Source: a virus
IMG/VR virus record: IMGVR_UViG_3300021079_000001
Location: 47,401 to 111,400 of that record
DNA: 64,000 nt
Reading direction: 5' to 3' (one strand)
Both the position numbers and the translations under genes were made by a program. Under the pieces are notes generated by a model. That model saw only the letters and a program-made list of their open reading frames with translations. It did not search any database and was not told the origin of the DNA. Below are positions 1 to 64,000 of the stretch, piece after piece (position 1 is the stretch's first letter; each line of letters begins with the position of its first letter).

Positions 1-1
1 A

Positions 2-3000
2 GAAGAAGCAGGTACTACGGAAGAAGCTAAGAGAGGTGATATAGAAAAGTATAAAAAGCTAAAGGTAGAACTTACAGGACAAGGTAAAACTTTTGAGATA
101 GAAGTTATAGGGGATAAAAGACCATTTTTACTCACTGTAGATATAGGAACTGGAAGGTTTACTCTTTGGGGAGATAAACAACCTGACGGAACATATAGAA
201 CTACACAAGATCTCCCCTCTGCTGAGGATGTACAAAAACTTGTAGATAAGTATATACCAAAGGAGTTATCAGATGCCCTGACAAAATGGAGTCAGGAGAG
301 AAACTCTGGTTCTTTAGAAACAAGACTTGATAGAGCAGATGTAGCAGAACAAGAAGTACTGAAACTTACAAAAAAACCTATAACTACAAATAGCTATGTA
401 CCACCATCTGCACCATTTCCTGATGCTAATCTGAGGACTATACAACCAGGTGAAGTAGCTGTACAAGATGCTGCTAAGAAAGAACAACTTGGGCAATTCC
501 TAAAAAGAGCATTACCACAACTTACTCTTCAGGAAAGTGATGATATTATCAGATTAGCAGGTAGACCTGAAGCATGGGGAATGACTAAAGGTAACCTCAT
601 TACACTTTATAAAAGTGCTCCTGAAGTAGCAGGATATCATGAATCATTCCATCCGGTTATAGATCTTCTTGCTACAAACAGAGAGAAGAAGGATATGTAT
701 AATGAGTTTAGAAATAGGAAGGGTGGTTTCTATGATTTGGAAAGTAGTAAGATGATCAGATATAAAGATGCTACTGATTTCCAGATTAATGACCAACTAT
801 CTGAAGAGTTTGGAAAATTCAAAGTCACTGGGCAGTTGATGGATGTAGCACCTATGAAGAAGAATTTCTTCCAGAGGCTGTGGAATGCATTGAAAGCATT
901 ATTCCATACACCTACTACTATACATGATATATTCCAGGCAGTAGAAAAAGGAGAGTTTGCTACAAGAGAACTTAGAGAATATAAAGGGACAGAAAACTTA
1001 TCAGCTATCAGGAGTCTGCAGGAGAAGGGTATATCAATGCAGACTATTAATACTACAGTAAGAGGTGTAGTGGGAATGGTAGGTGCCAGACTTAGGACAG
1101 AACCGGGTATATGGCAAAAGCTAAGGAAGGGTGAAATGACTGAAGATGATCTACTTAATCCTATAAAGGAAGAGCTTATCCGTACCAATTGGCATGATGT
1201 AGTTACTAACTGGGAAGATTTCCGTAAAGAGATCATAACTGTACTACATGCTAATGGTCTAAAATCAACTAAGGGTAAATTAGTAAAGGATGGTATCAAA
1301 AGCTCTGAAGATATTAAAGAGACGAGAGGGGAAGATGCTAACAACAAAGATTATGCTGTAGATAAATTAATGCTGGATTCTAAAGTTAATGCTGCAGCCG
1401 AAATAAGAGCGTTATACAATTTTAATATACACGCACAGTTTCCTCAAGATAGAAGGCATTCAAAGAGTAATAAACCATTACAGGAATATAATCCTGATAT
1501 GGAGTTACCACCAGCTATAAGAGAAACTAATGGTATGCCAAAAATGGTAGGAGATAATAAAGACTGGTATCTCACCATGTCAGCATTAGCTAATACTACA
1601 GGTCTGGAGAATATTAAAAAGAAGTTCAGAGAATTAGCTGCACAGAACCCTAATTTGGTACGTATATACAAAGCTGTATTCGGAGAAGAAGGGGCTCAGA
1701 TGACCATTGATCAGATCAAGTTGCAGAACTTATTTATAAAGACATTCAACAAGCAGAATATCAATGATATGATGACTGTTATTGAAGAGAATGGGAATGT
1801 CTTTGGTAATAATATTAATAAAAATGCTGCTGCTAGACAGAAAATAGGAGAGTTCTTATCTAATATCAGGGGAATGTACAATCCTGCCAAACCAAGTGAA
1901 AGTATTGTAGCAATAGATCGGTATGGTAATTACACTTTCAAAAAAGGCAGTGAACCTAAGTTATCTATAACTACTAATGCAGCACAAAATGAACGTAATG
2001 CTCTGCAGTTTCTAAAGAATATAGGATTTGAATTTCCTGAAAGTATATTCAAACGGTTAAAGAACCAGTCAGATAAAGAGAAAGTAGTAGGAGTTGCCAG
2101 TAAGATAGCAGGATTACTTCCTAAAATCTCCACTAAAGGCGGTGTATTCACTATGGAGTCTATGGATATACAAGGTCCTATTAATGAACTAGCCCGATTA
2201 TATGTAAAAGCTGCAGGTGATGATAAGTCTACTAACTACAGTAACATTAACAGTGAGTCTCAAAGTGCTTATACGGATTACAATAAAATAGCTGAAGTAG
2301 CTATTACTATTAACCAAGTTGGACATTGGGATCAATTACCTGATCACTACAAGACTGACCCATGGTGTCAAGAGTCTCAGTTAATGTCTAAAGGTGGTTT
2401 ATTGTTTCATGAAGATGGTAAGAAAAGAGATAATATGGATATTGTCCCTACTATTACCAGTGGCTTAAAAGTGGGTAACCGGGTAGTGACCAATGACCGG
2501 ATGAATATGGGTACACGTTTAGTACAAGGTATCAATATGAATGCTGAAGGTGTATTCTACAATATACTAAATGCAGATGCTAAAACTGAGTGGGGTCTAA
2601 ATATAGGTAATGGTAAGATGTATATATCTCCATCTACATATAGGATAAAGGCCGATAGAAATAAAAAAGTTAGCAAAATATTCAATGGTTACTTAAAAGC
2701 AGAGATAGAGACTATTAAAGATTTTGATAACCGTAGTCAATTCTCACAACTGAATAAGAAAGTAGGAGATACTGTTATAGGTAAACAGTTACGGTTCTTT
2801 AAGGATATGCTCCCTGAAGATATGGTCAAGAAGATAGAAGACTATGCTAACAGTGATAGTCCTATATCTACTTCCCAATTTGTAGAGTCTTTACCTGGTC
2901 TACAGGATGCTATAGAAGCACATATAGAAAAGCTGGTAAAATCCCAAAAAGAAGAACTGATAAAAGAAGGTGTTATAACTAACCACGAAAGTGGTATGTA

Positions 3001-6000
3001 TAACTTCTATGGGCTATCTTCAGATCATGTAGATAAAGAACTGCAGCTAGGTAAGAAACAAACAGAGGATGGTGTTACTGAAAGATTGTATAGTTCTGAA
3101 AACATTGATGATATCATTAGATTCAGAACACTTAACTACATGATTCATAATACTGAATTATTTAAAATGGTAGGAGGAGATCCTGGTATATGGACAGATA
3201 TAGCTAAAAGGTTTAAGTTATTCCAATCTGTTAAAGAGTTTACAGCTAATGGTACTAATACCGGCAGTTTAAGAGGAGTACAGGCAGACCATTACAACAA
3301 GGTGGGTGAACATCAGTTATTACCCGGACAAGCTGGATACACAGACTTTTCTGATACTTTGTATATACTTACTTATGCTGATGAGAAGAACATGCAGTCC
3401 TACAACCATGAACAACTTAATAAAGTTGCCGGTAGTGAGGAATACTCTAGCATGATTATCAACGATGGTCAATCTTATTTATCTCCTACAGCATATAGAC
3501 AACAGGGTATACGTAATGGTACATGGGATAATATTCCAGGGCAAGAAGATGCCTATCAGTATGATATGGCCAAATTCAGGCAAGATGCTGATAAAAGGTA
3601 TAAAGCAGGAGAAAGTAAGTTTGAAGGATTTCAATATACAGATGATGCTGCAGGTAAGTCATTGAGAACTGCAGATGAAAAATTAGTACAGAAAGGTGAC
3701 CCCGATATATATGGTTCTACATATATCAAGAAACCTATGGCTATAGGCAACTACGCATTAACTGATAGATTAACACCATACGCCATTAAGACCTCTTCAT
3801 TGGGACTTACCTGGGGTCTTGTAGAAGGTAAAATGCTAGAAGATAAATTCCTTTATATGTTAAAGGAAAATATAGGACATATGGGTTCTATTTCACAGTT
3901 GAAAATAGGTGGTCTTGTAGATCCACCTAGCCTATATAACAAGGAAGGTAAGTTTGGATTAACAGAGATGGATGCAAAGGCCCACAGGATGCCAATATCA
4001 TGGAGTGACTGGGGTATTATATCTGAAACAGCTGGTGAACACCATGAAGTAAGTATGGTAAGTCAAGCTAATAAACTGATTACACAGACATTATTCAGCA
4101 ATTCTACACCAGTCACTTTTAAAGGTACACCTGAAGATTGGTCAAGATTACCTGAAAATAAAAAACTAGAGAATGAACAATATCGTCAATATAAAGAGAT
4201 TAATAGTTCATTAAGTGCTTTATCTAAGAAAGGTGAAGAGGAGATAATGCATATAGCCGGACTAGTACAAGTAGCTGGAGGTTATAAGGTAGAACAACTG
4301 GGTAATATTGTTACATATATATCAGGTGAAGTAGCCAGAAGAGAACAAGCTGCTAATATTAAAGACGGGTTAGATGTAGAATATGATGAGAATACCGAGA
4401 CTGAAAAACTATTGAATCCTATAGAGTCATTGCCCAACTTCTCTCAGGTAAAGAATATTATCAATTCTCTAATAGATAAAAAGATAACCAGAAGAAAAGT
4501 TAATGGTGGCCAGAAAATAATAGTATCTGTAGTAGGATTTGAAAATAACGAAGATGGTATACGTAGAGATAAAGATACAGGTAAACTTATAGCAGACAGA
4601 TTAACATTCCATGAGTTAGTAGAAAATGGTAAAAAGGTTACCAGGATGCAGGTATTTATGCCAAACTTTATGAAGGCTAAGTTAGAAAAGAACTGGGCTG
4701 AAAAAGGTATAACACCACCATCTAAGAAGGCATTATTTAAATATCTGAGTTCTAAAGAAGGTAATGAATTATTAGTAGGTCTCGGTTTTCGTATACCTGT
4801 AGAAGGATTGAACTTCATGTCATCTTTTGAAATAGTTCCATTCCGAGAAGAAAATATTATTAAAGGTATAGAAGGTGAAATGTTTATGCCTTCTTCATAC
4901 GGAGATGCTATAGTAGTACCTGCAGAAATGTCTACTAAGGATAGCTCTGACTTTGACGTGGATAAGATATCTACATATCTACCTAATTTTTATACAGATG
5001 AAAAAGGATTGCCACGAATGTTCAAGTTTATTGATTATGATATTGCAGGTGATCATGATAAAGAACTTACAGCAATATGGGAACAGAAAAAACAGCTGTT
5101 GCCTGATAATATAGAAGATGCTGATGACTTATTTGAACAAGTATCAGAAGGTGTATCCGGTAAGACTATCCGTGAGTTATCAAGAATGGAAAAAGAGTTA
5201 GCTAAAAAGATAAAAGCTCTTGACCAATCATTAGAAGATTTCTTAAAGGAAAATAGAGGTAAATCTCCATATGATGTTAATAGCAAAGAAGCTATAGAAA
5301 ACAAGTTACAAATGGATATGGATGGTGTTCTTAGGCATCCTGATAACTTTGATCAGCTGGTGCATGTGAACAGTGCAGAACAAATGAAGAAGGCTACTAA
5401 AGATATCCAGAAGCTGAAAGAGAGTCAATTGCCTGATGACAAAAAGACACAATCCAGGGATAAGGATGATATCAATTATTCTGAAGTACTAGATCCTGTA
5501 TATGTATCACAACAACGTCAGGATATGTTGGATAGTAAGTATAGGATAGGTATAGGTGCACAGAATAATACTGGTCACTCTTTAGCTCAAAGTGCCAAGT
5601 ATCCTATAGTAGTAAGAGGTACTAAGTTAACAGAAAAAGATGCCGAATTAATACCAGTAGGTGCAGATGGTAAATTAGACTGGCAAATACATCTTCCCCA
5701 TAATGATGCTACTAAATTATGGTATGATAGAAACAGTAATACATGGAAAGATGCTGTAGCTACCTTATCTGGTAATAAAGTTAACAATCAATATATAGCA
5801 GAGTTACTTGCACAGTATATAGATGGTGCTGTTGATGGTCCTAAAGATCCATGGTTAATGAAAGTCTTCCCTTCACAAGATGCATTATCTACAGCAGTAT
5901 TTCTTACTCGTACAGGTGTACCTATTAATGATGTAGTATTGCTGATACACCAACCTGCAGTTCTTAAACTAATAGAAGAGCGTAATAAATACCAGACTCG

Positions 6001-8104
6001 TAGAAACCTTGATCCTAATGCCAGAGTACCTAGAAAAGAGGTAGTGAATAATGTAAGGAGTTTATATCCAGGTAATTGGATGCCTGTATCTGGTAACTTA
6101 GATAGGAATATCATGAAAGAGCAAGTGGCTCTGAGTGGTGCTAATAAAAAAGTTGATAATGCTTTCCAACAACAAGTGTTGACAGAATACTTAAAGTATG
6201 AGATGTATGCCAACCATGCTTTTAGAACACAAATAGGAACACCATATGATCTTATAAGTTCTCCAGATGCAGCTACTATGTATGCACAAAATAGAGCGTA
6301 TGAAAACTCTTTACAAAACAATGTAATATCCTCACCTATTAATATAGTAGAAGATAGTTTTCTAGCTGCTAGAAAGAAAAGTCTTAATGAAGCAGTAAAA
6401 ATGATAGGTGCTGTTATGGAAAGTTCTTCAGAAGCATTTATAAAACAAATTGAACCAATATGGAAAGCTCTTACTCATCCTGATGTAATAATGAAAAATG
6501 ATGACAGGATTGCATCTATGAATAAAGCCATTGTAAAATTCGTAGATTTTTTATCAAGTAGGTACCACATGCCTACAGGTATACCGATTGCTGATGGTAT
6601 AAAACAACTCATGATGAGTAATGCTATACCCAAGTTATTGAAAGAGGCACAGCTAAAACATCCTGATAATAAAGCTATACAAGCACTTAGTGTAGATATA
6701 CCTATATTCTCCAGGGACATGAAGAATGTGGTTATGTTCAAAAAACCAAAAGGTGCTGATGCTGATATGCTTACACAATACTTCAGAGAGTTTAGAGATT
6801 TTGGTCCTGAAGAGAAAAAGTTGTACGATAACCTTGTAATACTGGATAGACTACAATATGGTGCTACTGATAGGTTGAAAGCGTATGGCAAGTTCATACC
6901 TGCTGAAGATGCAGTTATTGCTCCTAAAGCTGGAATGAAAATGCTCAATGACATACCTTCAGCTGTACAGACATTTATAGAGACTAACCAATTCTATAAG
7001 AACGGTTGGAATGATGAAGAACTTGTACCATCTGTTAAGAAGTTTAATAGAAGTAAGAATATAGAAGGGTTAAAAAACAGAGTAGTTACACTAAAGAAAG
7101 GGAGTTGGGGTTCTACATCAGCGGCAGTTAAGATATGGGAATATATCAATCCGGATACAGGTAGGAAATACACAGATAGAGAAGTTGAAGAACTAGCACT
7201 AAAAGGGTTTAAACCTAAAACTGTACCTGAATTATACCGTAGAATAGAAAATAGTGAAGGAGAGCCTGTGATAATTAAAGATGCTAAAGGTGTAGAGTAC
7301 TACTCCTATAAACAGATTAATGCACTAGGAGATGGGCCTAACTTACAGGAATATTATGAAGATAATAGACCATCTGTACGTGATATGCATTTTAAAATAG
7401 AAGAAGAGGATAATAATAAAGTAAGATCAGCATTAGAAAAAGATGGATGGCAGATGGAAGAACCTGTAAAGAAAGAAGTGTTAGATGCTATGAAATCTCA
7501 ACAACCTGTAGTACCTTCACAGCGTATAACTAGTAGTAGAGTGAAACCTAACGAAAAGGGTGAGTATAATATATATGCAGGTACTGGAGAGAATGTAACA
7601 CTCTCTAATATGACTAATAGACCATTCACTATAGGAGGGTCTGAGTACAAGTCGGTTGAACAGTACTTCCAACTACAAAAGTATCAGATAGCTGGAGTAA
7701 TAGAACCTATAAGTGAGCAATACTCAGCACAAGTATACAAGAAGATAGGAGAGATGGCAGATGCTATAGATAAACCGAATATATCAGGATATGAAGCTAA
7801 GAAGCTAGGAGGCATTAGAATACCCAACAGTAAGTTCGATGAAGTATTCTGGGATAAGGAGGGTAAACAAGCTATGAAGACAGCTATGAAAGAGTCATTC
7901 AAGCAGAATCCAGAGTCACTCAGAGATCTACTGGCTACCGGGGATGCTAAGTTGACTCATACACAGGATAAAGGGAAATGGGGTGCTGAATTCCCTAGAC
8001 TACTGACCGAAGTACGTGATGAACTACGTAAGACAGAGAAACTACTAGAACCTTCGAACCTGAAGGAACAGAATAAAGCAGATGAATGGAAACCTAAGTG
8101 CTAA
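2..8104 (+). CDS. Giant virion RNA polymerase protein with C-terminal NADAR domain (5' end outside window)
   Basis: The frame is open from the left edge, so the first ATG at 581 is internal; 2700 residues are visible. A zincin-like H-E-S-F-H lies at visible residues 213-217. The RNA polymerase core carries D-F-D-V-D at 1650-1654, preceded by a double-psi-barrel-like stretch ending in IVVPAEM. In crAss-like phages this aspartate triad binds the catalytic Mg, and the polymerase is packaged and injected to transcribe early genes. Residues about 2520-2680 match the NADAR/YbiA family: an LSN...PF...VEQYFQLQK block (E2553 at the catalytic position) and an LLATG...KWG block. NADAR enzymes remove ADP-ribose from guanine or small substrates. 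Role in host takeover is known for the polymerase; an anti-defence role for NADAR is my inference. The next gene starts 4 nt downstream. Confidence 0.9.
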   Translation, partial: EEAGTTEEAKRGDIEKYKKLKVELTGQGKTFEIEVIGDKRPFLLTVDIGTGRFTLWGDKQPDGTYRTTQDLPSAEDVQKLVDKYIPKELSDALTKWSQERNSGSLETRLDRADVAEQEVLKLTKKPITTNSYVPPSAPFPDANLRTIQPGEVAVQDAAKKEQLGQFLKRALPQLTLQESDDIIRLAGRPEAWGMTKGNLITLYKSAPEVAGYHESFHPVIDLLATNREKKDMYNEFRNRKGGFYDLESSKMIRYKDATDFQINDQLSEEFGKFKVTGQLMDVAPMKKNFFQRLWNALKALFHTPTTIHDIFQAVEKGEFATRELREYKGTENLSAIRSLQEKGISMQTINTTVRGVVGMVGARLRTEPGIWQKLRKGEMTEDDLLNPIKEELIRTNWHDVVTNWEDFRKEIITVLHANGLKSTKGKLVKDGIKSSEDIKETRGEDANNKDYAVDKLMLDSKVNAAAEIRALYNFNIHAQFPQDRRHSKSNKPLQEYNPDMELPPAIRETNGMPKMVGDNKDWYLTMSALANTTGLENIKKKFRELAAQNPNLVRIYKAVFGEEGAQMTIDQIKLQNLFIKTFNKQNINDMMTVIEENGNVFGNNINKNAAARQKIGEFLSNIRGMYNPAKPSESIVAIDRYGNYTFKKGSEPKLSITTNAAQNERNALQFLKNIGFEFPESIFKRLKNQSDKEKVVGVASKIAGLLPKISTKGGVFTMESMDIQGPINELARLYVKAAGDDKSTNYSNINSESQSAYTDYNKIAEVAITINQVGHWDQLPDHYKTDPWCQESQLMSKGGLLFHEDGKKRDNMDIVPTITSGLKVGNRVVTNDRMNMGTRLVQGINMNAEGVFYNILNADAKTEWGLNIGNGKMYISPSTYRIKADRNKKVSKIFNGYLKAEIETIKDFDNRSQFSQLNKKVGDTVIGKQLRFFKDMLPEDMVKKIEDYANSDSPISTSQFVESLPGLQDAIEAHIEKLVKSQKEELIKEGVITNHESGMYNFYGLSSDHVDKELQLGKKQTEDGVTERLYSSENIDDIIRFRTLNYMIHNTELFKMVGGDPGIWTDIAKRFKLFQSVKEFTANGTNTGSLRGVQADHYNKVGEHQLLPGQAGYTDFSDTLYILTYADEKNMQSYNHEQLNKVAGSEEYSSMIINDGQSYLSPTAYRQQGIRNGTWDNIPGQEDAYQYDMAKFRQDADKRYKAGESKFEGFQYTDDAAGKSLRTADEKLVQKGDPDIYGSTYIKKPMAIGNYALTDRLTPYAIKTSSLGLTWGLVEGKMLEDKFLYMLKENIGHMGSISQLKIGGLVDPPSLYNKEGKFGLTEMDAKAHRMPISWSDWGIISETAGEHHEVSMVSQANKLITQTLFSNSTPVTFKGTPEDWSRLPENKKLENEQYRQYKEINSSLSALSKKGEEEIMHIAGLVQVAGGYKVEQLGNIVTYISGEVARREQAANIKDGLDVEYDENTETEKLLNPIESLPNFSQVKNIINSLIDKKITRRKVNGGQKIIVSVVGFENNEDGIRRDKDTGKLIADRLTFHELVENGKKVTRMQVFMPNFMKAKLEKNWAEKGITPPSKKALFKYLSSKEGNELLVGLGFRIPVEGLNFMSSFEIVPFREENIIKGIEGEMFMPSSYGDAIVVPAEMSTKDSSDFDVDKISTYLPNFYTDEKGLPRMFKFIDYDIAGDHDKELTAIWEQKKQLLPDNIEDADDLFEQVSEGVSGKTIRELSRMEKELAKKIKALDQSLEDFLKENRGKSPYDVNSKEAIENKLQMDMDGVLRHPDNFDQLVHVNSAEQMKKATKDIQKLKESQLPDDKKTQSRDKDDINYSEVLDPVYVSQQRQDMLDSKYRIGIGAQNNTGHSLAQSAKYPIVVRGTKLTEKDAELIPVGADGKLDWQIHLPHNDATKLWYDRNSNTWKDAVATLSGNKVNNQYIAELLAQYIDGAVDGPKDPWLMKVFPSQDALSTAVFLTRTGVPINDVVLLIHQPAVLKLIEERNKYQTRRNLDPNARVPRKEVVNNVRSLYPGNWMPVSGNLDRNIMKEQVALSGANKKVDNAFQQQVLTEYLKYEMYANHAFRTQIGTPYDLISSPDAATMYAQNRAYENSLQNNVISSPINIVEDSFLAARKKSLNEAVKMIGAVMESSSEAFIKQIEPIWKALTHPDVIMKNDDRIASMNKAIVKFVDFLSSRYHMPTGIPIADGIKQLMMSNAIPKLLKEAQLKHPDNKAIQALSVDIPIFSRDMKNVVMFKKPKGADADMLTQYFREFRDFGPEEKKLYDNLVILDRLQYGATDRLKAYGKFIPAEDAVIAPKAGMKMLNDIPSAVQTFIETNQFYKNGWNDEELVPSVKKFNRSKNIEGLKNRVVTLKKGSWGSTSAAVKIWEYINPDTGRKYTDREVEELALKGFKPKTVPELYRRIENSEGEPVIIKDAKGVEYYSYKQINALGDGPNLQEYYEDNRPSVRDMHFKIEEEDNNKVRSALEKDGWQMEEPVKKEVLDAMKSQQPVVPSQRITSSRVKPNEKGEYNIYAGTGENVTLSNMTNRPFTIGGSEYKSVEQYFQLQKYQIAGVIEPISEQYSAQVYKKIGEMADAIDKPNISGYEAKKLGGIRIPNSKFDEVFWDKEGKQAMKTAMKESFKQNPESLRDLLATGDAKLTHTQDKGKWGAEFPRLLTEVRDELRKTEKLLEPSNLKEQNKADEWKPKC

Positions 8105-8107
8105 TAT

Positions 8108-8497
8108 ATGGACGGTACTAAGAACATACGAATAGAGTTCCTCGAACCCCATCAAATGAGGTATATTACCGTTGGTGACTATTTCGAAACTGATACTGAA
8201 ATCGTATTTCAGATAGTGAAACAGAATGACCCCCGTAAGAATCTACTAATAGCACTACATGAGTATATTGAGTACACACTATGCACTGATCGGGATATAA
8301 CAGAGCAGGAGATCATGGAATTTGATCTGCAATGGGAAAAGAATCACCCAACAGGGTTAGATGACGGTATAGAGCCCGGAGATGACCCCAAGGCACCATA
8401 TCGAAATGAGCACAGAATAGCAGAGAATTTCGAGAGACAACTGGCAGAGTACCTTGGAATAATATGGAAGGAATATGAAGACAACTTAATATACTAA
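8108..8497 (+). CDS. Small protein with HExxE metal-binding pattern
   Basis: 129 residues. Visible are A-L-H-E-Y-I-E-Y near residue 60, an acidic linker EPGDDP, and E-H-R-I-A-E-N-F-E-R about 45 residues later. The HExxE plus later H/E resembles small phage proteins with a zincin-like fold, but proteolysis is not shown. It sits between the polymerase stop and the ATP-grasp gene with 2-4 nt gaps, so it is probably co-transcribed with virion genes. No secretion signal or membrane segment is seen. It could equally be a structural metal-binding protein. Confidence 0.65.
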   Translation: MDGTKNIRIEFLEPHQMRYITVGDYFETDTEIVFQIVKQNDPRKNLLIALHEYIEYTLCTDRDITEQEIMEFDLQWEKNHPTGLDDGIEPGDDPKAPYRNEHRIAENFERQLAEYLGIIWKEYEDNLIY

Positions 8498-8498
8498 T

Positions 8499-9785
8499 AT
8501 GGCTAATCTCAAAGACAAAACACTGTTATATGTCTGTTCGGGTGGATTTTTTGAAACTGCTCTATCTTTGGCTGACTACTATAAGGAGGTACTATACTAT
8601 GTACAGTGGACATCAGGGTTCCCGGGTATGGATAAGTGCGTGGTAGGTAGTGAATATAAGAACGGCAAGGTACTGGATACATTCGATGGTAAACCACTAC
8701 GAAGAGTGTACGACATATATAGTCATCTGGAGGAAGTTGATATCATCATGTACTCTGATGTCTATGATGGTGAACAGGCAGAGTTCTTCAGGGGTCTGGG
8801 ATATCCTGTAGTATCAGCAGGTAAAGGAGCTGAACTGGAACTGGATAGGTGGAAGTGTAAGATGGAGTTCAAGGGAGCTGGAATGGATGTTAACCCTGCT
8901 AAGAGAGTAATAGGTATAGATGCACTCCGTGAAGAACTCATGAAGGTAAAGGACAGGTATGTAAAAATTTCCAGGTTCCGGAAACAGACTGAGACATTCC
9001 ACCATAATGAGTATATACTTACTGAACCATTGTTGAGCAAGATGGAGCACGAAATGGGTCCCATGAGTAAGATCATAGAGTTCATTATCGAAGAGCCTAT
9101 AGATGCTGTAGTAGAGGAAGGTTGTGATATGTACTCAGTCTCAGGTAAGTACCCTCAGATGCTACTAGCAGGTGTAGAGATCAAGGATACTGGATATGCT
9201 GGTATGATAATGCCCTATGATAAGTTATCCAAAGGAGTTAAAGAGACTAATGCACAGATATCTGGTATTCTCAAGAAGGTAAAGTATCAAGGATTCATCA
9301 GTACAGAAGTACGTACTACTAAGAGCAAGGAGCACTACCTTATAGATATGAGTTGCAGATTGCCTCAGCCACCTTCAGCACTGTATGGAGAGATGTTCGA
9401 TAACCTAGGTGATATAGTATGGGCACTAGGACAGAGAGAGGTCATAGATGTGAAACCAAAGGCTGTATACGGGTTATATTGTACTATATATAGTGAATGG
9501 TATCAAAAAGATCATCAGGCTATTTACTTTCCAGAAAAATACCGTAATAATGTTAAATTGTCTCAACCATTGAAAATAGACGGACAATACTATTGTCTAA
9601 ATTTCAATAACCATCCAGAATGTGGGTCAATAGTTACTGTAGGTGGTTCATTTGAGGATTGTAAGAAACAGATGGAAGAAATAGCCAAAGAAGTAAAAGG
9701 GTATGGGGTATCAGTGAAGACAGATAGTATAGATACTGCTATTGAGGAATTTGCTAAAATGATGAAAGGAAATGGCACTAAATAG
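8499..9785 (+). CDS. ATP-grasp (PurD-like) ligase-fold protein
   Basis: 428 residues. The N-terminal third looks like a nucleotide-binding alpha/beta domain. The centre and C-terminus resemble the ATP-grasp fold of phosphoribosylamine-glycine ligase: a GKGAELELDRWKCK block, then FIIEEPIDAVVEEG, then GFISTEVR...YLIDMSCRLPQPPSALYGEM, where E and D residues would bind Mg-ATP. Such enzymes join a carboxylate to an amine. The substrate is unknown; purine synthesis is unlikely given the virion-gene setting, and peptide or small-molecule modification is possible. It overlaps the next gene by 14 nt. Confidence 0.6.
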   Translation: MANLKDKTLLYVCSGGFFETALSLADYYKEVLYYVQWTSGFPGMDKCVVGSEYKNGKVLDTFDGKPLRRVYDIYSHLEEVDIIMYSDVYDGEQAEFFRGLGYPVVSAGKGAELELDRWKCKMEFKGAGMDVNPAKRVIGIDALREELMKVKDRYVKISRFRKQTETFHHNEYILTEPLLSKMEHEMGPMSKIIEFIIEEPIDAVVEEGCDMYSVSGKYPQMLLAGVEIKDTGYAGMIMPYDKLSKGVKETNAQISGILKKVKYQGFISTEVRTTKSKEHYLIDMSCRLPQPPSALYGEMFDNLGDIVWALGQREVIDVKPKAVYGLYCTIYSEWYQKDHQAIYFPEKYRNNVKLSQPLKIDGQYYCLNFNNHPECGSIVTVGGSFEDCKKQMEEIAKEVKGYGVSVKTDSIDTAIEEFAKMMKGNGTK

Positions 9786-10152
9786 TACTACAGTCAATGC
9801 GCAGATGTTCCAGAAACAACCTAAGAAGGAGGTTATGGGTCTACGTCAACTCTCCAGGGAATTGATGATGAGTGAGTATACTGTAGCTGAATATCCCGGG
9901 TTAGTGCTAAAGTTCCTACATGGAGGTATACTACAGGTAAAAGGAAAAGAAAGTACCCCACGTATATACCGGTATACCCTAGCCCATACTGAAGGGGTAT
10001 ACAGGATGACTACAGCCCCTCATCTGCTCAATGAACCCTGTACTATGGACATGAAGATAATGAAGAACCACATGACCCTCAGTAACACAGATGGTACAGA
10101 AATAATACATCTTAACAAAATTAAAATATGTGCATACGATAACTCAAAATAG
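9772..10152 (+). CDS. Unknown small protein interrupted at its 3' end by a homing endonuclease gene
   Basis: 126 residues, no recognised domain; mostly beta-type and basic. The ATG lies inside the end of the ATP-grasp gene, suggesting coupled translation. Its last codons encode KIKICAYDNSK, and a recoded copy of this ending (KIRVKAYDNSK) closes the endonuclease that follows. The endonuclease gene therefore appears to have entered at the 3' end of this gene and displaced its original terminus. Confidence 0.7.
   Translation: MALNSTTVNAQMFQKQPKKEVMGLRQLSRELMMSEYTVAEYPGLVLKFLHGGILQVKGKESTPRIYRYTLAHTEGVYRMTTAPHLLNEPCTMDMKIMKNHMTLSNTDGTEIIHLNKIKICAYDNSK
10117..10152 (+). repeat. Recoded 3'-end duplication, copy 1 (copy 2 at 11090-11125)
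   Basis: Twelve codons at the end of the upstream gene are matched at protein level by the last twelve codons of the endonuclease gene (KI-K/R-I/V-x-AYDNSK-stop). GCATACGATAA is identical in both; flanking codons differ, often synonymously (AACTCAAAA against AATAGCAAG). This fits insertion with replacement of the host-gene terminus. Confidence 0.7.
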
Positions 10153-11125
10153 TTCTATAAGAAAGTTATCAGGAATATATAAGATAACCAATTCTATAAC
10201 TTTAGATTCTTACATAGGAAGTAGTACTACAATAGGTATTAGATGGGCTACTCATATACGAGAGGTAAAGTCTAATACACATGATAATGCCCATCTGCAA
10301 CGAGCAGTTAATAAATATGGAGTACAGAATTTTAAATTCGAAATACTTGCTACATGCCCCAATGAGTATCTATTCAGCCTAGAACAGTGGTTCATAGATA
10401 ACTTAAATCCGAGCTATAATATTGAACGTAATGTAAAGAAGTATATTACATGGAGTAAAACAGATGTACAAAAGAAAAATAGCACAACTATTGTACCGGA
10501 TCAAATAAATAAAGTTAGATATCTAGCAAAATCAGGAAGCAGTATTAGGGAAATAAGTAAGAATGTAAACATTAGTACAAGAAGTGTGTGTGATATTATA
10601 AATGCAAAAGGCAGATTCAAAGATTATACCCCTATTATAACAGGAAAGCTAAATAAAAAACTAAGTACTGCAGATAAAGAAAGTATAATAAAACTCTATA
10701 TAAATGAGGCTCATTCATACCAATCTATTGCTGACCTATATAAAGTCTCTAAGGCTACTATATTTTATATACTAAAGGATATAGACATTACTATTAAAAT
10801 GCAAGATCATGTATCTACATTAAATACTGCTATAGATGCAGTAAGAAAACAGGAAGTTGTTAAATTACTAAAAGGAGGAAAAGGCAATCATAAAAGTAGT
10901 AGAAGAAAAAAAGTATACCTCTATTATATTAATTCATATGATTTACTTGCTACCTTTGAATCTCAAGTAGAAGCTAGTAAAGTATTAGGTATTTCATCTT
11001 CTGGTATATCGCACAATATAAAAGGGTTAACTAAATTTATGACGTTATCAGGTAAAAGTATTATACAAGGTAAGGTCCAATTCACTGATAAGATACGAGT
11101 TAAAGCATACGATAATAGCAAGTAA
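10130..11125 (+). CDS. GIY-YIG homing endonuclease
   Basis: 331 residues. The N-terminal GIY-YIG nuclease domain (about 12-100) shows SGIYKITN, SYIGSS, a conserved arginine in GIRWATH and a catalytic glutamate in FSLEQWF. The middle has helix-turn-helix-like repeats (SSIREISKNVNIS; SYQSIADLYKVS). The C-terminus has a NUMOD1-like DNA-binding segment (ATFESQVEASKVLGIS). These enzymes cut gene copies lacking the insertion and spread by repair. The reading frame begins inside the previous gene; the functional start could be this ATG or one slightly downstream. AT content is visibly higher than in the flanking genes. Confidence 0.9.
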   Translation: MHTITQNSSIRKLSGIYKITNSITLDSYIGSSTTIGIRWATHIREVKSNTHDNAHLQRAVNKYGVQNFKFEILATCPNEYLFSLEQWFIDNLNPSYNIERNVKKYITWSKTDVQKKNSTTIVPDQINKVRYLAKSGSSIREISKNVNISTRSVCDIINAKGRFKDYTPIITGKLNKKLSTADKESIIKLYINEAHSYQSIADLYKVSKATIFYILKDIDITIKMQDHVSTLNTAIDAVRKQEVVKLLKGGKGNHKSSRRKKVYLYYINSYDLLATFESQVEASKVLGISSSGISHNIKGLTKFMTLSGKSIIQGKVQFTDKIRVKAYDNSK

Positions 11126-11126
11126 C

Positions 11127-14100
11127 ATGGGAATAGCCAGAACTGAATGTGGATTAGTATTCACAACAGGTAAACAGATAACTAAGGTGTTAGCAGATAA
11201 TAGGGAGGAATCCAGGTTATTTAAGGACCTTGTGGAACGTGTTACTGATATGAAGTCAGAGGACAAGGAGAAACTCCGAGAAGGGTATAGTGAATGGAAA
11301 AAAGAAGGTAAGGTATTCGATCTGGATAATAACCGTAATCTGGCACACGCAATATGGGCACAGACATCATCAGAGAAGTTTAATGAACTCTATAAAGGGG
11401 AAAAAGATGCTAATGGAGAACCACTAGCTGACAAGGCACTGGAAGTTATACAAGGCGCAGATACTCATATGCCAGTAAAGGATAAGGCTGCAGTAGCAGG
11501 AGAACTAGTATTTCCTGTAGTAGATCGTGTAAAGGAACTGAGTGGTAAAGAGGTCAAAGTACTAGATAGAGAAGGTAATCATGCCAGAATAGAGGTACGT
11601 GGAGAAAGTAAGGAAGCACAGAGAATAATCAAGGAGATTAACAAGGAATACCCTGGAGTAGCTGCTGAAGGTAGGCCGGGTGTTATAACACTCAATATAC
11701 CAGATGTTGAAGTAACCAGAAAGTACAATCAGTATGCAGATCAATACAAAGAGTCTACAGCTGATACATTTTACCAAAAATCAAATGAGAAGACATTACC
11801 ATCAAAAGCTAATCCTGCTACAGTAGCTGAATATGAAGAGTTTTTAAAGAGAAAGGGTGTTCCTATAATTACTACAGGTATATTAGATAAAGATGGTAAA
11901 CCCATACCAGCTAAGAATGCTGTAGACCTTGCACAGAATCTTGTATATATAGTAGATGGGGAAAAACCTACAGCACTAGGAGAAGAGACATTTCACTATG
12001 GCTCTCGTATTATACAAGCTCATGATCCTAAGCTATGGAAAGAGATGATGAATCGTGTAGGGAACTATAAGCTCTACGGAGATATAGTAGACCTATACAA
12101 GAATGATAAAAAATATCAGAACCCAGATGGTAGTATCAATATCCCTAAGATGAAAGAGGAAACTATTGGTAGGTTACTGCATGAGCATTATGTACAGGAG
12201 AGAGAAGGGTTGACAGAAAAACCAGAATTATTAGAACAACTACAAGGATGGTGGAAGAAGTTTGTAGAAGGGTTGAAATCGTTTTTTTCAGGTACAGGAT
12301 ATGACCCATTCAGAAAAGCGGCTAAACAGTTTGCAAGAGATAGAGGTGCATTCAAAACAGATAGAAAAATACATGAAGCTGTACACAAGCTAACAGATCA
12401 ATCAGAGAAAGAGTCATATAGTAACTTCAAAGACAGGACAATATCCAGTCTAAAAGACATAGCATCTAAAGTAAAAGATAAGACAGTCGTAGTAACACAT
12501 GGTACTGTATTGGATATGGCTAGGTCATGGAAAGAAAACATGTATAACGATAATATATCTGAAGATAGTTATAACAAGAAAGAAACAGAGAATGGTCATG
12601 TATTAGAACTTCAAGTAGGTGATAAGACTTTGTATTTGGTAAGACATGGTGAATCTACTGCTAATGTATTGGAAGAACCCTCAACTGATGAAACGCCTTT
12701 AACTGGTAAAGGACAGGAAGATGCAGTAATGGCTGCACAAGAATTAAAAGAAAAAGGTGTAACAGAAGTACTTAATACAGATACAGAAAGAACAGATCAT
12801 ACAGCAGCTATTATTAGAAAAGAATTGCAAGGTGAAGACACCTTCTTACAGAAGAAAGAAGAGACAGGTGAAGAAAAAAGAGACAACGCTTTCGATAAAA
12901 TAACTGAAGTAGGTAGTAAAGTGGTAAGACCTACTGAGCCAGGTAAAAAATACACATATGCTGGTGCTGAAGTTCCTACCAGGGTACATGATAAAATAGC
13001 TGCTGAACAAAAGAAGAAAATGGGGAAAATGACATTCTCCAGTAAAGAAGAAGAAGAGAAGTATACTAAACATACAGAAAAGGCTATTCAATTAGGTACA
13101 GATATATCTTCAGATCTTGATCAAATTGTGTCTGAAGTAGTAGATAAGAGTACTGGTTTAAAAAGAGACAGAATAGAAGAAGATCATGGTTATATACCAA
13201 TAACAGATAAATATCAATCAGATATGGATAAAGCTGTAAATGGTTCTATCTATGATAATCTAAAATTGATGATAAGGGGATGGGATGAACCTAATAAAGC
13301 AGATATTCATAACCCTATACATCATAATGGTATACTAGACTTATATCCTGAAGGTACTAAGTTTATCTGGGATGTATCTTTATATGATCCTAATGCAGCA
13401 TTCCAAGGAAAGAGTGGTATGGCCGGTACACCTGACTTTATAGCTATTACTCCAGATGGTATTGCACATCTACATGACTGGAAATCAGTTGGTCGTACAG
13501 GAGAAATAAAAGGGTATACTAAAGAAGCCTACAACCTACAGATGAAAGCATATGCTAAGATGTTGAAAGATGCATATGGAGTGGAGGTACAGACAGCTCG
13601 TATGGATATTATGGGTGTTAAATGGGGAGAAGGTGATAGTGTAAAAGGTGTAAATATACACGGTATAGATCTTTCTATGTCAGCTGGTGAACTGTATAGA
13701 CCTTATCTGACTGATATACATAAAACAGGAGATAAGGTGATAGATGACTATGCAGATCGTCTTATAGGAATGCTCAATGCCTTACAGGCTAAGGATATGT
13801 CAGATGCAGAAAGGGTAACAAGAAGTAGAAGAGCTGCTGATTTAGAAAAAGCAATACTCAGATTACGTCTTGAAAAGTCATTTGCTCCTATTATGGAACA
13901 AGGTGATCAGTTTATTAAGTATGCTGATAGGGAACAAGCCAGAATAGCATCAAGTAACGTGGACTTCTCTAATATGGATATGAAGGAGTTCAGTAAAGAA
14001 GCTGGTAATCTTATTGTTCTAAAAGACAATCTGCAGATATATAAAGACCTTAGTAAGTTTAAAGGGTATATGCAAGATGCTGATAAACTACAGGCATTAG

Positions 14101-16910
14101 AACAGTTAATAACTAAAGCTGAGAATCTCTATAATAAACAGATAGAGATGAATATGAAAGTAGCTTCAGAATGGTTTAAAGATAAAACTATAGATGATAT
14201 AGCAAAAGCACAAAAACAATACGGGGCAATTGCAGGTACAGTAAGGGAAAGAAGTAATCAAGAACTAACTACTGTACAAGGTCTGCAGGATGTACTACAA
14301 AATCTGAGTAACCGTAGTCAGAATAGGATAAACGACACACTTTATGACTTTACTAATGATATTGGTACAGGTATATACGATGAAGTTAGCAAATGGGGTG
14401 ATGAAAAAAAGTTATGGAGTGTTATAGGTGCAAAAGATAAGAATAAATTGATTAGCCCATTTAAGTCAGAATTTTATGAAGAGTTAGATAAAGCTAAAGA
14501 AGCTAAAGATATTCAATGGGTAAAAGATCATACTGATAATAAAGCATTAGAAGATTATCTTAATAAGAAAAGAGAAAGTCAACTCAGAGATCTTTATGAA
14601 TATTATCATCTAGCATCTCAGGGTATGACAATGGATAAGCCATGGGAATGGGGTAGAGGTGTAGATACTAAACTGGAAGAATCGGTTGAAAGAATACTAA
14701 AATATACAGAACATGCAGGAAAAGAAGGTAATCAAAACTGGTACAGTAATGCCCATAAGTTTCCAAAGAAACTTAATGCAGATGGTTCTTATACTAAATG
14801 GGTAAGTGAAGAGATGAAAAACTTAGAACGTCCAGGAAATGCACCTGCTAAAAAGTTCTATGATTATATTCAAAAATGGAATAATCAGTTTGCTACATCT
14901 GGATACCTACAATGGGAAGGTGCTCGTACATTCTTACCACATGTACCTAAAGAAACTGTAACTAAAATATTCTCAGGAGGATTTAATATTAAAGATGGGT
15001 TATTGAGTCTATATACTAGTAAAGTGATAGAAGACAGAGATCCATTGAGAGATCCTCGTACAGGTGAAATTATTAATAGTCTACCTAAATCTTTTCAAAG
15101 TAGATTATCTGAAAAAGAAGTATCTAAAGATCTTATCAAAAACCAACTCCTTCACATAATGAAAGGAATAGAGTGGGAAGAAAAGAATGCTGTAGAGGAT
15201 ATAATATATCTACTGCAGGATATAGAACGATCTAAGGGTATGTTAGAGCCTACTCAAAAAGGAATGGTGACAGGTAAAGTAATAGGTATTGGAGAAAAGA
15301 CAGATAATGTGAAACTGCTTAACGACTTTATTGATATAGGATTTTACAATATACACGATCTCGGTAATGATGCCCAGTTTGGTAAAGTAAAAATGACTAG
15401 TGATGGAAAAGAGGTAAAAGCCTCCGGTAGCAAAATGTTAAGCACAGTTACAGGTGCGGGGTCAATGGCTATATTATCCTGGAAACCATCTATTATAGCA
15501 TTTCGTTCATTGGAGACTACTTTACAAGGTTTATATAATGCCAATAAGTATTTCTCAGCAAAAACTCAATTACAAGGTTTATATGACTTTATAGCATCTA
15601 GGGCATTTAAAGGAAGTAATGAACTTACAATAGGATTATTGAAATCATTCTTACCTGAAGAAGAACAACTACATATAGCTGCTAAAGGACTATCTCTTAA
15701 TAAATTGAATAATCTGAATGTACAAGAATTTCTGATGAAGGGAGTGAAGTCAGCGCATAATATAGTAGTATATAGTAACTTTTTTGCACACATGGAAAGT
15801 GCTATTGTTATAGATGGTAAGATACACAATGTACGGGAGTATTACAGATCTTTACCTGAGAGTGCTAATCGATATAAAGATATAACTAAATATGAAAAAG
15901 AGTTACCTACTAAATGTAAAGAACTACTAGATAAGTACGGTCTCATGAAATTTGCCAAGTATAATAAAGAAACAGGTAAAATGGACTATCCGGGACTTGA
16001 TCTTAACGATAGGTCAGTTGCTGCTTTTAAACAGCTTATACGTGTAACAGGAAGAGAGATGTCGGGTAATATTAGTCATGAAGATCAGTCTCGTATGAGA
16101 TCTAATGTATGGTGGAGACAAATGTTAATGTATAATAACTGGTTACCCAGACAATGGGATGTACGTGCAGGTAATTTAGCATATAACAAAGGTAAAGATT
16201 CATATGAATGGGGGCGTACTCGTGTATTTGCTCAAGTAGTATTTGCTGAAGGATTTTTACCTGCAGCTACTAAAATATTAAAGACACTGGTAGGTATGGA
16301 TGAGGTTACTCGTGGTACTGAAAAAGGGTTGGGACAACTACAAGAGATGTATAACAAAACTGTAGAAGATCAGTTAAAAAAAGGCGTAGAACTAAAAATG
16401 ACAAAAGAAGAGTTCTATGATCTAGTAAGGGATAAAGTAAAGAACCAAGTAAGAGAATTTCAAGTAGTATTAGCTGTATGTGCTGCATATTGGGGACTTA
16501 TGGCAATGTTGCCTAAGAAAGGTGATGATGATTATGAAGAAACAGTTGCTCAATTTGGATTATTAAAGAAAACTATGTTGAAAGCTAAAGAGGCTATGAC
16601 TTCTTATTACAATCCTTCTTCTTTTCTTGAGTTTGGAGGTGGTACTAAGTTCCCTGTAGTTAGTTATATTAAAGATGCTGTAACTGCTACTGAAAGTACA
16701 TTAGGTGCTGTATGGGGTATGTCTGCATCAGCAGCAGGATGGGATGAGTATGGCGATAATATAATACACAAGGATCATGTTATTAAAGATTGGGGAAAGC
16801 TGTTTCCTATAATAAGAGCAGGAGAACAGGAAATATTACCTATATTGGATAAAGATATGGCTGATTATCTTGGTATAAAATCTTATCAAGGTCAAGCATT
16901 TTCTAAATAA
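11127..16910 (+). CDS. Giant multi-domain virion cargo protein: permuted histidine phosphatase plus PD-(D/E)XK nuclease
   Basis: 1927 residues. A degenerate zincin-like G-E-E-T-F-H lies at 285-290. Residues about 420-560 contain both halves of a histidine phosphatase in reversed order: the C-terminal half with V-V-V-T-H458-G first, then the N-terminal half with L-V-R506-H507-G-E and R555. A PD-(D/E)XK nuclease follows with D770 (GTPDFIA) and D784-W-K786. The rest is long helical and coiled-coil sequence with a hydrophobic segment near 1775 (VVLAVCAAYWGLMAML). In crAss-like phages such giant proteins are packaged with the RNA polymerase and ejected; I infer the same here from its position. It starts 1 nt after the endonuclease stop. 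Confidence 0.8.
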   Translation: MGIARTECGLVFTTGKQITKVLADNREESRLFKDLVERVTDMKSEDKEKLREGYSEWKKEGKVFDLDNNRNLAHAIWAQTSSEKFNELYKGEKDANGEPLADKALEVIQGADTHMPVKDKAAVAGELVFPVVDRVKELSGKEVKVLDREGNHARIEVRGESKEAQRIIKEINKEYPGVAAEGRPGVITLNIPDVEVTRKYNQYADQYKESTADTFYQKSNEKTLPSKANPATVAEYEEFLKRKGVPIITTGILDKDGKPIPAKNAVDLAQNLVYIVDGEKPTALGEETFHYGSRIIQAHDPKLWKEMMNRVGNYKLYGDIVDLYKNDKKYQNPDGSINIPKMKEETIGRLLHEHYVQEREGLTEKPELLEQLQGWWKKFVEGLKSFFSGTGYDPFRKAAKQFARDRGAFKTDRKIHEAVHKLTDQSEKESYSNFKDRTISSLKDIASKVKDKTVVVTHGTVLDMARSWKENMYNDNISEDSYNKKETENGHVLELQVGDKTLYLVRHGESTANVLEEPSTDETPLTGKGQEDAVMAAQELKEKGVTEVLNTDTERTDHTAAIIRKELQGEDTFLQKKEETGEEKRDNAFDKITEVGSKVVRPTEPGKKYTYAGAEVPTRVHDKIAAEQKKKMGKMTFSSKEEEEKYTKHTEKAIQLGTDISSDLDQIVSEVVDKSTGLKRDRIEEDHGYIPITDKYQSDMDKAVNGSIYDNLKLMIRGWDEPNKADIHNPIHHNGILDLYPEGTKFIWDVSLYDPNAAFQGKSGMAGTPDFIAITPDGIAHLHDWKSVGRTGEIKGYTKEAYNLQMKAYAKMLKDAYGVEVQTARMDIMGVKWGEGDSVKGVNIHGIDLSMSAGELYRPYLTDIHKTGDKVIDDYADRLIGMLNALQAKDMSDAERVTRSRRAADLEKAILRLRLEKSFAPIMEQGDQFIKYADREQARIASSNVDFSNMDMKEFSKEAGNLIVLKDNLQIYKDLSKFKGYMQDADKLQALEQLITKAENLYNKQIEMNMKVASEWFKDKTIDDIAKAQKQYGAIAGTVRERSNQELTTVQGLQDVLQNLSNRSQNRINDTLYDFTNDIGTGIYDEVSKWGDEKKLWSVIGAKDKNKLISPFKSEFYEELDKAKEAKDIQWVKDHTDNKALEDYLNKKRESQLRDLYEYYHLASQGMTMDKPWEWGRGVDTKLEESVERILKYTEHAGKEGNQNWYSNAHKFPKKLNADGSYTKWVSEEMKNLERPGNAPAKKFYDYIQKWNNQFATSGYLQWEGARTFLPHVPKETVTKIFSGGFNIKDGLLSLYTSKVIEDRDPLRDPRTGEIINSLPKSFQSRLSEKEVSKDLIKNQLLHIMKGIEWEEKNAVEDIIYLLQDIERSKGMLEPTQKGMVTGKVIGIGEKTDNVKLLNDFIDIGFYNIHDLGNDAQFGKVKMTSDGKEVKASGSKMLSTVTGAGSMAILSWKPSIIAFRSLETTLQGLYNANKYFSAKTQLQGLYDFIASRAFKGSNELTIGLLKSFLPEEEQLHIAAKGLSLNKLNNLNVQEFLMKGVKSAHNIVVYSNFFAHMESAIVIDGKIHNVREYYRSLPESANRYKDITKYEKELPTKCKELLDKYGLMKFAKYNKETGKMDYPGLDLNDRSVAAFKQLIRVTGREMSGNISHEDQSRMRSNVWWRQMLMYNNWLPRQWDVRAGNLAYNKGKDSYEWGRTRVFAQVVFAEGFLPAATKILKTLVGMDEVTRGTEKGLGQLQEMYNKTVEDQLKKGVELKMTKEEFYDLVRDKVKNQVREFQVVLAVCAAYWGLMAMLPKKGDDDYEETVAQFGLLKKTMLKAKEAMTSYYNPSSFLEFGGGTKFPVVSYIKDAVTATESTLGAVWGMSASAAGWDEYGDNIIHKDHVIKDWGKLFPIIRAGEQEILPILDKDMADYLGIKSYQGQAFSK

Positions 16911-17038
16911 TGACCTATATAGGTTACTAAATTAACTACATACTGAGTGTAACTAAGAATAACTGTATACATTTGTACTGTTAGCTTCGTTATACTCTTT
17001 CTTTTATGAGTATTTCACATTCTAAATGTTAAGGCTAT
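16911..17038 (+). other. Intergenic region between cargo and tail-fibre genes
   Basis: This 128-nt gap contains a 6-bp inverted repeat (ATACTC at 16992-16997, GAGTAT at 17008-17013). It has no clean T-run, so it is at best a weak terminator. TTTG near 16973 followed by TACTCTTTC only loosely resembles a Bacteroidota promoter. A transcription boundary is possible but unproven. Confidence 0.3.
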
Positions 17039-17455
17039 ATGATACAACCAGGTACCCAATTCGGTAAGAGAGGTAGAGTAACTACCAGATCATCTTCAGA
17101 AGAGTCTAAATGGCTTGAACTGATAGTAATGGCTATGAATAATGAGGGTGGACAGCTCTCAGCTATATTAGCAGCACTAGTAAGTTCACCTACTCCATAC
17201 AATACAGCAGCACAGGCTATAATGGTCACTACAGACAGTCCCATTACCTATACTGCAGGTAGTATACATTCCATATCATTTCAGGTTATTAGTGGTAATA
17301 TGTATGTGTCTATGGATGGTGGATTTACTACTATTAAATATCCTGCAGGTAGTAATATTAATCTACAGGCTGATAGCTTATTCAACACCGATATATCATT
17401 CACTATACCGGGTACTAGAACTAATACTACGCTCATACAAACAACTGCTATATAA
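17039..17455 (+). CDS. Probable virion or tail-associated protein
   Basis: 138 residues. The N-terminus is basic and hydrophilic (FGKRGRVTTRSSSEESK), followed by a small-residue and beta-rich body with many T, S, G and N. This composition is typical of phage fibre or decoration proteins. The stop overlaps the next ATG by 1 nt (TAATG), so the two are probably made together. No catalytic motif is seen. Confidence 0.6.
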   Translation: MIQPGTQFGKRGRVTTRSSSEESKWLELIVMAMNNEGGQLSAILAALVSSPTPYNTAAQAIMVTTDSPITYTAGSIHSISFQVISGNMYVSMDGGFTTIKYPAGSNINLQADSLFNTDISFTIPGTRTNTTLIQTTAI

Positions 17456-18651
17456 TGGCATACACTAATTCTATATATATTCCACCTACTATATCTATAG
17501 AAGATATGCAAGTAGATACGTCTGGTGGCGATGTAACTATAAATGATGGTGTAAGAGGGTTGTATTATGATCCTGCAACTATAGTTGCCGTTGCTACTAT
17601 TACAATGATGGCAAACCCTGTAGATGGGCAAGAAATTATCATACCTTTTGGAGGAACTATAACATCAGGCACTGTAATTACTTCTGTTACATTTTCACCT
17701 AATACAGGACAAACTATTGTATATACACCTTTTTCTTTTGGTATTAACGCAGGTGATACTTTAATGTGTAAGTATAAATATAATACATTACAATGGTATA
17801 TATCTTTAGTTACAGATGGATCTAACATACCAACATTAGATGAAGTGTTAACAGTCGGTAATACATCTGCAAACTATATTCAAATAGTAAGTGGAACTAA
17901 TTCAAATACAATTGAAAATAATAAAACAACTATATCAGATGCTTCTTATGGACTTAGATTAGATACCAATAGTTTATTATTTAGTCAAGTTGGTGCAGCA
18001 GCACAAGGCGTACTTAGTTCAGCAGCAATGACTGCAAGTGCATCATGGTCTTGGGTATTACCTGATAAAAGTGGTACTATTGCAACAACTGGTGATATAC
18101 CATCACAAGCTACTATAAGAGCTTATATAAGTGGGGCATCAGGAGTTTCTTATAATAATACAACTGGTGTGGCTTCCATAAATGAAGGTTATATTAATCA
18201 ATGGACTATTGTTCAGAGATTTAATGCGGGATTGAATTGTAATTATGCTTCTTTTATACCTGCTGCACCAGCTTCTGGTTTTGAACTATTTACAAATGCA
18301 AGTAATGACCTAGCTTGGAAAAACCCAGATACATATACAAGGTCAATAAAAAGTACCCTAACTGCTGATAGAAATTATACATTACCAAATAGTAGTGGTA
18401 CAATAGCCTTGGTAAGTAATATTCCTGTTATAGTAATGGGGTTATATACTACTACAGCAGGAGCATTAGATACTTCGTTTGTGTTTGCACATGGACTTGG
18501 TTATACTCCCACACATGTTAATGTTACTGCTAAAACAGCGGGAGCTGCATTACCTTATTATGTAACTTGGGATGGTACTAATATAACTGTAACCACATTG
18601 TCAGCACCGGGGATTGTGTCGGTCTCCTATAGTTGGGAAAGCATTAAATAG
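17455..18651 (+). CDS. Tail or head fibre protein
   Basis: 398 residues, rich in T, S, G, N and alternating beta-type residues. Repeated DKSGTIATTGD / NSSGTIALVSN motifs are common in phage fibres. The C-terminal 70 residues (GLYTTTAGALDT...HGLGYTPTHVNVTAKT...SYSWESIK) resemble compact fibre-tip domains. It probably contributes to receptor contact on the capsulated host surface, by inference from composition. The C-terminal part is more AT-rich than its neighbours. Confidence 0.7.
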   Translation: MAYTNSIYIPPTISIEDMQVDTSGGDVTINDGVRGLYYDPATIVAVATITMMANPVDGQEIIIPFGGTITSGTVITSVTFSPNTGQTIVYTPFSFGINAGDTLMCKYKYNTLQWYISLVTDGSNIPTLDEVLTVGNTSANYIQIVSGTNSNTIENNKTTISDASYGLRLDTNSLLFSQVGAAAQGVLSSAAMTASASWSWVLPDKSGTIATTGDIPSQATIRAYISGASGVSYNNTTGVASINEGYINQWTIVQRFNAGLNCNYASFIPAAPASGFELFTNASNDLAWKNPDTYTRSIKSTLTADRNYTLPNSSGTIALVSNIPVIVMGLYTTTAGALDTSFVFAHGLGYTPTHVNVTAKTAGAALPYYVTWDGTNITVTTLSAPGIVSVSYSWESIK

Positions 18652-18657
18652 TAATAG

Positions 18658-18960
18658 ATGAACTTAAAAGACTTCAACATATTACCAGTATTCAAGGACG
18701 GAGCACTATCACTGTTCAGTGATGGAAAGTTCTCAATGAAAAGGCTATTAGCATTCATATTCGGAATAGCTATACTGTGGATGACTCGTCACCTACTTTA
18801 CAATGTGATACCGAAAGACAACCAGATGGTATTCATGCACTGTTTCGATATCATAGCAGGACTCATTGGTACATTACTGGTAGCAGCTACTGTAAAGGAT
18901 GCGTATGTACAGAAGGGAACTACCACTACAACAGATACTAAGATAGAAGATAATAAATAA
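18658..18960 (+). CDS. Small membrane protein, holin candidate
   Basis: 100 residues with two hydrophobic segments: about 28-49 (LLAFIFGIAILWMTRHLLYNVI) and about 58-80 (FMHCFDIIAGLIGTLLVAATV). The tail is charged and threonine-rich (TTTTTDTKIEDNK). Two-helix topology, length and position after fibre genes suit a class II holin, but other small phage membrane proteins look alike. No endolysin is recognisable in this window to support the call. Confidence 0.5.
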   Translation: MNLKDFNILPVFKDGALSLFSDGKFSMKRLLAFIFGIAILWMTRHLLYNVIPKDNQMVFMHCFDIIAGLIGTLLVAATVKDAYVQKGTTTTTDTKIEDNK

Positions 18961-18988
18961 CATTCATAAACAATTAAACACTAATAAC

Positions 18989-19366
18989 ATGACACGTTCA
19001 TTTTCAGACAGTCCAGCATTTCAGCCACAGAACTTCCTTGACTTCATAACTGTTACTAACCTGGCATCTGGTGGTGCTATTGGTACAGCTATTGCTACTG
19101 TAGATCAGTATCAGGGGGCGTATATCAGTCAGACTACTGCTGGTCAGACACTTTCATTACCAGCAACTACAGGAAGTACTCCTAAGAGCTTCTGGATAGT
19201 GAATACCGGTAGTGTATCATTCACAATAGGGCAAAAAGTAGTGTTCCCTGGTACATCGTTGATGGCTATATTCTCTGGTATTTCTATCCCTAACCAGGGT
19301 AAGGTATGGGTGTATGGAGCAGCTTCAGCAACAATAACTACAACTACGACTACCACAGCACCATAA
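18989..19366 (+). CDS. Small beta-rich virion protein
   Basis: 125 residues ending in a threonine tract (ITTTTTTTAP). The body has TTAGQTLSLPATTGSTPKSFWIVNTG and a later KVWVYG, the pattern of small beta-sandwich decoration or fibre proteins. Surface location is inferred. An HNH endonuclease gene follows 50 nt downstream, and its ending KTTTV may echo this gene's threonine-rich end. Confidence 0.5.
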   Translation: MTRSFSDSPAFQPQNFLDFITVTNLASGGAIGTAIATVDQYQGAYISQTTAGQTLSLPATTGSTPKSFWIVNTGSVSFTIGQKVVFPGTSLMAIFSGISIPNQGKVWVYGAASATITTTTTTTAP

Positions 19367-19373
19367 TTAATTT

Positions 19374-19413
19374 GGTAGTTTCGTAGTAATAGTGTAAATT
19401 TACAGAAACTACC
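19374..19413 (+). promoter_or_regulatory. Hairpin and promoter-like element before HNH endonuclease gene
   Basis: GGTAGTTTC (19374-19382) and GAAACTACC (19405-19413) form a perfect 9-bp inverted repeat ending 3 nt before the ATG. TAGTTTCG at 19376-19383 fits the Bacteroidota -7 element but no -33 TTG is properly placed. CTACGA (19344-19349) could pair with TCGTAG (19381-19386), giving the interleaved order seen before other endonuclease genes here, with a 2-nt overlap. Confidence 0.4.
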
Positions 19414-19416
19414 AAT

Positions 19417-20235
19417 ATGTCTACAACAAGACAACAGGCTCCTGTAGTAGAGGGAAGAAGAGTCTGTAAAGAGTGTAAAGAAAACAAATTAATAGACGAG
19501 TATTACAGCAGACACAACTGTATATCTCAGACATGTATAAGTTGTTTTAATATAAAAAGAAAAGCAGCATATAGGTTAAAAAAGGAAGAGCAGGGTATAG
19601 AGTTAAGGAATTTGAAAGTGAAAAAATGCCTATCCTGTGGTGTAGAAAAAGAAAGAACTATAGATAACTATACAACAAGAGGTAGAAATTTCTCTAATAT
19701 TTGCAGAGCATGTACCGATGATGTATTCGAATCTATAAAACAGAATAAAATAAATAAGGGACCCTTACCAGAGAGTAGTACAAGACTGTGTACTAGATGT
19801 ATGGAAGACAAATTAATAGGAGAATTCTATTATTCTGTATCGCATCAAGTATATAGAGATCCTTGTAAAAAGTGTTGGGGATTGAAGTACTATAATAGTG
19901 AAAAAAGAAAAAACTGGTCGAGTGGTAATGTGAATAGAGCAACACGATTATTATCCTCTTATAGGGTATTTGATATAAAGAGGGGATTGGAGTACGGATT
20001 GAGTAAAGAGTATATAAATGATCAGCTTCAAAAGAGTTGCACATACTGTGGGTATCCTGCTACAGGACTAGATAGAATAGATAACACAAAAGGTCATACA
20101 GATGAAAACTGTATACCATGTTGTTGGGAGTGTAATACAGCCAGGATGAGCAACTTCACAGTAGATGAGATGAGAATAATAGGAAGAGGAATAAAAGAAG
20201 TAAAAGACAACAGGTACAAGACAACGACAGTATAA
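19417..20235 (+). CDS. HNH-type homing endonuclease with zinc ribbons
   Basis: 272 residues. Three Cys4-type knuckles are visible (CKECKENK...CISC; CLSCGVEK...CRAC; CTRCMEDK...CKKC). The C-terminal nuclease segment has CTYCGYPATGLDRIDNTKGH...NCIPCCWECN, matching HNH proteins in which the D/H residues bind the metal and scissile phosphate. It is free-standing between virion genes and more AT-rich than them, which suggests a mobile gene. Confidence 0.85.
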   Translation: MSTTRQQAPVVEGRRVCKECKENKLIDEYYSRHNCISQTCISCFNIKRKAAYRLKKEEQGIELRNLKVKKCLSCGVEKERTIDNYTTRGRNFSNICRACTDDVFESIKQNKINKGPLPESSTRLCTRCMEDKLIGEFYYSVSHQVYRDPCKKCWGLKYYNSEKRKNWSSGNVNRATRLLSSYRVFDIKRGLEYGLSKEYINDQLQKSCTYCGYPATGLDRIDNTKGHTDENCIPCCWECNTARMSNFTVDEMRIIGRGIKEVKDNRYKTTTV

Positions 20236-20269
20236 CATACTCATTATCAACTAATTACAACTACATATT

Positions 20270-21304
20270 GTGAAGGAACTAGTAACAGTGGTATCTGTAC
20301 CACATGATCTATACTGGGTAGCTGAGATAGAGGTACAATGTGCCAATTTTCAACGACTGGGATATACCGGTGCATATCATGTACTGGTACTTGTAGAGGG
20401 GGAATTTCCTTATAAGTGGTATTGGGGTCAACTTGCTAAGAGGTATCCATGGGCCAGCTTCTTCTTCTATAGAGAGGATCATATCAAGAACCTGATAGCC
20501 ATATATCCACCGGTACAGAGGGTTAGATGTCTGAAAAGGCATTGGACTGAGCACCCTGAACTGCAAGAGAAGGTGATACTGTATATAGATGGTGATGTAT
20601 TATTTACCAGGTTACCTGATTTCTCTGAGTATATGGATGATGATATCTGCTACCTATCTAAGACGGAGTACATATCAGCAGAGTACTTTGCTAGTAAGGT
20701 GAAGGACATATACCCATTCAAGAAGAAGGAATATGCCCAAGAAGATGTACTAGGAGACCTCTGTAGGATAGTAGGTATAGATAAACAGGTAGCAATAGAT
20801 AACCAGGATAATACCGGTGGTTGTCAATATCTACTGAAGGACATTGATCTTAAATTCTGGGAAGATGTTGAAAAGAATTGTATAGAACTCCGATTACGTA
20901 CTGTTAATTTCAATGCACAATACTTTAGTAGTGAGGATAAGGGATTTCAGTCATGGGCTATAGGAGATATGTGTGGACTACTCTGGAACCTATGGAAACG
21001 GGGTAAAGAGACCAGATGCCCGGAGTATATGAATTTTGCATGGTCTACTAATCCTATAGCAGAATATGATAATAACATATTCCTTCACAATGCCGGTGTA
21101 AATGCTAAAGTGATGGAGATAGATGGTAAGAACATTCGAATGTTCTATAAGTCGGATATCCGGTTCCGTACTAGTTCATTAACATGGTTCGATATTAATC
21201 CAGATAGCTGGAGAGTAAGTGACAAATATTGCAGCTACATGTATCTACAGGAAATACTTAGTATTAAGAACCCTGTATGCATTACAAAGAGCATAAATTA
21301 CTAA
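20270..21304 (+). CDS. GT-A-fold glycosyltransferase
   Basis: 344 residues starting at GTG; no ATG fits and the leader AACTACATATT resembles neighbouring leaders. L-Y-I-D-G-D-V-L-F near residue 105 is a D-x-D metal and nucleotide-sugar site. NTGGCQYLLK and FLHNAGV further on fit GT8-like transferases. It may glycosylate virion fibres or host surface sugars; acceptor and donor are unknown. The last codons (CITKSINY) resemble part of the endonuclease remnant just downstream (KITKQIKIY), suggesting a past insertion at this 3' end. Confidence 0.7.
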   Translation: MKELVTVVSVPHDLYWVAEIEVQCANFQRLGYTGAYHVLVLVEGEFPYKWYWGQLAKRYPWASFFFYREDHIKNLIAIYPPVQRVRCLKRHWTEHPELQEKVILYIDGDVLFTRLPDFSEYMDDDICYLSKTEYISAEYFASKVKDIYPFKKKEYAQEDVLGDLCRIVGIDKQVAIDNQDNTGGCQYLLKDIDLKFWEDVEKNCIELRLRTVNFNAQYFSSEDKGFQSWAIGDMCGLLWNLWKRGKETRCPEYMNFAWSTNPIAEYDNNIFLHNAGVNAKVMEIDGKNIRMFYKSDIRFRTSSLTWFDINPDSWRVSDKYCSYMYLQEILSIKNPVCITKSINY

Positions 21305-21306
21305 CA

Positions 21307-21453
21307 ATGACTAGTGGAGGAATATATACAATAACTAATACTATAAATGGTAAAATGTATGTAGGATACACTACTAATTACAAGATTACAAAACAAATTA
21401 AAATCTATGCAAAATGGCTAATCAGAATTATAACAAACTTGTGGCGTGGATGA
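21307..21453 (+). pseudogene. Truncated GIY-YIG homing endonuclease remnant
   Basis: A 48-codon frame opens with SGGIYTITNTINGKMYVGYTTN, an unmistakable GIY-YIG N-terminus. The nuclease core is then missing: the frame passes directly into KITKQIKIYAKW and runs into the next gene. The complete relatives in this window are 230-330 residues, so this is a deletion remnant. Its last 40 nt overlap the start of the following virion gene. Confidence 0.75.
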
Positions 21454-21926
21454 AGTTCACAGGAGAAGGCTTTATGATAGGCGGTACCAACACATGGAGG
21501 CCGATTGGCGTTATACCTAGAGACGGATACTGGAGACAGATACCAGGAGATCTTAGCTCATTATGCTGCGGTGTAGGTAGTAGTTTGCTTATAGTGCAGA
21601 ACAATAGCACTAACAGTAATAATCCAGGAGCTACTGTAACATCATTAACTACTGCAGATGGTGCTATACAGTGGACCGGTACTATAGCTCAATCTGGTGG
21701 TATGCATGTATTTGTCATTCCTAATGGATATGATGAGACTTTTACACTTACCATAGGTATGGTAGGTACTCATGATGGTGTGGATATTGCAACATCTACT
21801 ATAGTAGGTTCCGGTACAATATCAGCAGCTACTCCTAGCTTCCTTAACAGTGGTACAGTATCTGCAGTATTTAATACCAGTGCTACACCAGCATCACAAT
21901 ATCTTGTAGTATTATCAGACGACTAA
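21414..21926 (+). CDS. Probable virion protein
   Basis: 170 residues, small and polar residues with alternating hydrophobics (TSLTTADGAIQWTGT; GTISAATPSFLNSGT). It resembles phage surface or fibre-associated proteins. Its ATG lies inside the endonuclease remnant, so the leader may have been altered by that insertion and deletion. No enzymatic motif is visible. Confidence 0.55.
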   Translation: MANQNYNKLVAWMKFTGEGFMIGGTNTWRPIGVIPRDGYWRQIPGDLSSLCCGVGSSLLIVQNNSTNSNNPGATVTSLTTADGAIQWTGTIAQSGGMHVFVIPNGYDETFTLTIGMVGTHDGVDIATSTIVGSGTISAATPSFLNSGTVSAVFNTSATPASQYLVVLSDD

Positions 21927-21940
21927 TATAACTACATAAT

Positions 21941-22261
21941 ATGTTATTACTTGACATTACCGTGAGTACTCCCATTATTGTATTAGTTATAGGGGCTATC
22001 ATTACAGTGTTTCTGACTCTTACGAAATTCGTATGGAACATAGTAGAAGGAAAGCACAATGAGGCCATGAAGAGATTGGATAGGATAGTAGATGAGCAGA
22101 AGGTTATTGAACAGGACCTGAAACCCCTTACAATGAAAATAGCTGAACATACTATAGAGATACAGACTATTCGAGATAAACTCCATGATCAGGAAGGTTG
22201 GCTAACAGCACATGGTAATCAACTGCAGCTTATTAATAAAACCCTCAGAACAGCATCATGA
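21941..22261 (+). CDS. Membrane-anchored coiled-coil protein
   Basis: 106 residues. Residues 4-30 form one hydrophobic segment (LDITVSTPIIVLVIGAIITVF). The rest is charged and helical with heptad-like hydrophobics (MKRLDRIVDEQKVIEQDLK...IQTIRDKLHDQ). The layout recalls small lysis-cassette proteins. The stop overlaps the next start by 4 nt (ATGA), so translation is probably coupled. Confidence 0.55.
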   Translation: MLLLDITVSTPIIVLVIGAIITVFLTLTKFVWNIVEGKHNEAMKRLDRIVDEQKVIEQDLKPLTMKIAEHTIEIQTIRDKLHDQEGWLTAHGNQLQLINKTLRTAS

Positions 22262-22659
22262 CAATAGAACAAGGTATACAGGATATTAAGAACTCCCACA
22301 ATAAGTTGTGGTACATAGTTATTGTACTGGCTATATTGATAGGGATCTTGTTATTCAGATTATTCTATGGTGGTACTGATCCTGTTATAGTACGGGATGA
22401 TATCAAGGTACGTAACTCTCTGGATAGTCTCCGCATATGGACACAGCAACAGTATGATGTACAACAATACAATGAACTACGATATCATCAGGATTCTATT
22501 AGAATAGCTGGTATGGCATCTGCAGTAGCTAGGGTACCAGGTATATTACAGACCATTAATAATAAAAGAGATGCGCAACTACATACTATTGATAACATGT
22601 CTGCTGATCAGCAATTTATGCTATTCTCAGAGTGGTTATCCCAGGCAGATAGTCTATAA
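22258..22659 (+). CDS. Inner-membrane spanin-like protein
   Basis: 133 residues: short cytoplasmic N-terminus, one membrane helix at about 18-36 (WYIVIVLAILIGILLFRLF), then a helical periplasmic-type domain rich in Q, D and R. The overlap of its 3' end with a second secreted protein in another frame recalls Rz/Rz1 spanin pairs, which fuse inner and outer membranes at lysis. There is no sequence proof, so this is a positional and topological call. Confidence 0.45.
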   Translation: MTIEQGIQDIKNSHNKLWYIVIVLAILIGILLFRLFYGGTDPVIVRDDIKVRNSLDSLRIWTQQQYDVQQYNELRYHQDSIRIAGMASAVARVPGILQTINNKRDAQLHTIDNMSADQQFMLFSEWLSQADSL

Positions 22660-23005
22660 TAAGGATACAGTAGTACTCATTACTGTACACCAGGAGAAGA
22701 TGCTGAACAGGGCCCATGAGACATGGTTAGCCTGTGCACAGGGGAATGACTCACTATTAACAGCTATTGATAGTTGTGCAGCATCTTATATATTATTTGA
22801 CAGTGCTACCCAGGCACTTCGTAATGAAATTGCATCACTTTATTTCCTTAGTAGTCACCAGGTAGCAGTTATAGATACGCTGCAGGGGGTTATTAAGGAT
22901 CAGAAGAGGTACATACAGCAGCTCAGAGTACACAGGGGTCTTATGGGAGTATTGGATGGGGTATTAGTTGCAGTTATAGGGTACTTATTGATTACACATG
23001 GATAG
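22571..23005 (+). CDS. Exported protein overlapping the spanin-like gene
   Basis: 144 residues. The N-terminus is a signal peptide (MRNYILLITCLLISNLCYSQ) with a Bacteroidota-style end at S/Q. The preceding cysteine is not in a good lipobox. The middle is helical and a hydrophobic stretch sits near the C-terminus (VLDGVLVAVIGYLLI). It overlaps the upstream gene by 89 nt in a different frame. A role as outer spanin partner is possible; a second membrane helix would be unusual for that. Confidence 0.5.
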   Translation: MRNYILLITCLLISNLCYSQSGYPRQIVYNKDTVVLITVHQEKMLNRAHETWLACAQGNDSLLTAIDSCAASYILFDSATQALRNEIASLYFLSSHQVAVIDTLQGVIKDQKRYIQQLRVHRGLMGVLDGVLVAVIGYLLITHG

Positions 23006-23318
23006 GATACGATATGTAGGTCCCTCACGTCTTACTGATAATGAGCTGCATCTGCTACAAGAGATTGTTACTATAGTTGAATACACTGACCCAGGCTTCA
23101 TTATATCTATCTGTAAAAACCCAGAGAATATTATAGCTCATATCACACCGTCTTCACAGGATTTTCGACAGGGAATTATTGATAACTTACTGTATGTTAA
23201 CAAGGTACTGAAAGTGCGTATACACTTCTCTAGTAGCCTTGGTATATCCCGTATTATTTCTTTTACTGTCAATTTGGATATCACAGTATCTGATGTATCT
23301 TTGCCTTTACATAATTAA
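22998..23318 (+). CDS. Unknown small protein
   Basis: 106 residues, no recognised domain. A mixed alpha/beta composition without signal peptide or membrane helix suggests a soluble cytoplasmic protein. It starts inside the last codons of the previous gene (8-nt overlap), consistent with one lysis/tail operon. Confidence 0.5.
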   Translation: MDRIRYVGPSRLTDNELHLLQEIVTIVEYTDPGFIISICKNPENIIAHITPSSQDFRQGIIDNLLYVNKVLKVRIHFSSSLGISRIISFTVNLDITVSDVSLPLHN

Positions 23319-23324
23319 CTACAT

Positions 23325-23582
23325 ATGAGCAATTTAAAGGCAGGTACCAAGTACCAATGGGCTGAGGATGCAGTATTTACACTGACCTCTAAGGAGTTTA
23401 GCACCTTGTATAATGGATTAACTAACATTGTAGCATCTCCGGTATTCCAACAGCAGATGCAGAAGGGTACAGCTATTATCCAGTTGCACCAACTGATGAA
23501 TGGTATGTTGGATGCTGCAGTAGGAACCGGTATAGCATATGAGGCTACGGAGTCGGTAGTTACTGCTGATGTACCTGCTTAG
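23325..23582 (+). CDS. Unknown small protein, last gene of the plus-strand arm
   Basis: 85 residues with a helical pattern (FSTLYNGLTNIVASPVFQQQMQKG) and an acidic, valine-rich end. No family recognised. Its stop TAG (23580-23582) interlocks with the minus-strand gene's stop (TTA, 23579-23581). The two transcription arms therefore meet here with no room for a conventional terminator. Confidence 0.55.
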   Translation: MSNLKAGTKYQWAEDAVFTLTSKEFSTLYNGLTNIVASPVFQQQMQKGTAIIQLHQLMNGMLDAAVGTGIAYEATESVVTADVPA

Positions 23583-23764
23583 TTCTTTCTTACCTTAGAT
23601 TGATTATCATCTACCCACAGGGGATCTGTCATGGATACTGCTACTGACCAATAGTCTTTGCATTGGTTAAGCATGTCCATGACAGTATACTCATCATACA
23701 CCCTTATCTGAGTATCTGTATAACCTATTGGCATATGGGCATTGAGTATCTGTTCATTGGTCAT
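23579..23764 (-). CDS. Unknown small protein, last gene of the minus-strand arm
   Basis: 61 residues, acidic then basic at the end (DNQSKVRKN). No domain recognised. It overlaps the upstream nuclease gene by 4 nt (ATGA), so its translation is probably coupled to the nuclease. Confidence 0.6.
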   Translation of the reverse strand: MTNEQILNAHMPIGYTDTQIRVYDEYTVMDMLNQCKDYWSVAVSMTDPLWVDDNQSKVRKN

Positions 23765-24516
23765 ACTGGTTGCTTTATATCTTTGAATATTCTGTCTACT
23801 GCCAATTCCAGATAGGGTACCTTGATGGGTGTGACACTTTCTACTATATACTGGTCATTCTTATCTACCAACATTACCGGGTATCCTATACCATCATAGT
23901 GGGATACTTTCATTTTCACATGCTCTATTACTAATGAATCTACTACCATATGTGGGTTATGGTACTGCAGCATCTTTGCATATAGTGATAGTTGGAGACT
24001 ATAGTGGTTGAGGTTATGATCCTCTAGTGAGAATAATGGTCCCAACATCTTCTTGCCTCTGAATGACTTGCTCTTTATCTCTTTACTGGTTTTATAGTCT
24101 CTTATTATTATCTTATTACCACGCACTTCCAGATAATCTATCTGACCTGCTATTTTGTATTCTGGGTGGTATACTATGAACTCCGGGTATATACCATTCT
24201 GTAGTTCCTGTGGCAGTGACATTTTCACACCATCTACTATTGGACATTGTATACCCTCTACCAGTTCATCCTCACGTAACTTGTGGTACCATGTTCCGAG
24301 TGTAGTTGATCTATCTCTTTCATCCTGCCATATCTTACGTACTTCTGCAGGTACCATACCATACCATTTTCCATCCTCCCGTAATACACAACTCTCTGAT
24401 GCTCTTATCTCATTGAACTTCTCCTTGTATTCCCCCAATAATGTAGTGATACTGGTATATTGTACACCAGCATCATCTACATATTTGTGGTCTTTTTCTG
24501 TGAATGCTACATGCAT
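23761..24516 (-). CDS. PD-(D/E)XK nuclease, RecB/Cas4-like
   Basis: 251 residues. The nuclease core shows GTWYHKL (motif I helix, histidine), then AGQIDYLEV with the first catalytic aspartate, then IIIRDYKTSKE, which is D-x-K. This is the usual phage exonuclease arrangement for end processing in recombination or DNA breakdown. The ATG is preceded at 4 nt by a -7 promoter element, so the message may be leaderless. Confidence 0.85.
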   Translation of the reverse strand: MHVAFTEKDHKYVDDAGVQYTSITTLLGEYKEKFNEIRASESCVLREDGKWYGMVPAEVRKIWQDERDRSTTLGTWYHKLREDELVEGIQCPIVDGVKMSLPQELQNGIYPEFIVYHPEYKIAGQIDYLEVRGNKIIIRDYKTSKEIKSKSFRGKKMLGPLFSLEDHNLNHYSLQLSLYAKMLQYHNPHMVVDSLVIEHVKMKVSHYDGIGYPVMLVDKNDQYIVESVTPIKVPYLELAVDRIFKDIKQPV

Positions 24517-24520
24517 ACCA

Positions 24521-24551
24521 CGAAGGTACTACACATATTAGTATTATACAA
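24521..24551 (-). promoter_or_regulatory. Bacteroidota-type promoter, leaderless start
   Basis: On the minus strand, TTG (24551-24549), a 20-nt spacer, then TACCTTCG (24528-24521), matching TTG-N20-TAnnTTyG. TGGT and the ATG of the nuclease gene follow directly. Transcription starting about 5-7 nt past the -7 element would begin at or next to the ATG. Confidence 0.65.
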
Positions 24552-24735
24552 GTTGTTGCTTAACTTTGTATATCTTTTCTTTATCTTCCCACTTTTCCAC
24601 CTCACACGCACATGCATCTATTACATGTATTGCATACCTTTTCATTAGACTACGTACCATTTCCGGAGTCCATTCTAATACTCCACTATTCAGGTAGTCT
24701 ATATACTCTACCATAGTTGATGCTGTACTTATCAT
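24544..24735 (-). CDS. Unknown small protein
   Basis: 63 residues, helical (MVRSLMKRYAIHVIDACACEVEKWEDKEKIYKVKQ, shown in parts). Several phage proteins in this arm share this style: a helix with A-x-x-V-I-D-A-C followed by a charged end with K-Q-Q-L (compare the genes ending at 29580 and 43493). They may be paralogues of one small family. The -33 region of the downstream promoter overlaps its 3' end. Confidence 0.6.
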   Translation of the reverse strand: MISTASTMVEYIDYLNSGVLEWTPEMVRSLMKRYAIHVIDACACEVEKWEDKEKIYKVKQQLV

Positions 24736-25064
24736 TTCTTACTATTTAGTAGTTCCAGTGCGAATGTGAATGCAGCTACTTCAGCATCTGTACGGCATTT
24801 GTACCACTCAGTCCCTTGTAGTGTTCCTATACCATAGTTCCAGCCACTATCTTCTGTCCAGTGGATGCTGATATATATACCTTCTTTATCGAGTATATCG
24901 TACATCATTCTGGGTGCAGCACCTATACTATTCTGTACTATACTGTCTACAGGTACTGCGCTCATTATCTCTGGTGATAGCTTACCACTCTTGTTGAGCT
25001 CTGTTAATATCTGTTCTTTTATCTTGATGTACGCCTTTGGGTACTGTGTCTTGATGTCTATCAT
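24732..25064 (-). CDS. Unknown protein
   Basis: 110 residues from the ATG that overlaps the preceding gene's TGA (ATGA at 25061-25064). A longer frame to 25103 exists but would sit inside the upstream gene. Alpha/beta composition with a W-rich centre (IHWTEDSGWNYGIGTLQGTEWYKC). No family recognised. Confidence 0.6.
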   Translation of the reverse strand: MIDIKTQYPKAYIKIKEQILTELNKSGKLSPEIMSAVPVDSIVQNSIGAAPRMMYDILDKEGIYISIHWTEDSGWNYGIGTLQGTEWYKCRTDAEVAAFTFALELLNSKK

Positions 25065-25225
25065 AATGTTTTGTCTTTTACTTTCTGTTTCCATTCCTCC
25101 CATGTTAGGGAACGTTCTTCCATGTCCTTCTTTATCTCTTCGAATAGTTTTGCAGTTAGTCTAGGATCTCCTGCTATACTGTCTAATAGTTCCTCTATGA
25201 ACTTTTTCGGTTCTTTTGTTATCAT
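25061..25225 (-). CDS. Small helical protein (54 residues)
   Basis: Begins MITKEPKKFIEELLDSIAGD and is strongly charged and helical. It was recognised from the open frame, an A-rich leader and 4-nt overlaps at the downstream junction. Function unknown; such tiny proteins in phage early arms often bind host enzymes, but nothing here shows that. Confidence 0.6.
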   Translation of the reverse strand: MITKEPKKFIEELLDSIAGDPRLTAKLFEEIKKDMEERSLTWEEWKQKVKDKTL

Positions 25226-25248
25226 ATTCTACATTGTTATGGTGCCTA

Positions 25249-25827
25249 CTACTGTATTTTAGTTTTTTCTTCTTGTTCTATTAGTGCAATAATCAATGTT
25301 TCTTTATTGAGATCTGGTATTGGCCACACTTCTCCATCTGCAATAGGTTGACCTTCTTTATAATTATTACAATATACCAGTACATTTTCATCCCTATTTA
25401 CTATCCTATATTGTGGGCTAAGTATTTGTTCTGTATTACCCCATTGATCTACCCTTGTTATATACATCATGTAACAACTTATCAATTTGCTGCTAAAGTC
25501 TCCATATTTTCCCTGCAGAAATAGCTCAAAGTCATGTTCATAATCTTGTGGTATTTTTAATACAGCTACATGATAACCTTCATCATGATTATACACATCT
25601 ACCAACACTTGCATGTCATTATATTCACTCATTAAATCATGGAACATATCTTGTTGATTATCTTCCGGATGAAATAGTAATGACAATGTGATATATGAAG
25701 AATCTGCAGGTCTACTGCTATCTCGTAGATAGCATTGTATAAATCCTCCCATTTTTAGGTATGAAGGTGCTATTCCATATATGTCTAATAACATCTTACC
25801 ACTTGTATTCATTTCTTGTTTGCTCAT
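25249..25827 (-). CDS. Unknown protein
   Basis: 192 residues, soluble alpha/beta composition, acidic. Segments such as PEDNQQDMFHDLMSEYNDMQVLV and an IADGEVWPIPDLNKETLI region are visible, with no motif I can assign. It ends in a lysine-rich tail (EEKTKIQ). It lies 23 nt upstream of the 54-residue gene on the same transcript. Confidence 0.6.
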   Translation of the reverse strand: MSKQEMNTSGKMLLDIYGIAPSYLKMGGFIQCYLRDSSRPADSSYITLSLLFHPEDNQQDMFHDLMSEYNDMQVLVDVYNHDEGYHVAVLKIPQDYEHDFELFLQGKYGDFSSKLISCYMMYITRVDQWGNTEQILSPQYRIVNRDENVLVYCNNYKEGQPIADGEVWPIPDLNKETLIIALIEQEEKTKIQ

Positions 25828-25843
25828 ATTTATTTCTAGTTTA

Positions 25844-25999
25844 TTAGTTACTTACTCTACCTCTGATTATTTTACATAGCAATGCATCATACTTGACCAG
25901 TATTTGCTTCAACTCTGTAATTTGGGCTACTGTTGCATTGTCTATTTCTTCCATGTCCGGTAGTACTACTGTACGTACTAGTGATTTGTTGTCTGTCAT
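25844..25999 (-). CDS. Small protein (51 residues)
   Basis: Begins MTDNKSLVRTVVLPDMEEID and continues as a helix (AQITELKQILVKYDALL). The ATG overlaps the stop of the NinG-like gene by 4 nt, supporting coupled translation. Function unknown. Confidence 0.6.
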   Translation of the reverse strand: MTDNKSLVRTVVLPDMEEIDNATVAQITELKQILVKYDALLCKIIRGRVSN

Positions 26000-26412
26000 A
26001 CTCCGAATTGTTTGTGTGCTTGTTCTGTTCTCTCTATTACCTTGTCTCCTGGATTACTGTCTACGTTCGAGTGACACTGCCAACAGAGCATCATCAGATT
26101 ACTGTACTCATACTTCAGGTGTTCATACCTGTCCAACCCTTTGGGAAGGAGGTGGTGGTGATACAGTGACTTGTTCTCTCCCCATATACCTTCACCACAC
26201 TGCTCACATCTATGGGGCTTTTTCTGCCAATGTTCCTCGAACAGTGCCCACATTCTCATTGTGTCTTCTTTGTTCTGCTGTATCTCCTCTGGAGTCTTTG
26301 GTCGGCTCTTCAGTTTGCTGCCTCTGGTGAGCCTCCCAGTACCCTTGCTGAGTGGTTTACCCTTCTTCAGTGTTCCTGTTCTCTGTAATGGAGTCTTCCT
26401 AGATAGTGCCAT
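25996..26412 (-). CDS. NinG/Rap-like HNH nuclease
   Basis: 138 residues from the ATG at 26412; a longer frame reaches 26433. A basic N-terminus rich in K, R, P, T (SRKTPLQRTG...) resembles lambda NinG, which promotes recombination. The core has C-E-Q-C, then Y-H-H-H-L-L-P-K-G, N-L-M-M-L-C-W-Q-C-H-S-N, an HNH-type metal site with a zinc knuckle. It probably resolves or nicks branched DNA alongside the RecA and exonuclease genes of this arm. Confidence 0.75.
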   Translation of the reverse strand: MALSRKTPLQRTGTLKKGKPLSKGTGRLTRGSKLKSRPKTPEEIQQNKEDTMRMWALFEEHWQKKPHRCEQCGEGIWGENKSLYHHHLLPKGLDRYEHLKYEYSNLMMLCWQCHSNVDSNPGDKVIERTEQAHKQFGV

Positions 26413-27229
26413 TCTGTTGTATATATGCGCCATTATTGATACTGCGTTGTACCTTCATAGCCAGTTCCTGTATGGTTATCTCTCTGGTCTGTATCTTCCA
26501 TATATCTGCTAGTATCTGTTCCAGTGTGTTGTATACATCGAACTCTCTCATGTCATGTTGTATAGCTTCATCTGCAGGTACTTTCTCCAATAATTCCTTT
26601 CCTAGTTCACTGATATCTACTAGTGGTATGGAGAATTTCCACTCATCAGTTGATTGTACATTACCCATATCTCGGAGCCCTTCCAACTTACTCATATCTG
26701 CTGAACCTGTCATACTGGTAGCTGCTTTGATGAACTTGTCTGTTATTTCCTTCTCTAGTTGGCCGCTGACTTCTGGTACATTCCTCTCTCGTATCTTCTC
26801 TATCTGTTCCTGTAGCAGATCACCACCAACACTCAGGTTACTCACTACTGTATCTACTATAGCATCTGGTACTGGTAGTTGTACTGGTGTAGCATTCTCT
26901 GCTGGCATTGTACCATCTCTCTTCATCTCTGCTACTTTCCTGATCATTGCCTGTGCTACTGTGTCTGGTACTGGTTCATCTACTAGTTGTACTATAGTAT
27001 TATTTGGATACCACACATTATTCTTTCTATCCTCACTGACACATACATATCCAGCTTGTGGTACATCTTCTTCTGTCATCACAGGTCCACCATTCCAGAA
27101 TGTCCCTACCTGTCCATCTATGTAGAACCTTTCCATTCCATGTATATCTCTCAGCTTCACTAACCTCTTTCCCTGCTCATCTGCGTAGTCACTGTTGGAC
27201 TTGTCTGTGTATTCTATACTGTCATTCAT
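26399..27229 (-). CDS. Unknown helical protein
   Basis: 276 residues. A short N-terminal beta region (KLRDIHGMERFYIDGQVG) is followed by proline-rich linkers (PVQLPVPDAIVD) and a long helical C-terminal half (LLQEQIEKIRERNVPEVSGQLEKE). No catalytic motif. It overlaps the NinG-like start by 14 nt. A scaffold or nucleoprotein role is possible but not shown. Confidence 0.6.
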   Translation of the reverse strand: MNDSIEYTDKSNSDYADEQGKRLVKLRDIHGMERFYIDGQVGTFWNGGPVMTEEDVPQAGYVCVSEDRKNNVWYPNNTIVQLVDEPVPDTVAQAMIRKVAEMKRDGTMPAENATPVQLPVPDAIVDTVVSNLSVGGDLLQEQIEKIRERNVPEVSGQLEKEITDKFIKAATSMTGSADMSKLEGLRDMGNVQSTDEWKFSIPLVDISELGKELLEKVPADEAIQHDMREFDVYNTLEQILADIWKIQTREITIQELAMKVQRSINNGAYIQQNGTI

Positions 27230-27485
27230 CTGTTTTCTGTATTAGTTGTTCAAATTGATTACCATGTATCAATGGCTTTTCTTCGTTGTCCTCATAGTGC
27301 TCTTTACTAGATAAATGGTAAAACCCGCATAGAGGGCACATGTATACGTAACTGGTTTCCCTATATGTTCTACGTCTATGAGCACCATTCTGTAGATATT
27401 GGAGATTGGTATATGCCTCTTTCTTCGTATACATCGGCTTACCAATACTACACTTGTGCCTCTCTAGATCTACCCATGGGTCCAT
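27222..27485 (-). CDS. Small zinc-ribbon protein
   Basis: 87 residues. A basic helical start (KKEAYTNLQYLQNGAHRRRT) leads into Y-M-C-P-L-C-G-F-Y-H-L-S, a C-x2-C plus H knuckle. This pattern is common in small phage proteins related to HNH or transcription-factor zinc ribbons. It starts 1 nt after the RecA stop, so co-translation with RecA is likely. Confidence 0.65.
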   Translation of the reverse strand: MDPWVDLERHKCSIGKPMYTKKEAYTNLQYLQNGAHRRRTYRETSYVYMCPLCGFYHLSSKEHYEDNEEKPLIHGNQFEQLIQKTDE

Positions 27486-27486
27486 A

Positions 27487-28518
27487 TCATTGTTTTGTCT
27501 CTGGTTGTAACTTCGATATTACTATACCCTGTATATCAATATATAGGTCCTCATTATCTCGCATAAATTGCAATAGATTATCAAATCCCTGTGCTACTTT
27601 CTGGTCATTGTAACTGTACCAACTACCCGATCTCTCGAATATTCCTAGTTCCTCAGCCATATTCACTGTCTCTTTGAACTTATCTATACCCTCACCGAAC
27701 AATATATCGAATTTGTGCTCTCTATATGGTGGGAACATTTTGTTCTTGATTGTTTTGAACTTTGTCTCATTACCGGGCTTCAATTCTCCATCTGGGGCTT
27801 TGATTAATGTTTTACTGACTTGTGCTCTAACATCTGCTGTAAATTTCAAACAATGTCCTCCCTGGGTAGTAGTAGGGTCTCCAAACATTTGCCCTATTTT
27901 TTCTCTATACTGACTAACTACTATTATAGCACAATTGTTGTTATGGGCTGCTATTTTCAATTTCGGGTAACTAGTGCTATTCAATGATGCTTTCTTGCCT
28001 ATCTTGGATTGTTCTCCCACTGCAGCCTCCATCACTATTTTCGGTATTAGCCCACTATCACTGTCTAGTACACATAGAGCTATTTCTCCTGTATTGATCA
28101 ATTCCTCTGCTATATTGAAACCTTCTTCACCATATGATGGCTGATTCAGTAGTAATGCATCTGTATCTACTCCTAATTTCCGGAAGTAATTCATATCTAC
28201 AGCATGTTCACTATCTATGCAAAGTACTTTCTTATCTGGATATGCTTTCTGACAATTAGCTATTAATGTTCCACATAGTGTTGATTTTCCAGTACCTTCC
28301 CACCCCATGAATTCATACATTTTGCCTAGAACTATACCACCTACACCTAAAACTACATAATCCATACCGAGAGAACCTGTACTGATTACATTGTATATAC
28401 CACTTTCTTTCTTTCCCATAGATATAACAGAACCTGCACCATATGCCTTGTTCAATCTACTCATTGTTTCCTCTAACTTTGATAACTTTTCTTCTCCTTC
28501 TTTTTTTACCTTGGCCAT
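27487..28518 (-). CDS. recA: RecA recombinase
   Basis: 343 residues, close to cellular RecA length. Walker A is G-W-E-G-T-G-K-S-T near residue 76. V-L-D-S-D-S-G-L-I-P is the Walker B region, followed by the MGEQ-like VGEQSKIGKKA and SQYREKIGQMFGDPTTT, the L1/L2 DNA-binding region. It catalyses strand pairing and exchange on single-stranded DNA. Neighbouring SSB, Sak4-like, nuclease and NinG-like genes make a full recombination-dependent replication set. Confidence 0.95.
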   Translation of the reverse strand: MAKVKKEGEEKLSKLEETMSRLNKAYGAGSVISMGKKESGIYNVISTGSLGMDYVVLGVGGIVLGKMYEFMGWEGTGKSTLCGTLIANCQKAYPDKKVLCIDSEHAVDMNYFRKLGVDTDALLLNQPSYGEEGFNIAEELINTGEIALCVLDSDSGLIPKIVMEAAVGEQSKIGKKASLNSTSYPKLKIAAHNNNCAIIVVSQYREKIGQMFGDPTTTQGGHCLKFTADVRAQVSKTLIKAPDGELKPGNETKFKTIKNKMFPPYREHKFDILFGEGIDKFKETVNMAEELGIFERSGSWYSYNDQKVAQGFDNLLQFMRDNEDLYIDIQGIVISKLQPETKQ

Positions 28519-28521
28519 ATT

Positions 28522-28977
28522 CTATTGTTGTTGTGTGATTTTATTTGCTCTGTTCTCCTGGTATAGTCGTAGTATCTCTTGCTTACAATGGTCAGAAAAT
28601 GCTTTGTATTTGGCTCTATAGGTTCTGTCTACTTTGCAATAGTCTTTCAGTTTCTGCAGTGAGTAGCCTACTGTAGTGTGGTCCTTATCTCCTAGTATCT
28701 GCGCTATTTCTTCGAATGTGATCTTGTATATTCTCATTACACCTGCTATCATACGTCTGGCATCTACCAGATCTGTTTTCCTGGATTTGCTAGTTATCTG
28801 CTGTACTGGTATCTCTATGTACTCTGCTGCTATCTGTAATACATTCTTCCTGCATATGGATTTACATCTGGACGGTTGTATTTTCCCCTGCTCCATACAC
28901 TTGAGAGCTACACCTGTACGTATTCTATATTCCTTGCAGTAAAATGCTCTCAACTCACTACGTTCTTCTGTTGTCAT
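28522..28977 (-). CDS. Stand-alone DnaA domain IV-like DNA-binding protein
   Basis: 151 residues. The C-terminal half matches the DnaA helix-turn-helix domain: DARRMIAGVMR, then ITFEEIAQILGDKDHTTVGYSLQK, where the D-H-T-T motif of DnaA contacts DnaA-box bases. No AAA+ ATPase domain is present. The N-terminal part has a cysteine-rich K-C-M-E-Q...R-C-K-S-I-C-R. It may bind host or phage DnaA boxes to start or block replication, an inference from the domain. It sits just upstream of recA. Confidence 0.85.
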   Translation of the reverse strand: MTTEERSELRAFYCKEYRIRTGVALKCMEQGKIQPSRCKSICRKNVLQIAAEYIEIPVQQITSKSRKTDLVDARRMIAGVMRIYKITFEEIAQILGDKDHTTVGYSLQKLKDYCKVDRTYRAKYKAFSDHCKQEILRLYQENRANKITQQQ

Positions 28978-29202
28978 CTACTCTATTTTGCTGTGTTCAT
29001 ACACCCATACCATACTATCAGTTCTATTTGTATATAACAGTATCTGTATAGTACTATCTTGTACTGCATCATTCTCCTGTAGCCGTATCAGGGCCTTCTC
29101 CAGTGTGTTCATCCTGCAGTGTTCATTCCATTGACTGATAGCTGTGAGTAGTGACAATGTTCCTACTACTATCAGTACTTTGATTATCCAGTGGTGCTTC
29201 AT
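28978..29202 (-). CDS. Small membrane or exported protein
   Basis: 74 residues. MKHHWIIKVLIVVGTLSLLTA is a single N-terminal hydrophobic helix, followed by a short helical region with L-I-R-L-Q-E. Most likely an inner-membrane protein with its C-terminus outside. Abuts the DnaA-like gene with no gap. Confidence 0.6.
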   Translation of the reverse strand: MKHHWIIKVLIVVGTLSLLTAISQWNEHCRMNTLEKALIRLQENDAVQDSTIQILLYTNRTDSMVWVYEHSKIE

Positions 29203-29224
29203 ATTGTGTGTGTTTGTTGTTTAT

Positions 29225-29428
29225 TTATTCCTTCACTAGTTCTATTTCCATATTCCAGTGTGCTCCCCACATTGTTCTACCATTCTCATCGTACATATCT
29301 CTATGTGTTTGTCCGGGTTCTATGTACCATATACTCCTTTCATCTACATCTCTAGTCTCCATGTGCCACACCTCATTCTGGTTGTGGATAGTGAACCTCT
29401 GACCGTCTTCTACATCTTTGGGTGTCAT
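29225..29428 (-). CDS. Unknown small protein
   Basis: 67 residues, beta-rich, with many W, H and E (VWHMETRDVDERSIWYIEPGQ). It resembles small barrel proteins but no family is assigned. It overlaps the preceding gene's TGA by 4 nt. Confidence 0.6.
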   Translation of the reverse strand: MTPKDVEDGQRFTIHNQNEVWHMETRDVDERSIWYIEPGQTHRDMYDENGRTMWGAHWNMEIELVKE

Positions 29429-29583
29429 ACTATCTCATTGATTGTTCTTGGATATTTGTATAGTTCACAGTTCAGGTATAGAGCATCATCCAGTGTACTT
29501 GCTACCAACTCATGTAGTTCTGCATCTGCTCTCTCATGTGCATCTGCTATCTGCTTGTACAGTTCTTTTACTCTCTGTATCAT
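29425..29583 (-). CDS. Small helical protein (52 residues)
   Basis: Begins MIQRVKELYKQIADAHERAD; helical and acidic throughout. Supported by an uninterrupted frame flanked on both sides by 4-nt ATGA overlaps with its neighbours, a pattern unlikely by chance. Function unknown. Confidence 0.6.
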   Translation of the reverse strand: MIQRVKELYKQIADAHERADAELHELVASTLDDALYLNCELYKYPRTINEIV

Positions 29584-29825
29584 AGTTGTTGCTTTACTCG
29601 TTCTATAGATTCTCTATCTACATGTATACTTTCATCATCATCTACTTCATACCATGTGAGTGATACCTGCTGTTTTCCTCCATATCCATGTTTATCTATC
29701 ATGATATTCGCCTTCATAGCACACTCATCTATTATCTCCTCTGCCCATGCTTTCAGTATTGGCTCATATGAACCTTTGTGAGCACCATACCGCATACTCT
29801 TGATTACTTTTTCTATTGATTTCAT
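29580..29825 (-). CDS. Unknown small protein, possible paralogue family
   Basis: 81 residues. KAWAEEIIDECAMKANIMIDKHG...YEVDDDESIHVDRESIERVKQQL resembles the genes at 43254 and 43493: a helical segment with a cysteine-centred E-x-x-x-K, an acidic beta part, then an E-x-x-K-Q-x-L ending. I infer a phage-specific family of small proteins scattered in this arm. Confidence 0.6.
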   Translation of the reverse strand: MKSIEKVIKSMRYGAHKGSYEPILKAWAEEIIDECAMKANIMIDKHGYGGKQQVSLTWYEVDDDESIHVDRESIERVKQQL

Positions 29826-29834
29826 ATTTATCTA

Positions 29835-30101
29835 CTATTTTACCAGTTTCACACTATATACCCAACATTGTTCTACTTTCTGAGTCTTTGTTATTTTTCT
29901 CCACCAGTTTACTAATTTCCATCTGGAATATGCTATACTTATTTTCTGTTGTGGCTCATCTGATAACACTTGCAGTTTGACACCACAGTCTACTATATCT
30001 CCGGTAGTGAGTTCTTTCTTATTCATATCTAACTGGAATGGTTGTCCATCTATTCCTATACCTACTTTCATTTTCTTTTTCATATCATTCTGTTTCTTCA
30101 T
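29835..30101 (-). CDS. Unknown small protein
   Basis: 88 residues, lysine-rich N-terminus (two further in-frame ATGs within 11 codons make the start uncertain), then a beta-rich body ending QCWVYSVKLVK. No membrane segment. Function unknown. Confidence 0.5.
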   Translation of the reverse strand: MKKQNDMKKKMKVGIGIDGQPFQLDMNKKELTTGDIVDCGVKLQVLSDEPQQKISIAYSRWKLVNWWRKITKTQKVEQCWVYSVKLVK

Positions 30102-30132
30102 TGTCTGTTTGTTGTTCTTTTTACCTTGTTAT

Positions 30133-31242
30133 CTATATCCGTGACCCATAGTCTAGTCGTAACTGTATATATCCATTGTTCTTCCATACATCATATGGAG
30201 TACTCCAGTCACCGGTACTGATGTGCCATGCAATTTCCTGCAGTAGTGTATCTACTCCCTTGTACCTCTTTCCACGCAGTCTGAACCCCCTTCCTGCCCT
30301 CTCTATATCATCCATGGATAGTTGCAGGATCGTAGGTGCTGAGAACCCCTGTGTATCACAGAATATGAACTCCATGGGTTTTATCACATACTCTCCTAAC
30401 CCACTTTCCTTTGCCCAGTACATAACTGCTTGACAGTACATCCATGCCTGGATATAGTACCCGAACTTCACATATGCATACTCCGGATTCTCATTATCCC
30501 ATGATGTTTTCCAGTCATATGTACATATCTCCTTCTTATCGTGATGAATTATCAGCTTATCGACCATGCTCTTGCATTCTACACCATCTATCATGAACAT
30601 GATCGGCCATTCATTGTAGACTTCCATATCATGAGATTCCTGCATATTGGCTATACTGGCTGTATACGGATGCTCTTTGATTTTCTGTACTATCTTCTCT
30701 GCTGTCTCTATATTACCTACACTGACTATCTGCTTACCCACACACTCTATCTTCTCCTTGTACCATTGTTCTGGAGTAACTCCCTTCTTGTCTGTAGTGG
30801 TGAATAGTGCAATGATCTGTTCCAGGTTCTTTCCTACGAACTTCACTTCTTTCATGTTATAGTCATACTTCACACTATTGACTGCATCTGTGAACAATGT
30901 TTCGAACTTGTCTTTCTGCACACCATCACTAATGGATTTCAGTGCTCTACTGTACAGGGCCTCACATAATTCCAGCATCTGTCCTGTAGGTTCCGGTGCA
31001 CTAGCTATATGGAATTTCTCATCGAATGATTGTGGGAGAGAGAGTAGCAGATGCACCATACTACCCATGATTGTGGCTATTGTTTCCTTTTCCCTTCTTG
31101 GTTCCCCCAGTACATATTCCTGATAGAATTTCCTCCTGTCAGTGTCGAATGTTTTGATGCTACTGTAGCTGAGTCGATCTTTGATTGCTCTGTAGTGGTT
31201 CTCTGATATTCTGCTATCTGTAACTTTCTTACCTATGTTCAT
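30133..31242 (-). CDS. PD-(D/E)XK exonuclease, RecB-like
   Basis: 369 residues. SYSSIKTFDTDRRKFYQEYV is a typical start of phage RecB-like nucleases; GSMVHLLL is motif I. V-E-C-K-S-M-V-D-K carries the catalytic aspartate and I-C-T-Y-D-W-K-T is the D-x-K motif. The later YIQAWMYCQAVMYW block is the conserved QxxxY helix region. It probably resects ends to feed RecA or the Sak4-like annealing system. It overlaps its neighbour by 4 nt. Confidence 0.85.
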   Translation of the reverse strand: MNIGKKVTDSRISENHYRAIKDRLSYSSIKTFDTDRRKFYQEYVLGEPRREKETIATIMGSMVHLLLSLPQSFDEKFHIASAPEPTGQMLELCEALYSRALKSISDGVQKDKFETLFTDAVNSVKYDYNMKEVKFVGKNLEQIIALFTTTDKKGVTPEQWYKEKIECVGKQIVSVGNIETAEKIVQKIKEHPYTASIANMQESHDMEVYNEWPIMFMIDGVECKSMVDKLIIHHDKKEICTYDWKTSWDNENPEYAYVKFGYYIQAWMYCQAVMYWAKESGLGEYVIKPMEFIFCDTQGFSAPTILQLSMDDIERAGRGFRLRGKRYKGVDTLLQEIAWHISTGDWSTPYDVWKNNGYIQLRLDYGSRI

Positions 31243-31778
31243 TGTATGTTCTTTTTGGTTCTTGGTTTCCGTGGTGTACTCCTCATCTTCTCTTTGTGCT
31301 CATTGTACAGGTGTCTATCAGTATCATACCTGTACAGACTACCGTTGATGTTGTTGTTGTACGTTCTATTCTCTAGCACATTGTACTGGAATTGGTACTT
31401 CAGTTCGAGGTATGTGGCATTCTTCTTGCTGTAGCACCATTCCAGCACTTGTCTAGTGAATTGTTCCGGATACTGTTTCTGGTCCTCTATGAGCTCTTTG
31501 CAGCTTCCCCAGTACTCTGGCCAGTTGCTCTGTTTCACTGTAGTCTCGTATGTCTTCCTGGTACCACTTGCTTTTTTTGCTCGTACTCCTATCTTCTTTC
31601 GTCTGGTACTGGTGAGCATCTTCTTACCTATATATACCTGTACCTGATGACCTTTCATATCATCCCACCACATACGGGTTATCTTGTACACCATAGCTAC
31701 TGCCCATTCCGGTACTACTTCTGGTGTTATCCATTCACCACACCATGTCCATGGTACTTCTTGCCTAGTACTTTCCAT
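31239..31778 (-). CDS. GIY-YIG-like nuclease (non-homing type)
   Basis: 179 residues. VAMVYKITRMWWDD...VYIGKKML corresponds to the GIY and YIG strands with an insertion. YWGSCKELIED, LEWCYSKKNATYLELKYQ and VLENRTYNNNINGSLYRYD match a phage family of GIY-YIG fold endonucleases. It lies in the operon without the tail duplication or leader seen for homing genes, so it is probably a resident DNA-processing enzyme. Confidence 0.6.
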   Translation of the reverse strand: MESTRQEVPWTWCGEWITPEVVPEWAVAMVYKITRMWWDDMKGHQVQVYIGKKMLTSTRRKKIGVRAKKASGTRKTYETTVKQSNWPEYWGSCKELIEDQKQYPEQFTRQVLEWCYSKKNATYLELKYQFQYNVLENRTYNNNINGSLYRYDTDRHLYNEHKEKMRSTPRKPRTKKNIQ

Positions 31779-32028
31779 CTTTCTGTAGGTTTATCGCTGT
31801 TTCTATATCCTGTTGTTTCACCTTCACTACCTTCTTCAGTAACACTTCACTGTATCTGCTGGAGAGTACCTGTAGTACTTCTTTCGTGATACCTGCATAC
31901 TCTTCTACACTGGCAGGAGGTTCACCCATCTTGACTTCATGAAGGTACTTCACTATCTCCATAGCCAACTGAGTGAACACTCCTGTCTTCATCATTTTGA
32001 TCTTCTTCTTTGCTTCTACTGGTGTCAT
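31765..32028 (-). CDS. Unknown small protein
   Basis: 87 residues, helical and basic (MTPVEAKKKIKMMKTGVFTQ...EVLLKKVVKVKQQDIETAINLQKDGKY in parts). It overlaps the GIY-YIG-like gene by 14 nt. Composition would suit a nucleic-acid-associated or partner protein. No motif. Confidence 0.55.
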   Translation of the reverse strand: MTPVEAKKKIKMMKTGVFTQLAMEIVKYLHEVKMGEPPASVEEYAGITKEVLQVLSSRYSEVLLKKVVKVKQQDIETAINLQKDGKY

Positions 32029-32032
32029 ATTA

Positions 32033-32980
32033 TTACCATTTTCCTTCTGGAAACAGTTCTGCAGGTTTTTTGGTATGTACCTCTTTCATACAATGCTCCA
32101 TACATGTATCACATATCATCTCTGTTTCATCTATTATTTTGTATTCATTACATCCCCAACAGTGGTCCATATACTTGTCTCCAGTTTCTGTCCACTTGTA
32201 TTCTCCATATCCTGCATATCGGTCATTGTAATCACGATCTATTTCATATCGGTCATTGACTCTTTCCAGTATATGCAGTACCATCTTCTTACACCTTTCA
32301 TAGTCTTCCAGCACAATATACTCATTTTCTGAGTGAGGGTTGTAGTATCCGCATTCTATGTTGGCACATGCTACCTGGAGACCGTTACACACTAATTGAT
32401 ATACATCTGTAAACATACCACTCACTGTGGCATACCCATAAGTATCTATAATAGGCCCTACAGCTTCCTCAAATGCCTCATCGAACATGATCTCACCGTA
32501 TATCTCCTGTACAAACCCTGAGTTACCTTTTCTGTCACACTGAAGTACATAGTTACAATTATCAAACCATTCCATATCTGCCTCTTGTGAGCCTAAGCCA
32601 CCCACTTCTTCATCACGAAAGAATGCAACTTTCAATACATCTAACTGCATCAATGCCTGAAGACATATTGCTATACCGCACTTGTCATCTCCACCTATAC
32701 CTGTAGCTTTTCCTTTTCCTTTATCATACGCAAACACACGATCTTCCATCTGCACTACTTTGTAGTCTTTCTTGGCTATAATCCTATGTACTGTGTCTGT
32801 ATGTGATACTATGCAGTTGTATGCATCTGCTACACCCTTTGTCACGTATATATTCCCATTGTCTTCATGCACTACACACCCGGGTATAGTTTTCACTATT
32901 CCCCGGATGGTCTTGTGCATTTCTTTACTGTTGTATGTTTCTGATTGTGTCCACAGTATCTGTTCTAGTATTTTATCCAT
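32033..32980 (-). CDS. M20/PepT-like metallopeptidase
   Basis: 315 residues. All expected zinc-site elements are visible: V-S-H-T-D-T-V (first zinc histidine), G-I-G-G-D-D-K-C-G (bridging aspartate), F-F-R-D-E-E-V-G-G-L-G-S (catalytic glutamate pair), Q-C-D-R-K-G, and Y-Y-N-P-H-S-E-N near the end (last zinc histidine). A C-terminal Cys cluster (CWGCNEYK...CDTC) forms an added zinc knuckle. The family cleaves short peptides or acyl groups; the phage substrate is unknown. The stop and start are shared with the next gene. Confidence 0.8.
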   Translation of the reverse strand: MDKILEQILWTQSETYNSKEMHKTIRGIVKTIPGCVVHEDNGNIYVTKGVADAYNCIVSHTDTVHRIIAKKDYKVVQMEDRVFAYDKGKGKATGIGGDDKCGIAICLQALMQLDVLKVAFFRDEEVGGLGSQEADMEWFDNCNYVLQCDRKGNSGFVQEIYGEIMFDEAFEEAVGPIIDTYGYATVSGMFTDVYQLVCNGLQVACANIECGYYNPHSENEYIVLEDYERCKKMVLHILERVNDRYEIDRDYNDRYAGYGEYKWTETGDKYMDHCWGCNEYKIIDETEMICDTCMEHCMKEVHTKKPAELFPEGKW

Positions 32981-34434
32981 TACATTTCCAGTATTAGTTG
33001 GTTATCGGCTATCACTATTTCATTACCTTCTGCTATACAGGCTTCCAGATTTGTCTGTGCTACACTATTTCCACTGTATAACGGTACTGTATCTTCTGTT
33101 AGGAACCATGTATCAACATACACACACTTAGTACAACAATCTTTCTTCCAGTATATGTTATCCCCATAACTGCTGTCCATTTCTACTATCTCTCTGCTAT
33201 CTTCATGAGTTCTGTCACCATCATACAACTCTACTGACTCACTTTCCAGTATATACTCATCTGTCAGACTATCCAGAACGCAGTCATCTTGCCTATTGTA
33301 GTATGTACCATTAATGCACTCATAGTTATCCAGATCATCATCATGCACCCATCCATCTTGTGTCTTATTAGCATTGTTTTCATGACACCATTTGCCATTT
33401 TCCAATCTCTGAGCATCCCTTCTCCTGATATAATTGTCTGTATAGTCATCTAGCACTGCATTGTCACGATGAACATTACCATATCCTTCTATATACTCTG
33501 CATCCCCTTCATCTATATACTCCTCATTTTCCTCATCCCAACATTCATTATCGTGATTATCTTCTTGCTGCTCCCAACTTCCTGATGTACTTCTGAGCTC
33601 CTTGTCATTGTATCCACTATCATTAGATATCTTGCCAGTATCACTTAGATAACACAATGTATCTACATATGGATATTCATCGAACTCGTACTCATCCAGT
33701 TCTACTATCAGTGTTCTACTGCAGGATTCTCCATTTCTCACTATATGACCATCTACATCATTTGAATGTACTTTCTTGTACATCCAACCTTTCTCCTCTG
33801 CATAGTTCTCAAACATCTTCTGGTGAGCATCTGTAGCATACACCCTGTCCATGAACATTCCTTTGTTGGTATTCCATACAAGAGCTCTACCTACAGTATT
33901 GTTTTCACAGTCTATCATCACCAGCATAGATATCTTGTCTGGATTCTTTACGTATATATCCAGATATCTCTCACAATTTTCATACCTCATACAACTATCC
34001 CCCAGTTGTCCGAGAGTATATAGTTTGCTGTGATTTTCCTCATTATACCTGTATCTGATATCCTTTCCTGTCACTTTTATGAACTGTACCTGACAATCTT
34101 CATCATTGATCTTATCTGCTTTTATCAGATTACTGAACAATTCAAAGTCTGTATCTTTCAGCTCTAGTGTGTCTATATGTGTACTATCTATCAACTTTCT
34201 TGCTAACTTCCCTGCTCTTGATATCTGCCTGTTCTCTCTCTTCCAATCTCCATTGTCATTCACTGTATGCTCTTTACCTGCTGGAAGGAACGATATCATA
34301 TCTCCTCTACGTGCTATATAATTTGCAAACTCTGTAGTTGTGTATGTATCCTGCAGCAATATATTCGCTATCTTACTTTTGCTCCTATTTACCTCGAAGA
34401 ACCTCTTGAACGATTCTGCTATTATTAGTCCCAT
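32980..34434 (-). CDS. Large acidic phage protein, function unknown
   Basis: 484 residues. The first 230 contain a compact domain with C-M-R-Y-E, DKISMLVMIDCENNTVGRALVWN and FMDRVYATD, a pattern I associate with conserved proteins of several large phages. The second half is a run of short acidic, tyrosine-rich repeats (EEYIDEGDAEYIEGYGNVH; DNYIRRRDAQRLENGKWCH), each with H, C or D residues that could bind metal. No enzymatic assignment. Confidence 0.6.
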   Translation of the reverse strand: MGLIIAESFKRFFEVNRSKSKIANILLQDTYTTTEFANYIARRGDMISFLPAGKEHTVNDNGDWKRENRQISRAGKLARKLIDSTHIDTLELKDTDFELFSNLIKADKINDEDCQVQFIKVTGKDIRYRYNEENHSKLYTLGQLGDSCMRYENCERYLDIYVKNPDKISMLVMIDCENNTVGRALVWNTNKGMFMDRVYATDAHQKMFENYAEEKGWMYKKVHSNDVDGHIVRNGESCSRTLIVELDEYEFDEYPYVDTLCYLSDTGKISNDSGYNDKELRSTSGSWEQQEDNHDNECWDEENEEYIDEGDAEYIEGYGNVHRDNAVLDDYTDNYIRRRDAQRLENGKWCHENNANKTQDGWVHDDDLDNYECINGTYYNRQDDCVLDSLTDEYILESESVELYDGDRTHEDSREIVEMDSSYGDNIYWKKDCCTKCVYVDTWFLTEDTVPLYSGNSVAQTNLEACIAEGNEIVIADNQLILEM

Positions 34435-34441
34435 ACTACTG

Positions 34442-34588
34442 TTATTTATTTAGTAACTCATCATCTGTAGGTTCATACACTTCCAGCTCTTCTTCATCGA
34501 ATTCTACCGGTATATCCACTATCTGATCATCCCATATCATTTCACCTTCCTTCACTATATCCTTGGTGGTAAGTTTCTTTTTGCTCAT
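34442..34588 (-). CDS. Small acidic protein (48 residues)
   Basis: Begins MSKKKLTTKDIVKEGEMIWD and ends in a very acidic tail (EFDEEELEVYEPTDDELLNK). A highly acidic small phage protein could mimic DNA or bind a basic partner; this is speculation. Supported by its frame and spacing of 4-7 nt to both neighbours. Confidence 0.55.
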   Translation of the reverse strand: MSKKKLTTKDIVKEGEMIWDDQIVDIPVEFDEEELEVYEPTDDELLNK

Positions 34589-34592
34589 CTCT

Positions 34593-34943
34593 CTACAGAT
34601 TGTCTCGCCAACTTTTCAATGTTGTTTCTATTATTGTCCCTTTGATGATCATACCGGGAACTTCCGGAGAATCCCACTGCTGGTATACTACTATACTGCC
34701 ATCCTCTGCTATCTCTATCTGTGCTACTGTGTACTCATCTGGCCAGTGTATCTCATCCCATTCACGTTCTCCACTACGAAATTGCTCTATATCACTCTGC
34801 AGGTCATCGAGTATCTCTAGCTGTGCTGCTCTTTCACTCTCGAATACCTGTGGGAGTGTCTGTTCTCCTTCTACTGTTCTCCACACTAGTTCTGGTGAAC
34901 CTATCGTCTCCGAGAGCACTGCATATCCCTTTATTGTTTCCAT
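34593..34943 (-). CDS. Unknown protein
   Basis: 116 residues, acidic, with W-D-E-I-H-W-P-D-E-Y in the centre and a beta-rich C-terminal part (IAEDGSIVVYQQWDSPEVPG). No family recognised. Three nucleotides separate it from the UDG-like gene. Confidence 0.55.
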   Translation of the reverse strand: METIKGYAVLSETIGSPELVWRTVEGEQTLPQVFESERAAQLEILDDLQSDIEQFRSGEREWDEIHWPDEYTVAQIEIAEDGSIVVYQQWDSPEVPGMIIKGTIIETTLKSWRDNL

Positions 34944-34946
34944 ATG

Positions 34947-35771
34947 TTATCGTTTTTGTTGCCATGGTAATTCACCAATGGTCTGATTCTCATCTACTGT
35001 ACTCCAAGGTACTTTTTCATCCTTGTTTTCGTTCTTTTTTCTCACCCATCTAATCTCATTCTGATACCCACTACTATTGTTAGCTGCCAGTATTCTGTTA
35101 CAAAATGAGAACATTCCATCTGATTTCCAGGGCCTATTGTATTGTACAGCTGTCTGTGGATCTTCTACTTTCAGTACATGATGTAACATTGGTGCGATAT
35201 ACTTCTCCAGTTTACCAGCTTGTAATCCTATCAGTACAATAGGTAATCCTCTGTAGTACTGGTTGATTATTTCCTCTATAATGTACTTCCACATGGGTTC
35301 CCATAATTGTGCATGTATTTCCGGTTTCTGGGTTTCAACTGTCAAACTACTACCTATCAGTAATACATGTTCCTGAGTTAGCAGATAGCTGAGATCTAGT
35401 GATAGGTCATTATCTGGATCAAACCCATAGTCCTTCTCATACGCCTGGTACCAGTTGTATAGTACAGGTTGATCATACTTCACATTTGAACTGTCATATG
35501 GAATGCCATTGGCTATGATTTTCCCCTGTAATTTGTTTGCATATGGCCCACCTGTAATCACTATTGCTTTCAACTTGTTCCTGTTACAGAGGGCAAATGA
35601 TTTGAATAATTCGCTACTAGCTGGATAAACCTCTTTGTTAGCTGCAGTAGTTGCTTTCAATGTGCCTATTATAGAATCCCATGCTGTTGACTCAATAAAT
35701 GGAGCTATGAGTTCGAGCCAGGTACCAAATTGTGCTTGTAGTTTACCCCTGTTTGCATCTGTAATTGTCAT
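34947..35771 (-). CDS. Uracil-DNA-glycosylase-like protein lacking catalytic residues
   Basis: 274 residues. Fold signatures of family 1 UDG are present: A-I-V-I-T-G-G-P-Y-A-N where G-Q-D-P-Y-H is expected; then LTQEHVLLIGSSLTVE; LPIVLIGLQAGKLEKYI; and HHVLKVEDPQTA...FSFCNRILA where the family has HHVLK-x-x-H-P-S-P. The water-activating aspartate and the catalytic histidine are therefore both replaced. It may bind DNA without excising uracil, regulate another UDG, or act on another base. It overlaps the preceding gene by 4 nt. Confidence 0.7.
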   Translation of the reverse strand: MTITDANRGKLQAQFGTWLELIAPFIESTAWDSIIGTLKATTAANKEVYPASSELFKSFALCNRNKLKAIVITGGPYANKLQGKIIANGIPYDSSNVKYDQPVLYNWYQAYEKDYGFDPDNDLSLDLSYLLTQEHVLLIGSSLTVETQKPEIHAQLWEPMWKYIIEEIINQYYRGLPIVLIGLQAGKLEKYIAPMLHHVLKVEDPQTAVQYNRPWKSDGMFSFCNRILAANNSSGYQNEIRWVRKKNENKDEKVPWSTVDENQTIGELPWQQKR

Positions 35772-36073
35772 AGCTCTTGTTCTTTTATTGCCTCTCTGTA
35801 TTCATTACACGCTGTAGATAGATGATATATTGACCACTCATCTGCACTGATAACAGCGTCATAGAGTTTCTTAGCTATATTCTTCCACTTATCTGCTTCA
35901 GGGTTCGATATCTTCCAACTTCCTATACATAGTACCATATTCTTCATCCATAGTCTTTCTGATGCATAACCTTGTCTGATATCATTTTCTATCTCTTCGG
36001 TATCTATAGTATCTCCGGTATGGTTGTCATACTCTACAGTATGTCCTAGTACTGTCATTGTTCCATTGCTCAT
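35768..36073 (-). CDS. Unknown protein
   Basis: 101 residues. TDVIE-like beta start (TMTVLGHTVEYDNHTGD) and helical end (LYDAVISADEWSIYHLSTACNEYREAIKEQ). No known motif. Confidence 0.55.
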   Translation of the reverse strand: MSNGTMTVLGHTVEYDNHTGDTIDTEEIENDIRQGYASERLWMKNMVLCIGSWKISNPEADKWKNIAKKLYDAVISADEWSIYHLSTACNEYREAIKEQEL

Positions 36074-36097
36074 ATCTCTATTCCTTGTTACCTGTGA

Positions 36098-36301
36098 TCA
36101 ATTACCTGTGACAGTATATTCCTTGTCGAATCTCTGACATAGTTCTGTTTCTAGTTCCAGATTGTTCATTTCCTGGTATCCTACATGGCCCTGTATCAGT
36201 ATATCTACCAGATAGCATGGTTCTCCTCTCCCCTGTAGTTCTTGACGTATATCATCTATATCATCTTGTACTATCTTGTCTATTGCTTTCTTGCGTGTCA
36301 T
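36098..36301 (-). CDS. Small protein
   Basis: 67 residues, mixed charge and helical (MTRKKAIDKIVQDDIDDIRQ). Ends YTVTGN. Its partner upstream ends LITGK four nucleotides away. Function unknown. Confidence 0.55.
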   Translation of the reverse strand: MTRKKAIDKIVQDDIDDIRQELQGRGEPCYLVDILIQGHVGYQEMNNLELETELCQRFDKEYTVTGN

Positions 36302-36305
36302 ACTA

Positions 36306-36599
36306 CTACTGTTTACCTGTGATCAATTTGATTGCCTGTACTACTATTGGATGTAACTTCTCTATATCACATGTCAGCAGTGTATTTTCTAGTTTGTCTC
36401 TGGTGCGTCTCAGTTCTTTTTTCCTCTCATCATCCCCTCCCAATATTGCTAGTGGGTCTTCTGATATCTCCATACGTATCTCGAACATTGCTCTTTTCAC
36501 TATGGGTATCAGCCACGTCCAGTCACTATCATATTCCATATCTGACAGTTGTTTGGGGCCATCTCGTAGTTCCATTTCCTCATATTTTTCATAGTACAT
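36306..36599 (-). CDS. Small helical protein
   Basis: 97 residues from the ATG at 36599; an in-frame GTG at 36623 would add 8 residues inside the upstream gene. Helical and charged (KYEEMELRDGPKQLSDMEYD; ERKKELRRTRDKLENTL). It overlaps the upstream 36-residue gene by 11 nt. Confidence 0.55.
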   Translation of the reverse strand: MYYEKYEEMELRDGPKQLSDMEYDSDWTWLIPIVKRAMFEIRMEISEDPLAILGGDDERKKELRRTRDKLENTLLTCDIEKLHPIVVQAIKLITGKQ

Positions 36600-36699
36600 C
36601 CAGTATCCATCTGGCTTCTTCACATTCTTCTCTGAACTCTGCTATCAGGTTGCTATCACCTTCTAGTACCTCTAACTCATATACAGTAATATATCCCAT
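36589..36699 (-). CDS. Tiny acidic protein (36 residues)
   Basis: Begins MGYITVYELEVLEGDSN and continues LIAEFREECEEARWILDVL. The leader AATACAAACAAACAAATT before the ATG is the A/C-rich type seen before other genes in this arm. Function unknown. Confidence 0.5.
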   Translation of the reverse strand: MGYITVYELEVLEGDSNLIAEFREECEEARWILDVL

Positions 36700-36791
36700 A
36701 ATTTGTTTGTTTGTATTGTTTTTCTATCTGCAGCATATAGCAGATATATCCAGTATACCACAGCAGCTAGTAATTTCCTCCAGTATACCAT
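36672..36791 (-). CDS. Possible tiny membrane protein (39 residues)
   Basis: Frame MVYWRKLLAAVVYWIYLLYA followed by a polar tail. It has one clear hydrophobic helix and overlaps the next gene's start. GGAGG upstream lies too far away to decide the start. A real small membrane protein is plausible but not certain. Confidence 0.3.
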   Translation of the reverse strand: MVYWRKLLAAVVYWIYLLYAADRKTIQTNKLWDILLYMS

Positions 36792-36949
36792 ATAGCCTAT
36801 CCCATCATCAGCAATTTGATTGTCAACCTCCTACAGAATCTAACCAGTATTATCTGCTGATATGTATAGTTGTCTACTCATGTACCTGGATAATTCATTG
36901 TGTCTGCTTGTGTCTGCTTGTATCTGGATATATCTGTATATGAACTTGT
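36792..36949 (-). other. Non-coding spacer downstream of GIY-YIG gene
   Basis: No convincing frame. It contains tandem GTGTCTGCTT units near 36899-36920 and scattered stop codons. It may be debris from the insertion of the adjacent homing endonuclease gene, whose stop is at 36950. Confidence 0.3.
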
Positions 36950-37636
36950 CTAGTTCTTGCTGATTGTTGGTTTATATTTCCAGGTATACCCACCTGTACT
37001 TTTTATCTTTCCTTTACATGCATTACTTACTCCACTTCTATGCAATTTTAATTCACTACATGCGATAGCAGCACTTTCCCATTCTTTTATCTTTATACCG
37101 CCTATAGTCATCTGTATAACAGGTCGTATTAACCCTCGTTCTTGTTTTGTTCGATAACTCTTTTGATATTCTTCTTTAGTTCTTTTATAACCTTTTAAAC
37201 CTTGGGATATTCTATCTTTATGTTCTTGGGTTATAACTTGTAATTTTCTAGCTGCTCTTATTTTCTCTTTACTTTCTTTGGAATGTTCAGACACCCCATA
37301 TTCTCCGGTCCCTCTTAAATTGTACCCTATTTTATTATTATGAGTATTAAGTAACTTACACCAGTAATTTTCTCTAGCTTTTAATTCGCTTTTTGAACAG
37401 AGTTCTATTCTTTCAAACTTAAACATCTGTTCACCGTACAAATCCCATGCAGATTGTAGATGAGGGTTTCTATGATAACCATATCTCAACTTCTTCTTAT
37501 GGCTATCCCATCTTTTATTAAAGTGATTTGCATAACCTATATACACTTTATTATTCACTTTACAGGTTATACTATAGATACCGGTCTTATCAACATTCTT
37601 ACTAAAGAACTTTTCCTGTATATATACTTCTCTCAT
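36950..37636 (-). CDS. GIY-YIG homing endonuclease
   Basis: 228 residues from ATG 37636, chosen because the longer frame to 37687 runs through the structured leader. Residues 18-105 have TGIYSITC, KVYIGYAN, R in FNKRWDSH, and ELKARENYW with the catalytic glutamate. A NUMOD3-like segment (GVSEHSKESKEKIRAAR) and a helix-turn-helix end (SAAIACSELKLHRSGVSNACKG) bind DNA. Its final ISKN codons (ATC AGC AAG AAC) repeat, with synonymous changes, the final ISKN (ATT AGT AAA AAC) of the DUF932-like gene upstream. Confidence 0.9.
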   Translation of the reverse strand: MREVYIQEKFFSKNVDKTGIYSITCKVNNKVYIGYANHFNKRWDSHKKKLRYGYHRNPHLQSAWDLYGEQMFKFERIELCSKSELKARENYWCKLLNTHNNKIGYNLRGTGEYGVSEHSKESKEKIRAARKLQVITQEHKDRISQGLKGYKRTKEEYQKSYRTKQERGLIRPVIQMTIGGIKIKEWESAAIACSELKLHRSGVSNACKGKIKSTGGYTWKYKPTISKN

Positions 37637-37741
37637 AACAAAAATTTGGCCTGTAGAACTTTCACTGCGGTAACAGATCCAGCTCAACAGGCCATGAATT
37701 TCTTTGTATAGTTGTTACCGCAACTTATCTATACAAAGGTA
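37637..37741 (-). ncRNA. Pseudoknot-type leader with promoter, GIY-YIG gene
   Basis: Minus strand, 5' to 3': TACCTTTG (37741-37734, a -7-like element without a clear -33), A TGCGGTAACA (37722-37713), B GGCCTGT (37693-37687), A' TGTTACCGCA (37675-37666), B' ACAGGCC (37654-37648), then ATG 12 nt on. A-A' is 10 bp and B-B' 7 bp, all perfect. The interleaved order is a pseudoknot if both form. B' lies where ribosomes load, so control of translation is a natural hypothesis. TTTGTATAGA at the front is shared with the leader at 45980-46084. Confidence 0.6.
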
Positions 37742-37752
37742 CTAACTTTTCC

Positions 37753-38925
37753 TTAGTTTTTACTAATTATCTTATCGAAACTTTTCATTTTCGGGAGAAT
37801 TTCAAATGCATCTGATTCTATCTCGAATTGCATATCAGGACTCATTTTCTGACTTTCACGGGTAATTGCATTATATACACCAAACGCACTATTATCCCCA
37901 TCTTTCAGAAAATAACGAAGTATATTCTGTCGATATTGCTCTGGTATATTTATTGCATTTGACACATTCTCGATAATAGCTACCTCATTTTCAATCAATA
38001 TATCTTTTGCCCTCTGTAGTTTTGTAGTAAGTTGCCCCAAATATTCTTTGCTCAGATAAAGTTTTACACTATCATGGATTTGTGACATTATTAATTCATA
38101 ATTCTTATTGATAGTATTACCAGACCATTCTACTATACCGTCATTCATTACTCCACCTAGATGGACTTTACGGAATCTAGCCATTCTATCGTGCATTCCA
38201 TTCTTACATTTCAGTATTTGAGCACGAGCTGATATTTCAAAACCTGAAAGACCCACCTCACTATTACTGATTACCAGTCCTGATATGATACCATTACCAG
38301 TAACTGCATTTGCTCTATCTGCCAGATATCCATCCAATAACTCCGTTGCTTCTATATGTATCTGTGGTGCCACTACGTGGAGATACATTCTCTTATCTGT
38401 AACTTCTGCTTTCACTATTTCCACGTCTATACCTGCATTCCTGATTGCTTCCAGTGCTGCTATCAGTACATCATAGTTGTCCAGTATATTGTATTTGTTA
38501 CTCAACATTGCTCTACATATGTTCTCTGTTCCCTCTTCTCCATAGTTGAATGTCCGTAACAAGTACTTGGTCTGTTCCTTCTTGCTCAACCACATATTGA
38601 TATTACTGGCCAGTAGTTCTGGGTATGTAGTTCTCAACTTTCTATAGTACGCTGCTGGTATTTCTAACTTCTGTCCTATCTGGTCATGTGCCAGGTCTGA
38701 TATACTATATTCACTATCCAATACATGTAGCAGACCACTAACTGCATCATATCGTATATGTCCAGATGGTACTACTAGATCTTGTTTCACTTTCTTTTGT
38801 TTCTCCAATACTTCTACCAGACCCTGCAATGGAGACCTGTCTTGTCTATCCAGTATTTCCTGTGCTCGTTCTATTGCTGTATTCATTGTTGTTCGCTTTG
38901 AGTATTGTGACCTATTCTTGTTCAT
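37753..38925 (-). CDS. DUF932-like phage protein
   Basis: 390 residues (372 if the second ATG at 38883 is used). The pattern LHVLDSEYSISDLAHDQIGQKLEIPAAYYRKL, with RAMLSNKYNILDNYDVL and a NSEVGLSGFEISARAQILKC region, matches the DUF932 family of phage and plasmid proteins. These are frequently located near recombination genes but their role is unknown. Its 3' end ISKN is duplicated in the endonuclease that follows. Confidence 0.7.
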   Translation of the reverse strand: MNKNRSQYSKRTTMNTAIERAQEILDRQDRSPLQGLVEVLEKQKKVKQDLVVPSGHIRYDAVSGLLHVLDSEYSISDLAHDQIGQKLEIPAAYYRKLRTTYPELLASNINMWLSKKEQTKYLLRTFNYGEEGTENICRAMLSNKYNILDNYDVLIAALEAIRNAGIDVEIVKAEVTDKRMYLHVVAPQIHIEATELLDGYLADRANAVTGNGIISGLVISNSEVGLSGFEISARAQILKCKNGMHDRMARFRKVHLGGVMNDGIVEWSGNTINKNYELIMSQIHDSVKLYLSKEYLGQLTTKLQRAKDILIENEVAIIENVSNAINIPEQYRQNILRYFLKDGDNSAFGVYNAITRESQKMSPDMQFEIESDAFEILPKMKSFDKIISKN

Positions 38926-39034
38926 GGTGATTCTCTCTATATTGTTCTATAAACTCTTCCTTTGCTTGTTTCAGGCCATCTGCTATAACTTCTCTATACC
39001 AGGTACCTGATTTCTCTGCATGTTCTTGTGTCAT
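38912..39034 (-). CDS. Small helical protein (40 residues)
   Basis: Begins MTQEHAEKSGTWYREVIADG and ends in a charged helix with HHEQE. Its ATG overlaps the stop of the HNH endonuclease upstream (ATGA) and its 3' end overlaps the DUF932-like start. The coupling to a homing endonuclease stop suggests the original upstream gene was displaced. Confidence 0.55.
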   Translation of the reverse strand: MTQEHAEKSGTWYREVIADGLKQAKEEFIEQYRENHHEQE

Positions 39035-39657
39035 ATTTCATTGTCTTTTATGTGTTTCCAAGTTCTGTTATATAGTATACAATCCAATGTAGGTTTCTTT
39101 ATATTGTATACTTTCATTATTTCCATTCTATTTTTTCCTTCTTTGTGCATTTTTCTCATTCCTATTACATCACGATCTGTCCATATAGATGTAGCTGACT
39201 TTTCTCCTCTGGGTCTATTGCTATAGTTTCGAAATGGAAATGTCCTACAGGCATGCTGCATATTTTCAGAATGTGTACACCACTCCAGATTCTCTACACG
39301 ATTATTGTCTCTTACCTTATCTATGTGATTGATTTCTGGTTTGTTCTCCGGATTCGGTATAAATGCTATAGCAACAAGTCTATGTACTCTATAATTTGAC
39401 TGCTTATCGTTTTTCGTTAGTGGTAGATACTTATATCCATCTGCATCTATAAGACGTAATAATCTACCTTCTCTTATATGTATGAGAGGCTTGTCAGGAT
39501 TCCATCTATTTCGTCTTGTTACAGTTCTGGTTAGTGACCTAACTCTACCTTGATTGGATACTTCATAGAATTTCTCATATCCAGTTACCGGTTTCCATAT
39601 TTCAACAGCATCGGAGACTGTATTCATCTCTCCGTTTTCTATTCTGCAATTTTCCAT
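39031..39657 (-). CDS. HNH homing endonuclease with NUMOD4
   Basis: 208 residues. EIWKPVTGYEKFYEVSNQGRVRSL is a textbook NUMOD4 motif at the N-terminus. The HNH core has VHRLVAIAF, then PEINHIDKVRDNNRVENLEWCTHSEN, with histidine and asparagines at the metal site. A helix-turn-helix tail follows (RDVIGMRKMHKEGKNRMEIMK). It sits between small genes near the primase and is preceded by a long interleaved-stem leader. Confidence 0.92.
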   Translation of the reverse strand: MENCRIENGEMNTVSDAVEIWKPVTGYEKFYEVSNQGRVRSLTRTVTRRNRWNPDKPLIHIREGRLLRLIDADGYKYLPLTKNDKQSNYRVHRLVAIAFIPNPENKPEINHIDKVRDNNRVENLEWCTHSENMQHACRTFPFRNYSNRPRGEKSATSIWTDRDVIGMRKMHKEGKNRMEIMKVYNIKKPTLDCILYNRTWKHIKDNEI

Positions 39658-39792
39658 AACGTAACATGCACTACATACACAGAAGGCTCATCACCGATAC
39701 CATAGAGGTATGATGCATCTGTGCTGTAGTGCGTATTGTTGAATGGTTATTGACTATGTACATGGTATTCGGTAATGAGCAGTACGAAGGTA
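39658..39792 (-). ncRNA. Pseudoknot-type leader, HNH gene
   Basis: Minus strand: TACCTTCG (39792-39785), A (39780-39762, 19 nt), B GCACTACA (39732-39725), A' (39703-39686), B' TGTAGTGC (39675-39668), then ATG 11 nt on. A pairs with A' over about 18 bp with one bulge and one G-U; B-B' is a perfect 8 bp. The order A-B-A'-B' is the same as in three other endonuclease leaders although the stem sequences differ, which argues for conserved structure. Confidence 0.6.
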
Positions 39793-39799
39793 CGAAATT

Positions 39800-39985
39800 C
39801 TATTCAGATTCTATATGATTTTCATGGTAGATTTCTATGAATTTATCCTTTGCAGATTTGTAATCATCGGCTTCTATTACTCTCCAATATCCCCCAGAAT
39901 CTTTTGCTTGCTCTTCTGAATTGTAGGTCACAACTTTCCCCTGATATCTGTTGTAGCCTAATATGTAGTTCTTTGTTTCTTTCAT
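39800..39985 (-). CDS. Small protein
   Basis: 61 residues: KETKNYILGYNRYQGKVVTYNSEEQAKDSGG... then a helix (DYKSAKDKFIEIYHENHIESE). The end HIESE loosely resembles the HNH gene's end HIKDNEI, so this may be the gene whose terminus was displaced. Function unknown. Confidence 0.55.
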   Translation of the reverse strand: MKETKNYILGYNRYQGKVVTYNSEEQAKDSGGYWRVIEADDYKSAKDKFIEIYHENHIESE

Positions 39986-39992
39986 TGTGTAT

Positions 39993-41006
39993 CTATATTA
40001 TCTGTTTGTTCTTGAAGTGCTCTACGATCTGTTCCTTCATACCAGCTGCATACATCTCTGCCCAGTCCTTGTAGGGGCTGTAGTTGTCTGGTACATTCAC
40101 ATGTCTCATCCATGGGTGTTTCTCATTGACTCTTCTGGATGCCTGTTTCCCCGGACTATCACTATCATATGATATCCACACCTGTCTACCCTGTAGTATC
40201 TGTAGTAGATCATCTGTCCATGCACTAATGGATTCATTCTGCACTGATATGAGCCCTATAGTATCTGGTAGTATCTGCTCGAGAGTACATCTATCCTTGC
40301 GGCTTTTGCATACAACTACCTTCTCATGACCATTCAATCTGTCTAGCCCTTCTACAACTCGTGTACTGATATTACTTGCTGGCCATTTTTCTCCCTTTCC
40401 TCTCATTGGATAGTACAGCTTGAACTTATCCTCATCTGGTGTACTACCTGGATATCTATAGCAATAGCACAACTCTCCATCATATATAGGTTGCCGTACT
40501 CTATTCAGGTACCATTCTCGAACTGGATATATCTGTTCTCTATCCAGTTGCTCTCTATTGATACCAAACTGCTGCCAGTATCCGAGTGTTCTATCAGACC
40601 ACCTGACAGCAGTAACTTGTATCAGTGCAGCCTTTTTAACAGTGGGAACCCTATCAGAATTGCCTGGAATTACCCTTTTACCCATATCCTGTCCAGATAC
40701 ATCTATCAGGCCCATGTCAGTGGCTATACGAGTGAGAGTCTTGTCATAACTATCCCCATACATCTTCATCACCAGATGGAACACATTACCTCTCTCTTCT
40801 GTTGCAAAATCCTTCCACAATATTGTTCCATCTGATTCGAATATACTCCAACTACCTTCATGTTTATCTGTGCGAATAGGACTTTTCATTTTCCCATGTA
40901 GCACTATATCTGATACGTATTGGGTGTATATCTGCATGACCGATAATCTATCTAGTAACCACTCTGCTGTGATATTCACAACTTCTTTGCGTTTCACCAG
41001 ATTCAT
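39993..41006 (-). CDS. DnaG-type primase with TOPRIM domain
   Basis: 337 residues. The N-terminal part (MKSPIRTDKHEGSWSIF...WKDFATEERGNVFHLVMKMYG) follows the CHC2-like primase domain without obvious zinc cysteines. The TOPRIM region has VVVCKSRKDRCTLEQI in place of the usual E-G, then VWISYDSDSPGKQASRR with the D-x-D metal site and a K-D-W end. It would make RNA primers for the family A polymerase in partnership with the DnaB-type helicase. Confidence 0.8.
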   Translation of the reverse strand: MNLVKRKEVVNITAEWLLDRLSVMQIYTQYVSDIVLHGKMKSPIRTDKHEGSWSIFESDGTILWKDFATEERGNVFHLVMKMYGDSYDKTLTRIATDMGLIDVSGQDMGKRVIPGNSDRVPTVKKAALIQVTAVRWSDRTLGYWQQFGINREQLDREQIYPVREWYLNRVRQPIYDGELCYCYRYPGSTPDEDKFKLYYPMRGKGEKWPASNISTRVVEGLDRLNGHEKVVVCKSRKDRCTLEQILPDTIGLISVQNESISAWTDDLLQILQGRQVWISYDSDSPGKQASRRVNEKHPWMRHVNVPDNYSPYKDWAEMYAAGMKEQIVEHFKNKQII

Positions 41007-41029
41007 ATCATCAGTTTGTAACTTGTTAC

Positions 41030-41284
41030 CTATTCTTTTCTGCGAAATTCATCTATCAGTATCATATATGAGCTATACAGGTTGAACATCAGTGTACTCC
41101 ATCTGTCTCTGATCTCTTTCACTATTGTTCTCTCACCTGTTATTGGGTCTACTGCCCATCCAATCTGATATAGATCTTGCTCTGGTATTCCATTTGTTTC
41201 TTTCTTCCAATCCTCAGTAGCCAAACACTTCGCTAGTCCTTCACAATCAATTTCACTATATTCTACCTGTTGTCCGTTCTCCAT
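41030..41284 (-). CDS. Unknown small protein
   Basis: 84 residues, acidic N-terminal half (YSEIDCEGLAKCLATEDWKKE) and a basic end. W-A-V-D-P-I-T-G-E-R-T-I-V looks like a beta hairpin. No family. Confidence 0.55.
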   Translation of the reverse strand: MENGQQVEYSEIDCEGLAKCLATEDWKKETNGIPEQDLYQIGWAVDPITGERTIVKEIRDRWSTLMFNLYSSYMILIDEFRRKE

Positions 41285-41307
41285 TCTGTTGTATTTGTTG
41301 TTATCTA

Positions 41308-41994
41308 TTATAGTGCCTGTATTGACTGTATTGCTTCACCCTTGGCCGTATCTATAGCTTTCTGCATCTGGATCAGTATTTCCCTAGCACTCTTGCTAAG
41401 AGCCTCTGGTAGCTCTATATCTGCTATTGCATTATCTACATACTCTATCAGTGTTATTTTCTCTTTCATAGCTGCAACTAGATCCTTTGTATCTACCTTA
41501 CCTGTACTTCTCACTGTAGTAGTACGAGGTGTCCTGGATTTCTTTCCATCTGCTGATAGGGATAATGGTTTTGTTACCGAGTCTATCAGTTGTTGCCTTT
41601 CTGCTATCTGTGTTGTATCTTCTATCATATCTGTTTGTTTGTTGGTTATCTGTTCTGCTATGGTAGTGAGTGTATTAGCTACTTCATTCGGTGTCATTGT
41701 ATCCACACCTATCTGGACATTTGCTGCTATCTGGTCACCTTCTACTGGCGGATTCAATTGTATCCAGTTCTCTATTTGTTCTACTACATAGTCACTTTCA
41801 TCTAGGGTAACTCGTGGATCTTTGTCCAGTGTTTTCTGTATTGTATTTACATCTGCTCCACTATTCCATAATTTCACTATATCTGCTACTACTTCCTTGT
41901 TCAGGTCATCTATATAGAATACTACACTATCATCGCTAATTAGTGATACTGCCTGGTCACCATTCTCGGAAATATACTGCCATTGTTTGTTCAT
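41308..41994 (-). CDS. Unknown helical protein
   Basis: 228 residues from the ATG at 41994, which has an ACAAACAAATAGAATAGAT leader; a longer frame reaches 42045. Alternating helical stretches with a basic linker (LSADGKKSRTPRTTTVRSTGK) near the middle and a helical C-terminus. It lies directly after the SSB-like gene and may work with it. No motif. Confidence 0.55.
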   Translation of the reverse strand: MNKQWQYISENGDQAVSLISDDSVVFYIDDLNKEVVADIVKLWNSGADVNTIQKTLDKDPRVTLDESDYVVEQIENWIQLNPPVEGDQIAANVQIGVDTMTPNEVANTLTTIAEQITNKQTDMIEDTTQIAERQQLIDSVTKPLSLSADGKKSRTPRTTTVRSTGKVDTKDLVAAMKEKITLIEYVDNAIADIELPEALSKSAREILIQMQKAIDTAKGEAIQSIQAL

Positions 41995-42115
41995 ATCTAT
42001 TCTATTTGTTTGTTTGTCAGAGTATATGAGAGTAGTACTGCTCACAGATTCACAATCTATAGATTACTGCCCTGGATCTTGCAATACTACATCTCTTCTA
42101 CTCCTTGGTTGTGAA
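41995..42115 (-). other. Spacer between SSB-like gene and next gene
   Basis: About 120 nt without a convincing frame. Only A-rich leader sequence before the ATG at 41994 can be pointed out. Confidence 0.3.
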
Positions 42116-43048
42116 CTAGTAATCTGTATCTGCTATTATATCTGTTGCTGGTATGAAGGTATTGTTAGTTGATTGCTGGAATGTGGCTGCATCAAACTCT
42201 GTCAGTAATCCCATTGTATAACTGCCTTTACAACCATGCTCTACATCTGTAATTTGCTTGTGCCATTTTTCTAGTCCACCTTTCCAATTACCTGTACTAA
42301 CAGCACTATTAACAACCTGCATAGTAGGTGAATAACGGCTACCATCTTTTACCTGCCGACCTAGTATTTCTGGCCAGAATTTCTGTTGGTGTACCAATTG
42401 ACCATCCTTTTCTTTTGTTTGTACATATGCCAGTATCACTATCTCACCTGTTAGAGAATCTTCCTTTGACAGTTTCAACAATGCACGATATTCATCTGTA
42501 ATATACTTATCTACATTGCGAAATAGTTTCTTAGAGTCAAATAGTATATTGGTAGCTGGATCAGAAAACTTCACATTGGATAACCAGGGTTTCAGGAATT
42601 TGTACCAGTCTGCCTCACCAGAGAGCCCTTGCCTAACTATTTTGTCTGCTGTATTCTCCTTGGATTTGAAATCCTGGAAATGTGTGAACCAATCCTGTAG
42701 GTTCTCTAGACTATCTGCACTACCGTTATCTCCAGTCTGAGATACGAACTGCAGTTTTTTCGATGTTGGCCATATCATCAGTTTGTCTGTGATATAGTAT
42801 GGTATACGGAATTTCTGACCAGTGAACTCACTACTAGTAATTTCTACCCATGGTACTATCTGTATCTGTTCATCACCATCTTTCGATTTTCCCTCATACT
42901 CCAATTCCTTCTTCTCTGGATCTACAGTACTATTGTACATTTCTGCAACTGCTGCCCTATCTGGATTAATAGCAATGACCTTTGCCGAGAATATGCCAGT
43001 GAATAATTTACCACCACTTCCTGTATTTGTTTGTTTCACTAATTCCAT
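42116..43048 (-). CDS. Probable single-stranded DNA-binding protein
   Basis: 310 residues. The beginning (LFTGIFSAKVIAINPDRAAV...EYEGKSKDGDEQIQIVPWVE) is a beta-barrel-like region similar to SSB-type proteins in other crAss-like phages. FRIPYYITDKLM and a long loop region follow; the C-terminus is acidic (ATDIIADTDY), as in SSBs that recruit partners. It is separated from the Sak4-like ATPase only by three small genes. Identification rests on order and general pattern. Confidence 0.5.
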   Translation of the reverse strand: MELVKQTNTGSGGKLFTGIFSAKVIAINPDRAAVAEMYNSTVDPEKKELEYEGKSKDGDEQIQIVPWVEITSSEFTGQKFRIPYYITDKLMIWPTSKKLQFVSQTGDNGSADSLENLQDWFTHFQDFKSKENTADKIVRQGLSGEADWYKFLKPWLSNVKFSDPATNILFDSKKLFRNVDKYITDEYRALLKLSKEDSLTGEIVILAYVQTKEKDGQLVHQQKFWPEILGRQVKDGSRYSPTMQVVNSAVSTGNWKGGLEKWHKQITDVEHGCKGSYTMGLLTEFDAATFQQSTNNTFIPATDIIADTDY

Positions 43049-43071
43049 GTGTCTATTTGTTTTGTTGTTTG

Positions 43072-43257
43072 TTATTTGTAAATTGACTTTTCTATGTGTT
43101 TATCGAATTCTTCTCTGCTAATTACTTTCACTTTGCTATGTTTACATAACCATACTATATATGAGAATACCTCGTCTGTACTGACAGTATCACTCTTTCC
43201 TTTCATTGTATCACGTATCATCTTACCTATATCTGTACGTATTAGTGATTGACTCAT
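43072..43257 (-). CDS. Small protein
   Basis: 61 residues, helical and basic (SLIRTDIGKMIRDTMKGKSD), with IVWLCKHSKVKVISREEFDKHIEK. 4-nt overlap with the upstream gene. Function unknown. Confidence 0.6.
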   Translation of the reverse strand: MSQSLIRTDIGKMIRDTMKGKSDTVSTDEVFSYIVWLCKHSKVKVISREEFDKHIEKSIYK

Positions 43258-43496
43258 ATGGATTTCATTACTGTTATTATTGAATTTCTGTCTATTTCAT
43301 GTATTTTCACCGTTGCCATCATACTCACGTTGTCATCATATTCACATACTGCTTTACCTGCACATTCTATCACTATACTCTTCCCATATGTACGTAATAG
43401 TAGGGCCAGTGTTTTCGGTGATATTGCATACATATTATCACCTGTTTTGGGTTCTCCTAGCATTTCTTGTATATACTGTTCTGCTGTCTGTATCAT
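43254..43496 (-). CDS. Small protein of a possible phage-specific family
   Basis: 80 residues: helical start with YIQEMLGEPKTGDNMYAISP, then KSIVIECAGKAVCEYDDNVSMM and a short beta end. The helix-Cys-acidic layout is shared with genes at 29580 and 43493. Overlaps both neighbours by 4 nt. Confidence 0.6.
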   Translation of the reverse strand: MIQTAEQYIQEMLGEPKTGDNMYAISPKTLALLLRTYGKSIVIECAGKAVCEYDDNVSMMATVKIHEIDRNSIITVMKSI

Positions 43497-43714
43497 TGTA
43501 ATTCCTGTTTGAATTTCTCGAATGTATCATAACTATATTCAGCAGTACCATCTTCATCATCTACATATATCATATCTGGCCTAGAGAGTATATGGTCTAT
43601 AACCCCCTTGGCATATTCTCGCATAGCTGCATATACAATACTATCTGTCCATACACCATCTGATTGGTCATGTGCGTATAATAGTCCCATTGCTACTTCT
43701 TTTGCTGTTCTCAT
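43493..43714 (-). CDS. Small protein of a possible phage-specific family
   Basis: 73 residues: DSIVYAAMREYAKGVIDHIL then MIYVDDEDGTAEYSYDTFEKFKQELQ. The ending resembles the genes at 29580 and 44779 (E-x-x-K-x-E/Q-L-Q). Overlaps the downstream gene by 4 nt. Confidence 0.6.
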   Translation of the reverse strand: MRTAKEVAMGLLYAHDQSDGVWTDSIVYAAMREYAKGVIDHILSRPDMIYVDDEDGTAEYSYDTFEKFKQELQ

Positions 43715-43718
43715 ATAT

Positions 43719-44558
43719 CTACTTCTTGTCAGGTGAGATGAAAATTTTGCCCCAGTTTAATGGCCCAGAAAATCCTGTCAAATGTGTAGCACGTACACCA
43801 CCTAATTGTTGGTCATTACCCTTAAATGAAATCATGAATGTACCATCTTCATTCCACACATTAGCAGTTCCGTCCACAAGTCGGGGAAGTATATCGCGCG
43901 TTTTTCCAACCAGGGCTAAATCCTTGATCATTACCTGTTCCTTGTTCTTCTCGGCTATCATCTTATCGGCCACATGGCACACGAATATAGTACATATCTT
44001 TCCCAGATTCTTCAATGCCTCAAATATGTCCAATATAGCAGTCCTACTGTACTGATAGCCAAAACCGTTCGGGAGAGATAATACACTCTGATAATTTGGA
44101 TCAGATGGTGGTAGCATAATTGATTTCTTTGTATTTGGATCTATAACTATCTGCCCTTGGTCATCTGTAACCCGATTGAAATTCTTACCAGCTACACTAT
44201 GCATATATGAAAATGTTCCTACAGCCTCAGCATCAATGTCTAACTGTGAAATAGTATCTATAATTACATAGTCATATGGATATCCTGCTTCTCTGATAGT
44301 CTTTGCTAGTTCTTTTAACCACTTGAATCGGGATACTGGCCCATATGCAGATGGTGGCAGCATTACATTCGCTGTAACAAACTCTGCCCCATCTTCTACA
44401 TCTATCAATAAATGGTTCGGTAATTGACTACATGCAGTTGTCTTACCCGATTTCTCTTTCCCATATATTAGTAGGTTTCTCGGATTCACTGCAGTTGCTT
44501 TTCTTGGTGCTGTAGGTAGAACGATACCTCCTTTCTTTTCTTCTTTGTTTGTTTCCAT
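43719..44558 (-). CDS. Sak4-like RecA-fold ATPase
   Basis: 279 residues from ATG 44558; a longer frame reaches 44612. Walker A is Y-G-K-E-K-S-G-K-T-T, then LLIDVEDGAEFV and Y-D-Y-V-I-I-D-T-I as Walker B. ICTIFVCHVADK is the sensor strand. The C-terminal GKTRDILPRLVDGTANV is typical of the AAA_24/Sak4 family that promotes single-strand annealing with a phage SSB. Together with RecA and two exonucleases it gives the phage two routes for recombination. Confidence 0.8.
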   Translation of the reverse strand: METNKEEKKGGIVLPTAPRKATAVNPRNLLIYGKEKSGKTTACSQLPNHLLIDVEDGAEFVTANVMLPPSAYGPVSRFKWLKELAKTIREAGYPYDYVIIDTISQLDIDAEAVGTFSYMHSVAGKNFNRVTDDQGQIVIDPNTKKSIMLPPSDPNYQSVLSLPNGFGYQYSRTAILDIFEALKNLGKICTIFVCHVADKMIAEKNKEQVMIKDLALVGKTRDILPRLVDGTANVWNEDGTFMISFKGNDQQLGGVRATHLTGFSGPLNWGKIFISPDKK

Positions 44559-44569
44559 ATGTTGTTTGT

Positions 44570-44776
44570 TTACTTGTTCTTCTTGTCTGTAATGGCTATG
44601 AATGTTTTCCATCGTTCTGCATCTAGCTCATACTCTTCCTGTGCAGCTTTGTATCCGGCTTTCCATGCTCTATATACCTCATTCTCGTTGTACCCATCAG
44701 AGAGTTCGGGAGTCATCCAGTTCTCTGCTTGCTGTATATGAGCCCAACAGGCTGCTTCTATTTCTTGTTCTGTCAT
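44570..44776 (-). CDS. Small helical protein
   Basis: 68 residues: EIEAACWAHIQQAENWMTPE...VYRAWKAGYKAAQEEYELDA. A pattern of small phage proteins with a W-K-A-G-Y-x-A-A helix. Function unknown. Confidence 0.6.
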   Translation of the reverse strand: MTEQEIEAACWAHIQQAENWMTPELSDGYNENEVYRAWKAGYKAAQEEYELDAERWKTFIAITDKKNK

Positions 44777-44778
44777 GG

Positions 44779-44997
44779 TTATTGTAATTCATTTTTCAGT
44801 GTTTCTACTATTTCATCCATATCACTATAGTCCCTATCTGATACTACACTAATAGTTAACCTATCCCGTAGTTCGTCTATAGCTTCTCTGGCATACCGGT
44901 GACATATTTCTGACATCTCAGCATTTCCTATATCTTCCGAATATTTCACATGCATTTCTTTGAACACTTCCTGTGTAATTTCTATCACTGATCTCAT
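44779..44997 (-). CDS. Small protein
   Basis: 72 residues, helical with C-H-R-Y-A-R-E-A-I-D-E-L-R and an acidic end (DYSDMDEIVETLKNELQ) that resembles the gene at 43493. 4-nt overlap with the upstream gene. Confidence 0.6.
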   Translation of the reverse strand: MRSVIEITQEVFKEMHVKYSEDIGNAEMSEICHRYAREAIDELRDRLTISVVSDRDYSDMDEIVETLKNELQ

Positions 44998-45218
44998 ATC
45001 TGCTCTGTTTTACTGTCTATGTACTGCTGATACAGTTGCTCCCGAGTGTTAGTTTCTTGTTCGAATGTAGAGCATTTTGTAGTTACCCATTCCAGTACTG
45101 CTATACACTCTTGCCTGGAGTACTTTTCCATATATATTTCAATACTTTCTGTCATTCCATGCTTCTCGGAGATATTCCATAATAGCTTATCCTCTCTTAT
45201 TATCTGTTCTGCTGTCAT
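44994..45218 (-). CDS. Small protein
   Basis: 74 residues from ATG 45218 (ATGACAGCAG), which overlaps the stop of the homing endonuclease gene. A longer frame would run back through that gene. Helical and acidic (EQIIREDKLLWNISEKHGM). Function unknown. Confidence 0.6.
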   Translation of the reverse strand: MTAEQIIREDKLLWNISEKHGMTESIEIYMEKYSRQECIAVLEWVTTKCSTFEQETNTREQLYQQYIDSKTEQI

Positions 45219-45979
45219 TCTGTTACTGCTTTTACCTCGTTCATAATACGTTGTCTGGCATTTCTTTTCTTTCTGTAATTGTTTGCACATAATCTACAAT
45301 ATGAGTAGAGACCATCTCCTTTTCTATTTTTTCGACTATGTTTATTGAATTGATCATACAATTTATTTTCACTACACATTCTACATTTTTTGTAGCCTTC
45401 TTTTGGTAAACTGCTTATATAATCTTCATACTCTTTCAACTTTTCAGAGGTCAATACATTCAATCTTGCAAATTCCCCATGGTATTTCAATGCCATTTCA
45501 TTGTATACTACAGCAGCTTCTACTTCTAATTTGCAATTCTTTCTATATGTTACATTATTACAATCTAACTCAGCTACCCAATAACTATATTTTTCACGAT
45601 TCTTTTGTAATGATACACCTTTGTATATGGAAGTAACTTTATCGCTGATTTTTCTTTCACTATTAGCTATATTTTGCCCATTAGTAGCTACTCTCAGATT
45701 ACTTCTCTGATTGTTCAGTGTATTTCTGTCTATATGATCTCCGAATAATTTGGAATCAGTTATAGACAGTATCATTCTATGCATTCGAATAGTTGTATAT
45801 TTTTGTTTACCTTCAAGGTACTCTTTACAGCCACGTCTAGTAACATATATAGCCTCTGTATGATGGTGCTTATAACCACTCCAATTATACTGATTCAACC
45901 ATTCGTAGTCTTCATCATCTACCATTGCATAATTCTCAATAACTGAACCATGTTTTCCACCTAACCATATTTCTTTCAT
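45215..45979 (-). CDS. HNH homing endonuclease with AP2-like DNA-binding domain
   Basis: 254 residues. The N-terminal part has VDDEDYEWLNQYNW, then RMHRMILS and FGDHIDRNTLNNQRSNLRVAT, the HNH core found in phage HNH_3 proteins. SIYKGVSLQKNREKYSYWVAEL resembles an AP2-type DNA-binding domain. A zinc knuckle closes the protein (CRMCSENK...CRLCANNYRKKRN). The ending R-Q-R-I-M-N-E-V-K resembles R-D-R-I-I-Q-E-K at the end of the helicase upstream, with different codons. Its stop overlaps the next start (ATGA). Confidence 0.9.
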   Translation of the reverse strand: MKEIWLGGKHGSVIENYAMVDDEDYEWLNQYNWSGYKHHHTEAIYVTRRGCKEYLEGKQKYTTIRMHRMILSITDSKLFGDHIDRNTLNNQRSNLRVATNGQNIANSERKISDKVTSIYKGVSLQKNREKYSYWVAELDCNNVTYRKNCKLEVEAAVVYNEMALKYHGEFARLNVLTSEKLKEYEDYISSLPKEGYKKCRMCSENKLYDQFNKHSRKNRKGDGLYSYCRLCANNYRKKRNARQRIMNEVKAVTE

Positions 45980-46084
45980 TCCTATAGACTATTATGGCCT
46001 ACCAGAACTAACTGTATGGTACACAGCTTTGTCCTAATAGGCCAATATCTTGATAACGGGTACCATCCGTTTTGTCTATACAAA
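45980..46084 (-). ncRNA. Pseudoknot-type leader, HNH gene after helicase
   Basis: Minus strand: ATTTGTATAGACAA (from about 46085), A ATGGTAC (46066-46060), B TGGCCTA (46044-46038), A' GTACCAT (46022-46016), B' TAGGCCA (46001-45995), ATG 16 nt on. Both stems are perfect 7 bp. TTTGTATAGA, GGTA, GGCCT, TACC, AGTTCT and AGGCC occur in the same order as in the leader at 37637-37741, while stem letters differ in a compensated way. The two are probably homologous RNAs. Confidence 0.62.
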
Positions 46085-46121
46085 TGTCGTACATTTCACT
46101 GGGATTTCCAACTATTTGGTT

Positions 46122-47330
46122 CTACTTTTCTTGTATTATCCTATCTCTATTTGAAGGAAATCCCTGGAAGGGTTTGCTCATTATCTGTTTCTCTTCCCGT
46201 TCTATCTCTGTAGGTAGGAAGTAGCGACCAGTGGTTATCTCCCCATATATAGCATTGTCTATAGGACTCTCTACTGTGATACGGGGCATAGTCTTCAATA
46301 TTCCATATGTTGGGTGCATAGCTATTGGCCATTGTATATTCTCACCATCGAAGTTGTTCTTCAGCATATGTAGTGACCGGTAATAGGTACGTAACTTCTT
46401 GTCTCGTAACTTCTGTAGATCATATCCATTGTGGTCTGCCCTTTCCCCTGCAGGTATATGTGGATATGGGTTGAACATTGCTAATACTATATCTGCTGAT
46501 TTCTGAGTCTGTGAGCTATCTGCGAAGTCACTGAGTTTCGGTACCAGATCCCCTACCAACTTCCGTCTACTGGTATCTGATATAGCCCTGTTCAAGTGCT
46601 GTACTATGATTGGAGAGAATCCGTATATATCTCTAGCTTCATACATAGTTCTATTGAACTTGTCTACTAGTCCTTTTTCTTTCAGGTCCTTCTCCTGATC
46701 CAGTACACTTGCATTGTCCCCTACTATCAGTACTATATGGTTGGGGTGATGTGGTTTGTACTCCCTCTTTGCCAGTATATTGTCCATACTGGTATCTGAC
46801 CTATCCTTGTCTATTATAGTACCGTGTTTCCTGGCGAATGCTTCTATATACTTGCTGATACCTGTAGGGTTGTGACTTCCTTGGAATGCTATCAGTAGAT
46901 CATCCTTCTCCCACTCATCTAGTATTTCACTGTACTTTTCCAACAGAGCATATTCCTCATCAGATAGCTGTTCATTCACCTTTCTACCCAGTATCCGTTT
47001 CGGATGTATCTCTCTACCTGTTTCTTCATATATCTTTCTGGAGATCCAGCGGCTACTGTATGCCGTCATACGCCTTTCCATCAGGAACGATATCACAGAT
47101 AACTTCATCCCTACCGGTTTGTGTTTCAGGTACCATTCTATAGGATCTATGATGAATGTAGTCTGTGCGAGAGTTGTCTTACCTGCAGTAGGCTCTCCAC
47201 CTATCAACACCATAGTACTCTTGCCTATCTCCATATAGTCACATACCCTATCTAGATTTATCGGTATAGTGCCTCCACCTGGTGCTCTACCAGCTTTGAT
47301 CTCTTCTAATAGGTCCTGTCTGAGGCTCAT
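46122..47330 (-). CDS. DnaB-type replicative helicase
   Basis: 402 residues. Walker A G-G-E-P-T-A-G-K-T-T-L near residue 43; VISFLMERRMTAYSSRWIS fits the helicase SF4 E-M-S region; H-I-V-L-I-V-G-D-N-A-S is Walker B; PIIVQHLNRA is the conserved glutamine/histidine strand. The N-terminal DnaB domain is missing, so it is a core-only SF4 enzyme. It unwinds the fork ahead of the family A polymerase. Its C-terminus appears to have been re-made by the neighbouring homing gene. Confidence 0.85.
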   Translation of the reverse strand: MSLRQDLLEEIKAGRAPGGGTIPINLDRVCDYMEIGKSTMVLIGGEPTAGKTTLAQTTFIIDPIEWYLKHKPVGMKLSVISFLMERRMTAYSSRWISRKIYEETGREIHPKRILGRKVNEQLSDEEYALLEKYSEILDEWEKDDLLIAFQGSHNPTGISKYIEAFARKHGTIIDKDRSDTSMDNILAKREYKPHHPNHIVLIVGDNASVLDQEKDLKEKGLVDKFNRTMYEARDIYGFSPIIVQHLNRAISDTSRRKLVGDLVPKLSDFADSSQTQKSADIVLAMFNPYPHIPAGERADHNGYDLQKLRDKKLRTYYRSLHMLKNNFDGENIQWPIAMHPTYGILKTMPRITVESPIDNAIYGEITTGRYFLPTEIEREEKQIMSKPFQGFPSNRDRIIQEK

Positions 47331-47334
47331 AGTT

Positions 47335-47922
47335 CTATTGCTTGTTTGCTAACTTGTTCATTGCTATTTGACGTATTTGCCATACCAGTTGCTCACTATT
47401 CCATTTCTGTATTGTCCGAGGAGCTTCTAATCTACCATCTATCAGTATCTGTAATTCCCGGTAACTGAACATTGGTTTGTTATCCGCTATGTATATATTC
47501 AATACATCAGCATTCTTCCAGTATTGATAATTGTCTACATCGTATGAGATACATTCTGGGCATGGTTCTATGGTTTCTGTTGTCCAGTCATTCACATTCA
47601 GCCTTTCCAACCATATACTGTCTCCCTGATATACTTGTACACCATCCATAGTAGACATCAGCCATTTCTTTTTCTCACTATCATTCCTCGTACCTTCCTG
47701 CTGTAGTATATTGTGTATAGTATCTGCTACTGCCGGTGTCACTATATAGCATACACCATCTATCTGCATATCTACCTTTTCCTGTACTGGTTCTTGTTGC
47801 TGATCCCATAACCCCTGTTCCTGTAGGTACTGTATGATTTCATCTATACATTGTCCATCTGATTTTCTACCATTATCTTGTACTATACTGCGGATAACGG
47901 CTGCTAACTTTGTTGTTTCCAT
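47335..47922 (-). CDS. Unknown protein
   Basis: 195 residues. N-terminal helix-rich region (VIRSIVQDNGRKSDGQCIDEIIQYLQEQG), a central beta part with WLMSTMDGVQVYQGDSIW, and a basic helical end (WQIRQIAMNKLANKQ). Located between two replication genes (4 nt from the helicase), which suggests a replication accessory protein; no domain supports that directly. Confidence 0.55.
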   Translation of the reverse strand: METTKLAAVIRSIVQDNGRKSDGQCIDEIIQYLQEQGLWDQQQEPVQEKVDMQIDGVCYIVTPAVADTIHNILQQEGTRNDSEKKKWLMSTMDGVQVYQGDSIWLERLNVNDWTTETIEPCPECISYDVDNYQYWKNADVLNIYIADNKPMFSYRELQILIDGRLEAPRTIQKWNSEQLVWQIRQIAMNKLANKQ

Positions 47923-47924
47923 AT

Positions 47925-48482
47925 TTATGCACAGTTGTTATTAGTTTCTGTATATTCTTCCTCTTCTTCAGTACCTATCATAGCCTCATAACGGGCCTGT
48001 CTGATCCACACTTCGAGACTTGGAAGGTACTGCATACCATTATTACCACTCTCATAGCTCTCTTCCTTGACCATCTGTATCTGTTTCCTTACTGCTCCTA
48101 GTATCTGGTCATGTGTTACACTACCTACAGCTACTGCTTTTAGATATAACATCTCACACACTTGGTAGTTAGCACGTAACACTCTAGAACTTTTCCAACT
48201 TATTCCTCTGTAGGAAAATGATGCACTAGATGGATATGCATCCCAAATGGTTTGAAATTTACTATCTACTACTATTGGTTTCTTTTTCTCTTTGACTGTA
48301 CCTGTATCTACCAGATATTCATCTAATTTCAAACTCATCAATATACCACTAATAGTACCTACGGTAACTGCTCTGGTTGTTTTTCCATTGACCAATGTAG
48401 TTACATCCAGAGAACCTTCATTCTTCAATTTCTCTGCTATATATTGCATCAATTTGGCAAAATCACTATTTGTTATTTGCAT
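47925..48482 (-). CDS. Unknown protein, replication module
   Basis: 185 residues from the ATG at 48482 (leader AAATTACAG); a longer frame reaches 48542. The first 70 residues look like a winged-helix or helical DNA-binding domain (FAKLMQYIAEKLKNEGSL...TISGILMSLKLDEYLVDTG). The C-terminal part contains MQYLPSLEVWIRQARYEAM. No firm family. Confidence 0.5.
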   Translation of the reverse strand: MQITNSDFAKLMQYIAEKLKNEGSLDVTTLVNGKTTRAVTVGTISGILMSLKLDEYLVDTGTVKEKKKPIVVDSKFQTIWDAYPSSASFSYRGISWKSSRVLRANYQVCEMLYLKAVAVGSVTHDQILGAVRKQIQMVKEESYESGNNGMQYLPSLEVWIRQARYEAMIGTEEEEEYTETNNNCA

Positions 48483-48573
48483 CTGTAATTTGATTTGTTG
48501 TAGAAGAAATTGGGTACACAATGTACATAATTTCTCCCACAATTGCTAGTAAATTATTGCATATTTTTCACTA

Positions 48574-48693
48574 TTATCTGAACCATAAATACCTAATCAG
48601 TGCTATACCAGTACATATCACTATAGCTAGTACGAACCACCTGGTAAATGGGTCTCTATTGTCTTCATCTGTTGTACTATCGAATGTATTCAT
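48574..48693 (-). CDS. Small membrane protein (39 residues)
   Basis: An acidic head (MNTFDSTTDEDNRDPFTRW) is followed by one clear transmembrane helix (FVLAIVICTGIALIRYLWF). Likely inner-membrane with the N-terminus in the cytoplasm. Function unknown. Confidence 0.55.
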   Translation of the reverse strand: MNTFDSTTDEDNRDPFTRWFVLAIVICTGIALIRYLWFR

Positions 48694-48798
48694 TATACCT
48701 AATTGGATGTTTGTTTGATCGAGAGTATGTCTAATTTGTTTGTCATATTGTTTGATTTTGTTGTACTAGAATAATTCAATAATCCCTCGCTCTCTAAT
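48694..48798 (-). other. Spacer downstream of DNA polymerase
   Basis: About 105 nt. A 15-codon frame (MTNKLDILSIKQTSN) begins near 48745 behind an AAATCAAACAAT leader but is too short to support. Nothing else recognised. Confidence 0.25.
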
Positions 48799-50769
48799 CT
48801 AATGGCTCCAACACTTTGCTATTTCTGCTGATGCTCTCAATTTGACTCTGGAGAAGTACAAAGCACCTGCATCTTCCATTGCCTTTACCAGTGCTTCTTT
48901 AACTGTTTGTTCCATATTCTCCGGACATTCTACTAGGTATTGATCATGGATAAACGATACTATGAATACCTTACCTAATAGATTATTCTCCCTTATCCAT
49001 TTGTAGAAGTAGATACCAGCTATCTTGGAAATAGAAGCGGCCTGACCTTGTATAGGGAAGTTATATGCCTTTCTACTTATCTCTCCCTTGATGCTGAAGT
49101 ACTCCCGAACTTTTGTTTTCATTAACTGAAAATGGTAATCTTCTGGATTACTCTCTTTCATCAATCTGTACTTTTCCCAGAAATTCCTATCGAATTCTCT
49201 GTGTAGCTCTCTGTACCTGGTATGGTTGTGGATATATGATTTCCTTTTGTTTCTAGTGTCTATCAGTATATAGCCATCTCTGAGTGCCTGGTCTTCACAT
49301 TTTTTGTAATGACTCTTCAACTCTTTGAATGCCTCGAAGTACAATTGATAGAACCTGTCACCTTCTTCCTGAGATATTTTCAGGTTATCTGCGACTGTCT
49401 TACCTACACCACCGAATGATACAGTAAACCCACCTACTTTCGCATTCTGTCTAAGAGCAGTATGGTGTTCTTTTACTTCTTCCATGGTTTTTCCCTGTAA
49501 TTCTGGATATATCTTCAATGCATTATAGCTATGGAAATCTGTGAATCCATTATCGAAAAACTCTAGTAGTCCTGGCTCCAGTGACTTGTTGGTGAGTACT
49601 ACTATTTCCATACTACTATAATCAGCATCTACTATACTATTACCTGGTGCAGATACGAAACAATTACGGGTCTGTGTATTATTGGGGAGATTCTGCAGAT
49701 TAATGTACTCCTCTTTTGTATCCTTGTTTTTTCCACCACAACTTGTTCTACCAGTATCCATTATCTGAGTGAATTGTGTATACACTCTTCCGGTAGATGG
49801 ATGTATCTGGTTGATAAAACTCTGGCCATATGTGCCTACTACTTTTTGTAGTTCTTTGTAGTGCAGATAGTCTTTGATAAATGGAAATTGTTCCTGATAT
49901 TTCTCTATGCTTTTGGCACTTGCTGACTGTTTCCTAACCCCTTTTACAGTTTCCCAACAGTCTATACCCAATTCTGTAAATAGCTTGATAACCTGCGCAG
50001 GAGAGTCCCAGTTGATTCTTGTAGTTAGCTCTGGATTGAATAGGTCCATCTGATAATTGATGTACTTCTTCATATCTTGTGAAAATATGAGATTATCCAT
50101 TAACTTTCTGGCATTTTGGAGCAACTGCTTATCCTTTTCCATCTTTAACTTCCATGCATCTGTATCTAACCGAATACCACAGAACTCTATATATGCTAAT
50201 ACCAGTACATAGTCATTCTCCAGATTGATGCATTTTACAAGGTCTTTCTCGTATGCTTCTATCAGTTGATTTTTCCGTAATGCATGTAGATACTTCACAT
50301 CATCTGCAGCGTACTGAATCACTTCTCCCTGTACAGCTTTATCTACTATACCTTTTCTCACTGATTTATCCAGGTCTACATCTAGCCTTTTCTTGGCTAC
50401 AATGTTCAATGCCTTTCTATGATATGCATCCCCACAGTACATGACACACTCTGCTAGGAATGTATCATATACTTTTGTGGGGAATATACCCGCCTTGTAT
50501 AAGAACTTCACATCGAACTTCATGTTGTGAGCTATGAGCCCCTTTGTCTCTAACAGTAGCTTGAATGACTGCAGATGTACTGGATGGATTACAAACTGAT
50601 TATCGGCATCTCCTAACTGGAAACATTTGATATCATTGTCCATAAAGTGGAGTCCATTTGTCTCTGTATCAATAGCTATCCATTCATGATCCTGTAAGTA
50701 ATCTATACAGCTGTTCACATTACACTGCAGGAACTGTCCATCTGTAAATCCAATTACATATATACTCAT
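48799..50769 (-). CDS. Family A DNA polymerase with 3'-5' exonuclease
   Basis: 656 residues. Exonuclease motifs: A-I-D-T-E-T-N-G-L (ExoI), A-H-N-M-K-F-D-V-K-F-L (ExoII), Y-A-A-D-D-V-K-Y-L (ExoIII). Polymerase motifs: A = V-D-A-D-Y-S-S-M-E; B = R-Q-N-A-K-V-G-G-F-T-V-S-F-G-G, phenylalanine replacing the usual tyrosine; C = I-H-D-Q, the usual H-D-E having E to Q. Size and order match T7-like replicative polymerases. It copies the phage genome, probably together with the helicase and primase of this arm. Confidence 0.95.
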   Translation of the reverse strand: MSIYVIGFTDGQFLQCNVNSCIDYLQDHEWIAIDTETNGLHFMDNDIKCFQLGDADNQFVIHPVHLQSFKLLLETKGLIAHNMKFDVKFLYKAGIFPTKVYDTFLAECVMYCGDAYHRKALNIVAKKRLDVDLDKSVRKGIVDKAVQGEVIQYAADDVKYLHALRKNQLIEAYEKDLVKCINLENDYVLVLAYIEFCGIRLDTDAWKLKMEKDKQLLQNARKLMDNLIFSQDMKKYINYQMDLFNPELTTRINWDSPAQVIKLFTELGIDCWETVKGVRKQSASAKSIEKYQEQFPFIKDYLHYKELQKVVGTYGQSFINQIHPSTGRVYTQFTQIMDTGRTSCGGKNKDTKEEYINLQNLPNNTQTRNCFVSAPGNSIVDADYSSMEIVVLTNKSLEPGLLEFFDNGFTDFHSYNALKIYPELQGKTMEEVKEHHTALRQNAKVGGFTVSFGGVGKTVADNLKISQEEGDRFYQLYFEAFKELKSHYKKCEDQALRDGYILIDTRNKRKSYIHNHTRYRELHREFDRNFWEKYRLMKESNPEDYHFQLMKTKVREYFSIKGEISRKAYNFPIQGQAASISKIAGIYFYKWIRENNLLGKVFIVSFIHDQYLVECPENMEQTVKEALVKAMEDAGALYFSRVKLRASAEIAKCWSH

Positions 50770-50793
50770 TCTATTATCTGTTTTATTTGTATA

Positions 50794-51102
50794 TTATCCG
50801 TTCAACTCTTGTTGTAATGTTATTATCTTTTCCTGGGTATTTGCATTGCTCTTTTTCAGGTACTCCAATTGTTCTGCTATTTTCACCTTTTTCAACACTT
50901 CTGCGTCTTCTATTGTGAATACTATATAATCTCCATACCCTACTTCTTTCCACAGTCCTTTATCACCCATATAGAAAGTAGCAAGTACTTCTCCACCATA
51001 TGACCCCTCTTTCTGCACCTGGAATGCTGTTGTTTCCTTGATAGCTTCATATGTTACATACCATGCTTGTTTTACTTCGATATTAGTTGTTTGATTTTCC
51101 AT
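50794..51102 (-). CDS. Unknown small protein
   Basis: 102 residues. Beta-rich start (QAWYVTYEAIKETTAFQVQKEGS) and a coiled-coil-like end (VLKKVKIAEQLEYLKKSNANTQEKI). May form a dimer through that coil. Function unknown. Confidence 0.55.
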   Translation of the reverse strand: MENQTTNIEVKQAWYVTYEAIKETTAFQVQKEGSYGGEVLATFYMGDKGLWKEVGYGDYIVFTIEDAEVLKKVKIAEQLEYLKKSNANTQEKIITLQQELNG

Positions 51103-51103
51103 A

Positions 51104-51295
51104 TTATTGTTTGTTTGCTTGTTGATTAGTTATTTGTTCTTTATTTATTTTCCTATTCTTACTTACTGCTCGTACACAATAGAGTATAGTATTACCTATT
51201 GATTCCAGTATACAACTAACTAGTAGTATCACAAATGCCATACAGCATATGGTCATTGCCCAATGGTCTGACATTGTTTGTAGTGCTTCTTTCAT
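51104..51295 (-). CDS. Small membrane protein
   Basis: 63 residues with a central hydrophobic helix (WAMTICCMAFVILLVSCILE) and a basic, asparagine/glutamine-rich tail. Probably an inner-membrane protein. One nucleotide from the downstream gene. Confidence 0.6.
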   Translation of the reverse strand: MKEALQTMSDHWAMTICCMAFVILLVSCILESIGNTILYCVRAVSKNRKINKEQITNQQANKQ

Positions 51296-51298
51296 AAA

Positions 51299-51490
51299 CT
51301 ATTCTTTTATTGCTTGTGCTGGTATGATTTCTACACAATCTACCCAGTTTTTTCCTCCTATTTGGACGGTTGGATGCTGCCTGGTTTCTACTGCCCCAGA
51401 GAATAGGGACAGTAACATGAGCTTCTCTATTTCTGTTTCCGGGGATACATACATAGTTGTAGATCCATTTTGTGTCATGATTATTTTCAT
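51299..51490 (-). CDS. Small protein
   Basis: 63 residues, beta-rich (TTMYVSPETEIEKLMLLSLFSGA...NWVDCVEIIPAQAIKE). Overlaps the preceding gene by 4 nt. Function unknown. Confidence 0.55.
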   Translation of the reverse strand: MKIIMTQNGSTTMYVSPETEIEKLMLLSLFSGAVETRQHPTVQIGGKNWVDCVEIIPAQAIKE

Positions 51491-51621
51491 CGTATATGTT
51501 GTTTGATACAGTTTCTAATTGGATATATTATACTACGAAATAGCCCTCCATCATATCCGAAATAAAGTATCAGATGCAATATACATATACCAAATAATAT
51601 TGCTGTGATTATATCTTTCAT
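51487..51621 (-). CDS. Small membrane protein (44 residues)
   Basis: Begins MKDIITAILFGICILHLILY, one hydrophobic helix, then a basic tail (FRSIIYPIRNCIKQHIR). Its TGA overlaps the next ATG. Part of a cluster of tiny membrane proteins between 51104 and 52645. Confidence 0.55.
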   Translation of the reverse strand: MKDIITAILFGICILHLILYFGYDGGLFRSIIYPIRNCIKQHIR

Positions 51622-51624
51622 TGT

Positions 51625-51807
51625 TTATTTGATTTTCATTCCTCCGAGATCCATTTCAAAATCTTCTGCATCTAACCCCGTATCATCTGGTGCATTGTAT
51701 GGTAATTCGCCTATTTGTCCAATATAGTGTTTATACCCACTAGTAGATCTATTCCTATCATTATCTAGTATTTTAACTTTTTTGCCTATTATTTTTTCTC
51801 TATTCAT
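51625..51807 (-). CDS. Small protein
   Basis: 60 residues: REKIIGKKVKILDNDRNRST, then an acidic end (DAEDFEMDLGGMKIK). The beginning resembles small beta-barrel (KOW/SH3-like) sequences. Function unknown. Confidence 0.55.
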   Translation of the reverse strand: MNREKIIGKKVKILDNDRNRSTSGYKHYIGQIGELPYNAPDDTGLDAEDFEMDLGGMKIK

Positions 51808-51878
51808 ATATTTGATTATTGCAGTAGTCTATCTGAACTGTGTCTATCAGTCAATGATATTATACTGGTGTGAGTTGA

Positions 51879-52205
51879 TTATTTGAATTCTTTATCATTT
51901 ACTAATACCCGCACACCCTTGGAGAACATCAGATTATCTATCAGTTTACCACTTCTCTGATAATTGTCCATCAGTTGAATCTGGGCTTGTTCTCTCATCT
52001 GTTTTCTGATACCTGCTATTTCAGCTAGTATCTGTTGTTTCCGTTGTTCGCTATAATTCCAGTTCAATCGGTTACCTTGTATATAATTAGCTACTACATC
52101 TGCAGTTGCTTTCTTGTGCTCTGGCACATGTGCTTGGACAGTTGACATATCTAATGTACTGCCTGCCAGTATCAATACTGCACCTAATTTGGTTGATTGT
52201 TTCAT
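51879..52205 (-). CDS. Exported helical protein
   Basis: 108 residues. N-terminal signal peptide MKQSTKLGAVLILAGSTLDM with a possible cut after VQA. The mature part is charged and helical (RKQQILAEIAGIRKQMREQ). Probably periplasmic. Preceded by one of four near-identical TTCAC-type leaders. Confidence 0.6.
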   Translation of the reverse strand: MKQSTKLGAVLILAGSTLDMSTVQAHVPEHKKATADVVANYIQGNRLNWNYSEQRKQQILAEIAGIRKQMREQAQIQLMDNYQRSGKLIDNLMFSKGVRVLVNDKEFK

Positions 52206-52243
52206 TTGATTTGATTGTTTGTATTGTGTGAATTAAATTGTTG

Positions 52244-52645
52244 CTATTTATCTAGTGGATTACCATATATACCATTCATGAAATCTTCATCATGTTCTTC
52301 TACCCATTCCCGGTATCCTTTGTGTATATAACTACTTTTGTCTATTGGCCATGTTTTCTCTACATGTGGACGTTCTACCTCTTCATGTACTTCATGTATA
52401 TGGCATTCTATCTCTTGCTGTAGTGCGTAATATTTGTTCATCCATTCTTTACCTTTTCTAAGAGTATTATCTATATCTATACGCAATTTCCATTCTGAGT
52501 CTGATAATCTCTCTACTTCTTCTATATGTCTCTGTAACATTTCTTTGTATCTATTCTCAGCTCTCCAATACCCAATTATATATGAGAGACCTATCAGTAT
52601 ACCTGCTACTATTGTACTCAATATGCTTACCTGTTCTGTTGTCAT
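52244..52645 (-). CDS. Membrane protein with cytoplasmic helical domain
   Basis: 133 residues. One N-terminal helix (VSILSTIVAGILIGLSYIIGYW), then a long charged helix (RYKEMLQRHIEEVERL...) and an acidic C-terminus. Resembles small envelope-associated phage proteins; function unknown. Confidence 0.6.
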   Translation of the reverse strand: MTTEQVSILSTIVAGILIGLSYIIGYWRAENRYKEMLQRHIEEVERLSDSEWKLRIDIDNTLRKGKEWMNKYYALQQEIECHIHEVHEEVERPHVEKTWPIDKSSYIHKGYREWVEEHDEDFMNGIYGNPLDK

Positions 52646-52851
52646 ATAATTCGTTTGTTGTGTAGTTCCTGTAATAGTTCTATCTTGGCCCCATATACTG
52701 TCCTGGTATGCTGTTCTATGGCAGATGGGTCTATATTACCCATTACCTTTTCTATACCTGCTACTGTCTCTCCATTTCCCCCTATGAGGTGCGCATACTT
52801 CCATAACCAGAGTGGAAGAATATATTCATCTGTCTGTGTATCTGTTGTCAT
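52642..52851 (-). CDS. Small protein
   Basis: 69 residues: PLWLWKYAHLIGGNGETVAGIEKVMG and a helical end (IELLQELHNKRII). Overlaps the downstream membrane protein by 4 nt. Function unknown. Confidence 0.55.
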   Translation of the reverse strand: MTTDTQTDEYILPLWLWKYAHLIGGNGETVAGIEKVMGNIDPSAIEQHTRTVYGAKIELLQELHNKRII

Positions 52852-52852
52852 A

Positions 52853-53035
52853 TTATTGCTCTTTATTTTTCTGGTTCATGTATTGTTGTGTCTTCTTAAC
52901 TACTATTGGTGGGCTACTTTCATCTATAGGGTACTGGTATGCTTTTTTCTTCGGTTTTCCTGGCATGAATGTATCTTTCCCTTTCCTTGGATTATTGGGG
53001 TAATTGCTGCTGATATCGTCTGTATATTTTGCCAT
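52853..53035 (-). CDS. Small basic protein overlapped by HNH gene
   Basis: 60 residues, basic and proline/lysine-rich (NNPRKGKDTFMPGKPKKKAY), likely disordered or nucleic-acid binding. The upstream HNH gene ends 44 nt inside it in another frame, suggesting the HNH insertion took place at this junction. Confidence 0.55.
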   Translation of the reverse strand: MAKYTDDISSNYPNNPRKGKDTFMPGKPKKKAYQYPIDESSPPIVVKKTQQYMNQKNKEQ

Positions 53036-53480
53036 AGAGTTGTATTATTTCTGTGATATACTTTTCGTGTAATTCTCTTGTATATAATAACATACCTGCT
53101 TTTGTGATATACATCTTGTATGGCTGACTATACTTCAGGTATCGATGTATCAATCCATGATCTTTTGAAGATAGTTCTATAGTGTCTTTCCAATGTTCCT
53201 CATTATATGACCAGTGATGCATTATATTACCAGGAGATTTCTTTATATGACCTGCTGCATAATGGGCTCCTTTCTTTTCTGGATATTTTGCATAGAACTC
53301 GGTTTTCAGTTCTTGCTTCCTCTTTTTCTCCGGTTTTTTCATTGAGACATTACCTGTATGATATTTGTCCACCCTTTCCTGCTTTGTACATTCTTTACAA
53401 CGTGGTCTACATTTACCAGATGGTTTCTTATAGAACTCATCATTTTCCTTTTCTACTTTACATTTTGCACAGACTTTCAT
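52992..53480 (-). CDS. HNH-type homing endonuclease candidate
   Basis: 162 residues. It opens with a Cys4 zinc knuckle (CAKCKVEKENDEFYKK...CRPRCKEC). M-H-H-W-S-Y-N-E-E-H-W and SSKDHGLIHRYLKY supply histidines of an HNH-like site. It has the strongest promoter of the endonuclease genes here and a leader with interleaved stems. The end overlaps the next gene by 44 nt, typical of an inserted free-standing gene. Confidence 0.7.
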   Translation of the reverse strand: MKVCAKCKVEKENDEFYKKPSGKCRPRCKECTKQERVDKYHTGNVSMKKPEKKRKQELKTEFYAKYPEKKGAHYAAGHIKKSPGNIMHHWSYNEEHWKDTIELSSKDHGLIHRYLKYSQPYKMYITKAGMLLYTRELHEKYITEIIQLYGKIYRRYQQQLPQ

Positions 53481-53566
53481 ATAATGAACAATCCCAGTGA
53501 GAGCTTTGGACTGCCATCCTCGGCCCTTACTGGGATATCAATATCTATGATCACTGTGGCAGCAGT
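53481..53566 (-). ncRNA. Pseudoknot-type leader, HNH candidate gene
   Basis: Minus strand: A CTGCCA (53562-53557), B ATCCCAGT (53536-53529), A' TGGCAG (53516-53511), B' ACTGGGAT (53498-53491), then ATG 10 nt on. A-A' is 6 bp, B-B' is a perfect 8 bp. The same A-B-A'-B' order and B'-to-ATG distance occur in the other endonuclease leaders. Confidence 0.55.
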
Positions 53567-53576
53567 AGTATCTTCA

Positions 53577-53607
53577 CAAATCTACTACCTATATTCGATA
53601 TTTTCAA
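53577..53607 (-). promoter_or_regulatory. Bacteroidota-type promoter for HNH candidate gene
   Basis: TTG (53607-53605), 20-nt spacer, TAGATTTG (53584-53577): an exact TTG-N20-TAnnTTTG match. The transcript would start near 53570, just before stem A of the leader, so the folded RNA would lie at the extreme 5' end. Confidence 0.65.
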
Positions 53608-53825
53608 CAGTCTATATAACATATTTGTTTCACTAATCTATCCATTGCCACCCAGCAGTAGTTGGAGAGATGGTCTGTACTATTTCCTGTATCTGTTCTT
53701 GCATATGGTTGGTTTGTAATTGGTTCAACTAATATTTTACTGATATACAGATACCAGAGCTATTACACTCCAGTATCTATTCTATCAGCTTATTCACACA
53801 CATACACGGTCAATCAAACCTGTAA
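53608..53825 (-). other. Spacer upstream of HNH promoter
   Basis: A 23-codon frame (MQEQIQEIVQTISPTTAGWQ...) at 53633-53704 follows an AAACCAACCAT leader. It could be a tiny gene or leftover of an interrupted one. Otherwise nothing recognised. Confidence 0.3.
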
Positions 53826-54950
53826 TCACTTTATACTCTCTTTTACATTCTTGCGTATCTGGATACACTCTTTCAGCAGATCTATTTGTTCCTGTGTCAA
53901 CAATACCTGCATTAGTGGTGCTGGTTTTTCTGGGCTCTTCTTACTGCTATCTATATACTGTTGTCTCTTTTTTGTAGATGCCCAGTATTTGTAGTTTATT
54001 GTATTCGGATTGTACAGACTATCAGGATCATCAGATCCTGTGCCTCCAGTACTCGTTTCTAACCAGTACAGTATTAGATGTTGCTTTCTGTATACATTTA
54101 TATCATCCTCTGTTACGAACAGCAGTTTCTTCTCTGTAGGAGCACCCACTTTCTTACAGTTTTCTATACCCACACCATGTGTACGGAACTGCTTGGTCTT
54201 TATCAACAGGTTGTTCTTATCATTGACCATGAACCCTTCTACCTGTATTAGTGTATCCTTCATATGTGTACACTCTGCAGTGATCCAATCACCTATGGTT
54301 ATCTCTTCAGATGTTGGTGTTGCTTTGACTGTACCTATCTCCCATATACCTTTACCAAAACCTTGTAACCATACTGATATATTCCATATACCACCAATAT
54401 CTTCACATACCTTTTTGATGTTTCGTAACTTTGTTATCTGCCATGTAGGTTCTACTGGTACTGGTACAGCAACTGCATATGGTATATGTGTCTTGAATGA
54501 TTTGCCATTGCAGCAGAGATATATATGTTCACTATTATCTATATTGAACTTTTCTATCACCATTTCTCCCAATGCAGGGTTCATCATATGCATGTACTTG
54601 TCACCTACAGTCCATATACTGGAGTCACTACTGCGAGATACTTGCCATATAGTGTCTCCTCGTTTTTTGCTGAATGATTTCAATGACCAACCTGATACTT
54701 TTGCATACTGGGGATCAATTTGCCTATACTCACCATCAGCGCATAGCTGATATATGGTATCGGTACTAGTTTTCCACTGCAGTATTGTATACTCTGGTTC
54801 TTCCTCTTCTGTAATGAGTTCCCAATCATCTCCAGCTTCTATTATCCATGCTGGTATGGGTGTATGATTGTTCTCTACTCTGTAATAATTACTATCTTCC
54901 ATCAAAGTAGCTATTTTGCTTCTGACTTTGTGTTTGTATTTCTTTTCCAT
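53826..54950 (-). CDS. Unknown beta-rich protein
   Basis: 374 residues, many W, T and I residues in short strands (TIWQVSRSSDSSIWTVGDKYMH; IWNISVWLQGFGKGIWEIG). The W-V/Q-x-S/T-D repeats suggest a propeller or repeated beta domains. The end is helical (TQEQIDLLKECIQIRKNVKE), and ECIQI resembles EIIQL near the HNH gene's end. Preceded by a TTCAC-type leader. Confidence 0.6.
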   Translation of the reverse strand: MEKKYKHKVRSKIATLMEDSNYYRVENNHTPIPAWIIEAGDDWELITEEEEPEYTILQWKTSTDTIYQLCADGEYRQIDPQYAKVSGWSLKSFSKKRGDTIWQVSRSSDSSIWTVGDKYMHMMNPALGEMVIEKFNIDNSEHIYLCCNGKSFKTHIPYAVAVPVPVEPTWQITKLRNIKKVCEDIGGIWNISVWLQGFGKGIWEIGTVKATPTSEEITIGDWITAECTHMKDTLIQVEGFMVNDKNNLLIKTKQFRTHGVGIENCKKVGAPTEKKLLFVTEDDINVYRKQHLILYWLETSTGGTGSDDPDSLYNPNTINYKYWASTKKRQQYIDSSKKSPEKPAPLMQVLLTQEQIDLLKECIQIRKNVKESIK

Positions 54951-54985
54951 TTGATTGTGTTTGTATATTGTGTGAATAATTTGTT

Positions 54986-55321
54986 TTATTGGTACCAGCT
55001 AACATCGGCAGGTGTACATGATATATCATACCCAACTAGTCCTACCCATCTGGAACCATCATCGGCTATATATCCTGACCATTTCCTGACTTCTTTTTGT
55101 TCTATGGGTATGTAGCAGCCCCACTGAATAGCTACACCAGATGATAATAGCCAGTCTCTATATGGTTCATCATGCTTTTTCACCCATCCCCAGGTTTTTC
55201 CCCGATATTTCCCTGTAGTGATTTCACAACTATCTACACTCACATAACCAGAGAGATCCATCGGTTCTACCTTCTTCTCTACTGGTTTCTGTGTGGGTAT
55301 AACTTTTCTGGATAATTGCAT
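54986..55321 (-). CDS. Unknown small protein
   Basis: 111 residues. ITTGKYRGKTWGWVKKHDEPYRDWLLSSG is a pattern seen in phage proteins resembling the exodeoxyribonuclease X C-terminal region (F-G-K-Y-K-G-K...Y-x-x-W). Otherwise beta-rich. Abuts the upstream gene by 1 nt. Confidence 0.55.
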   Translation of the reverse strand: MQLSRKVIPTQKPVEKKVEPMDLSGYVSVDSCEITTGKYRGKTWGWVKKHDEPYRDWLLSSGVAIQWGCYIPIEQKEVRKWSGYIADDGSRWVGLVGYDISCTPADVSWYQ

Positions 55322-55515
55322 TATCGGATAACAATAAATTGTCCAACATATAGACCATTGATCAATTTTCTCTCTAACCGTACTATCCTGTATCTGGTAA
55401 GTAGATTGATCAGTGCTATCTGTAATTGTGCTGCAGTACGAGCCATAAATGATATTACTCTTTGTACTCTATCTGCGAACCGTATATACTTCGTGGTGTT
55501 CTTGCTCTTTTTCAT
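55321..55515 (-). CDS. Small basic protein
   Basis: 64 residues from ATG 55515, chosen because the conserved leader TTCACGAATC ends there; a longer frame to 55599 translates the leader. Basic and helical (KSKNTTKYIRFADRVQRV...RYRIVRLERKLINGLY). Possibly nucleic-acid binding. Confidence 0.55.
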   Translation of the reverse strand: MKKSKNTTKYIRFADRVQRVISFMARTAAQLQIALINLLTRYRIVRLERKLINGLYVGQFIVIR

Positions 55516-55596
55516 GATTGATTGTTTTTGATTCGTGAATTGATATTGATACTTACACACTTCCTTCAGGATCAACGTAAACCCTATAGAGTTGCC

Positions 55597-55620
55597 CAAC
55601 AGAGCACTTTAATGCTGTTG
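55597..55620. other. Hairpin in intergenic gap
   Basis: CAACAG-AG-CA / TGCTGTTG forms an 8-bp stem with a 2-nt bulge and a CTTTAA loop. No T-run follows on either strand. The surrounding GTAGCTCAAC on the minus strand recalls a tRNA D-arm, but no cloverleaf could be built. Confidence 0.35.
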
Positions 55621-55651
55621 AGCTACTTAGATACTCTGCAGAGGTAACAAC

Positions 55652-55891
55652 TTATTGCCATTGGTATTTTGCTTCCGGAATCAGTTCTTCCAGTTTGAAT
55701 TCCCGGCTATACACTTTCCATTCTGGATGGTCTTTCTGTATCTCAGACAGCAGATGGTGGGCTTTCCGATACTCAGACTGTTGTAAACCATAATCTGACC
55801 AATAAGGCACATGAACTGTATCATCTGCATAGTTGGAGACATGCTCAACAACTGTATTACCTGTTTCGTCTTTGACTAATAATGCATACAT
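55652..55891 (-). CDS. Small protein
   Basis: 79 residues from ATG 55891 behind the TTCACAAATC leader; the longer frame to 55924 translates that leader. YALLVKDETGNTVVEHVSNYADD then a helix (SEYRKAHHLLSEIQKDHPEW). Small alpha/beta protein, unknown. Confidence 0.55.
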   Translation of the reverse strand: MYALLVKDETGNTVVEHVSNYADDTVHVPYWSDYGLQQSEYRKAHHLLSEIQKDHPEWKVYSREFKLEELIPEAKYQWQ

Positions 55892-55985
55892 AATTGATTG
55901 ATTTTGATTTGTGAATAATGGCACCTGTAGACAATAACGAATTGTACTCTATCCTCTACTACAGATGAATGAACAATAACTATTA

Positions 55986-56252
55986 CTACTCCATATCAGG
56001 TTCATATCCAATATCCTCCGATAGCTGAGATAATAGGTCTATTTCACTGGGTATCTCTACTACAGTGAATGATATATCCAATATATATCTCTGCCCTGTG
56101 ATAGTACCATCTACCGAATCTACTTCATACAGCATACCTGTAGACTTTACAGCATATATGTATCGCGTTTTCTCATCTGCAGGATTTGTACATTTGGTAC
56201 TCCACTCTGTAAGCATTACTGCATCTGGATACTCTTGTATATTCGTTTTCAT
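55986..56252 (-). CDS. Small protein
   Basis: 88 residues, beta-rich (YIYAVKSTGMLYEVDSVDGTI) with an acidic end (LLSQLSEDIGYEPDME). Function unknown. Confidence 0.55.
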   Translation of the reverse strand: MKTNIQEYPDAVMLTEWSTKCTNPADEKTRYIYAVKSTGMLYEVDSVDGTITGQRYILDISFTVVEIPSEIDLLSQLSEDIGYEPDME

Positions 56253-56320
56253 ACTATTGTACCAGATACACTGGCATATTTGACTGTGTGAACAATAACT
56301 AATAACAACTAACTACTACA

Positions 56321-56914
56321 CTACTTCTTGATTTTCTCATCTTGTGTGATATCCCGGAATATTGTCAGCAACTCACAGTTGAGTGCTTTTTTCTTCCTGG
56401 CTATATATGGATTCAGCATGTATATCTTCTGTACATGACCAGTTGGCGCACATACACAATAGCTGAGTATGTTCTTCTTGACCATTCTACGTACCATCTC
56501 ATAGAACTTATTCTTGTCCATCTGGAGTGCTGCTGAGAGTGTATCAGATGAATGTGGCTTATAGTTGGCCGAACATATTACCGAACAATCACCAATAACC
56601 ATATTACCTATCTGGAATACTCTACTCACATCAGTTCTATTCAATGTACGTAACAGGTACTCAACAGCATCAGACGAGAATACCACATAGTTATCTGTAT
56701 CTATTCTGAAATGGTCAGTGGGTTTCTGCATCTTTGCTGTATTCCCATCTGATTCATCCAGCATTGTCTTGCCTGTGCTGATATGTTCATACTCATCCAT
56801 AGGGATATTACTTTCTGTAACCAATTTCTTTACCAGTTGCATATGTGTATAATTTGAGTGCAATATACACAATACTATCCACATCTGGATACTTTTGGGC
56901 AGATTTGTATCCAT
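56321..56914 (-). CDS. RepL-like replication protein with winged helix
   Basis: 197 residues. The second half follows plasmid RepL: a helix-turn-helix (SAALQMDKNKFYEMVRRMVKKNIL), a wing (CVCAPTGHVQKIYMLNPYIARKK) and a final CELLTIFRDI. RepL proteins start replication by binding an origin inside or near their own gene, and RepL-like genes occur in crAss-like phages. An 18-bp palindrome covers the start codon, so self-control or an origin here is plausible. Confidence 0.65.
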   Translation of the reverse strand: MDTNLPKSIQMWIVLCILHSNYTHMQLVKKLVTESNIPMDEYEHISTGKTMLDESDGNTAKMQKPTDHFRIDTDNYVVFSSDAVEYLLRTLNRTDVSRVFQIGNMVIGDCSVICSANYKPHSSDTLSAALQMDKNKFYEMVRRMVKKNILSYCVCAPTGHVQKIYMLNPYIARKKKALNCELLTIFRDITQDEKIKK

Positions 56915-56924
56915 AATTGGATAC
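56907..56924. promoter_or_regulatory. Palindrome across the repL-like start codon
   Basis: GTATCCA-TAAT-TGGATAC, perfect 7-bp arms. The ATG of the RepL-like gene (56914-56912) lies inside. It may be an operator, or a hairpin limiting translation. Confidence 0.5.
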
Positions 56925-57246
56925 TATTGGTAACTGAACAAATGCAGTACCAATATAGCATACAGGTATATTCTGGCACATCTGGCTTTATTGTTATTAC
57001 CTGTTATTCCTGTATATGCTATTCTATTACCAGTACACTATTCTCTACCGGTAGTATATAGTATATACATGTAGCATCAACAGCAGGATTATCCATGGAG
57101 TATAGAGGATTCTGATACACCTCTCGCCGGTTTCATTCCATTTACCTACTGCTGACACTACAGGTACTACACTGCATATATGAATGAATGAATCTGCAGA
57201 TAAAACACATACACAACCAACTGTTGTATAGAGGTGTTGATATGGA
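56925..57246. other. Non-coding gap downstream of small gene and upstream of repL-like gene
   Basis: About 320 nt. Only a 26-codon minus frame (MDNPAVDATCIYYILPVENS...) was seen. AT-rich alternations (AGTATATAGTATATACATG near 57053-57071) and TGAATGAATGAAT at 57181-57193 are visible. Position beside repL makes it a place to look for an origin; no iterons were found by eye. Confidence 0.3.
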
Positions 57247-57474
57247 TTAGTCTTCGAAGTATCCTATTGTAGGAGGAGTACCTATACGTGCACATGCCTG
57301 TATCTCTGTTCTTACCATATTCATACGTAACCGGATAATATTGAGGAGCATCTGGCCAGATTTCATATCTTTAGATTTTCCCCATTCAGTTGCATAATGT
57401 TCCCGTAAGTTAGCTACATCTTTTTTACATGCCTGTATCTCAGCATAGTCACTTAGTTGTTTCAGTTGTCCCAT
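57247..57474 (-). CDS. Small helical protein
   Basis: 75 residues, helical with heptads (LKQLSDYAEIQACKKDVANLREHYATEWG). ADIQACxx repeats twice (IQACKKD; IQACARI). Its start lies inside the 3' end of the HNH gene upstream (26-nt overlap). Confidence 0.55.
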   Translation of the reverse strand: MGQLKQLSDYAEIQACKKDVANLREHYATEWGKSKDMKSGQMLLNIIRLRMNMVRTEIQACARIGTPPTIGYFED

Positions 57475-58246
57475 ATAGTTGTTGTTTTAGTTGTTTGAAC
57501 TCTCTGTATAATTTGACAGATTCTCTTTTTAACTCTATTATCTCAGGTGTTATATTATTAGTCGGTATACCTATAGTTTCTCGTATCAATGTTTTCACAT
57601 AGGAATCAGTTATCTCTGCACTTCTTTTCAATCCATAATCTTTGAGGTATGCTCTCAACTCAGGACTATCTGCTCTCAATTTTCTCATTTTTTCTGTACA
57701 GCATCCTGTGCAATATGATTCATATGTATTACTTTGTTTTCTATAACCAAAGTTCTCTTTACGATCTTTACTTTCCTTACATCCAAGGCATATTCGATTA
57801 TTTCCCTGATCCCGATCATTCAGCCATTGTCTGTATCGCTTTATTTGATTACGTCTTTCTTCTATTTGTTCAAGGGTTAGATTATCTACTACTGTTCTCA
57901 TTGTTTGTGCTATATAATCAGGAGCAAGTGCTTGTCTCTTTGCTTTTGCTGCTTGGGCTGGAGTTACTCTCTTTACATCTCCGTAGTCATACTTTCTTGA
58001 ACTAAGAGACATCTGATCAATATATGCAGATTTATACTCTTCTAGTGTATTCACTTCAAGTTCTTTCATTCTCCTGGCACGTATCTTATCTGTCCTTTGT
58101 TTGCCATTACATTTCTTACATACAGATCGGAATGATATAGAATCCTTCTTCAGATACCCAACACCTGCTTTAGTTACTTTGGTATACCAGTGTTCATGAG
58201 TTAGTGGAAATTCTACATGGCAATACCCACATATTTTAGTTCTCAT
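57449..58246 (-). CDS. HNH-type homing endonuclease with zinc knuckles
   Basis: 265 residues from ATG 58246 (a longer frame to 58279 lacks support). Begins with C-G-Y-C-H-V-E-F-P-L-T-H-E-H-W and a second pair SVCKKCNGKQRTDK. The middle has RICLGCKESKDRKENFGYRK...CTGCCTEKMR. Helical basic segments on both sides fit DNA binding. The classic HNH signature is weak, so it is a family-level call from the zinc-knuckle layout shared with the gene at 19417. Confidence 0.65.
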   Translation of the reverse strand: MRTKICGYCHVEFPLTHEHWYTKVTKAGVGYLKKDSISFRSVCKKCNGKQRTDKIRARRMKELEVNTLEEYKSAYIDQMSLSSRKYDYGDVKRVTPAQAAKAKRQALAPDYIAQTMRTVVDNLTLEQIEERRNQIKRYRQWLNDRDQGNNRICLGCKESKDRKENFGYRKQSNTYESYCTGCCTEKMRKLRADSPELRAYLKDYGLKRSAEITDSYVKTLIRETIGIPTNNITPEIIELKRESVKLYREFKQLKQQLYGTTETTK

Positions 58247-58263
58247 ATAGTATAGTTTTGAGT

Positions 58264-58310
58264 GTAATTGGAAAAACATCTACAGATACCAATACGATAC
58301 CTGTAGATGT
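58264..58310 (-). terminator. Rho-independent terminator or leader pseudoknot
   Basis: Minus strand ACATCTACAG (58310-58301) and CTGTAGATGT (58285-58276) form a perfect 10-bp stem followed directly by five T, as in a terminator for the upstream genes. GTATTGG in the loop (58295-58289) can also pair with CCAATTAC (58271-58264) past the stem, giving the interleaved order seen before other endonuclease genes. Both readings are open. Confidence 0.6.
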
Positions 58311-58336
58311 CAGTAGAACGATTTACAGAAGAGCTG

Positions 58337-58528
58337 CTACTGGTTATCACGATACTCTGTGATAGCATCTATCAACTCACTGATGGAGCATACCTGAAGT
58401 ACACATCCATTATCGAGGATTAACATAATATCTACAGACGAGGAACTACCCTGCTGTAGACCAAACTTACTTCCTGTAGAGACAAGGCTGAAAGGTAACC
58501 TAAGTGAACTTAATGAGTTAGATGACAG
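58337..58528 (-). CDS. Small protein with uncertain start
   Basis: Open frame of 63 codons with no ATG until 58426 (29 residues from there). The translated upstream part (LRLPFSLVSTGSKFGLQQGS) looks protein-like, so a non-ATG start is possible. Visible end: LDNGCVLQVCSISELIDAIT. TTCACTTAGG within it recalls the TTCAC leaders, which favours the ATG at 58426. Function unknown. Confidence 0.4.
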   Translation of the reverse strand: MSSNSLSSLRLPFSLVSTGSKFGLQQGSSSSVDIMLILDNGCVLQVCSISELIDAITEYRDNQ

Positions 58529-58752
58529 TTACTATCTCTATATACTGTATCTCCTACTCTCAGATAGTTATATAGTTGATATGTAATACTTATCTGTTTG
58601 AAAGTATCACATACTATTATATACTCATCAGATCTCTTTGGGCCTGAGTCTATATACTTTTTCTGCACAACGCATCTAACTACCTCACAGTCATATCTAC
58701 AACAACCTGGCAGTAAGTATACTATCATCAACAGAACTACTAACTTTTTCAT
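58510..58752 (-). CDS. Small lipoprotein
   Basis: 80 residues. MKKLVVLLMIVYLLPGC is a lipoprotein signal with lipobox L-P-G-C at residue 17. The mature part has C-R-Y-D-C and is beta-rich. Attached to the inner or outer membrane; superinfection exclusion is a common role of phage lipoproteins, but this is inference only. Confidence 0.65.
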   Translation of the reverse strand: MKKLVVLLMIVYLLPGCCRYDCEVVRCVVQKKYIDSGPKRSDEYIIVCDTFKQISITYQLYNYLRVGDTVYRDSNCHLTH

Positions 58753-58922
58753 ACATCTCCAGATAACTGGCTTTTAAAACTTTGTGAACTTAAACTTCTT
58801 CTCTTATCATTGCTTGCGCATAGACATATCCACTATCCTTTATGCCGTTTATTCACTATAACGGAGCATCTGTTGCATCTTGCTTGACCTCATCCACACC
58901 ACCTACCTATACTACTATCTTC
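58753..58922 (-). other. Spacer
   Basis: 170 nt without a convincing gene on either strand. TTCACAAAG at 58789-58781 (minus) lies 32 nt before the lipoprotein ATG and resembles the TTCAC leaders. Confidence 0.3.
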
Positions 58923-59261
58923 TTACCTGTACTCTTCATCCTGATCTACATAGCCAACTTCTTCAGAGACATACCTGAGACCATCAACAACAGGCCACTC
59001 TATCTCCTCTATATTAGCAGCATCATCTATCCATGTACCAATAGCTGGTAATGTCCGTAGATGGGCTATATCTGCCTGTAGTTCGGAGATAACAACTTGT
59101 TGCTCCTCTGCATACTCATTATACTCCAGCATAGCCTGATGTCTATCAGAGAGGCACTCAAAGTCCTCAGATGACAGTCTACCTGGATAATAGTCATGCA
59201 ACTGTTGCTCAATAGTAGCTATCTGAGCCTGTAACTCAACAATCTTCTGTGAATTTGTCAT
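58923..59261 (-). CDS. Coiled-coil protein
   Basis: 112 residues. Strong helical heptads (QKIVELQAQIATIEQQLHDY; EEQQVVISELQADIAHLRTL) and an acidic end. Probably a dimer. Function unknown. Confidence 0.6.
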   Translation of the reverse strand: MTNSQKIVELQAQIATIEQQLHDYYPGRLSSEDFECLSDRHQAMLEYNEYAEEQQVVISELQADIAHLRTLPAIGTWIDDAANIEEIEWPVVDGLRYVSEEVGYVDQDEEYR

Positions 59262-59297
59262 AATAACTGTGATCGCATTAGAGCTAAATCAACATAG

Positions 59298-59405
59298 TAA
59301 CCTGCAGAGGAATCGAACCTCTATACAACCATTACAGATCAATAAAAAAATAACATAGCTAGAGATACTCTCCATTAAGGTTGCCCGAAAGCCCACCACT
59401 ATGTT
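59298..59405 (-). other. tRNA-like or structured RNA element
   Basis: Minus strand: AGAGG-TTCGATT-CCTCT (59322-59306) is a perfect tRNA T-arm followed by GCAGGTTA like an acceptor 3' side. An anticodon-type stem GCTAT/ATGGT can form but encloses 22 nt instead of 7, and the acceptor pairs at only 5 of 7 positions. A separate perfect 8-bp stem TAACATAG (59351-59358) / CTATGTTA (59399-59406) overlaps it. Most likely a decayed tRNA or a tRNA-like control RNA. Confidence 0.4.
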
Positions 59406-59407
59406 AT

Positions 59408-59710
59408 TTATACATAAGCATTAATAAATGCTTCTTGTATTAGCTTAAAACATCTAGTATTTCTAAGCTCATCTGCAGGATGAATATAGTCCATGGCATA
59501 TTCTTGCCATTTACCATGCCATACCAAAATTTTGAAGGCATCAAAGTTACCCTTAGAATTTACCTCAATAGTATCAGCCATGTCATGAATAATAGCTATA
59601 GGAACATTACCAATAAGAGTTTTCTTATTGTATTCCTGATCACAACTACATTCAACCATATAATGGCCACATACAGAACATATTGGTTCATCTGGGTTAT
59701 TATGGATCAT
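59408..59710 (-). CDS. Small zinc-ribbon protein
   Basis: 100 residues from ATG 59710 (MIHNNPDEP); a longer frame reaches 59740. I-C-S-V-C-G-H-Y-M-V-E-C-S-C is a four-cysteine knuckle. The rest is alpha/beta with a W-H-G-K-W segment. Function unknown. Confidence 0.55.
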   Translation of the reverse strand: MIHNNPDEPICSVCGHYMVECSCDQEYNKKTLIGNVPIAIIHDMADTIEVNSKGNFDAFKILVWHGKWQEYAMDYIHPADELRNTRCFKLIQEAFINAYV

Positions 59711-59775
59711 AATAGAATAGCCACTATAGTAGGCCCACACTATATAAATGAATTAAACAACAATACTATACCCTA

Positions 59776-59815
59776 CTACCGGAATCGAACCAGTATCTAA
59801 CCATTATAGACAGGT
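59776..59815 (-). other. Second tRNA T-arm-like element
   Basis: Minus strand ACTGG-TTCGATT-CCGGT with the upstream context CTATAATGGTTAGAT, close to CTGTAATGGTTGTAT of the element at 59298-59405. No matching acceptor or D-arm could be found upstream, so a full tRNA is not supported. It may be a tRNA 3' fragment. Confidence 0.35.
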
Positions 59816-59819
59816 AACA

Positions 59820-60005
59820 CTACACACTACTAACCAACGGAACATCCGACCAGTACCATTCGTTAATACCATTCAACACCTCTACATAAGGAACCTTAAC
59901 AGTGTCAGAGTAAAGTGATATAACGATAAGGTCCTCACCGGCATCTAACCTACTATCCAGATCAGGAAAGTTACCAATGTGCTTAACAACACTACCCGTA
60001 CTCAT
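59820..60005 (-). CDS. Small protein
   Basis: 61 residues from ATG 60005 (MSTGSVVKH); three upstream in-frame ATGs reach 60029. Beta-rich (LIVISLYSDTVKVPYVEVLNG) ending WYWSDVPLVSSV. Function unknown. Confidence 0.5.
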   Translation of the reverse strand: MSTGSVVKHIGNFPDLDSRLDAGEDLIVISLYSDTVKVPYVEVLNGINEWYWSDVPLVSSV

Positions 60006-60029
60006 ACTTATTATTAGATACATACACAA

Positions 60030-60501
60030 CCCAATAGGGTATTTATATTGTGAATTGAATAGAATGACTATGTATGACCTTGTAGTTCAGACCCTGTATA
60101 CATGAGCACTTAGGTCATTAAGGTGAGAATATACGGTGTAACGGGTATGTATTGGTACTTCTCCCACATAACACACCACTCAAAATCAGTTATACATAAC
60201 AACTATCTGTTATAGATGGTAGTGTAAAATGACCTCAGACGTAAAAAGTTGTCTCCACCCTAGTGGGAAAATGACACCACAAGAAGATAGATGAATAACC
60301 ACTATGTATAACTGCACATGAACATACACATAGACTACTGAAGTAGTATATGAATACTACTGACTATCAATAGCTTAGGTATATCAATGTAATGTAATAG
60401 GAATGGAATAGTATCTCACATTCACACCCACCTACTGGTGCTAAGTCTAATGACAAAAGGAATGAATATGAGATACTATACTAATGGCTGAGAAGAGATG
60501 G
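60030..60501. other. Long non-coding region
   Basis: About 470 nt without a supported gene on either strand. TGACCT/AGGTCA inverted pair (60076-60081; 60111-60116), another TGACCT at 60230, and CCC-TAGT-GGG at 60258-60267 are visible. It may encode an RNA or act as a control region, but I see no known family. Confidence 0.3.
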
Positions 60502-60529
60502 AAAAAGGGGGACGATGTTCTGTCCCCCT
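60502..60529 (-). terminator. Rho-independent terminator
   Basis: Minus strand AGGGGGAC (60529-60522), 8-nt loop, GTCCCCCT (60513-60506), then TTTTT. A perfect GC-rich stem with T-run, 8 nt after the stop of the gene at 60537. It separates that gene from the rest of the minus-strand arm. Confidence 0.85.
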
Positions 60530-60536
60530 GTGCAGG

Positions 60537-60863
60537 TTATGCAGCTGCTTCCATTTCAGCAGCAGTCAACCTTGCAATTGGCCGTATTGTTACAGCTGTC
60601 TTAGGTTTAGCTGCAACGGCTACTGCATTTGCATCTTCAGCTGTAGGTGCATTGATAGGTTTCCAATTCGGGTCATTAAGGAACACCGCCTTACCTGACT
60701 TAGTAATCAGGTAGCCATGTGTTTCCAAGTGAGCACATATCTGCTGCTCTGTCATACCATTACTACCCATGATGGCGTAGTTGTTCAGTGACCAATCGCA
60801 TGAGTCACCGAAGCTGTGAGCCCTTACTGTCATTACCTGTCCATTAATTGTTACTTGTGCCAT
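60537..60863 (-). CDS. Small protein with its own terminator
   Basis: 108 residues from ATG 60863 (MAQVTINGQVMTVRAHSFGD); a longer frame reaches 60902. A beta start, then NGMTEQQICAHLETHGYLITKS, a helix-turn-helix-like segment, then an alanine-rich end (AEDANAVAVAAKPKTAVTIRP). Being first in the minus arm and separately terminated, it may be highly expressed or regulatory. More GC-rich than its neighbours. Confidence 0.65.
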   Translation of the reverse strand: MAQVTINGQVMTVRAHSFGDSCDWSLNNYAIMGSNGMTEQQICAHLETHGYLITKSGKAVFLNDPNWKPINAPTAEDANAVAVAAKPKTAVTIRPIARLTAAEMEAAA

Positions 60864-60953
60864 GTTATATATGTTTTTGAGATTAAGAATTCCTATTACC
60901 ACTGGCGGGGTATAGGCATATCAAATGTGAAGGCGGGGTGGTTTAACTAGACT

Positions 60954-61019
60954 GGTTACCTTACTAACACACGTATAAGATTTCCGATATACAGGTTACC
61001 CATATAACACACGTATAAG
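60954..61019. repeat. Two direct repeats of 26 bp at 40-bp period
   Basis: GGTTACC-N4-TAACACACGTATAAG occurs at 60954-60979 and 60994-61019. GTACCCGG is also repeated at 61019-61026 and 61070-61077, each linked to a TATAAA(A)TAGG sequence. Forty base pairs is about four helical turns, so proteins bound here would face the same side. Located between divergent arms, the region is a candidate operator or origin. Confidence 0.75.
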
Positions 61020-61169
61020 TACCCGGTATAAAATAGGATAGAGTATAATGCAATTCAATATATAAATAGGTACCCGGGGTTTCTTATGCAGTCTCTATAC
61101 CAGGGGGATAGTTATATGGAAGTACCTGTAGGTTGTTTAACACCTATATGTATCTTACTGCAGGGGGTG

Positions 61170-61201
61170 TTTGTGTATCTGGAAATATTGTATTACCTTT
61201 G
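61170..61201 (+). promoter_or_regulatory. Bacteroidota-type promoter, leaderless start
   Basis: TTTG (61170-61173), 20-nt spacer, TACCTTTG (61194-61201): an exact match to TTTG-N19-21-TAnnTTTG. TGCT and ATG follow, the same layout as the promoter at 24521-24551. Confidence 0.75.
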
Positions 61202-61205
61202 TGCT

Positions 61206-61415
61206 ATGGGAACGAAATGGATGATCGAGAATATTATCAATGGATATCCTGAATGGATGACTGGAAACCATGAATGGAGTACTGATGTACATAAATGTCT
61301 GCAGTTCGATACAAAAGAAGATGCTACTGCATACATGCTCAATACAGATTATGTTGCCTCTATAACTGAGCACATGTTCATGTCACCACTATCTACTGTA
61401 GAGAATCAGAACTAA
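61206..61415 (+). CDS. Small protein from a leaderless promoter
   Basis: 69 residues starting MGTKWMIENIINGYPEW; the start is chosen from the promoter just upstream, since the longer frame to 61086 would pass through it. An ATG 15 nt on (61221) is a second option. A helical end follows (DTKEDATAYMLNTDYVASIT). Probably an early protein as first gene of the right arm. Confidence 0.6.
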   Translation: MGTKWMIENIINGYPEWMTGNHEWSTDVHKCLQFDTKEDATAYMLNTDYVASITEHMFMSPLSTVENQN

Positions 61416-61489
61416 TGAACTCACCTACTTCCATACCTATACTGGTCTATACAGATACCAATGATATCATATTCCAGGCACAGGAATAG

Positions 61490-62179
61490 TCACCTACGTC
61501 TGATGCCGTACCTATTCATTATACCGGATATCTGGTAGTCCATATGGTAGTAATGCTTCTTATTCAACCGGATCATAGTGAGTCCCCAACGAGTACAGAA
61601 CTCGTTCTTCATCTGGTCCCTGGCTAACTGTTCTGGGGTATAGTGCCAATTTTCTCCATCATATTCTATAACAAGTGCCAGTGCCGGTATGTAGAAGTCA
61701 ACCCGACCATGTTTCCCTGAAGGTAGTGGCATACCATAAAATGACACCTCACGGAACCACTCTACCGGGAATTCATTGAGGGCATCGGCTACTTTCTGTT
61801 CTGCTGGTGATATTGGGTTACCTGCTATCAATGGATCTATATACCAACGTAATGCATCTTCCCTGCTAATGTACACACCTGACGTAGTATCGTATTGTGC
61901 TACACACATAGTAGTATCTGGTATTGTTGATAGTATACCGTTAGTGTTCCACATTCGTTTTTTGGGTACATATTCTGCTGTAGGAACCTTTACTGGCCAT
62001 TGGCCTATATCTCCAATGTCATCTATAGTCTCTGTAGGATCATAGGAAGATTTAGCTGGAGGATGTACATGATGGTCGTGAGTACTGTTACTCGATGCCC
62101 ATATTATGAACGCTATAACCCCTACTACTATCAATATACCCATAGATGCAAAGCTAACGAATCCAGTTAGGTTATGCAA
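61490..62179 (-). CDS. Membrane-anchored VSR/DUF559-like nuclease
   Basis: 229 residues from TTG 62179; ATG 62140 is an alternative. One N-terminal helix (GILIVVGVIAFIIWAS), a proline- and histidine-rich linker, then a nuclease-like domain: G-R-V-D-F-Y-I-P-A-L-A-L-V-I-E-Y-D-G-E-N-W-H and TRWGLTMIRLNKKHYY, as in very-short-patch-repair and DUF559 proteins (D and E-x-D as metal ligands). It is the only minus-strand gene in the right arm. Anchoring a nuclease at the membrane suggests action on incoming DNA, which is inference. Confidence 0.7.
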   Translation of the reverse strand: MHNLTGFVSFASMGILIVVGVIAFIIWASSNSTHDHHVHPPAKSSYDPTETIDDIGDIGQWPVKVPTAEYVPKKRMWNTNGILSTIPDTTMCVAQYDTTSGVYISREDALRWYIDPLIAGNPISPAEQKVADALNEFPVEWFREVSFYGMPLPSGKHGRVDFYIPALALVIEYDGENWHYTPEQLARDQMKNEFCTRWGLTMIRLNKKHYYHMDYQISGIMNRYGIRRR

Positions 62180-62193
62180 GTTATTACAATAAC
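62180..62193. promoter_or_regulatory. Inverted repeat in divergent gap
   Basis: GTTATT-AC-AATAAC, perfect 6-bp arms, directly upstream of the minus-strand nuclease start and about 70 nt from the rightward gene. TACCTTGC at 62230-62237 is a near match to the -7 element for the rightward gene. Confidence 0.4.
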
Positions 62194-62261
62194 ATTAATG
62201 TGGCGAATAACTAACTACCTAACTAACTTCGATGTACCTTGCACTCATAATACAACTACAT

Positions 62262-62501
62262 ATGAAGTACTACTGGATACTCTATACCAGAATAGGAGAA
62301 CGACAATACACAGAAGGTGTATTGGATGAGCATCCCTTTATGTATCAGGCACGAACTGGAATGGGTATTCTGACTATACACAACTGGAAACGGATCACAG
62401 TGGAGGAATATAACCTATGGCAGGAACTTCATAATGATGGGTATGGGATATACGTAGCTGGAGTAGATCCTTACCCACATTCAGAACACACAATGGACTA
62501 A
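62262..62501 (+). CDS. Small protein
   Basis: 79 residues from ATG 62262 (leader AATACAACTACAT); a longer frame starts at 62232. KYYWILYTRIGERQYTEGV...RITVEEYNLWQELHNDG. Alpha/beta, no family. Confidence 0.55.
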   Translation: MKYYWILYTRIGERQYTEGVLDEHPFMYQARTGMGILTIHNWKRITVEEYNLWQELHNDGYGIYVAGVDPYPHSEHTMD

Positions 62502-62515
62502 ACAACTAACAATAT

Positions 62516-63250
62516 ATGAAGAAGTTACATAAGAAAGATGTAGAGAATATCCATAGTATAATGGAAGAGAAAGGATATATAGGACACCTACATGGTTGTA
62601 TATTAGGTGCTGATATAGTGGATGGAAACTTCCAGACATCTGCATTTGGAGAATCTAAGTTATGGTATAGAGTATCTGATAATGCAGAGATAGTTACAAT
62701 ACTGCTATCAGAGTTCAATGCAGATAATATCCTAACAATAACAACTAACAACATGCAGAAGACAAAGACAGTAACATTCCCAGTACCAGCAGATGGTAAA
62801 GTGAAAATAGGAGATGATACATTCACGGCAGCTCCCGGAGTAACTGAATATAAGATGGAAGTACCTGTGGAGGAACAGAAGAAGTTCCCGATACAGGTAA
62901 TGGGAGACAGGGTTATGGTACTACTGATCCATGAGATGGGTGAGGATGACATAGAGCAACTCGCTGATGGTACAGCAGTATACAAGAAGAAGGGATCGGA
63001 TATACTGCTACCGGATAGTGTGAAGAAGTCACTGGATCAACTCAAGGCACAGGAACCACAGAAGCTGGTACAAGGCCTGGTAATGAGTGTAGGTCAACTA
63101 TCTACAACATCATCGGCTATGATAGGCAACCTCTATAATGAGGGCGACACTGTATGGTGCTTCCCTAATACCTTCGATGCTAAGATGATGGTAGACGGTG
63201 TAGAGTATACTATATATAAGGAGAAGGCTATAGTAGCTAAGGACATATGA
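62516..63250 (+). CDS. GroES-like co-chaperonin with N-terminal extension
   Basis: 244 residues. The last 120 follow GroES: V-M-G-D-R-V-M-V-L-L, KGSDILLPDSVKK, VQGLVMSVG, then N-E-G-D-T-V-W-C-F and a final YTIYKEKAIVAKDI. GroES caps the GroEL chamber; phage versions alter it for capsid proteins. The mobile-loop region between strands is recognisable as DDIEQLADGTAVYKKKGS. The first 120 residues are an unrelated extension; ATG near 62754 could be an internal start. Overlaps the next gene by 4 nt. Confidence 0.75.
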   Translation: MKKLHKKDVENIHSIMEEKGYIGHLHGCILGADIVDGNFQTSAFGESKLWYRVSDNAEIVTILLSEFNADNILTITTNNMQKTKTVTFPVPADGKVKIGDDTFTAAPGVTEYKMEVPVEEQKKFPIQVMGDRVMVLLIHEMGEDDIEQLADGTAVYKKKGSDILLPDSVKKSLDQLKAQEPQKLVQGLVMSVGQLSTTSSAMIGNLYNEGDTVWCFPNTFDAKMMVDGVEYTIYKEKAIVAKDI

Positions 63251-63945
63251 CATTCGAGATATACTGCGGCCTGTACAATGAGGAGTGGCTCATACCTAAG
63301 ATGGTACAATGGTACCGTGAGAAACTGAAAGGCCATGAGGTAGAATTCATTATATATGATAATGAGAGTACTGATGATACTGCACAGATAGCTAGGGACT
63401 TGGGATGCCTGGTATATCCTCATATTACAGGTGGAGAGATGCGAGAGGATGAGGGGCTCAAGTTAGTTAATCAGGCCTGGAAGTTATCTACAGCAGACTA
63501 TGCTATAGTAATATGCACTGATGAGTTCATTGACATTGATCCCAATCAGTTGAGAGGATGTACTGTAGTAAAGTGCTTCGGATACAATATGGTAGGAGAT
63601 GGCAGTGTAGGTATCATGGATATGGTAGAAGGTGTGAGAGCAGAGGCACAGGATAAGTGCTGTATATTCTCACCGAAGGACATACGGGGAATGAACTATG
63701 GTCCTGGTATGCATTCCTGCTCTCCTACAGGGAATGTAATATGGAATAACTACCGTCCTATGATGTACCATATGAATATGATATCAAAGGAGTGGATGGT
63801 ATTTCGATATAGAAGAGGTAGGGAACGGTTAAGTGACTATAATAAGAAGCAAGGCTACGGGGCCCATTATGATGAGAATGACCAGGCTGTTGAACAACTA
63901 TGGGAACATGCATGGGGATTACGGGAACAAGTTAGAATAATATGA
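63247..63945 (+). CDS. Glycosyltransferase, family 2-like
   Basis: 232 residues. YCGLYNEEWLIPKMVQWY is the N-E-E start of Glyco_tranf_2_4, F-I-I-Y-D-N-E-S-T-D-D-T-A follows, and VICTDEFID stands where the D-x-D sugar-nucleotide site is expected. Likely transfers a sugar from a nucleotide donor; the acceptor is unknown. With the GT-A enzyme at 20270 the phage encodes at least two transferases. Confidence 0.75.
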   Translation: MTFEIYCGLYNEEWLIPKMVQWYREKLKGHEVEFIIYDNESTDDTAQIARDLGCLVYPHITGGEMREDEGLKLVNQAWKLSTADYAIVICTDEFIDIDPNQLRGCTVVKCFGYNMVGDGSVGIMDMVEGVRAEAQDKCCIFSPKDIRGMNYGPGMHSCSPTGNVIWNNYRPMMYHMNMISKEWMVFRYRRGRERLSDYNKKQGYGAHYDENDQAVEQLWEHAWGLREQVRII

Positions 63946-64000
63946 CACACACATTCGAGTTCATAGCCAACCTGCATGATGGTAGACAGGTACACATGCA
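63942..64000 (+). CDS. Start of next gene (cut by window edge)
   Basis: ATG overlaps the glycosyltransferase stop (ATGA). Visible residues: MTHTFEFIANLHDGRQVHM. Too short to assign. Confidence 0.5.
   Translation, partial: MTHTFEFIANLHDGRQVHM

What the first reader, a model, noticed from the sequence alone, without database searches (positions are those of the whole stretch)
37637..37741. A family of pseudoknot-like leaders in front of homing endonuclease genes
Four endonuclease genes (starts at 37636, 39657, 45979, 53480) have leaders in which two perfect or near-perfect complementary pairs are interleaved A-B-A'-B', with B' ending 10-16 nt before the ATG. Stem sequences differ but pairing is kept: 10+7 bp at 37637-37741; 18+8 bp at 39658-39792; 7+7 bp at 45980-46066; 6+8 bp at 53481-53562. 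The first and third also share TTTGTATAGA, GGCCT, AGTTCT and AGGCC in order. A fifth case (58264-58310) and a sixth (19344-19413) are weaker. B' near the ribosome site suggests control of endonuclease translation. The strand order equals P1/P2 of HDV-like ribozymes, although the A-B joints are long and I see no P4 or catalytic-C segment, so self-cleavage is only a possibility to exclude.
Basis: partly seen in the sequence, partly recalled or inferred. Interest (0 to 1): 0.88.

Follow-up and report, generated by a model that had tools for sequence, protein, structure and literature searches.

The report
Kissing-hairpin RNA leaders of homing endonucleases
In this phage, and in many other phage contigs, unrelated DNA-cutting 'selfish' genes are preceded by the same kind of folded RNA leader, in which two hairpin loops pair with each other just upstream of the start codon; the fold is strongly supported and unlisted in Rfam, but how it controls the gene has not been tested.

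Summary
The four leaders exist at the stated coordinates and are far from chance. Each begins at a Bacteroidota-type promoter box (TAnnTTTG-like; poor fit at 45979) and ends 10-15 nt before the ATG. In 37636, 45979 and 53480 the interleaved A-B-A'-B' pairing is a loop-loop (kissing) contact between a 5'-terminal hairpin P1 and the apical loop of hairpin P2; 39657 is a long H-type pseudoknot. A covariance model built without window sequence finds the 37636 and 53480 leaders (E about 1e-6), and a bacterial locus with a new, perfect kissing pair before a GIY-YIG-type nuclease. On five leaders 20 of 26 pairs change on both sides, including 5 of 6 kissing pairs, which were not in the model. Strong structures precede 32% of AT-rich homing-endonuclease genes tested against 1% of other genes. 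Leader sequences are shared between unrelated nuclease families, so the leader behaves as an exchangeable module. Rfam has no match. In many relatives P2 is followed by a U-run, like a terminator. Most likely a cis-acting element keeping nuclease expression low; whether by attenuation, translation or RNA stability is untested. Cases five and six are not pseudoknots. Self-cleavage has no support.

The parts
37734..37741 (-). Promoter -7 box TACCTTTG of the GIY-YIG endonuclease leader
   Evidence: sequence; consensus TAnnTTTG (PMC7366714); transcription start not mapped
37710..37725 (-). P1 hairpin AGUUG[CGGUAA]CAACU; kissing loop 37715-37720
37647..37694 (-). P2 hairpin UGGCCUGU...ACAGGCCA with inner stem, GGAU/UGAA internal loop and apical CUG[UUACCG]CAG; kissing loop 37668-37673
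36950..37636 (-). GIY-YIG + I-HmuI/NUMOD-like homing endonuclease, 228 aa
   Evidence: Pfam 3.6e-12 and 7.3e-7
39785..39792 (-). Promoter -7 box TACCTTCG of the NUMOD4-HNH leader
   Evidence: sequence
39668..39780 (-). H-type pseudoknot: A 39769-39780 pairs with A' 39686-39697; B 39725-39732 + 39718-39723 pairs with 39668-39675 + 39678-39683; small hairpin 39697-39710 in the loop
39031..39657 (-). NUMOD4 + HNH_3 homing endonuclease, 208 aa
46081..46088 (-). Promoter -7-like box GACATTTG (poor fit to TAnnTTTG) of the HNH-AP2-type leader
   Evidence: sequence
46055..46071 (-). P1 hairpin AACGG[AUGGUAC]CCGUU; kissing loop 46060-46066
45995..46044 (-). P2 hairpin (14 bp) with apical CUGU[GUACCAU]ACAG; kissing loop 46016-46022
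45215..45979 (-). HNH_3 (HNH-AP2-type) homing endonuclease, 254 aa
53577..53584 (-). Promoter -7 box TAGATTTG of the fourth leader
   Evidence: sequence
53553..53567 (-). P1 hairpin with kissing loop CUGCCA (53557-53562)
53491..53536 (-). P2 hairpin AUCCCAGU...ACUGGGAU with apical GGA[UGGCAG]UCC; kissing loop 53511-53516
52992..53480 (-). endonuclease VII/HNH-like protein, 162 aa
   Evidence: weak PHROGs matches 2e-4 to 3e-3; no Pfam match
19372..19415 (+).
58268..58310 (-).

Best explanation
The element is a promoter-plus-leader cassette of homing endonuclease genes. Transcription starts just upstream of stem A or hairpin P1; the 5'-UTR folds into P1 and P2 whose loops pair (type I) or into an H-type pseudoknot (type II), ending 8-21 nt before the start codon. 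Shown here: the pairing, its covariation, its position, its preference for nuclease genes, and the sharing of leader sequence between unrelated nucleases. Inferred: it acts in cis to keep the potentially harmful nuclease at low or delayed expression. P2 fills the -11 to -15 region that is A-rich in well translated Bacteroidota mRNAs, and in many relatives it is terminator-like (stem plus U-run), so attenuation, weak translation initiation, or both are likely.
For: Covariation on five leaders: 20 of 26 pairs changed on both sides, 99.2% of cells paired, 0 of 500 shuffles; the kissing helix, absent from the model, is paired in all five with 5 of 6 pairs double-changed. Model R1, built without window sequence, hits window 37634-37728 (E 1.4e-6) and 53478-53570 (E 2.2e-6) in 714 kb, and blindly a bacterial locus with kissing pair GUGCAG/CUGCAC before a GIY-YIG-type nuclease. 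Swapping P1 loops between leaders: 19 of 23 cognate pairs have at least 6 bp, 4.3 expected, none of 100000 permutations above 13. Score at most -32 in 38/118 HEG leaders against 5/518 other genes. Leader homology across nuclease families, z 5.5-16. U-run after P2 in 27/44 against 9-12% background. Precedent for RNA restraint of HEGs in T4-like phages (PMC2988022).
Against: No expression data; transcription starts are inferred from consensus boxes. The window leaders mostly lack the U-run. The start codon and proximal RBS are not paired, so repression is not obvious. Some HNH-AP2 genes (Bacillus, Microcystis, Escherichia phages) lack the leader. A re-test on 8 further leaders with the same strict hairpin parser gave only 1 (0.87 expected), although several of those show clear A-B-A'-B' when scored directly. 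A few replication-initiator-like genes also carry such leaders, so it is not strictly nuclease-specific.
Confidence: 0.58

Rival explanations
1. T4-like sequestration: in read-through transcripts the promoter region pairs with the region before the ATG and blocks translation, while transcripts from the HEG's own promoter lack that arm.
For: Anatomy of the sixth case (19417). In L073, L072 and L070 the -7 region is complementary to the last nucleotides before the ATG; established for T4 I-TevI and shown for Aeh1 mobE (PMC2988022; PMC3014915).
Against: Across 42 leaders cognate promoter/pre-ATG pairing is no better than swapped pairing (p = 0.43); it does not explain P1, P2 or the kissing loops.
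Confidence: 0.1
2. The leader mainly stabilises the mRNA 5' end or insulates the HEG from translational coupling to the upstream gene; it does not repress.
For: A or P1 starts at or near the expected 5' end; the structure fills the space between transcription start and RBS while leaving the RBS open.
Against: Does not explain the U-runs in relatives; no decay data.
Confidence: 0.17
3. A separate, terminated RNA of about 100 nt acts in trans as partner, inhibitor or guide of the nuclease, with the ORF expressed by read-through (as in type III toxin-antitoxin loci).
For: Promoter - pseudoknot RNA - U-run - nuclease order in many relatives.
Against: Shared by unrelated nuclease folds; no repeats; U-run weak in the window leaders; kissing-loop sequences are free to vary as long as they pair.
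Confidence: 0.09
4. Self-cleaving (HDV-like) ribozyme.
For: Strand order A-B-A'-B', with a small hairpin in type II, resembles P1-P2-P3-P1'-P2'.
Against: No Rfam ribozyme match; long A-B joint; A begins near the transcription start; in type I, A is a hairpin loop.
Confidence: 0.02
5. DNA-level palindromes or operators, or chance complementarity.
For: Some palindromes around the -7 box (37636, L085; sequences).
Against: Pairing is interleaved and covaries in RNA register; shuffle and swap controls.
Confidence: 0.02

Closest known systems
RNA hairpins before T4-like homing endonuclease genes (I-TevI/II/III, segB, Aeh1 mobE; seg43(25) of Aeromonas phage 25)
   Same: Structured RNA immediately upstream of phage HEGs with a promoter nearby; the seg43(25) hairpin likewise sits upstream of the RBS without covering it (PMC2988022)
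   Different: Single hairpins, mostly sequestering the RBS; no loop-loop pairing and no reported sharing of one leader between nuclease families
Phage T4/T2 gene 32 autoregulatory pseudoknot
   Same: Phage 5'-UTR pseudoknot acting on translation
   Different: Located 67 nt upstream of the start codon and bound by gp32; different gene and fold (PMC3014915)
IncI-type plasmid repZ/repA leader pseudoknots
   Same: A leader hairpin loop pairs with sequence near the start of a DNA-metabolism gene and acts as a switch (cited in PMC10724649; details from general knowledge)
   Different: Two-gene leader with antisense RNA and translational coupling; no homology shown
Type III toxin-antitoxin RNAs (ToxI/CptI)
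   Same: Order promoter, pseudoknot RNA, terminator, nuclease gene
   Different: Tandem repeats and an endoRNase toxin; here single copies before DNA endonucleases
HDV-like ribozymes
   Same: Strand order only
   Different: No catalytic core, no Rfam match, long joints

Membership tests
Any Rfam 15 family | Covariance-model score at or above the gathering threshold over a leader | tested here: not met
   Window: 0 matches; 145 kb of leader-bearing loci: only tRNA/tmRNA elsewhere; E-value scans of three leaders: nothing credible
HDV-like ribozyme | Nested double pseudoknot with conserved catalytic core | tested here: not met
   No Rfam ribozyme match; A-B joints mostly 11-50 nt
HDV-like ribozyme | Self-cleavage at the 5' end of P1 | not testable with these tools
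   Needs in vitro transcription
T4-type HEG RBS-sequestering hairpin | RBS/start codon base-paired in the structure | tested here: not met
   P2 ends about 8-21 nt before the ATG; promoter/pre-ATG pairing not above swaps. The sixth case (19417) does fit
Type III toxin-antitoxin RNA | Tandem pseudoknot repeats and a ToxN-like gene | tested here: not met
   Single structure per leader; ORFs are GIY-YIG/HNH/LAGLIDADG/DUF559
Intrinsic terminator/attenuator | GC-rich hairpin followed by U-run | tested here: inconclusive
   27 of 44 leaders have at least 5 U in 8 nt after P2, background 9-12%, but 45979, 39657 and 53480 do not; the consensus scan, limited to short loops, finds none
This leader family (model R1/R2) | P1 + P2 + complementary apical loops before an ORF | tested here: met
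   37636 and 53480 by model; 45979 by pairwise covariation with L072; 39657 is the H-type sub-class

The most novel reading that the evidence does not exclude
A mobile RNA regulatory module, with its own promoter and a freely diversifying loop-loop 'code', has been taken up repeatedly by unrelated selfish DNA endonucleases (GIY-YIG, HNH, LAGLIDADG, PD-(D/E)XK-like) and works as a conditional switch: kissing or no kissing sets termination or translation of the nuclease at the right time in infection.
Probability: 0.25. Interest if true: 0.88.

Novelty: new variant of a known kind. Interest (0 to 1): 0.76.

Why it matters
RNA structures that restrain homing endonucleases were known as individual hairpins in T4-like phages. 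Here one architecture, with statistically supported covariation and no Rfam entry, recurs across environmental and gut phages and in front of unrelated nuclease families, with leader sequence apparently exchanged between them. It gives a handle (model R1/R2, the loop swap) to ask how free-standing HEGs are tamed in phages of non-Shine-Dalgarno hosts, a little-studied question, and provides natural loop-loop pairs that could be tested as regulators.

Tried and rejected
Rfam: nothing. HDV-like ribozyme: strand order only. Promoter/pre-ATG sequestration as a general rule: swap test negative. Exact DNA pattern for type I leaders found two relatives already known and one chance hit (L068); the type II pattern found only known leaders plus chance coding matches. 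Strict-parser re-test on 8 new leaders gave 1 positive, no better than swapping; direct scoring of the same loci shows that the parser misses H-type and interrupted cases. HNH-AP2 genes of Bacillus, Microcystis and Escherichia phages have no such leader. Bacterial genomes: one model hit in 396 Bacteroidota genomes; class, order and second phylum scans added none. MAFFT alignments of divergent leaders (A2, A3) were out of register and not used for counts. HNH-AP2 protein search of 396 Bacteroidota genomes gave 3.

Full report
What was checked. The window is part (47401-111400) of a 111-kb IMG/VR virus record. Its DnaB-like helicase has its best annotated relatives in Bacteroidota and crAss-like phages, at about 25% identity. 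The four leaders are on the - strand at the stated places. The downstream proteins are GIY-YIG + NUMOD-like (37636), NUMOD4 + HNH_3 (39657), HNH_3 of the HNH-AP2 type (45979) and a weakly matched endonuclease VII/HNH-like protein (53480).

Is it more than chance? A scan of both strands for A-B-A'-B' ranks 39657 and 37636 first in the window, above every shuffle maximum. Each of the four beats all 150 shuffles of its own sequence. In an unbiased scan of 2790 leaders in the window and relatives, the top of the list by z-score is dominated by homing-endonuclease genes; those contigs were themselves mostly fetched because they carry such genes.

What the structure is. In three of the four leaders, A is the loop of a small hairpin (P1) close to the expected transcript start, and A' is the apical loop of a larger hairpin (P2), so the two loops kiss. 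In 39657, A is long and forms an H-type pseudoknot with a small hairpin inside; L043, L079 and probably L042:9381 are relatives of that sub-class. Choosing P1 and P2 without reference to kissing, 19 of 23 box-bearing leaders have at least 6 complementary nucleotides between cognate loops, against a mean of 4.3 and a maximum of 13 in 100000 permutations. The same strict parser on 8 further leaders found only 1, no better than swapping; when A-B-A'-B' is scored directly, several of those leaders are clearly positive, so the parser misses H-type and interrupted cases. That set is not counted as a replication.

Covariation. The 45979 leader and its relative before L072 differ at 14 of 100 aligned positions; all 30 pairs are kept and four pairs changed on both sides. 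Leaders before a GIY-YIG gene (L063) and two HNH-AP2 genes (L076, L085) align with 7 double-changed pairs, 4 of them in the kissing helix. A covariance model from these three (R1; P1 and P2 only, no window sequence) finds the 37636 leader at E 1.4e-6 and the 53480 leader at E 2.2e-6 in 714 kb. On the resulting five-leader alignment, 20 of 26 pairs are double-changed and 99.2% of cells are paired; shuffles give 7.3 pairs and 73%, none of 500 reaching the observed values. The kissing helix, which the model did not contain, is paired in all five. The P1 and P2 counts lean towards the model to which the sequences were fitted; the kissing helix does not. In 396 Bacteroidota genomes the model gave one hit (E 5e-5), with a TATATTTG box, a perfect new kissing pair GUGCAG/CUGCAC and a T5orf172/GIY-YIG-type nuclease directly downstream.

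Association and mobility. Among AT-rich leaders, 38 of 118 endonuclease leaders score at most -32, against 5 of 518 other genes and 0.3% of shuffles; the 118 are mostly HNH-AP2 genes found by protein similarity. Among the best 'other' genes are an HNH nuclease (L112:1608), an endonuclease VII (L303:4399), a GIY-YIG-type nuclease (L081:8919) and a replication protein O (L090); leaders before replication-like genes also appear in L142 and possibly L063. Leader sequences are significantly similar between unrelated nucleases: GIY-YIG with HNH-AP2, NUMOD4-HNH with NUMOD4-DUF559, LAGLIDADG with HNH. This fits a leader that is exchanged as a module.

Anatomy bearing on mechanism. Bacteroidota promoters have a TAnnTTTG -7 box and their mRNAs lack Shine-Dalgarno sequences, with A enriched at -3, -6 and -11 to -15 (PMC7366714). 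In the window leaders P2 occupies the region upstream of about -11 (-16 for 45979) and the start codon is free. In relatives using sigma70 promoters (for example L260: TTGACA-16-TATACT) A begins at the expected start, and P2 is followed by a U-run and then a Shine-Dalgarno-like sequence. U-runs follow P2 in 27 of 44 positives. I therefore infer cis restraint of nuclease expression by attenuation and/or weak initiation. It could instead be a stabiliser or insulator, or, less likely, a separate RNA. None of these steps was tested.

Known and new. T4-like phages restrain HEGs with single hairpins (PMC2988022; PMC3014915). No Rfam family matches and the open-access searches found no description of this element. 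A key catalogue of RNA motifs (Weinberg 2017) was not readable here, so prior description cannot be excluded. I file it as a new variant of a known kind: a new structured leader family for HEGs.

Noticed in passing
window 19372-19419 (+): Hairpin whose 5' arm overlaps a TAGTTTCG -7 box and whose 3' arm abuts the ATG of an endonuclease VII-like gene: T4 I-TevI-like sequestration anatomy in a crAss-like relative.
   Followed up: partly
L090:5146 (-), L142:7829 (+), L063:8138 (-): Strong interleaved leaders also precede replication-protein-O-like or replication-initiator-like genes, so the leader type may not be limited to nucleases.
   Followed up: partly
L076/L063/L085 leaders, internal loop UGA(N)/(N)GAU: Conserved internal loop in P2 compatible with tandem sheared G-A pairs (UGAU/UGAU in L332), suggesting a specific 3D motif next to the kissing loops.
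   Followed up: no
within-genome sets: window (4 leaders), L063 (2 type I leaders): Leaders in the same genome carry different kissing-loop sequences, as expected if cross-pairing is avoided or the loops are simply free to drift.
   Followed up: no
L260:2501 and 3492: Two HNH-AP2 genes close together, each with its own sigma70-like promoter, pseudoknot and U-run.
   Followed up: partly
L302:4510-4739: Permuted tmRNA match and a tRNA in a phage contig that also carries a leader-bearing HNH-AP2 gene.
   Followed up: no
L231:1108-1148 (Bacillus phage Stahl): Plain annotated terminator directly before the RBS of an HNH-AP2 gene, without the interleaved partner.
   Followed up: yes
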